This document shows, in pieces, positions 1-25,892 of a DNA stretch of 25,892 bases. The translations under genes were made by a program, and so were the position numbers. How positions within the stretch are numbered: the first letter of the stretch is position 1; every line of letters begins with the position of its first letter. The notes beneath the pieces were generated by a model, which saw only the letters and a list, made by a program, of their open reading frames with translations, did not search any database and was not told where the DNA came from. The DNA is from a virus: positions 3,044 through 28,935 of IMG/VR virus record IMGVR_UViG_3300030103_000999; one strand, given 5' to 3'.

Positions 1-2
1 CA

Positions 3-131
3 GACCGGATGGGTTTGAAGCTATCGATTGTGCGGAATAATTTATCTCAGCTGCACAACAAAGGTTTGATCCGAGATACTAATATAGACGCAGGCGCAGA
101 GGGCGTGTGGGAGGTAGTCAAGGATGTTTAA
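3..131 (+). CDS. C-terminal end of a winged-helix-like protein (cut by left edge)
   Basis: An open frame enters from the left edge and gives 42 residues before a TAA. The piece contains the segment LSIVRNNLSQLHNKGLI followed by a short strand-turn-strand (GVWEVV), which looks like the recognition helix and wing of a winged-helix DNA-binding domain. Such a domain would suggest a phage transcription regulator, but only the end is visible. The frame overlaps the next gene's ATG by eight bases, and a GGAGGT for that next gene lies inside it, which supports real translation through this stretch. The family cannot be named from so little sequence. Confidence 0.5.
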   Translation, partial: DRMGLKLSIVRNNLSQLHNKGLIRDTNIDAGAEGVWEVVKDV

Positions 132-363
132 ACTTTTCTACACGTTACTGATTATTGAGTACGTGGTTGAAGACCAAGACGTAGCTACGTCTGTTATCTT
201 CCCGAGTGAAGAGGCTTGTTACGATGCCATGGGTGATGGTGTTCTTGATAACCTGTACGATATCCTTGCCGATACCTACGGCAAGGAGATCATGATGTAC
301 TGTAAGAAGACACCATTCCCATCAAGCGAACCTACCAAACCGAAGTTGCGTCCAGATGGGTGA
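124..363 (+). CDS. small acidic hypothetical protein, 79 aa
   Basis: A strong GGAGGT lies eight bases before the ATG, and the start overlaps the end of the preceding frame, so this looks like a translated gene. The first 15 residues are hydrophobic (MFKLFYTLLIIEYVV), but the stretch is short and contains Glu, so a membrane anchor or signal peptide is uncertain. The rest is acidic with two cysteines (near residues 32 and 59) and a Pro/Ser/Lys-rich tail. I do not recognise the family. It belongs to the early small-gene cluster at the left end, where phages often keep host-takeover proteins; that role is only an inference from position. Confidence 0.65.
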   Translation: MFKLFYTLLIIEYVVEDQDVATSVIFPSEEACYDAMGDGVLDNLYDILADTYGKEIMMYCKKTPFPSSEPTKPKLRPDG

Positions 364-544
364 CAAAGATCTAAGTCCTGCGCTCAAGTTTGAATATCGT
401 TTTCTAAAACAACAAGTTGATAGATTGCAAGATGAATTAGGTCGCAGAGATAGACCCAAGAACACAGAACAGAACTTATTTCATGCGCGAGAAGAGTTGA
501 AAATGTTTGTCTCTAAACTTAGAAAAGAAGGAATAAACATATGA
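356..544 (+). CDS. small charged coiled-coil-like protein, 62 aa
   Basis: The gene starts eight bases before the end of the previous gene and stops over the ATG of the next (ATGA overlap at 541-544), the arrangement of a translationally coupled operon. The protein is almost all charged and helical, with regularly spaced hydrophobic residues (LKFEYRFLKQQVDRLQDEL and further on), which suggests a short coiled coil and perhaps dimer formation. There is no recognisable catalytic motif and no clear Shine-Dalgarno in front of it. The function is unknown. Confidence 0.6.
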   Translation: MGDKDLSPALKFEYRFLKQQVDRLQDELGRRDRPKNTEQNLFHAREELKMFVSKLRKEGINI

Positions 545-870
545 ACTATGTAAAAGGCAAGGTGTACGACACTGAGGAGGATCGCATTCGGTATGAAGAT
601 GCGTATCGAAAAGCGTGGATAGCACAATGTAAGGTGGACGCAGCGGTCAATCCAAGAGTGATGTTGAAGCTACCAGAAGATCGGAAGAAACAAATCCAAC
701 CAGAGAGTCGTCCGCTCAATGCATTAGGGCGCACGGTTAATAATCTTTTGAAGCATAAGATGGGTGTGCCAGAGATATCGGACTCACTTGAGATTGCTGA
801 ATCGGAAATAAAAATCATGATAAGAAAGTACGGGCTACCGAGGGATGAAAAACCTAGACTTAATAAGTGA
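541..870 (+). CDS. hypothetical protein with possible C-terminal helix-turn-helix, 109 aa
   Basis: AAGGA lies eight bases before the ATG. The N-terminal half is charged and helical. Residues about 67-100 (ending in KIMIRKYGLPR) read as two or three helices with a turn, similar to the HTH domains that recognise DNA through a final short helix. That would make it a small DNA-binding regulator. The start overlaps the preceding gene by four bases, and its 3' end overlaps a further small ORF starting at 845. The DNA-binding assignment is an inference from the helix pattern; no family is recognised with certainty. Confidence 0.6.
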   Translation: MNYVKGKVYDTEEDRIRYEDAYRKAWIAQCKVDAAVNPRVMLKLPEDRKKQIQPESRPLNALGRTVNNLLKHKMGVPEISDSLEIAESEIKIMIRKYGLPRDEKPRLNK

Positions 871-1012
871 CTTAATCAAAGGACTACAAAAACAGATCGA
901 CGATATTGAATGGGAAGACCACACAGATCCCAGGATCGAGGGTCTAGTTCAACAACTCAATCATTACAAAGACAAACAAGAGAAAGGAGAAATCTATGAG
1001 CCACGTTTTTAA
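845..1012 (+). CDS. short ORF bridging two genes, 55 aa
   Basis: An ATG at 845 opens a 55-codon frame that overlaps the end of the preceding gene by 26 bases and the start of the next by 17. Without it there would be a 125-base non-coding gap in a genome that otherwise has almost none. The predicted protein is charged and helical (KGLQKQIDDIEWEDH and onward) with a heptad-like pattern, like its neighbours. The only Shine-Dalgarno candidate is an AGGG directly against the ATG, so initiation may depend on coupling to the upstream gene. Function unknown; it could also be a chance frame. Confidence 0.5.
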   Translation: MKNLDLISDLIKGLQKQIDDIEWEDHTDPRIEGLVQQLNHYKDKQEKGEIYEPRF

Positions 1013-1448
1013 TATCGACAACACGCGCAGACAGCAGATCATGGTGGAATATCTTACCGAGACGGGCAGTGGGTTCGCAGTCACGCCGGATGGAGAGCAG
1101 GTGTTCATGAATAAAAGGTTGGTTGACGCAATGGATGTGCAACCTGGGGACATTTATGATGCGTTCTTGCTACCGAATTACCCAGACAAACGGGACGCAA
1201 TCCCGTGGAGAGCCATGCGTGTAGAACCAGTGGAAGTTGATCTGAACCTGACGCACGTTAAGTCGGATGCGCTGACCAATCGGATTGTAAAATGGATGCA
1301 GGGTTCCGATCCTGACATAGCATTCACTGCCTCCGAGGTAGCACAAGAGTTGGAAGAAGAGTATGACGACGTTTTGGCAACGCTTGAGTCCAACAAACAA
1401 TTATTTTTTAAAACGGATGCATACATATTGCTTTCCGCCGACAACTAA
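996..1448 (+). CDS. OB/cold-shock-like plus winged-helix small nucleic-acid-binding protein, 150 aa
   Basis: AAGGAG lies six bases before the ATG. Residues about 20-76 have the spacing of a cold-shock-type OB fold: a Gly-x-Gly-Phe strand, a Gly-Glu-x-Val-Phe strand, then Val-x-Pro-Gly-Asp and a final strand around WRAMRVEPV. Residues about 92-147 then look like a winged helix (TASEVAQELEEEYDDVLATL as two helices and FFKTDAYILL as the wing). Together this suggests a regulator that binds single-stranded nucleic acid or DNA, perhaps acting early in infection. The two-domain reading comes from pattern and fold expectation, not from a database match. Confidence 0.65.
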   Translation: MSHVFNIDNTRRQQIMVEYLTETGSGFAVTPDGEQVFMNKRLVDAMDVQPGDIYDAFLLPNYPDKRDAIPWRAMRVEPVEVDLNLTHVKSDALTNRIVKWMQGSDPDIAFTASEVAQELEEEYDDVLATLESNKQLFFKTDAYILLSADN

Positions 1449-1456
1449 TATATAAC
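1428..1456 (+). promoter_or_regulatory. possible sigma-70-type promoter
   Basis: TTGCTT (1428-1433) and TATAAC (1451-1456) are separated by 17 bases, just before the ribbon-helix-helix gene at 1483. The -10 matches five of six consensus bases but the -35 only three, so this is a weak candidate. Confidence 0.25.
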
Positions 1457-1482
1457 GAGACTACAAGTAAAAGGAGACTATC

Positions 1483-1650
1483 ATGGCGAAGAAAAAAGAA
1501 GAGCCAAAGTTCCGCAACGTGGCCTTGTTACCAGAGGATCATGATCGTTTGCGGGAGTTAGCTGATGCGGATCAGCGGACAATGACACGACAGTTGTCGG
1601 TCATCATTAGAAAAGAGTATGCAAATCAAAAGGAACCTGTTACAATTTAG
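1483..1650 (+). CDS. ribbon-helix-helix (Arc/CopG-like) small DNA-binding protein, 55 aa
   Basis: AAAGGAG lies seven bases before the ATG. After a lysine-rich N-terminus (KKKEEPK) comes FRNVALLPEDHDRLRELAD, a short strand followed by a helix, and then a second helix containing TMTRQLSVIIRKEY. This strand-helix-helix order, with a Leu-Pro after the strand, is typical of ribbon-helix-helix repressors, which bind DNA as dimers through the paired strand. It is the last gene of the left plus-strand cluster and is followed by tandem hairpins. A role as an autoregulating phage repressor is plausible but not shown. Confidence 0.65.
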   Translation: MAKKKEEPKFRNVALLPEDHDRLRELADADQRTMTRQLSVIIRKEYANQKEPVTI

Positions 1651-1670
1651 GTACAACCACTGCTCGATGG

Positions 1671-1688
1671 AGACCATGCCTGTGGTCT
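1671..1688 (+). other. small hairpin in the 3' untranslated region
   Basis: AGACCA (1671-1676) pairs with TGGTCT (1683-1688) across a six-base loop. It sits directly upstream of the main terminator hairpin and has no T run of its own, so it may help RNA stability or be incidental. Confidence 0.4.
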
Positions 1689-1701
1689 TCGCCTCAAACT
1701 A

Positions 1702-1735
1702 GGGGACGTTGCTCCATACGTCCCCTTACTTTTTC
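1702..1735 (+). terminator. rho-independent terminator of the left plus-strand cluster
   Basis: GGGGACGT (1702-1709) pairs perfectly with ACGTCCCC (1718-1725) across an eight-base loop and is followed on the plus strand by TTACTTTTT. On the minus strand no T run follows the stem, so it should act only on rightward transcription. It lies at the meeting point of the plus-strand cluster and the minus-strand gene that ends at 1726, where readthrough would produce antisense RNA to the helicase. Confidence 0.75.
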
Positions 1736-1941
1736 TTAGGCCATTCCCCTTTTTTATAACCACGCACTTCGGCTATGCCTGCGGAGCCTCTGGGTTTGAG
1801 GTTGGAACAAAATGCTTTGGCTACATCGTAGCTCAGTCCTGTCATTTCAGATAATTCTTTAGCTGCTGTCTCTCGGGAAGCGTATCCAGTTGCACGTTCT
1901 TCCATAAGTTTAGTTATCTTTTTGGGGTCAACGTCAGCCAT
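1726..1941 (-). CDS. small basic protein with possible HTH, 71 aa
   Basis: It starts 28 bases inside the end of the SNF2-type helicase gene, so the two form a coupled minus-strand pair. The middle (SRETAAKELSEMTGLSYDVAK) looks like helix-turn-helix, and the C-terminus is rich in Lys and Arg and ends in KKK, both consistent with nucleic-acid binding. An AGGAG lies more than ten bases before the ATG, with a purine-rich AAGAGA closer to it. The stop is one base beyond the stem of the opposing terminator. No family is recognised; a helper of the helicase is only a guess from its position. Confidence 0.6.
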   Translation of the reverse strand: MADVDPKKITKLMEERATGYASRETAAKELSEMTGLSYDVAKAFCSNLKPRGSAGIAEVRGYKKGEWPKKK

Positions 1942-3377
1942 TCTCTTGCTTCTTCTCCTAATACTCTGGCTCCGATGTCGATCTTGTTGCGAAGAGCTTC
2001 AACAATCTTCTCGTCAATCGTACCTTCGGATATCAGATCTATGTATGTCACGTTATTCTTTTGACCAATGCGGTGTGCCCGATCTTCAGACTGGATTCGT
2101 GTCTCCAAGTTAAAGTCATTGGCATAATATACCACGAGGTTTGCCTCAGTCAAAGTCAATCCGTATCCGGCGGTGGCAGGATTGCCTACAAAGAACCGTA
2201 GTTTGGATCTGTTCTGAAAGTCTTGGACAATCTGATTGCGTTCATCGTCTGTCGTGTCACCGTAGTATGCCGCAGCTGAACCTTCTCCGTACTCTTTGTT
2301 CAACATCTCTGTGATCTTGATGATGTCGTAACGGAATCGTGACCAGATGATTGCTTTGCCGTCGTGCTCGTCCATGATTTCTTTGAGTGCATCCATCCGG
2401 CGTGACGGAAAGTATTTCATTTCACCGTCGTCCGTCTTGATATGTCCAGACATGACCTGTTGAATGCGTAACATCTGGGTAATCACGGCAGGTGCAGACA
2501 CAAGTTCGCCGTCTTCAAACATCAGCATGGCTACTTGCTGTAGCTGAGTGTACATCTTGATCTGTTCATCCGTCAGCGTGACATACCTAGCGGTGTAGAC
2601 TTTCTCGGGTAGATCCAAACAGTCCTTCTTTAATACACGGAAGGAAAACTGGTCGATCTTTTCTGTTAGTTCATCGAGGTTTTTGTAGCCGACGACCTGC
2701 TGAAACGAATGTGCACCCATGGTGCGGCGTTGCACAACGGCGTATCTGCCTTGGAATGTATAGAAAGATTCGTGGCCCAAGAGTCCCGGTCTGAGGAACT
2801 CGGTCTGCGAATAAATATCCAGAGGACTTTTTGTAATTGGAGACCCTGTCAAGAGTCTTCTGTACTTGAACCCCGCTGCGATCTTCATTAAAGATTTACT
2901 GCGCTTGGCCTTATGGTTTTTAATGGTGGTGCTTTCATCGATTGCTATCAGGCCGTTGGCCCCAAGCGCACGAGCCATCCACTCCCCTGCTGTCTGACCT
3001 TTCTTTGTAGAGAAAGCCTCGATGTTCATGACGAAGATTGTCAGCCCATCAAACTTATCCTTGACGGATCGCATTTCTTCCTGTTGTTTTTTATTAGGAG
3101 AGGAGACCCACCGAATCATACGATACGGTACATCATCAGACATATGCTCTGGGATTTCTTTGGTAACCCAGTTTCGATAGACACCCTTCGGTGCGAGAAC
3201 CAAGGCGAAGTTTATCTGTCCATTGAGGAACAACAAACCCAGGTTGTCGATCAGAACTTTGGACTTACCAGTTCCCATCTCCATGAATAGACCGAACTCT
3301 TGTCGGTGCCAACCTTTCTCCAATGCTTGGCGCTGATGGTCGAACGGTTTTATTTTAAAATTGTACTTGACAGTCAT
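1914..3377 (-). CDS. SNF2-type superfamily 2 DNA helicase/translocase, 487 aa
   Basis: All hallmarks of a Snf2-like ATPase are visible. The Walker A is MEMGTGKS (about residues 32-39), motif II is Asp-Glu-Ser-Thr (about 147-150) where DEAH or DEAD is usual, motif III is LLTGSP (about 175-180), and the C-terminal RecA lobe ends with motifs V and VI (GYGLTLTEA and QSEDRAHRIGQ, about 404-439). Such enzymes move along double-stranded DNA using ATP; phage members are often linked to replication or recombination. The chosen start is the ATG at 3377, five bases after a perfect GGAGGT; a GTG at 3380 is too close to it. The gene runs opposite to its neighbours and has its own candidate promoter at 3399-3427. 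Confidence 0.93.
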   Translation of the reverse strand: MTVKYNFKIKPFDHQRQALEKGWHRQEFGLFMEMGTGKSKVLIDNLGLLFLNGQINFALVLAPKGVYRNWVTKEIPEHMSDDVPYRMIRWVSSPNKKQQEEMRSVKDKFDGLTIFVMNIEAFSTKKGQTAGEWMARALGANGLIAIDESTTIKNHKAKRSKSLMKIAAGFKYRRLLTGSPITKSPLDIYSQTEFLRPGLLGHESFYTFQGRYAVVQRRTMGAHSFQQVVGYKNLDELTEKIDQFSFRVLKKDCLDLPEKVYTARYVTLTDEQIKMYTQLQQVAMLMFEDGELVSAPAVITQMLRIQQVMSGHIKTDDGEMKYFPSRRMDALKEIMDEHDGKAIIWSRFRYDIIKITEMLNKEYGEGSAAAYYGDTTDDERNQIVQDFQNRSKLRFFVGNPATAGYGLTLTEANLVVYYANDFNLETRIQSEDRAHRIGQKNNVTYIDLISEGTIDEKIVEALRNKIDIGARVLGEEAREWLTLTPKR

Positions 3378-3398
3378 CACATACCTCCACTATAGTCC

Positions 3399-3427
3399 AC
3401 CTTACGGATGGCGAAATGGTTTGTCAA
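3399..3427 (-). promoter_or_regulatory. candidate leftward promoter for the helicase pair
   Basis: On the minus strand a perfect TTGACA (3427-3422) is followed after 17 bases by TAAGGT (3404-3399), about 22 bases before the helicase start codon at 3377. The -35 is ideal and the -10 is weak. The 76-base interval up to the divergent gene at 3454 is among the few non-coding gaps in the window, which fits a control region. It also contains the short palindrome ACTATAGT at 3389-3396. Confidence 0.45.
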
Positions 3428-3453
3428 CCCAGTCCTGAAGAGGAGAAAAACTT

Positions 3454-4014
3454 ATGGATGATATTTTTGAAGACTACTTCGACGACGGAAAGGCTCTTTC
3501 CAAAGTCGATACTGGAACAGGGAAACAATTAAGTGATCTTGTCCGCAAGCTGCGTAAAGTTGAAGATCAAATAGCTGACGCAGAACAATACTTGAAAGCT
3601 GTCAAGAACGAGAAGCACAAGCTTTCAACTGAAAACATTCCGGCACTTATGGATGAAATGGGTATGGATCGAGTAGACGTGGACGGGTTGACTGTCACAC
3701 GTAAAATGATCGTACATGCATCGATTCCATCAGAGCGCAAGGAAGAAGCCTTTGCTTGGCTACGTGAGAACGGGTTGGATGACATCATCAAGAATGATGT
3801 GACGTGTTCTTTCGGGAAGGGCGAAGACAATGTAGCAGGGGATGTCGTTGGTCTCTTGCAGGAGCGCGGCTTTGATCCAAAGACCAAGACGCACGTTCAC
3901 CCATCCACGTTGAAAGCGTTTGTTAGAGAACGTGTAACGGATGGTAAACCAATCGACCTGGATATGTTCGGGGCATACATCAACAACGCAGCAGAAATAC
4001 GGAGGAAAGCGTAA
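3454..4014 (+). CDS. coiled-coil hypothetical protein of the replication block, 186 aa
   Basis: AGGAG lies eight bases before the ATG. The N-terminus is very acidic (MDDIFEDYFDDG). Residues about 22-60 form a long charged helix with a coiled-coil-like pattern (LSDLVRKLRKVEDQIADAEQYL), followed by a compact alpha/beta part with strands around DRVDVDGLTVTRKMIVHASI. The stop overlaps the next gene's ATG (TAATG), so it is coupled to the probable ssDNA-binding protein. The position suggests a replication or recombination accessory factor, perhaps an SSB partner. I do not recognise the family, and no catalytic motif is evident. Confidence 0.75.
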   Translation: MDDIFEDYFDDGKALSKVDTGTGKQLSDLVRKLRKVEDQIADAEQYLKAVKNEKHKLSTENIPALMDEMGMDRVDVDGLTVTRKMIVHASIPSERKEEAFAWLRENGLDDIIKNDVTCSFGKGEDNVAGDVVGLLQERGFDPKTKTHVHPSTLKAFVRERVTDGKPIDLDMFGAYINNAAEIRRKA

Positions 4015-4826
4015 TGGCGAATGCAGTAGCGAAAACAAAAGGTGTGGAAGTCAGCACCGATGTATTAGACGATATCTTTGAAACCGCAGGTGACGGCTCA
4101 TCTTATGATAGTTCAGAATTGCAGATTCCTTTTATAAGGATTGCACAAGCCATGTCACCACAACTTAATAAAAAGAAGCCTGAGTATATTGAGGGATGTT
4201 CTCAAGGAGACATCTATAATACGGTGACTGGTCAGTATTGGGACGGTGAAGAAGGTATTGTTATTATCCCTTGTTTTCAAACCACAAAGTATTTGGAGTT
4301 TATTCCACGCGATCAAGGCGGCGGATTCAAAGGAGAGATCCCTGTAAACAATCCAATTATTACAAAAGCTAAGAGAGAAGGGTCGAAGGAGATACTTCCA
4401 AACGGCAACGAATTGGTTAAGTCAGACCAACATTACTGCTTGGTGGTTGAGGAAGATGGTTCGTTTCAACCTGCGGTGGTTGACATGAAGTCTAGCCAAT
4501 TGAAGATAAGCCGTCGTTGGAAAACTCAAATCACAATACAAAAGGTCAAGCACCCTAAAACAGGGGAGTTAGTTAGACCTGCGGTGTACGCTACGATGTG
4601 GCGATTAACGACCACAGAAGAGTCCAATGAGCAAGGTACGTGGAACAATTACACCATTTTAAAAGAAGCTCTTGTATCCAACCGTGATCTATTGATGGAA
4701 GCGAAAGCTTTCAAAGAGTCGATCATGGCGGGTGAAGTTAAGGCTGCTGCTGATCCAGATCATACCTCCACGGGTAGTTCGGATGTGGATGAGGATGTGG
4801 ATGAGGATAACGAAATCCCATTTTAA
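4014..4826 (+). CDS. probable phage single-stranded DNA-binding protein, 270 aa
   Basis: GGAGG lies eight bases before the ATG. The body (about residues 30-215) is predicted to be rich in beta strands with several Trp, Tyr and Phe residues, as expected for an OB-type ssDNA binder. It is followed by a Ser/Asp-rich linker and an acidic tail ending in DEDNEIPF. The last six residues closely match the tip of bacterial SSB (DDDIPF in E. coli), which binds many host repair and replication proteins. It lies just before the primase, in line with a replication role. The body itself is not matched to a named family; the call rests on the tail, the composition and the neighbours. Confidence 0.6.
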   Translation: MANAVAKTKGVEVSTDVLDDIFETAGDGSSYDSSELQIPFIRIAQAMSPQLNKKKPEYIEGCSQGDIYNTVTGQYWDGEEGIVIIPCFQTTKYLEFIPRDQGGGFKGEIPVNNPIITKAKREGSKEILPNGNELVKSDQHYCLVVEEDGSFQPAVVDMKSSQLKISRRWKTQITIQKVKHPKTGELVRPAVYATMWRLTTTEESNEQGTWNNYTILKEALVSNRDLLMEAKAFKESIMAGEVKAAADPDHTSTGSSDVDEDVDEDNEIPF

Positions 4827-4836
4827 GTAGCCTTTC

Positions 4837-4883
4837 GAGGGTGGCATCAGACTTGGCGAAAACCTTGCACGTTGACCACCCTC
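4837..4883 (+). repeat. inverted repeat between the SSB-like and primase genes
   Basis: GAGGGTGG (4837-4844) and CCACCCTC (4876-4883) form a perfect eight-base stem with a 31-base loop, followed by ACTTTACTT. The 81-base gap that holds it is one of the few in the plus-strand block. It could be a weak terminator or attenuator, an RNA structure limiting primase expression, or a protein-binding site; the loop is long for a terminator. Confidence 0.45.
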
Positions 4884-4907
4884 ACTTTACTTCAACAGGA
4901 GCCAAGC

Positions 4908-6443
4908 ATGTCATTAGCACAGAGAATGCTTGCGGCCTTTGAGGGATCAAAGGTTGCATACGGCACGACTACAGTAGGAAAGATTGGTCGCAGTGGTAAA
5001 GCTGAAGCGGACAGTCGCATTGTACGTGAGCCGTTGACAGAAAAAATCATGCAGGGACACATAGAGGGCAAGCAGGGTATCGGGGCTATCCCGATCAACG
5101 AGGAAAACAAATGCAAGTGGGGAGCGTTGGACATAGATATCTATGACCTTGATCACAACGAACTCCAAAAAAGAATAAACAAGCAGAAGCTACCTTTGCT
5201 ACATTGCCGCTCCAAATCTGGTGGAGCACATCTCTATTTGTTCTTGGAAAGATTCGAACCTGCAAACGTGGTTCGAGAATACTTACAGGAGATGGCAGTA
5301 TCTCTTGGGCATAGCGGTTGTGAGATCTTCCCGAAGCAAGACAAGATCCTTGCTGACCGGGGTGATGTGGGCAACTTTATAAACCTACCGTACTTTGATG
5401 CAGAGTTACCGCAACGGTACTCCTTTAATGACAAGGTGGAAGCGGTGGAACTGGATGAGTTCCTTGACCAGATCGACAAGAAAAGAGTTAAACTCTCAAG
5501 TCTAGAGAAGCTGCGGACCAAGAAGCAACGCAAACAGTTTGCGGATGGGCCAGTATGCATGGAGCATTTGTTTCGTGACGGACCCAACTCGGAAGACCGC
5601 AACAAGAAACTGTTCATGGCAGGGGTATACAGTCGGCTGAAACATACGGATGACTGGAAGCAACAGATGGAAACGATGAACCATCAACTGTTTACTACGC
5701 CCCTCGATGCCAAGGAAATGTTGGCTCTTCAGAAAAGTCTGGAGCGGAAAGAATACTTCTATACCTGCGAACAGGAACCGTTCAAGAGTTACTGCGATAA
5801 AGAACTGTGCATCTCTAGGCGATACGGAATCGGAGACGATACAGAACAAGCAGTGAATATCGGAAACCTTCTGATCCAGTTATCGGAACCACGCCTGTAC
5901 TTCCTGACAGTGCAAGGTGAGAGGATCCAGATTAACTCTGAGCAACTACAGAACCAGACGCTCTTTCAACGCGCATGTATAGAACAGATACAGGTCGCTC
6001 CTCCGATCATGAAACCAAAGGCATGGCAGGCGTTACTGCGGAAGCTGCTGACAGAATCCACCAAGCAAGAAGTGCCAGAGGAACTGACCCTGACTGGGGA
6101 GTTCAAGGAATTGTTACGCATATACTGCACCAGTAAGATCAGAGCCATGCACCCAGAGGAGATGATCGCGGGTAAACCGTGGACGGACAACGAGGGGTAT
6201 ACCTCTTTCACGATAGCAGGTTTGATGGAGTTCTTGCACAACCGTCGCTTCAAAGGTTTTACCAGAGCACAGGTGCAGGAGATTTTAAAACAAATGAATA
6301 GTGATCAAGAGTGCCATGGGCACAGAGCAATAAATAAAGAAGACGGATCAAGGACCACGATTCGAGTTTGGTGGGTTCCTGCTTTTGAAAATTTGGAAGT
6401 GGATCTGCCAATACAGGAGATAGATAATGACATACCGTTCTAG
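4908..6443 (+). CDS. archaeo-eukaryotic-type (TOTE-like) DNA primase with SSB-like tail, 511 aa
   Basis: The N-terminal domain has the AEP primase signature: the metal-binding Asp-x-Asp in WGALDIDIYD (about residues 71-80), SKSGGAHLYLF with the conserved His (102-112), and the following block EIFPKQ plus GNFINLPYF (about 139-163) seen in TOTE-type primases. Such enzymes make primers from rNTPs or dNTPs. A cysteine group (YTC, SYC, ELC, about residues 286-306) may bind a metal. The C-terminal part looks like helical/winged-helix sequence, and the last six residues are DNDIPF, an SSB-type tip. The start is the ATG at 4908, six bases after AGGAG; an in-frame TTG at 4872 lacks a ribosome site and overlaps the inverted repeat. 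No helicase domain is fused. Confidence 0.85.
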   Translation: MSLAQRMLAAFEGSKVAYGTTTVGKIGRSGKAEADSRIVREPLTEKIMQGHIEGKQGIGAIPINEENKCKWGALDIDIYDLDHNELQKRINKQKLPLLHCRSKSGGAHLYLFLERFEPANVVREYLQEMAVSLGHSGCEIFPKQDKILADRGDVGNFINLPYFDAELPQRYSFNDKVEAVELDEFLDQIDKKRVKLSSLEKLRTKKQRKQFADGPVCMEHLFRDGPNSEDRNKKLFMAGVYSRLKHTDDWKQQMETMNHQLFTTPLDAKEMLALQKSLERKEYFYTCEQEPFKSYCDKELCISRRYGIGDDTEQAVNIGNLLIQLSEPRLYFLTVQGERIQINSEQLQNQTLFQRACIEQIQVAPPIMKPKAWQALLRKLLTESTKQEVPEELTLTGEFKELLRIYCTSKIRAMHPEEMIAGKPWTDNEGYTSFTIAGLMEFLHNRRFKGFTRAQVQEILKQMNSDQECHGHRAINKEDGSRTTIRVWWVPAFENLEVDLPIQEIDNDIPF

Positions 6444-6627
6444 TTTTATGAAAGCCAAAGACGTGGCGGAGTGGCTCGGCGTCTCCGAGTCTGCGATATA
6501 CAAGTGGGTAAACGAGGGCGACTTTCCCAAGCCATACAAGTTAGGCAATGCGGACGCACTACGTGCAGCGAGTCGGTGGGATCGGGAAGAAATCGAACAG
6601 TGGTTGGAGAAGCGTCGTGATACCTAA
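6427..6627 (+). CDS. AlpA/MerR-type helix-turn-helix protein, 66 aa
   Basis: The segment MKAKDVAEWLGVSESAIYKWVNEGDFPKPYKLG (residues about 8-41 in full) is the classic short winged HTH of AlpA-like prophage regulators and excisionases, followed by a Trp and a helix (WDREEIEQWLEKRR). AGGAG lies seven bases before the ATG at 6427, which is inside the last codons of the primase; an internal ATG at 6448 is less well placed. The gene is wedged between primase and helicase with overlaps on both sides. It may regulate the replication operon or work as a recombination directionality factor, although no integrase is visible here. Confidence 0.8.
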   Translation: MTYRSSFMKAKDVAEWLGVSESAIYKWVNEGDFPKPYKLGNADALRAASRWDREEIEQWLEKRRDT

Positions 6628-8146
6628 TGCAACCCTCATACTAGGGCCACCTGGGTGCGGTAAGACTTATACTTTGATCGAAAGAGTACAAGCCAAGCTA
6701 CAAGAGGGTGTACATCCGTCTCGTATTGGTGTTGTGTCTTTTACAACTAAAGCAATCAACGAGTTTATTGATCGAGCCTGTTCTAAGTTCAATCTAACTC
6801 GGAATGATTTCCCACACTTTAGAACCTTACACGCGACGGGATATCACGGGTTAGGTCTACAGAGGGGGGATGTCATGGGCCGCGAGGATTATGCTCGTCT
6901 CGGTTCCATGTTGGGGGTGGCGTTTGATGGAGCGGATGCCACCTCCATTGACGACGGAGTTGCGATACCTTCGATAGGAGGATCGGGAGCCAAGTACCTA
7001 CAACTAATCATGCGGTCTGTCTATCGGGAGTCCACCTTGGAGTTTGAATACAACTACGAGGAAGATCACAACCTAGACTTCAACAAGCTAGTCCAGATCG
7101 ACAAGCAGATCAAAGAGTACAAGTCCAAGACAAACCGTCTGGATTTTGCCGACATGATCTTGAAGTACATTGAGATTGTGGAACCACCGAATCTGGATCT
7201 GTTGATTGTGGACGAGGCACAAGACCTGACACCGTTGCAGTGGACGATGGTGGAGAAGATGGCAGAGTATGCCGACGAAGTGTTGATTGCAGGGGATGAC
7301 GATCAGGCAATCCACCGTTGGACTTCTGTGGACGTTCAGAGGTTCATTAAGTCTTCAGATAACATAGAGGTGCTGAACAGATCGTTTCGCTTACCACGGA
7401 GCATCTGGGAGCTTTCTATGCGTATCTCTAGGAAGATACCAGGTAGACTAGAGAAAGAGTTCTTTCCAAAGCAAGCGGAAGGTAGGGTCACGACAGTGGG
7501 TAGCCTGTGGCAGTTGCCATTGGACAGTGGGTCATGGACTATCATGGCTCGAACCAATAGCTTTGTGAACGATATAGCAGAGCACCTTGAGGAATCAGGA
7601 TACTTCTACAGTCGGAAAGGGAAGTGGTCGATCTCGGAAAAGAAACTCAACGCCATGTCTGTGTGGAAAGATATCACCACGGGTAAGGGTGTGTATGTCG
7701 GACGAGTCAAACAGATGTACGAAGTCGTGCCGAAGACGGGTAAGGGGGCGGTTGTCAAGCGTGGTTCTATGAAACTACTTGAAGCAGCAGGTAGCGAAGA
7801 ACTACTTACATATGATACACTGGTCAAAGAGTTCGGACTACTGGCCCTTATTACTACGTCCGAGTTGGATATCGTTAAGCTATCTGAGCAGGAAAAGATT
7901 TACATTCGCTCCATACAAAGGCGCGGAGAAAGTATTTATCAGCAACCAAGGATCAAACTATCTACGATCCATGCCATGAAAGGAGGAGAAGATACAAACG
8001 TAGCGGTGTACTTGGGTTCCACAAGAAACTGTGTGGAGAGCAAACACCCTGAAGACGAACATCGGATATTCTATGTGGCAATAACAAGAGCAAAAGAAAA
8101 TCTATATCTCATAGAGTCCGACAAATCATACAGGTATGACATATGA
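6617..8146 (+). CDS. UvrD/Rep-like superfamily 1 DNA helicase, 509 aa
   Basis: All SF1A motifs are present in order: Walker A GPPGCGKT (about residues 10-17), motif Ia VVSFTTKA (about 39-46), DEAQD (about 199-203), GDDDQAIHRW (about 226-235), NRSFRLPRS (motif IV), LSTIHAMKGGE (motif V, about 448-458) and FYVAITRAKENLYL (motif VI). It should unwind DNA 3' to 5' with ATP, and may serve as the fork or repair helicase of the phage. The protein is shorter than E. coli UvrD (about 720 aa), mainly in the accessory subdomains. The start is a GTG at 6617, seven bases after GGAG and overlapping the AlpA-like gene; the more distant ATG at 6548 would run through that gene. The stop overlaps the next ATG. 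Confidence 0.92.
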   Translation: MIPNATLILGPPGCGKTYTLIERVQAKLQEGVHPSRIGVVSFTTKAINEFIDRACSKFNLTRNDFPHFRTLHATGYHGLGLQRGDVMGREDYARLGSMLGVAFDGADATSIDDGVAIPSIGGSGAKYLQLIMRSVYRESTLEFEYNYEEDHNLDFNKLVQIDKQIKEYKSKTNRLDFADMILKYIEIVEPPNLDLLIVDEAQDLTPLQWTMVEKMAEYADEVLIAGDDDQAIHRWTSVDVQRFIKSSDNIEVLNRSFRLPRSIWELSMRISRKIPGRLEKEFFPKQAEGRVTTVGSLWQLPLDSGSWTIMARTNSFVNDIAEHLEESGYFYSRKGKWSISEKKLNAMSVWKDITTGKGVYVGRVKQMYEVVPKTGKGAVVKRGSMKLLEAAGSEELLTYDTLVKEFGLLALITTSELDIVKLSEQEKIYIRSIQRRGESIYQQPRIKLSTIHAMKGGEDTNVAVYLGSTRNCVESKHPEDEHRIFYVAITRAKENLYLIESDKSYRYDI

Positions 8147-8427
8147 AAAGAGATGAATATTTAGATACAGCCAAGAAGCTAATCAATGGTAGCAGAGCCA
8201 AGGACTATGGTGATGCGAAAGATAACTTCGATAGGATAGCCACTGGTTGGAATGTGATTGTTCAAGATGCATTGAGCACACACGGAAGAATAACAGCCAA
8301 GCATGTTGCGTTGATGATGGACTGGGTAAAGACTTGCCGTCTGTTGGAGACTATCGACCACAAGGATTCGTGGATCGACAAGTGTGGTTACAGCGCATTG
8401 GGGGCTGAGTTCGAAGATGAAAAATAA
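8143..8427 (+). CDS. DUF6378-like small phage protein, 94 aa
   Basis: The pattern AKDYGDAKDNFDRIATGWNV, then ITAKHVALMMDWVKTCRL and later DSWIDKCGYSALG is the recognisable signature of the DUF6378 family, common in phages and of unknown biochemical role. The conserved YGD, NF and the Asp before the final GY(S/A)A helix are all present. The all-helical pattern recalls nucleotide-pyrophosphatase (MazG-like) folds, but that relation is an inference. The ATG overlaps the helicase stop (ATGA), and the last codons overlap the polymerase start, so it is coupled to replication genes. There is no good Shine-Dalgarno. Confidence 0.75.
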   Translation: MKRDEYLDTAKKLINGSRAKDYGDAKDNFDRIATGWNVIVQDALSTHGRITAKHVALMMDWVKTCRLLETIDHKDSWIDKCGYSALGAEFEDEK

Positions 8428-10345
8428 AGGGCTTGATAAAGACAGTGTCATTGCTGCTCAGATGAACCAAGGAAAAGAACTTGCTTGGAACATCCCATCA
8501 GAGTTTCCAGACCTGACGGGCTACAAGCAGATCGCCATTGACCTTGAGACATGTGACCCGAACCTGACTACGCTTGGCCCTGGATGGGTGCGTAAGGATG
8601 GGTACATCGTAGGCATAGCCGTAGCTGCCGGAGACTGGGAAGGATACTATCCCATCCGTCATGAGAACGGTCACAACATGGATGCGAGGATTGCGCTCAA
8701 GTGGCTCAAGAAACAGATGGCAACACCACACATAGACAAGATCATGCACAACGCCACCTATGATCTGGGTTGGCTACGTGCCGAGGGTGTAAAGGTAGAG
8801 GGTCGTGTCATCGATACGATGATTACGGGTGCCGTAGTGGACGAGAACCGTTGGTCATACAGCCTAAACAACCTTGGTCGTGATTACCTCGATGAACGCA
8901 AGGATGAGAAACTCCTACGTGTAGCCGCAGCGGAGTGGGGCTTTGATCCCAAAGCTGAGATGTACAGGTTGCCTCCTCAGTTTGTCGGACGGTACGCCGA
9001 ACAGGATGCAGGTATGACCCTGCGTTTGTGGGAGCGACTGAAGATAGAGTTAGAGAAGCAAGACCTGTGGAACATCTGGAACTTGGAGACTAGCTTGATA
9101 CCTATGATGTGTGACATGCGTCAGCTAGGTGTGCGTGTGGATCTGGACAAGGCGGAGCAAGCCAAGAAGTTTTTTAAAAACAAAAGCCAAGAACTGAAGG
9201 ACGAGATCTACCGCCAGACTAAGGTTAAAGTTGAACCATGGGCTGCGTCTTCTGTGGCTATGGTGTTTGATGAACTGGGTGTGTCGTATCCTACAAGTGA
9301 GGATCAGCAAGAAGATATGTTCCGCAAGAGCGGCGGTGTGCCGTCGTTTACCAAGCAATGGTTGTTGGCACATGACCACCCTGTAGCACAGATGATTGTA
9401 AAGCTGCGCGAGTTCGACAAAGCAGACAGTAGCTTTATCGACTCCATCCTAAAGCACGAGCACAATGGTCGGATTCATTGCGAGTTCCATCAGCTACGTT
9501 CTGATGACGGAGGCACTGTGACAGGTAGGTTTTCTAGTTCAAACCCAAACCTTCAGCAGATTCCGGCACGAGATCCCGAGATCAAGAAACTGATCCGTGG
9601 TTTGTTTATACCAGAGCAAGGGTGCAAGTGGGGGTCGTTTGACTACTCAAGCCAAGAGCCAAGGTTACTGGTGCACTTTGCAGCAAGCTTGAAGGGTGAC
9701 TACAAGCACCAGATTGTCGATAAGATTGTGGAGGAGTACCACACAGGTGATGTCGATCTACACCAGATGGTGGCTGACCTCGCAGGAATAAGCCGTAAGG
9801 AAGCCAAAGTGGTAAACCTGGGCATCATGTACGGAATGGGCAAAGGTAAACTAGCAGCGCAACTGGACATCCCTACGGACGAAGCAGGGGAACTGTTGGA
9901 GACACACCGAGAGAAAGTTCCTTTTGTTAAGAACCTTGCAGAACTAGCGTCAATGCAAGCAGAGAAAACAGGGCAGATCAGAACCCTGTTGGGTAGACGG
10001 TGTCGCTTCCATTTGTGGGAGCCTCGATCCTTTGGATACAAGAAACCGCTACCGTATGAGGAGGCCATGAAAACATATGGTCAACCTTTAAGAAGAGCCT
10101 TTACTTACAAGGCGTTAAACAAATTGATCCAAGGTTCAGCTGCGGATCAAACTAAAAAAGCTATGGCAGATTGCTACAAAGAAGGACTTTTGCCTATGCT
10201 AACAGTGCACGATGAGTTATGCTTCTCAGTAGAGGGCGACGACCAAGCGCACAACATCATAATGGAAAATGGGTTGTCGGATGTCTTGAGAGTCCCCTCT
10301 AAAGTAGACGATGAACTCAAAGATAATTGGGGAGAAATCGAATGA
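8417..10345 (+). CDS. polA: family A DNA polymerase (PolA) with 3'-5' exonuclease, 642 aa
   Basis: The N-terminal proofreading domain has all three motifs: AIDLET (Asp42, Glu44), NATYD (Asn112, Asp116) and YAEQD (Tyr193, Asp197). The polymerase domain has TGRFSSSNPNLQQIP (about 369-383), motif A FDYSSQEPR (Asp409), motif B RKEAKVVNLGIMYG (460-473) and motif C VHDE (about 597-600). No 5'-nuclease domain is fused, as is usual for phages. The residue equivalent to E. coli Phe762 is Leu468, and motif A reads SSQEPR where SQIELR is usual. The start is the ATG at 8417 overlapping the previous stop; a GTG at 8384 is less likely, and neither has a strong ribosome site. Confidence 0.95.
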   Translation: MKNKGLDKDSVIAAQMNQGKELAWNIPSEFPDLTGYKQIAIDLETCDPNLTTLGPGWVRKDGYIVGIAVAAGDWEGYYPIRHENGHNMDARIALKWLKKQMATPHIDKIMHNATYDLGWLRAEGVKVEGRVIDTMITGAVVDENRWSYSLNNLGRDYLDERKDEKLLRVAAAEWGFDPKAEMYRLPPQFVGRYAEQDAGMTLRLWERLKIELEKQDLWNIWNLETSLIPMMCDMRQLGVRVDLDKAEQAKKFFKNKSQELKDEIYRQTKVKVEPWAASSVAMVFDELGVSYPTSEDQQEDMFRKSGGVPSFTKQWLLAHDHPVAQMIVKLREFDKADSSFIDSILKHEHNGRIHCEFHQLRSDDGGTVTGRFSSSNPNLQQIPARDPEIKKLIRGLFIPEQGCKWGSFDYSSQEPRLLVHFAASLKGDYKHQIVDKIVEEYHTGDVDLHQMVADLAGISRKEAKVVNLGIMYGMGKGKLAAQLDIPTDEAGELLETHREKVPFVKNLAELASMQAEKTGQIRTLLGRRCRFHLWEPRSFGYKKPLPYEEAMKTYGQPLRRAFTYKALNKLIQGSAADQTKKAMADCYKEGLLPMLTVHDELCFSVEGDDQAHNIIMENGLSDVLRVPSKVDDELKDNWGEIE

Positions 10346-10584
10346 AACCAGAAAAAATGAAAACAGTAGGTCTTGTGGACATGCATCCAATGCAGGTCAA
10401 ACATCTTATGGAACTTGTGGGCATGACATTGAATCTTGCTGCCAATACAGGTGATGACGAAATCATGGACGATGCCGAGCATCTATGTGACGAGATGGTC
10501 AAACTATTTGGCGGTGTCGGTGTAACGATGACTGTTGAAGACGATCCAGATATTACTCACAACAACTCAAAATCCATACATTAG
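10342..10584 (+). CDS. small acidic hypothetical protein after polymerase, 80 aa
   Basis: GGGGAG lies seven bases before the ATG at 10342, which overlaps the polymerase stop (ATGA); an upstream in-frame start at 10327 would lie inside polA and ignore this site. The protein is rich in Met, Asp and Glu, helical through residues about 15-60, and ends in an acidic then polar tail. Its tight coupling to the polymerase suggests a replication accessory or regulator, but there is no recognisable domain. Confidence 0.7.
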   Translation: MKPEKMKTVGLVDMHPMQVKHLMELVGMTLNLAANTGDDEIMDDAEHLCDEMVKLFGGVGVTMTVEDDPDITHNNSKSIH

Positions 10585-10596
10585 AAAGAAAAAAAA

Positions 10597-11325
10597 ATGC
10601 CAGAAATAACTTTTAAAACTGAGTTCCCTTATTGGGGGCAAATCCCTAAACCTGTTCCTGCATCTAAAGCACTCCCTGAGTGGTATAAAAATATAGGACC
10701 AAATATAGGACCATCGACTGTTTTAGAAGATAACCTTTACGACAAAGGCGCTACAATAAAAACATGCGTTCCTGTGCGGGATTTGTTAATGTCTGGGTAC
10801 ATTATTCCTCTTTGGGAAGAACTTTTTACGGAACAACACTCTCCTGATTCTGAAAGAGTTTTTGCTTTCGCTACATCATCTGACCAAAAAATGCAGGGTC
10901 TTTATGGCAGTCAAGTAAGTCGTCATGGTGCCTCGCAGTTTAAAGGAAGTCCTATGGACAAGGCTGTAAGAGGAACACGCGCTCCTAAAATCTCTTGTCC
11001 TTGGAACTTTTACACTCCTTCAGGTTATTCAACCTTGTTTATTGCTCCACAATATAGGGAAAATAAAATAGAAATATTACCCGCTATTGTAGACACTGAT
11101 GTATGGCATAGTGTTCAGTTTCCTTTTTTATATAAAGGGATTAAGAAAAAAGATATTATAAAGGTGGATACACCTGTGATCCAAGTGATCCCATTTAAAA
11201 GAGAAAGTTGGACATCGAATTTAGAACTAGAAACAGAACCTAAAGGTAGGCAACTTTATGGTATTTGGACTAAAATCCAACATGGATACAAGAAAAACTT
11301 TTCTAAAAAGAAAAGTTTTCGTTAA
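10597..11325 (+). CDS. hypothetical phage protein, DUF6065-like, 242 aa
   Basis: The C-terminal half carries a pattern I associate with a widespread phage family of unknown function (possibly DUF6065): FYTPSGYSTLFIAPQ, then ILPAIVDTDVWHSVQFPF and finally TPVIQVIPFKRESW. The arrangement suggests a compact beta-rich fold; no catalytic residues can be assigned. The gene is visibly more AT-rich than polA before it and has only an A-rich stretch instead of a ribosome site, which may mean later acquisition or different regulation. It is the last gene of the rightward block, and its TAA overlaps the stop of the opposing virion gene. Confidence 0.7.
   Translation: MPEITFKTEFPYWGQIPKPVPASKALPEWYKNIGPNIGPSTVLEDNLYDKGATIKTCVPVRDLLMSGYIIPLWEELFTEQHSPDSERVFAFATSSDQKMQGLYGSQVSRHGASQFKGSPMDKAVRGTRAPKISCPWNFYTPSGYSTLFIAPQYRENKIEILPAIVDTDVWHSVQFPFLYKGIKKKDIIKVDTPVIQVIPFKRESWTSNLELETEPKGRQLYGIWTKIQHGYKKNFSKKKSFR
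11294..11319. terminator. AT-rich hairpin at the convergent gene junction
   Basis: AAAACTTTTC (11294-11303) and GAAAAGTTTT (11310-11319) make a perfect ten-base stem with a six-base loop, inside the last codons of the plus-strand gene and just before the stop of the minus-strand gene. The stem is nearly all A and T and is not followed by a separate T run, but its own arms supply T runs in both directions, so it may be a weak two-way terminator. Confidence 0.45.
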
Positions 11326-14300
11326 CCTCTTCGATTTGCAATCTGTGCATTAAGCGCAGCGGTTACCGGGTTATCACCTAACAATGCAGGATCCACTGGC
11401 CCAGGTGCACGAGCTTGGGTTGGCATGATCATGGGCTGTTGGAGGCTGCTCTGACTGTCTGGTAAATTCATGAAAGGATTTGGTGCGCTAGGTGTCGGTA
11501 CGCTAGGAGCATCGGGTAAGTTCATGAAAGGGTTTTCGCCAGAAGGAACCGAGGGTCGAGGAGAAACAGACAAGTCTGTGTCAGGCTTGAGCGACATTCC
11601 TTTCATTTCTTGTTGTATCTGACGAATCTCATCACGAGGATATAGTTGGTAGACACCTGCATCCCGCATTTCTTGAATGTTTTTCTTTGAGATTCGGAAT
11701 GGTTGGAACTCACCACGTACAATGTTCTTGTACCCACCGATGTTATTCTTTTTAAGAACACGCATAATGTCACGGTTAGTCATACCAGTGGTCTTTAAAT
11801 CTTCTATCATCTGATAGTATTCTCTATCTACACGGAGCTTGGCGTTGTTTGCGCGTTGGAATGCACTTTTCAATGAGCCTGCCGTAGCATTGCCATCATC
11901 AGTTACTTGATTAAATATTCGTCTAGCGTTGGTCTGCGCCTGATTCATTCGGTATGCGCCGAACTCAAGACCCCGTGCAGGATCAAACTCTTGCGGAGTG
12001 ACACCAGTAAAAGCACGGATAGTTTCAGTTACTAAATCACGTTCTCTTAGCAGTTTGTCTTTAGGGTTCACAAGACCAGGAGCTATGTTTCCTACTGTTC
12101 CACGGATAAATCTTCCGGGTTCTCCGTTCAAATCTATAGGAGACACACTAGGCACCATGGTGTTCAGAACGTGTGTAATCATCTTCCACCCCTTTAGACC
12201 ATCGCTGTCTTCTGGGTTAAATATTTCTGCTCCTGTAGAAGTGCGTCCACCTCGAAAGAAAACATCTGTAACAGCTTCCGTCAACATCGCTTCTGATAGA
12301 AAAGGCTCAAAGATTTCTCTGACTGCTCCGGCAACTGAGTTAGTAAACGTGCCTCCTGGGCCTTTACCTTCTTTAACTGCATCTTCAAACTCGTTCATTG
12401 CACGAACAGCAAAACGATACAGGCCATCATATGGGTTGGAGGTACTGAAGTTCATGTATTGTATCTTGCCGTCTTCTTTGCCTAATGGAATGAGGACAGA
12501 ACCTTTTTCCCATGGTGCAGAAAATGATCGTTGATATGCTTCCATCTCCTCTTGCGTAACTCCAGAAATTGCGTAGCCCATTTCAAGAGCACCGACAGGA
12601 GCAGCAACTGTGGTTCCCAAGAAACCTATCATACGATTACGACCACGAGTCCGAACAGCAGGAATACTTGAAGACATGTCATCTAAGCTCTGCCTTACGA
12701 TATTAATTCCTGTTCTGTAAATCTCAGCGGGGAAGGTAATAAAATTACCCAAAGGTAAACGGCGACCAAGTCGAACAAGATCCGTAGCACCCTTGTTATA
12801 GTTTGGTACAGTATCTCTCACAATTTGTGCGGCACGATGCTTGACCATCTCATCAATGTCAGCCTTTGTAAAAGAACCTTTACTGATAGCAGATCTAGTT
12901 TCTTCTGAGATGTCGGTGCCATTCTTTGTAAGATAGGCAATAGCTTCTTCAGCTTGCTGTGGATTACTAAAGTCTATTCCGTCTAAGGACTTACGAATGT
13001 GGCCTTGCTCTGCGGTGTAGTTAAAGTGCTTCCAGAAATCGTCTGAACTTTGGTAGATATTTTCCAGAGGTTTAAAAAATCCCCCCGCACTTTTCGCAAA
13101 CTTCTCACGAGCAGGACTACCTGCAATCAAAGCCTCTATTCCGCTCTCAGGTCCACGAGCAGTAAGCCCTACACCTTTACGCAAGGAGTCTTGAATCTCT
13201 CTTAACTCTGCATTTGTTCCTAGCATCCCTCGTCGTTGTGCGTCCATCAACTCAGCAATAACTTCATCATCACCTTTTGTAAGAAGGTTTCCGTAAATAA
13301 GTTTTGCCGCATCTTTGATGCTACCATGACGACCTACAAATGGAACGTTTCCGTTAGCTAAAGCAAAGGCAGCAGCGGTAGTAAAGTTACGAACCTGTGT
13401 GATAGGTGAAAGGATTGTTTTACTATATTGAGACACACCCTTTGCACGTAGTAACCAGTTCCATGTGCTTCTTAGTAATTGAGTTCCACCATCTTCTTCG
13501 CCTACGATATAGTTCGTTAGGTTGTTGTACATGGGTCGAGGCACATAGTGATCGTTTAGGCTACCCCACCCAGATGTACCAAGCAGGATCTCTTCTTCGT
13601 TTGGAATACTTGAACCAGACTTTTTAGTCACAGGTGTACTTAACGCACCAAAATCAGACGAGTCTCCACCAAGACGCACATACCCGCTGTCAACTAAACC
13701 CTGTCGTTGTGCCGGACTTAGACCTTCGCCTTTGATTATAAGGTCTTTGAGTAACCCTGTCTTTTGATCTGCTAGTCTAGCCATCTGACCAAAGAAATCA
13801 TCTACTGCAACAAACTGGGACATATCAGAAATGGTCCGAAGGGCCGAGTCTCTAAAATCGTGGTAAACTTTGAAGCCCTTATCGGTCTTAACAACCTTGG
13901 TTCCTGTCTCCCCCATCAAAGCTCTTAGAGTTTCAGGAATCTTTTCCCTAGATACAAGCATACCTGTATCCAGTCTGTCCCTAGCAATGCGACCACCTTT
14001 GTACGACTGACGCATCTTGAGTTGTTTGTCTGCGAGAAAACCTTCACGAGCTTTCTTTGCAACGTCAGGAGTAATCTTATCTGGTACAGTTACCACTGGA
14101 CCTTCAGGGCCATCTGTCTTCTTCAACCCGTTCTTTGTCAGGAACTCTTTAGGCAACAACCTTTCGTTAACGTCTTTACGTGCTATTTCAGTTAGCGTTT
14201 TTTCTGTAAACTTTTTATTTGCTGTGAAAAACGAATCCGCAGCTTCAATAGATTCTTGTGTTGGCACATACTTTTCATCTTCAAATATACGGAAGGTTCG

Positions 14301-15707
14301 ACGCAAATGGGCAGCATCATTATCTTTAACGATGTCTATTAATTTTCGACCATCTTTTGTCTCTATGTTATTGTTCTTCAAAAACTTAGAGTCACCAACT
14401 TGTTCGCTCAATCCGCGTAGTTTTTGTTTATATTTTCTAAGACTAGGACGTAGCGTACCAGGCATTCGTTTTAAAATACCATCAGCAATCTTTTCGTCAG
14501 CCTCTTCTAGAAAAGCCTTACCGCGATTTAAAATTTCAAGCCTTTCAATGTTACCCTCTAACTCGCTTGGAGGAACTTCTTTAAACAACTTGTTAAGTGC
14601 TGTATCATAGTCTTTACGCATAAACTCTTCTGCTTTATTTGCAGCATTTGTTTTGGACTCTATAGCAAATCTGGCTTCTGAAGCAGACTCTGGCAGATAA
14701 CCCTTGGGTGTAGCCATAGCAATGGCGTCTGCTTTGAATCGCTGCAAAGGAGTTAAGTCATCAGGAGTCATCATGCGTTGGTACAATAGCTTGTCTGCGT
14801 TTTCCGCTGCTCGATCTATTCGAGCTTTTAATGCAGAGGCTGTCGCTTGTCCTCTAGGGCTTTTAACTGCTTGACCAATGGTCTTTCCCGCCGCCATCAA
14901 CGCGCCTTGTGCTACGCTACCAAGAAGAGCAGCCTCACCCAAAACTTTAGCCTTGTTCTTTAGTCTAGCAAGTGTTCGTTCTTGTCCACGGAGTCCGATT
15001 AAATCTTCGGTTTGAGTAAATCCCATTTCTGCCCAGTCACCAACAGTAGTCATACCATCATTAGAGACAAAACCGTCAGCAACTCCGGCTGCTATTATCT
15101 CTGCTGCGGCGTGACCAAACCTTTCTTTTTTAGATAAAGGTACATTAGCCAAGCCTTTTTTAACACGATTAGCTTTTAAAAAAGCTCCTGCACCTTTTGC
15201 GGCAAGCCCACCAGGTAGAACAAACTGTGTAACAATCTCTGCACCTTTACCCATGATACCCTCTGGGTCTAAACCAAGGGAATCTCTAATTGCCTCAGAA
15301 CCTTCCGTGATAGCGTCACCGTATTCTGTGCCTAGAAAGTAATCTGGTGCGAGGGCTATTGTAGTCCCTGCTCCTTCAATCCCTTTAATAAAACCAGAGC
15401 CTACACCTTCCCCTGTTTCTCTAAGACCAGAGCCAAGACGCTCACCAAAAGTATCAACGCCATCATCAAACCCGATGATGTTGTCAGCAATTGCATAGCC
15501 AGTCCTGCCTATTGCTCCTGTGACCGCGTCCACAAAACCTATACCTGTGTCCCCGATAAGCGTATCGCCGCGATCTGAGAGTCCTTTGATGTTAAAGGTT
15601 CTTTCAGAGTCTGAATCAGAAGAAGCATCTGGAAGAGACATAAAGGGATTGTCTGATTCCGTAGATGCGGGAGCGTCTGGCAAGGACATAAAAGGATTTT
15701 CAGCCAT
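11322..15707 (-). CDS. large internal virion / DNA-ejection-type protein, 1461 aa
   Basis: This is the largest gene and the last of the leftward virion operon. Short motifs of the type NPFM(S/N)LPD(A/S) occur twice at the N-terminus (residues 4-12 and 20-28) and twice near the C-terminus. Between them are Gly/Ala-rich stretches (about residues 80-280), a long charged helical part and a block around SQYSKTILSPITQVRNFTTAAA and LGNFITFPAEIYRTG of the kind seen in large ejected proteins of marine podoviruses. The size and position match T7 gp16-like internal proteins, though no transglycosylase motif is seen. AGGAG is about six bases before the ATG, and the start overlaps the previous stop (TAATG). 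Confidence 0.8.
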   Translation of the reverse strand: MAENPFMSLPDAPASTESDNPFMSLPDASSDSDSERTFNIKGLSDRGDTLIGDTGIGFVDAVTGAIGRTGYAIADNIIGFDDGVDTFGERLGSGLRETGEGVGSGFIKGIEGAGTTIALAPDYFLGTEYGDAITEGSEAIRDSLGLDPEGIMGKGAEIVTQFVLPGGLAAKGAGAFLKANRVKKGLANVPLSKKERFGHAAAEIIAAGVADGFVSNDGMTTVGDWAEMGFTQTEDLIGLRGQERTLARLKNKAKVLGEAALLGSVAQGALMAAGKTIGQAVKSPRGQATASALKARIDRAAENADKLLYQRMMTPDDLTPLQRFKADAIAMATPKGYLPESASEARFAIESKTNAANKAEEFMRKDYDTALNKLFKEVPPSELEGNIERLEILNRGKAFLEEADEKIADGILKRMPGTLRPSLRKYKQKLRGLSEQVGDSKFLKNNNIETKDGRKLIDIVKDNDAAHLRRTFRIFEDEKYVPTQESIEAADSFFTANKKFTEKTLTEIARKDVNERLLPKEFLTKNGLKKTDGPEGPVVTVPDKITPDVAKKAREGFLADKQLKMRQSYKGGRIARDRLDTGMLVSREKIPETLRALMGETGTKVVKTDKGFKVYHDFRDSALRTISDMSQFVAVDDFFGQMARLADQKTGLLKDLIIKGEGLSPAQRQGLVDSGYVRLGGDSSDFGALSTPVTKKSGSSIPNEEEILLGTSGWGSLNDHYVPRPMYNNLTNYIVGEEDGGTQLLRSTWNWLLRAKGVSQYSKTILSPITQVRNFTTAAAFALANGNVPFVGRHGSIKDAAKLIYGNLLTKGDDEVIAELMDAQRRGMLGTNAELREIQDSLRKGVGLTARGPESGIEALIAGSPAREKFAKSAGGFFKPLENIYQSSDDFWKHFNYTAEQGHIRKSLDGIDFSNPQQAEEAIAYLTKNGTDISEETRSAISKGSFTKADIDEMVKHRAAQIVRDTVPNYNKGATDLVRLGRRLPLGNFITFPAEIYRTGINIVRQSLDDMSSSIPAVRTRGRNRMIGFLGTTVAAPVGALEMGYAISGVTQEEMEAYQRSFSAPWEKGSVLIPLGKEDGKIQYMNFSTSNPYDGLYRFAVRAMNEFEDAVKEGKGPGGTFTNSVAGAVREIFEPFLSEAMLTEAVTDVFFRGGRTSTGAEIFNPEDSDGLKGWKMITHVLNTMVPSVSPIDLNGEPGRFIRGTVGNIAPGLVNPKDKLLRERDLVTETIRAFTGVTPQEFDPARGLEFGAYRMNQAQTNARRIFNQVTDDGNATAGSLKSAFQRANNAKLRVDREYYQMIEDLKTTGMTNRDIMRVLKKNNIGGYKNIVRGEFQPFRISKKNIQEMRDAGVYQLYPRDEIRQIQQEMKGMSLKPDTDLSVSPRPSVPSGENPFMNLPDAPSVPTPSAPNPFMNLPDSQSSLQQPMIMPTQARAPGPVDPALLGDNPVTAALNAQIANRRG
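11454..11534 (-). repeat. C-terminal pair of NPFMNLPD motifs
   Basis: Two copies are coded at 11508-11534 and 11454-11480, in a Pro/Ser-rich tail of the 1461-aa protein. The codons differ between copies, so the peptide rather than the DNA is conserved. Confidence 0.85.
15624..15698 (-). repeat. N-terminal pair of NPFMSLPD motifs
   Basis: Two copies are coded at 15672-15698 and 15624-15650, at residues 4-12 and 20-28 of the 1461-aa protein, separated by a short Ser/Glu/Asp linker. They match the C-terminal pair except for Ser instead of Asn. Confidence 0.85.
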
Positions 15708-16774
15708 TATAATGCTCCTGCGGGAAGACCTCGTTTTATTGCTTCAGCTTCCACTGCTTTACGATCTTTTCCGGCAGCAAGTGCCTCTTGCGCTTGAGTT
15801 AGAATAGTCTGTTGTTCGGCTGTTAACTCTACCTTGGGTGCACCACCACCTGTTCTATTGTACAAAGGATCAAGAACTTTTTGAGCTTCGACCATTGCTT
15901 CCTCAACACTAATTCCAGGGTCATTAGACATAATACTTTGAACCATTTTTGGCAGGGCTTCACCGTAACGTGGCATGGGTTCAAACCCGCTACCACCACC
16001 CGATGCCGCCGCAGCCCTAGCCGCCGCTGTCTGTTTGTAATTGTTTAGACCAAGGAGCACGGCTTGTTGTAGCTTCTGCCCAGATAGGCTTGGATCAGAT
16101 GTCAGGACTCTGAAGATTGCGTCGTCGATCTCTCCAACATTGTCGGTATCAATGCCAAGAACAGATTGTGCAAAATCTATTTTGCTTTCATCAGTGGGAG
16201 GAAGTTCCGCCGCGACCATTACAGCATCAGAAACTTTCTTAGGGTCGTTAGTTGCTGCTTGGGCAGATGCAACTATTTCTCTTTTCTTCACAGACTCTTT
16301 TTCCGCTTTTTCTGCGGACCCAAACTTATTAACCAACATGTTAAAGAGTCCCGTTCCTATCCCTTCAACGGTAGAAACAAAAGCACTGGCAGGGTTCCGA
16401 ATGTCTACTGGTCCTGCCTCCTCAAACCCCATAGGAGTGCTTGGAGAAGCAGGTCGTGGAACTGTTGGAACAGCCGGAGCCTGTTGTTGTTGTGGCTGTT
16501 GTGGCTGCTGTTGCATCATCGGAGCAACGGTAGTTTGCACTGGAACTTGTGGCAATGCTGCTTGAACCATGGGCATTGTAGCCTGTGGTGGGACCATTGG
16601 TCTTGACATCATAGGTGGTGGAGCCATGGCCCGAGGTGCAGTGGCCTGCATTAGTTCTGAAGACGACGCTAGAATCCCACTTGGGCCGCGCTTGATGCCA
16701 CCCATCCGTTCTAGTTTATCTCTAGCACTTCTTTGAGAAGCTCCAAACAACGCTGCGTTATGTATCCCTTGCAT
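15707..16774 (-). CDS. internal virion protein with Pro/Gln/Met-rich N-terminal region, 355 aa
   Basis: The N-terminus (MQGIHNAALFGASQRSARDKLERMGGI) resembles the start of virion proteins in marine podoviruses. Residues about 45-115 are low-complexity, rich in Pro, Met and Gln with a Gln/Pro repeat. The rest is helical and Ala-rich, with a Gly/Ala hinge near residue 258-263 and a charged C-terminal helix. This build suits an unfoldable, ejectable inner-core protein or scaffold between the tail and the large 1461-aa protein. The stop overlaps the next ATG; the ribosome site is only GGGG. The function is inferred from place and composition. Confidence 0.7.
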   Translation of the reverse strand: MQGIHNAALFGASQRSARDKLERMGGIKRGPSGILASSSELMQATAPRAMAPPPMMSRPMVPPQATMPMVQAALPQVPVQTTVAPMMQQQPQQPQQQQAPAVPTVPRPASPSTPMGFEEAGPVDIRNPASAFVSTVEGIGTGLFNMLVNKFGSAEKAEKESVKKREIVASAQAATNDPKKVSDAVMVAAELPPTDESKIDFAQSVLGIDTDNVGEIDDAIFRVLTSDPSLSGQKLQQAVLLGLNNYKQTAAARAAAASGGGSGFEPMPRYGEALPKMVQSIMSNDPGISVEEAMVEAQKVLDPLYNRTGGGAPKVELTAEQQTILTQAQEALAAGKDRKAVEAEAIKRGLPAGAL

Positions 16775-16775
16775 T

Positions 16776-18041
16776 TTATGCCCCGCTTACATTTTTTAAA
16801 CTACCAAGACCACCAAAGATATTTGAGCCACCCGCTATATTTGCGTTCTGTAGAATATTAGTTAAAGGACTGGCTTTAGGTGTCGCCGCCGCCGCAAGAG
16901 CGGTAGAAGAGGCAGGTAAACCTGACAAAATATCACGCATGTAAGAGAATCGAGCAAACGGTTCATACGCTTCTTCTAACTGACTTGCCCGTTGAACATC
17001 ATACTCACTCTGCAACTGACGTTGTTCCAACTGACCAGTGTTAAACAGCGCGTTTACATCTTGGAATCCAAGGTTCTGTGCAGCCTCTCCGAGTGCCCCG
17101 ATTCCTGTACCCAGTCCTTGGAACAACTGACCCGCTTGAATCCCACGTTTTTGTTGATTTTCAAAAGCAGACTGAGCTTGTTCTTGTGCCGCAGTATACG
17201 CCGCTGACTTTAATTGCGCGGTAAGTTTACCTTCTTCCGCTGCGGATCGACCTATTGCTTCACCTTCAATCAAATCACGACGGCGACCAAACGCACCCAT
17301 GGATCCGGCTTCTGCACCTATCCTACGACGCTCACGCTCCAACGCTTCTTGGATATCTAACTGGGCAGCATCAACTACGTCATCAACAAAGGGGTCAAAG
17401 AAGTCTTTGTATCCGCCCTCACGTACTACGTTTCCTTCTGCATCTTTACGAGCAACTTGAGACACTTGTCCCGTATTAGGATCCGTTACGGTGTCATATA
17501 CAATCTGACCACTAGGGTCGTAACGTGCAGTTCCTGCCGTGCCTGCAAGGTCCGTGCCTGACTGAAAAGTCTGAAGTGCCTCATCTAAATAAGGCTGATA
17601 GGCATCCATCATACCTTCGTAGACAACTTCTCCTGTCACAGGATCGGTGTATCCAGTCATACGACGGAGGGCATCAACCTGTGCGTCTGTAAAACCAATG
17701 ACATCAGGAACAGCTACGCCACCTTCTGTGGCAAAGATAGCCTCTCCGTATTGATCGGTAAGAGCAAGACTAGGATCTGTAGTAAAGCTGCCATCCGCAC
17801 CTTCATAGAATTGTACTTTATTTCCCTCTGCATCAACAGCAGCCTGTGTTGGATCGAGGGTCGTTCCGCCCCCTTCCATCTGATAAACAGGTTGTCCATA
17901 CAAAGGCGATTTGGCAGCGATACCTGTGATCGTGCCCGTTTCTTCGTCAACTTGATAGATGTTTGCTAGAAGATTTTTTAAGAACTCTTCCTGATACTCA
18001 GGAAGTAGCGTCATCTGTTTCTGGATGATTTCCTCCGTCAT
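16776..18041 (-). CDS. tail / internal virion protein, 421 aa
   Basis: GAGGAG is six bases before the ATG, which overlaps the previous stop (TGATG). The N-terminal third is acidic with Gly-rich turns (DEETGTITG, DAEGNKV and similar); the middle, about residues 220-330, is a long Ala/Gln/Glu helical region (DIQEALERERRRIGAEAGS onward); and the end contains YEPFARFSYMRDILSGLP and a Gly/Asn-rich tail. The Tyr-x-Pro-Phe and Ile-Leu-Ser-Gly-Leu-Pro pattern is familiar from internal or tail proteins of marine podoviruses. It is probably ejected or forms part of the tail tube. No enzymatic motif is visible. Confidence 0.7.
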   Translation of the reverse strand: MTEEIIQKQMTLLPEYQEEFLKNLLANIYQVDEETGTITGIAAKSPLYGQPVYQMEGGGTTLDPTQAAVDAEGNKVQFYEGADGSFTTDPSLALTDQYGEAIFATEGGVAVPDVIGFTDAQVDALRRMTGYTDPVTGEVVYEGMMDAYQPYLDEALQTFQSGTDLAGTAGTARYDPSGQIVYDTVTDPNTGQVSQVARKDAEGNVVREGGYKDFFDPFVDDVVDAAQLDIQEALERERRRIGAEAGSMGAFGRRRDLIEGEAIGRSAAEEGKLTAQLKSAAYTAAQEQAQSAFENQQKRGIQAGQLFQGLGTGIGALGEAAQNLGFQDVNALFNTGQLEQRQLQSEYDVQRASQLEEAYEPFARFSYMRDILSGLPASSTALAAAATPKASPLTNILQNANIAGGSNIFGGLGSLKNVSGA

Positions 18042-18832
18042 CAGGCTCTCCTCTCAAACTGATTCATCATCTGGTACATTTTAGCCGCTCCTTTATCTCT
18101 GTCGCCGCCGCCTGCACCTTTGACCGCATCTGCTGTCATAACAAACTCTCCGTCTGACAAGGCTGCTTCCTGAACTCTACCACCATTCTGATAGATCGCT
18201 GCGGGTATTGAGTCACTGGTTCCTGTACCTGGACCCTCAATGTATCCACCCATTGCCATTTGTCTCGGAGCGTAGTTTACAACAGGAGTACCGGGAGCCG
18301 CGACCCCACGGAAGTTTGGATTGCGCTCACCCGTTGCGTACTGACGCATCTCTAAGTCTGACATTATGTTTTCAAAACGTGGACGGCGTTGCTGATCGAG
18401 TTTTTCACGAATTATACCTTGAAGTAGGTTACCCATGATTCCGTCTTTCTGTCCTTCGCCTTGCGCTTGTTGTTGCGCCAATCCCATCATTATAGCTTGA
18501 GCAGCAGGATTAGCCCCACTGGATAAAGCTGCGAGTTGCATGGCTTGAGGACTGGTAACCGCGCCCATGATACCACGGCCTATGTTTCCGGCACTACCAC
18601 CCGCACCACCTAAAGCATTGAGTGCGAGACCTGGTGCACCCATAGTTGCACCTTGAAAGAACGAACCAATACCAGATCGGAAAGCATCTTCTCCTGATTT
18701 GCCAGATAACAATGCACCACCGATACCACCGACAAGTGCGCCTACAGGCCCACCTGCAAGCATCCCAACAAGACTACCAAGAGATTCAAATAGATTTGAT
18801 TTGTTGCTTTCTAATTCTGATTCTTCAGCCAT
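18041..18832 (-). CDS. Gly-rich virion protein with conserved phage C-terminal motif, 263 aa
   Basis: The N-terminal part has Gly/Ala hydrophobic segments (about residues 17-45 and 50-85), which could insert in a membrane during ejection. The C-terminus contains GPGTGTSDSIPAAI, then LSDGEFVMTADAV and a Gly-Ala-Gly-Gly-Gly-Asp-Arg run, a pattern seen in virion proteins of many environmental phages. The ATG at 18832 lies seven bases after AGGAG and overlaps the previous stop (TGATG); a GTG at 18835 is possible but too close to the ribosome site. A role as a tail or pore-forming ejection protein is an inference from the neighbours. Confidence 0.7.
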   Translation of the reverse strand: MAEESELESNKSNLFESLGSLVGMLAGGPVGALVGGIGGALLSGKSGEDAFRSGIGSFFQGATMGAPGLALNALGGAGGSAGNIGRGIMGAVTSPQAMQLAALSSGANPAAQAIMMGLAQQQAQGEGQKDGIMGNLLQGIIREKLDQQRRPRFENIMSDLEMRQYATGERNPNFRGVAAPGTPVVNYAPRQMAMGGYIEGPGTGTSDSIPAAIYQNGGRVQEAALSDGEFVMTADAVKGAGGGDRDKGAAKMYQMMNQFERRA

Positions 18833-19059
18833 CACGTCTCTCCTGAAATTGCTTCTGGGGCTGTTACACTAATACTCGTGCTGCGCTTTTCAGATCCTGT
18901 CCAAGACTGTCCACAATCAGGGCAATTCCCATCGGGGTAGCTTGCAATCTCTTCGGGCGTGTCAACTGCGTTATCGCAGTTTACACAATGCACTGTATCA
19001 GAACTTGTCGAAGGTTTCCACTTCGATCCGTCCCGCATTGTAATAATAGTATCACTCAT
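18832..19059 (-). CDS. small zinc-ribbon protein, 75 aa
   Basis: Two Cys-x-x-Cys pairs (CVNC at about residue 25-28 and CPDC at about 46-49) are separated by 17 residues, the layout of a zinc ribbon or knuckle. The N-terminus (MSDTIITMRDGSKWKP) and the Ser/Thr-rich tail are otherwise plain. It sits inside the coupled virion operon, overlapping both neighbours by one to four bases. It may be a minor structural protein or an assembly factor; zinc binding is inferred from the cysteines. Confidence 0.7.
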   Translation of the reverse strand: MSDTIITMRDGSKWKPSTSSDTVHCVNCDNAVDTPEEIASYPDGNCPDCGQSWTGSEKRSTSISVTAPEAISGET

Positions 19060-19352
19060 GATGTTGTCACCGTTACTGTGCCCACTGCCCCTGTTCCGGT
19101 GGAACCACGAACATGTGGGGAATTAATTAAAACTATCTTAACAAAACCTGACTGTTGAAACAATGCCCCTGTTTCAAGCCCACTATCGTCTGTTTGTAGG
19201 TTGGTTAAAACAAGTTCAGTATTGCGCCCTTCACCAGGGTTTTGTTGCTGCGCTAAATATATTGCAAAAGAACGAACCAACTCTGCAAAGTATTGTTGGC
19301 TGTACTCCCCCGGAGGAACAGCGAAAAAAGGAAGAGTTAGATTTCGGGACAT
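19056..19352 (-). CDS. small tail-region protein, 98 aa
   Basis: The protein has a helical N-terminal half (YSQQYFAELVRSFAIYLAQQ) and a beta-like end with Gly-Thr-Gly-Ala-Val-Gly and a run of Val/Thr. Its place between the gp10-like tail protein and the zinc-ribbon gene, with TGATG and ATGA overlaps on both sides, points to a minor tail or completion protein. I do not recognise a named family and see no catalytic residues. Confidence 0.65.
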   Translation of the reverse strand: MSRNLTLPFFAVPPGEYSQQYFAELVRSFAIYLAQQQNPGEGRNTELVLTNLQTDDSGLETGALFQQSGFVKIVLINSPHVRGSTGTGAVGTVTVTTS

Positions 19353-21268
19353 CAGCGCCTCCCGTCAGGTCGTATGTCCACTCTAGGGGAACCTAGTCGC
19401 CAAGTCACTCCGGCAGCGTCAGACTCAACACGAAAGGCAAAGCTGCGCCCACGTAATCGTACATGTGCATCCTGTGTAAACTGTTCCACAGGAACTGTAG
19501 CAGTCTTTGTCACTGTAGAATTGGTTGTTTGTAAATAGTTGCCACCAGGGAAATTCCTAGCCTTTAATGTCATAGTAGCCGTAGGATTGCCTGCGGTGGA
19601 ATCTCTGAACGTAAGGTCTGGAATCAAGCGACGGATAAATGCAAAGTTATCCCCATCTCCTATGTCTATCTGACTAGATTCAATGTGCGCGGTGAGGGCA
19701 CTTGCAGGGGTAGTCTCGCCGTTATCAAACCCGTTTTCGTGCCGATACAAATAGTTACCTGGACCCGCAGCCAAAGGAAACTCTCTAATGCCTTGATCGA
19801 GCCACACTGAACGGGTCAAGTTTCCATAGTACCAAAGCTGCTGCACATAATTATATACAACGTACCGATCATTTTCATCACTGCTTGCAGAAGGATAAAA
19901 CCACCAGATCTCTCCAAACAATGTATTTACACCCGCAGTAACTTTTTCCGCTTGGGCTTCATTAAAATCAGAAAACACATAATCACGAACAGAACACTGA
20001 ATACGTTGTACTGTACCTGCATAAGCATAGAACTCACGTTTGCCCATCCAAAATACGGTGTCTTCCACCGCAACCGCAGCCAGTGGACTTCGTATAGTAA
20101 TGTTTTCAGAGATAAGGTTTGCACCGAAAGTAAACGGCGGTCCAAGAAACTGCAACGAATATAAACTTACATCTGTAAATACCAAGACCTCTTGACGAGT
20201 TTCTACGGCGGTAATAATCTCTGATCCAGAACCAAGACGTATGGCTCCTGCGTTATTAGTGGACGTTGCCGCCCAATCGGTCAAAGACTCTTGATCCGAG
20301 AACCGAATGAGCAATGGGTCTTGAGTGCCGATGCTATCTTCGCTGTCACACCCAAACGCAAGAACGTGGCGATCTCTATCAGACACAAGCACTTGCTTCG
20401 CAACAGTCGGAGTTTTATCTGCATTTGCTAGTCCAGATAATTCTACTGCTCGTGTGCCTACACCATTTGTTGCATCCCAATAATAAAGTCCACCGTCGCG
20501 TACATTTATTAGAAGATCTTCTCCAAAGTTATCGTGAGACCAAATGCGTAATAAATCGGTAAGAACCGTAATTGTAGCTGCTTCGCCCCAACCATTTCTT
20601 CCCCAAGTGCCTGCACCCCAACCGTTACCAAGAACAGTAGTGTTCAGACCTACGTTAATTTGATATGTGCCTACAACAGAGGAGCCACCGTTACCTGTAT
20701 CAGAAGAATTTGCATTTACAGTCGTCGGAGTATAAACACCATCAACTGTGATGTTTTCTAAAACAGCAACTTCTCTTGCAAGAATGATGTAATTGTTGTC
20801 GTCTACAAGTCTATTTATCTGATACTCTTGATTCAAAACAGCGGCAGTAATATTACCACCCAAACTTGCTGCACCAGAAAAAGTAACAAAGTCGTTTTCT
20901 ACTGCGCCGTGAGCAGTATCCGTTACCTGTATCTCGTTTGAACCATTCGTTGCGGTAAAAGTAACATCTCCCGCAGCAGTCGTTACACGAATAGGAGTAA
21001 TGTCGTTATACCCACCACCCTGATTAATGTAATACTTAAACGCGGTTCCTACACCTAAAAACTCATCTAAGTTTAGACTGACCCAAGGATGTAAAGCACG
21101 GGCAGTGCCAAGGAATGAATTATCTGAATCTTTAATCCACCCTCCTATTTTTTCAGCATATCCAAAACGAAACCTAACTTTATCCATGTCAAACCAACCA
21201 CCCTCGTTAGAATACGAGGTGGTTTCTTTGTTGATACCAGGTTTAAATTGGAGTTTTGTCAAAGGCAC
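19352..21268 (-). CDS. P22 gp10-like tail/packaged-DNA stabilisation protein, 638 aa
   Basis: The protein starts KLQFKPGINKETTSYSNEGGWFDMDKVRFRFG in outline and continues with repeated beta-strand blocks (around LFTDVSLYSLQFLGPP-type sequence, VFWMGKREFYAY and WYYGNLTRSVWLDQG), matching the phage stabilisation family. In P22 this protein joins the tail to the portal and holds the packaged DNA. It is longer than P22 gp10 (472 aa), mainly from an extra Thr/Gly/Asn-rich beta region at about residues 88-200. The start is a GTG at 21268, eight bases after AGGAG. A weak candidate promoter lies just upstream at 21293-21321. Confidence 0.85.
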   Translation of the reverse strand: MPLTKLQFKPGINKETTSYSNEGGWFDMDKVRFRFGYAEKIGGWIKDSDNSFLGTARALHPWVSLNLDEFLGVGTAFKYYINQGGGYNDITPIRVTTAAGDVTFTATNGSNEIQVTDTAHGAVENDFVTFSGAASLGGNITAAVLNQEYQINRLVDDNNYIILAREVAVLENITVDGVYTPTTVNANSSDTGNGGSSVVGTYQINVGLNTTVLGNGWGAGTWGRNGWGEAATITVLTDLLRIWSHDNFGEDLLINVRDGGLYYWDATNGVGTRAVELSGLANADKTPTVAKQVLVSDRDRHVLAFGCDSEDSIGTQDPLLIRFSDQESLTDWAATSTNNAGAIRLGSGSEIITAVETRQEVLVFTDVSLYSLQFLGPPFTFGANLISENITIRSPLAAVAVEDTVFWMGKREFYAYAGTVQRIQCSVRDYVFSDFNEAQAEKVTAGVNTLFGEIWWFYPSASSDENDRYVVYNYVQQLWYYGNLTRSVWLDQGIREFPLAAGPGNYLYRHENGFDNGETTPASALTAHIESSQIDIGDGDNFAFIRRLIPDLTFRDSTAGNPTATMTLKARNFPGGNYLQTTNSTVTKTATVPVEQFTQDAHVRLRGRSFAFRVESDAAGVTWRLGSPRVDIRPDGRR

Positions 21269-21292
21269 GATTTATTCTCCTAAATTAAAGAC

Positions 21293-21321
21293 AGCTTACA
21301 ATAAAAAGTGCCCTCAATCAA
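21293..21321 (-). promoter_or_regulatory. weak candidate leftward promoter before the gp10-like gene
   Basis: On the minus strand TTGATT (21321-21316) and TAAGCT (21298-21293) are 17 bases apart, in the only sizeable gap (53 bases) of this virion operon. The match to consensus is poor, so it is tentative. Confidence 0.22.
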
Positions 21322-21876
21322 TTACTCTGCTGGAACTTCCATATAATCAATAATACCATTTAATCTAGGTCGATCCCCTGTGTACTTTACAGAGTGTGGA
21401 AGTCTGTTGTTAATTTCTATAAAATCCCCTTCGTACATCTCAACCTTATCACCCGCGATCATAAAGTGCATGTTTTCATAATCGCCATCAATACACCAAT
21501 GCAAACGGTGAGTGACTCCAAAATATGGATGCGTGTCACTGTGCACTCCTATATCTGAATTTGGAGCTAACTTAACAAAAATTGCTGTTGTACAAACAAA
21601 CGGTTTATCTTCGTAATATTCCACAAAAGCCTGAGACAAAGGTTCTAATATCTTCATCAATGGATCTGTATGTTTAAATTGCTCACATTTAATGCTTGGA
21701 TAATGACTGCGATCAGGAAAAATTGCACAAATCGTTGAGGTATCTTTATGTGACTCAAAGTTTTTTTGTCTAAAAGAAAATTCCTCCCAGTCTTCTTCTG
21801 GAAGACCAAACAAATATTCTTTAATTTCGGTGGGGTCAAAAGACCCAATTAAACGGCTTCTCGTAATAATATCCAT
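21322..21876 (-). CDS. 2-oxoglutarate/Fe(II)-dependent hydroxylase (Asp/Asn hydroxylase-like), 184 aa
   Basis: The C-terminal half holds the iron site: VHSDTH gives His112 and Asp114, GDFIEINNRLPHSV gives His161, and Arg171 ten residues later can bind 2-oxoglutarate. The strand RLHWCI between them fits the double-stranded beta-helix. The enzyme should hydroxylate a target using 2-oxoglutarate and oxygen; the substrate is unknown. The ATG at 21876, five bases after AGGAG, is chosen over an in-frame ATG at 21915 that would overlap the sulfotransferase gene. It is read just after the sulfotransferase, on the same strand, with eight bases between them. Confidence 0.8.
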   Translation of the reverse strand: MDIITRSRLIGSFDPTEIKEYLFGLPEEDWEEFSFRQKNFESHKDTSTICAIFPDRSHYPSIKCEQFKHTDPLMKILEPLSQAFVEYYEDKPFVCTTAIFVKLAPNSDIGVHSDTHPYFGVTHRLHWCIDGDYENMHFMIAGDKVEMYEGDFIEINNRLPHSVKYTGDRPRLNGIIDYMEVPAE

Positions 21877-21884
21877 GGAATCTC

Positions 21885-22688
21885 CTATATCCATTCTTGC
21901 CAAAAAGGCGGACACGTAGACCTCAAGTCCTCCGCCATAGAGCTTAATCTCCCTAAACTCGCTTTGGCCTCTCTTATTTTAGGTTCAATCGTGTGTAGAG
22001 TATCGAACATTCCGTAGTATCTATCAAGTTGTTTGTTTGCGTTTTCAATGTTGTTTAGTTGAGGATAATATTTATCTGCCCCAATAAAGTTACAAATCCT
22101 GTCAAGTTGTTTCTTTGGCTGACTACAAAGATTAGAATAATCTACAAAAAGCATATCTGAATGCCTGTTCTGCACTAATGCTGCCTCGTAAAGCGCACTG
22201 TAAGATCTTCCGATAGTTCCGTTAGCTGCCATCAAACATTGAGCAAAGTCCATTGTTCTAGGAAATGTATCTTTATTAACTACGTCATTATCGTACTTTG
22301 TCCATGTAATAGGTTCTTTTTCTCGTAATCGTAAAAAAGACGAAGCACATTCCACGGGATCTCGAACCAAACATACAATCTTATACTCCTCTAAAACTTG
22401 ATCCCAAATGTCCAAGTAAAACAAGGCTTCCCGATTTTTATCAAAAACAAAAGATGAATCAGAGCCGTAATAGCCACAGATAGCAGATTTAAGAACAGGC
22501 AAACACTGAGACTGCTGACGGGTAGCTAAACTTTTAGCCTCTGTATAAAAAATACTTCTAAGGTTGTTTAGAATAGAAACGGTTAAAGAACCTTCTATGA
22601 TCTTGAAATTAGGATTTTGAGAAAGCAATCCACAAAGTAAAGTTGATCCACTTCGGGGCAAACTAAAAAGTATTACAGGTTTTGTCAT
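21885..22688 (-). CDS. sulfotransferase (PAPS-dependent, P-loop type), 267 aa
   Basis: The N-terminal strand-loop FSLPRSGSTLL (about residues 8-18) is the phosphosulfate-binding loop of the sulfotransferase family, and CLVRDPVECASSF (about 106-118) is the second cofactor-binding block with Arg109 and Ser116/117. Such enzymes move a sulfate from PAPS to a hydroxyl group on a sugar, protein or small molecule. The length is usual. The ATG overlaps the methyltransferase stop (ATGA) and no ribosome site is visible, so translation is probably coupled. Target unknown: virion protein, host surface glycan or metabolite are all possible. Confidence 0.83.
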   Translation of the reverse strand: MTKPVILFSLPRSGSTLLCGLLSQNPNFKIIEGSLTVSILNNLRSIFYTEAKSLATRQQSQCLPVLKSAICGYYGSDSSFVFDKNREALFYLDIWDQVLEEYKIVCLVRDPVECASSFLRLREKEPITWTKYDNDVVNKDTFPRTMDFAQCLMAANGTIGRSYSALYEAALVQNRHSDMLFVDYSNLCSQPKKQLDRICNFIGADKYYPQLNNIENANKQLDRYYGMFDTLHTIEPKIREAKASLGRLSSMAEDLRSTCPPFWQEWI

Positions 22689-23302
22689 GAAGCGGAAACG
22701 AGAATGGAACCTATGTAAGATGAATCTACTGTTGTAGGACTATGCCAAGTAATAGAGGTATACGAGGAACTGTTTAAATAACTCTGTATATCCGACATTG
22801 TACGAACTTGAGTTTGTGTATACCAAGTTAACTCTGTATCTGAATCGGTAACTACTTGTGTTAACTCTGAAGAAGTTACGCCCCCTTCAATAATTGCAGT
22901 TGTTCCTAGTGAAGGTAGCTTGTTAATCAAATTGCTTTGCGTTGAACCAAGATGAATCATCCCTGCGCAAAACACGACATCAAAAGCTGCGCTCGTTGTG
23001 TAGTTCTCCCAAGAAGACTCCACCAACGTATATTGAGAATCTGTAAAATATGTAGCTAAATTAGATCTAGCAGCGGTTAAAGCATTGGCATCGGTGTCAA
23101 TTCCTGTAACATGTGTCGCACCTTTGTCTAAAAGCCAACTCATCCATCGACCATTATTGCATCCTATATCCAACACTGTTTTGTTGTTTACAAGACTAGA
23201 AACAGCATTAAAATTTACTGCTCTCGGGTTTAAGGTATCAGGAGAAAATGTAACTCCTACACCTTGGTTAAACGCAGATCTATTATCAAAATAGTCGGTC
23301 AT
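22685..23302 (-). CDS. class I SAM-dependent methyltransferase, 205 aa
   Basis: The glycine-rich SAM loop is VLDIGCNNGRW (about residues 43-53), followed by the second strand VTGIDTD with Asp69 in the place that usually binds the ribose of SAM. The strand DVVFCAGMIHLGS (about 107-119) matches motif IV. Residues past about 130 are Ser/Thr-rich and less typical. The enzyme should methylate an unknown target. It overlaps the preceding 240-aa gene by 17 bases and the sulfotransferase by four, so all three are co-translated. Confidence 0.8.
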   Translation of the reverse strand: MTDYFDNRSAFNQGVGVTFSPDTLNPRAVNFNAVSSLVNNKTVLDIGCNNGRWMSWLLDKGATHVTGIDTDANALTAARSNLATYFTDSQYTLVESSWENYTTSAAFDVVFCAGMIHLGSTQSNLINKLPSLGTTAIIEGGVTSSELTQVVTDSDTELTWYTQTQVRTMSDIQSYLNSSSYTSITWHSPTTVDSSYIGSILVSAS

Positions 23303-24008
23303 ATAGGTTTACCTCATAATGTGCTAACTCTACTAAATCTTCAATTTTAGCCATTTCATTTAAAATCTCATGCGCTGTAAGTTCTACTTTTCGGATATAA
23401 TCCGTGATTTTACCGCAAAAGTCTACAACTGTATCCTGATTCATCGGAACAATATTTCCATCCATATCAAACCATTCAAAATCTTCAGGTATATTATTAT
23501 GACTAGCTCGTAACCCCAACAAAGACATGTATGATATGTGTCTGAAACGAAGATCAAACGTATGGTTGTTGTGTTTAAATCCCCTTAAAAAAACTATATC
23601 TTTCTGTTGATTTAAAGTATTCAAATGTACATCCATGACATCACCACGGGTATGCACATGAACAGTAAAGTCTTCTCTAGCAATAGGTCTACCAGAAGCG
23701 TGTAAAACAAAACGTGGTTGGTTTCGCACAGCTTTAAAAAAAGTGTGTTTATGTACACTAAAATCGTAAGGTTCTACACGAAGAACTCCAAGCTCCCACA
23801 AAAGATCATCACGAGTGTCTTTGTTTAAAACATGACCAAAAAAATCAATTTCTTCTGTATGATACTCTGCCGTAAAACAACCATCATTATACCGTACCCA
23901 ACGGGCACGAACTGGCTCGGATCCGTTACTCTTTGTAGGGCCTCTCCAATGATCTGGAGCTAAATCATTTAACCATACATCTTCTTCTTCTAAAGGTGTA
24001 TCCTTCAT
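23286..24008 (-). CDS. hypothetical protein in the tail-modification cassette, 240 aa
   Basis: The protein is rich in His, Asp, Trp and Phe, with a beta-rich first two-thirds (for example RFVLHASGRPIAREDFTVHV) and a helical end of about 50 residues (DTVVDFCGKITDYIRKVELTAHEI). The helical end weakly recalls tail-fibre assembly chaperones of the DUF4376 type, which would fit a position next to fibre genes. There is no recognised catalytic motif. It starts six bases after the Gly-rich adhesin gene without a ribosome site. It could be a chaperone, a substrate or a partner of the three modifying enzymes. Confidence 0.6.
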   Translation of the reverse strand: MKDTPLEEEDVWLNDLAPDHWRGPTKSNGSEPVRARWVRYNDGCFTAEYHTEEIDFFGHVLNKDTRDDLLWELGVLRVEPYDFSVHKHTFFKAVRNQPRFVLHASGRPIAREDFTVHVHTRGDVMDVHLNTLNQQKDIVFLRGFKHNNHTFDLRFRHISYMSLLGLRASHNNIPEDFEWFDMDGNIVPMNQDTVVDFCGKITDYIRKVELTAHEILNEMAKIEDLVELAHYEVNLYDRLF

Positions 24009-24014
24009 TTAAAA

Positions 24015-24818
24015 TTAACTCCACTCTATTTTAGAGTATCCTATATTTTGGTTGTCTCCGACATCAGTGTCGTAAAGACCTGTTGTTAAAGAGCCATTTC
24101 CAACATAACTATTACCTGAGTAGCCCCCTGTACTGGAACTGTTAGGGGCAGTTAACCCGCCTTTATCTCCGCCTCCTGAACCTCCTGAACTGTAATAACA
24201 CGGTGCATTTCCATTATTGCTGCCATTGTTTAAGTTGTTGCTGACGTTGTTGTTACTTTCATCAGCATCTGTTCTTGCATTATATGTACCTGGATATGAA
24301 ACATTTCGATCTGGACGCCCTACAGCCGCACCTCCGGCTCCCGCCGCATAAACTGCCAAGTTATTTGGATGAAACGCTACTGATGCACCCCCTCCAGGTT
24401 GCCCTGTAAATACTGCCTGATTCGCTTGTTTTGCTTTTGATCCAGAATAGTTTGCCCCATCTGATCCAGATGTCCATCCTAAGTTATCTGTGGAACTCGT
24501 CTCAACAGTTCTAAACGACAAGTTTGTGGGATCAACTCCTGACACCGTAACGCTTGAAGCATTACCTCTTTTAGTGCCGCTATAAGCATTAATTGCACCA
24601 TTATTGTTAAACCATCTAAAATAGTTATTGTTGTAGTTTCCTGTGCCTCCAGATACTCCCGCTACAGTAACTGTCACAGTAGCATACCCCGCAGGTTGAT
24701 ACGATGCCGCAGCATTTTGCCCTTCTGGAGCAAACCAAGAACCAGGCTGCTCTTTGCCTCCTGATGTAAAACCAAAAGCTTTAGCGGGGGCTGCACCAAA
24801 TGTACTAAGTAAAGGCAT
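24015..24818 (-). CDS. Gly-rich tail adhesin / fibre tip protein, 267 aa
   Basis: The N-terminus MPLLSTFGAAPAKAFGF is a recurrent start of phage tail fibre and adhesin proteins. The rest is dominated by Gly, Asn and Ser with polyglycine-type segments (GGGASVAF, AAGAGGAAVG, SSGGSGGGDKGG), similar in style to glycine-rich receptor-binding tips such as T4-type gp38. It should bind the host surface and set host range. AGGAG is six bases before the ATG. It is expressed just after the long fibre gene and just before the modification cassette. The adhesin role is inferred from composition and position. Confidence 0.75.
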   Translation of the reverse strand: MPLLSTFGAAPAKAFGFTSGGKEQPGSWFAPEGQNAAASYQPAGYATVTVTVAGVSGGTGNYNNNYFRWFNNNGAINAYSGTKRGNASSVTVSGVDPTNLSFRTVETSSTDNLGWTSGSDGANYSGSKAKQANQAVFTGQPGGGASVAFHPNNLAVYAAGAGGAAVGRPDRNVSYPGTYNARTDADESNNNVSNNLNNGSNNGNAPCYYSSGGSGGGDKGGLTAPNSSSTGGYSGNSYVGNGSLTTGLYDTDVGDNQNIGYSKIEWS

Positions 24819-24828
24819 TTAGTTCTCC

Positions 24829-25890
24829 TTATGCAAATTGAGTTTGACTGGCTAAAACAGTAAACGTCGCGTCCGCTGTTTTTATTATCGTAAACGTATA
24901 CACATCAAGACTACTTGCATTACCAGCGGTTGGCGCAGAACCACCTTGCCACTCAGGCGTAATCGTCGAACCATCTATTTGATAAGCATTTAGGTAATAA
25001 GCTGAACCACCTTGTTTCATTACAAGAGTACAAGTCATGCTTTGACCAACAGCCATAATACTATTTAAAGTTGTACCACTGTCTCCACGAAAGTTAATTG
25101 TACGATTTGCCGTTTGGTTTGCCGTGTAATTTTCAATCGCTTGAGTCGTTAAATCAAAGTTAATCGTACCAGTTGTAGAAGTCTGGGCTGTTACTTTTTC
25201 TTTAACTTCCTCAATGTCCAACGGGCCGTCTACAGTAACGCCGTCAGTGAGTGCAACGCCTGTTATGTCTACACCTGTTGCGCTTGTAGCTATCTTAGTT
25301 GCATTACTATGCAGTAATTCCGCCGCACCACTTTCAGTTGCTTTAATTAAATTTGCTGATCCGGCGGCATTTTGAATTAAAAGTTGAGTAGCTTGTATGG
25401 CTAATGGGCCAGTCCCTGCGTCTCTTATAATGCTTGCTGCGTCTGCTGTTGAATGAAATATTTGTAAATCTGAAGATGCGCCAAACAACGCTTTTTCATT
25501 ATCAGGAAACAAAACATCGCCATTCGCATCAGCCGTAACAACCTTGGACGCTTCAACTGTACCCAACGTAGTAATATCGTTACGGTTTAATTCAGCTGCT
25601 GTCGCCGTCACACCAAGGTTTGTCAACGCTGTCGCTGCACTTGCCAAGTCTGACAAGTTGTTTGATGCTATTAGTGCGCCAAAGTTAGATGAAATGTCTA
25701 TCACAGCGGCACCAGATCCGGCACCATCACAAAAGATCATCGCTGTTTTGCCATTCAATACACTTACGTTGGCACCAGAACCCTGTGAAAAAGTTGCAGT
25801 CTGACCAGAAGCATTTCTAACAACATACATTCTTTTCGCGTCATTAGGCGCAATCGTAATAGTATTTGTTCCAGAAGGAGAACCCCCTAG
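24829..25890 (-). CDS. tail fibre protein, C-terminal part (runs off right edge)
   Basis: The frame is open to the right edge: 20 codons upstream of the first in-window ATG (25830) continue without a stop and read as fibre sequence (SGTNTITIAPNDAKRMYVVR), so the true start lies outside. The visible part contains LSDLASAATALTNLGVTATAAELN, a repeat type common in marine phage fibres, then Ser/Thr/Ala-rich beta-repeat sequence (SATGVDITGVALTDGVTVDGPL) and a final strand-rich tip (about the last 100 residues). It probably forms a trimeric fibre for host attachment. About 354 residues can be seen. Confidence 0.8.
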   Translation of the reverse strand, partial: LGGSPSGTNTITIAPNDAKRMYVVRNASGQTATFSQGSGANVSVLNGKTAMIFCDGAGSGAAVIDISSNFGALIASNNLSDLASAATALTNLGVTATAAELNRNDITTLGTVEASKVVTADANGDVLFPDNEKALFGASSDLQIFHSTADAASIIRDAGTGPLAIQATQLLIQNAAGSANLIKATESGAAELLHSNATKIATSATGVDITGVALTDGVTVDGPLDIEEVKEKVTAQTSTTGTINFDLTTQAIENYTANQTANRTINFRGDSGTTLNSIMAVGQSMTCTLVMKQGGSAYYLNAYQIDGSTITPEWQGGSAPTAGNASSLDVYTFTIIKTADATFTVLASQTQFA

Positions 25891-25892
25891 AT

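Follow-up and report, generated by a model that had tools for sequence, protein, structure and literature searches.

In bacteria, the tip DDDIPF at the C-terminus of the single-stranded DNA-binding protein (SSB) is a docking peptide with its own interactome. The DNA studied here (the window, 25.9 kb out of a 28.9-kb virus record) raises the question of why two neighbouring genes of a phage replication module, one for an SSB-like protein and the other for a primase, should both end in a tip of this kind, and what the two tips would serve. An initial sequence-only reading had placed DNEIPF and DNDIPF at these gene ends and both are exact in the DNA: the tip of the SSB-like protein is encoded by GATAACGAAATCCCATTT and followed by the stop codon TAA (4824-4826), while that of the primase is encoded by GATAATGACATACCGTTC and followed by TAG (6441-6443).

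Gene organization and protein identities

The replication module is arranged in the order DUF7307, SSB-like protein, AEP primase, AlpA-type HTH protein, UvrD-like helicase, a small gene and family A polymerase (Table 1), with a SNF2 helicase (1914-3380) on the opposite strand. No third tip-bearing protein was found among the long ORFs of the module. ATG 4908 is the probable start codon of the primase: AGGAG lies directly 5' of it, and all full-length relatives align from this position. The AlpA-type HTH gene has a second ATG in frame, at 6448, from which translation may really begin, but it is position 6427 that is preceded by a Shine-Dalgarno-like AGGAG.

Table 1. Tip-bearing genes and neighbouring features of the replication module (positions in the window).
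Feature	Positions	Strand	Remarks
DUF7307 (phrog_2378) gene	3454..4014	+	Upstream in module; tail used as control, no match to the tips
SSB-like protein, 270 aa	4014..4826	+	PF23977 (Pam3_Gp34) / phrog_2402; core predicted OB-fold-like, tail acidic and disordered
Tip DNEIPF, C-terminus of SSB-like protein	4806..4823	+	DNA read directly; conserved in relatives
AEP-type primase, 511 aa	4908..6443	+	PF22548 (AEP-TOTE) / phrog_21866; predicted fold similar to CAPP Prim-Pol domain
Tip DNDIPF, C-terminus of primase	6423..6440	+	DNA read directly; [ND][DE]xPF in 42/42 distinct clade sequences
AlpA/HTH_17 gene	6427..6627	+	ATG inside primase tip (translational overlap); second, partial constraint on tip codons
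UvrD-like helicase	6548..8146	+	Possible partner; its tail served as a control
Family A DNA polymerase with 3'-5' exonuclease domain	8384..10345	+	Possible docking partner, on the model of T7 gp5; its tail served as a control

In profile searches the primase matched PF22548 at 5.6e-15 and, over residues 4-507, phrog_21866 at 2.7e-88, and its AlphaFold2 model resembled the CAPP Prim-Pol 7nqf (Foldseek E 2.5e-10), as expected of an AEP Prim-Pol fold. The SSB-like protein matched phrog_2402 and PF23977 at 4.2e-64 and 1.7e-63, the former being a family of unknown function with more than 500 phage records. Its AlphaFold2 core has a mean pLDDT of 87 and is followed by a disordered acidic tail, in which 11 of the last 30 residues are Asp or Glu. 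By our own reading of the model, the order of strands and helices in the core is compatible with an OB fold. Foldseek matches to the PDB were weak and non-significant (best E 0.018), several of the top ones being SSBs and another PrgE, and a sequence search of solved structures gave no match. Against a viral library the strong matches were uncharacterised phage proteins, and the weaker ones included two proteins named SSB. The protein presumably binds ssDNA. Neither docking of a tip nor a pocket for it was seen in the AlphaFold2 monomers, in which both tips are of low confidence.

Conservation of the tips in the window's clade

The C-termini of homologues were compared, and within the window's clade, in which the primases are 59-100% identical, the tip was found to be conserved in both proteins. 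All 42 distinct primase ends finish in Pro-Phe, preceded in 41 of them by Ile or Val, and the Pro codon is CCA in 14, CCG in 11, CCC in 9 and CCT in 8; since all four codons are used, it is the protein that is conserved, not the DNA. Among 80 close loci, every complete primase carries the tip, down to about 60% primase identity, and so do all complete SSB-like proteins but one (L031, ending NEIPV). The hallmarks of an SSB C-terminal tip, namely acidic residues followed by Ile/Val/Leu-Pro-Phe-COOH and conservation among homologues, are thus present in this clade. Ends of the form [DEN][DE][IVL]PF occur in none of 326 other plus-strand ORFs of at least 150 aa from representative loci, and PF or PY ends in just one of them. 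Conservation, background rate and codon freedom together rule out a chance match of the two tips, which the sequence-only reading had already judged unlikely. A docking-type tip, common to the SSB-like protein and the primase and conserved in both, can be regarded as established at the level of sequence.

The ATG of the HTH gene (6427) overlaps the primase tip in 40 of the 42 clade sequences, lying over its Asn-Asp codons, and the final Phe is always TTC, so that the tip might be viewed as a by-product of the downstream gene's start codon and Pro-Phe as a coincidence. We consider this highly improbable. The overlap may hold the Asn/Asp-Asp/Glu residues, and perhaps the TTC codon, but not Pro, which is fixed with four codons although the overlapping frame varies (His, Leu, Pro or Arg). 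Two members of the clade (L060 and L063) lack the overlapping ATG and keep DEIPF, and where other lineages have a different downstream gene, the tip of the primase still matches that of the SSB-like protein. Overlap with the next gene is ruled out as the sole cause of the primase tip by the freedom of the Pro codon and by L060 and L063.

Joint change of the two tips across lineages

Beyond this clade, 470 primase loci were collected from viral and isolate genomes, 409 of them with both genes complete, and these formed 62 primase clusters at 70% identity, of which 60 had a usable pair of SSB-like protein and primase. Over these 60 lineages the tips take many forms besides IPF, including IV, II/IM, SPF, NY and EF, and those of one genome are alike. 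Given as primase/SSB, examples are IPF/IPF, ENIV/QDIV (pelagiphages), TDII/KSII, KSEF/SGEF (Acinetobacter phages), ESNY/DSNY and TPPPFV/KDIPFA. The mean BLOSUM62 score of the last three residues was 6.1 for tips of the same genome versus 0.5 after shuffling (60 clusters); none of 1000 shuffles scored as high (z 7.7), in a permutation that ignores relatedness.

Since relatives share tips, disjoint phylogenetic pairs were used as a tree-controlled test. On the primase tree, 20 pairs were informative, with 16 for matching within the own genome and 4 against (sign p 0.006, sign-flip p 0.003), and on the SSB tree 14 were for and 4 against (p 0.015 and 0.0008). L214 and L215 illustrate the pattern clearly on their own: their primases are 77% identical, and the tips read RSPF/PAPF in one versus GAFF/SAVF in the other. 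The tails of DUF7307, UvrD, PolA and SNF2 served as controls and showed no tip-matching signal (z -1.2 to 0.8 by permutation), nor did those of DUF7307, UvrD and PolA in tree-controlled pairs (p > 0.3), so a genome-wide effect of composition on tail matching is ruled out by the four control tails. A second cohort of 30 further loci from bacterial assemblies, analysed without tree correction, gave P 0.0001, with Y/Y, F/F and I/I matches. Joint evolution of the two tips is therefore well supported by the comparison of lineages.

Some lineages do not match, among them L294 (tips IPF and HF), L266 (EIF or EVF, and HF), HTVC023P, and Pan1 and R5C, in which the SSB-like protein ends IPF and the primase GEA. 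Primase homologues without the tip had been named in advance as evidence against a functional peptide, and they are confined to a few far relatives (Pan1, R5C and HTVC023P). R5C lacks the primase tip yet has a family A polymerase, and a search for the partner by way of the tip-lacking lineages did not discriminate among candidates. In 023Pt_psg01 (L084 955-3346) the SSB-like protein ends STPY and the primase SKTPYQIENF, that is, with the SSB-type TPY five residues inside the end and then a new ENF tip. The SSB-like proteins of L279, L306 and L310 have no recognisable tip; in L279 and L306 the primases end GDIPF/GDIPY and the SSB-like proteins ARRR/EQEE, so that here the SSB tip has apparently been lost and that of the primase retained. 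One further locus, L471 (LSSG01000033.1), is filed under a Thermoplasmatales archaeon MAG but carries an SSB-like gene, together with a primase 43% identical to that of pelagiphage HTVC027P, and is probably a misbinned phage contig.

Relationship to known systems

Phage T7, examined along with P-SSP7 as a control, offers the closest parallel. Its SSB, gp2.5, ends EDGDF and its primase-helicase, gp4, ends NDTDF, and in P-SSP7 the corresponding ends are DDF and TDF; since both T7 proteins end in DF, the view in the sequence-only reading that such a peptide is unexpected on a primase was too strong. The tails of gp4 bind basic patches on the gp5 polymerase, according to reviews (PMC12593628), and an effect of deleting the tail has been reported (PMC8835902). 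As in T7, the SSB and the priming enzyme of one genome carry like short acidic tips with an aromatic terminal residue, and the phage of the window also has a family A polymerase. Unlike T7, its SSB-like protein (phrog_2402) is unrelated to gp2.5 and its AEP primase to gp4; the primase is not DnaG-like and lacks a fused replicative helicase, and the tip of the clade has the bacterial IPF form. Profile searches placed the SSB-like protein and the primase in families other than those of T7 only. The system of the window works like that of T7 and is not a member of it.

The tips share residues and position with the bacterial SSB tip, and the tail of the SSB-like protein is likewise acidic and disordered; they differ in that the tip is also found on the primase and that relatives swap both tips for non-host forms. 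In bacteria, cross-talk between DnaG and SSB runs by way of the SSB tip (PMC5872125), but there DnaG binds the tip, whereas the primase of the window carries it. A precedent for private use of an SSB tip by a phage is SSB-Sak4 of HK620, where the tip NDYPPF of the phage SSB is needed by a phage partner (PMC5928155), although the tip is on the SSB only and the partner is a recombinase. No earlier report of a tip shared by SSB and primase outside T7 was found in the open-access literature.

A proposed shared docking peptide and its possible partners

From the joint change of their tips, it is reasonably probable that the SSB-like protein and the AEP primase dock by one and the same peptide onto a common partner, which is likely to be phage-encoded. 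Of the two functions that the sequence-only reading had put forward, a partner shared by phage SSB and primase is the one best supported. The peptide, present once on each protein, would be a flexible tail, acidic for the most part, with a hydrophobic last residue whose carboxylate is free. Both copies would bind the same pocket on the partner, which would allow the SSB-coated template strand to be passed along at the fork together with the primase and the partner. Because the two tips depart jointly from the host SSB tip, this pocket would most likely be phage-encoded and lineage-specific, and on the T7 model the phage DNA polymerase is the leading candidate to hold it. Binding by the tips, the sharing of a pocket, the protein that holds it and ssDNA binding by the SSB-like protein are all inferred.

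The other function suggested at the outset was that the tips copy the host SSB tip to recruit host SSB-binding proteins (PriA, RecO, RecQ, ExoI and chi). Both tips in the window's clade copy the bacterial SSB tip almost perfectly, and cross-binding of these IPF tips to host proteins is plausible. Host-type ends also occur on larger AEP primase-helicases (720-930 aa; AEP-TOTE/PriCT_1, several with DUF5906) of alphaproteobacterial genomes (Mesorhizobium and Rhodospirillaceae), in L517 (DEDIPF), L521 (NDEIPF), L524 (DEDLPF), L532 (DEDIPF) and L537 (DDDVPF); no phrog_2402 SSB was detected in the fetched stretches of these five loci. Acinetobacter phage SH-Ab 15497, moreover, has a third SSB (L573 11378-11677; 99 aa, phrog_18154) that ends in the host-type LDDDLPF. 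Tips that serve host SSB-binding proteins should, however, track the host SSB tip, and in related phages both have been swapped for forms unlike it (IV, II, KPVF and EF). Of 30 Pelagibacteraceae SSBs, all end in PF, whereas the pelagiphage tips are QDIV/ENIV (as in HTVC027P) and KSII/TDII (SSB/primase), both having moved away together, and in SH-Ab 15497 the SSB-like protein ends SGEF and the primase KSEF. The departure of the pelagiphage tips from the host PF and the tip on the third SSB of SH-Ab 15497 favour a phage-encoded pocket. As the main explanation, recruitment of host proteins is thus quite unlikely; for the IPF forms it is possible, without explaining the whole family.

A different location for the pocket, the SSB-like protein itself, would have the protein's own tail covering its DNA-binding groove and the primase tip docking there, which would bring the primase to SSB-coated DNA. 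This is a serious rival because the phrog_2402 SSB is what every matched case has in common, while the primases and polymerases differ in type. T7 supplies a precedent, in that Marintcheva and colleagues (cited in PMC5686142) are said to have reported in 2008 that ssDNA competes with the SSB tail for a single surface. The AlphaFold2 model, on the other hand, leaves the tail of the SSB-like protein disordered, and we regard this location as rather unlikely. A docking peptide for a separate, phage-encoded partner is preferred.

The same SSB family is also found beside other primase types. In Bordetella phage CN2 and Stenotrophomonas phage Bhz59 the SSB ends KPVF and a primase-helicase of another family KPPF, and in Rhizobium phage RHph_TM26 the corresponding ends are DPPF and DTPF; PB1 gives a weak match (SSB EEF, gp77 EDF). 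These four phages were found after the rule had been framed and are not a random choice. The polymerase of PB1 belongs to family C, so a genuine tip match in this phage would mean that the partner is not in every case a family A enzyme. On balance we lean slightly towards a general rule in which many phage lineages carry a private docking code on both SSB and the priming enzyme (primase or primase-helicase). A single phage pocket that co-evolves with the code would read it, and the code would change jointly in both proteins, away from the host tip. T7 would then be a single instance of this rule, which would have emerged with several unrelated types of primase. Such a rule for phage replisomes, one lineage-specific peptide on SSB and primase, has so far been known mainly from T7. 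It would predict replisome components that function only together with those of the same phage, and matching tips could provide a handle, from sequence only, for finding the partner and assigning a role to phrog_2402. Three primase-helicases of Rabinowitzvirinae and of a Rhizobium phage (L582 21175-23601, L583 22449-24878 and L585 10470-12830) are partly annotated as 'integrase', and their PPF/TPF tips match those of their SSB-like proteins.
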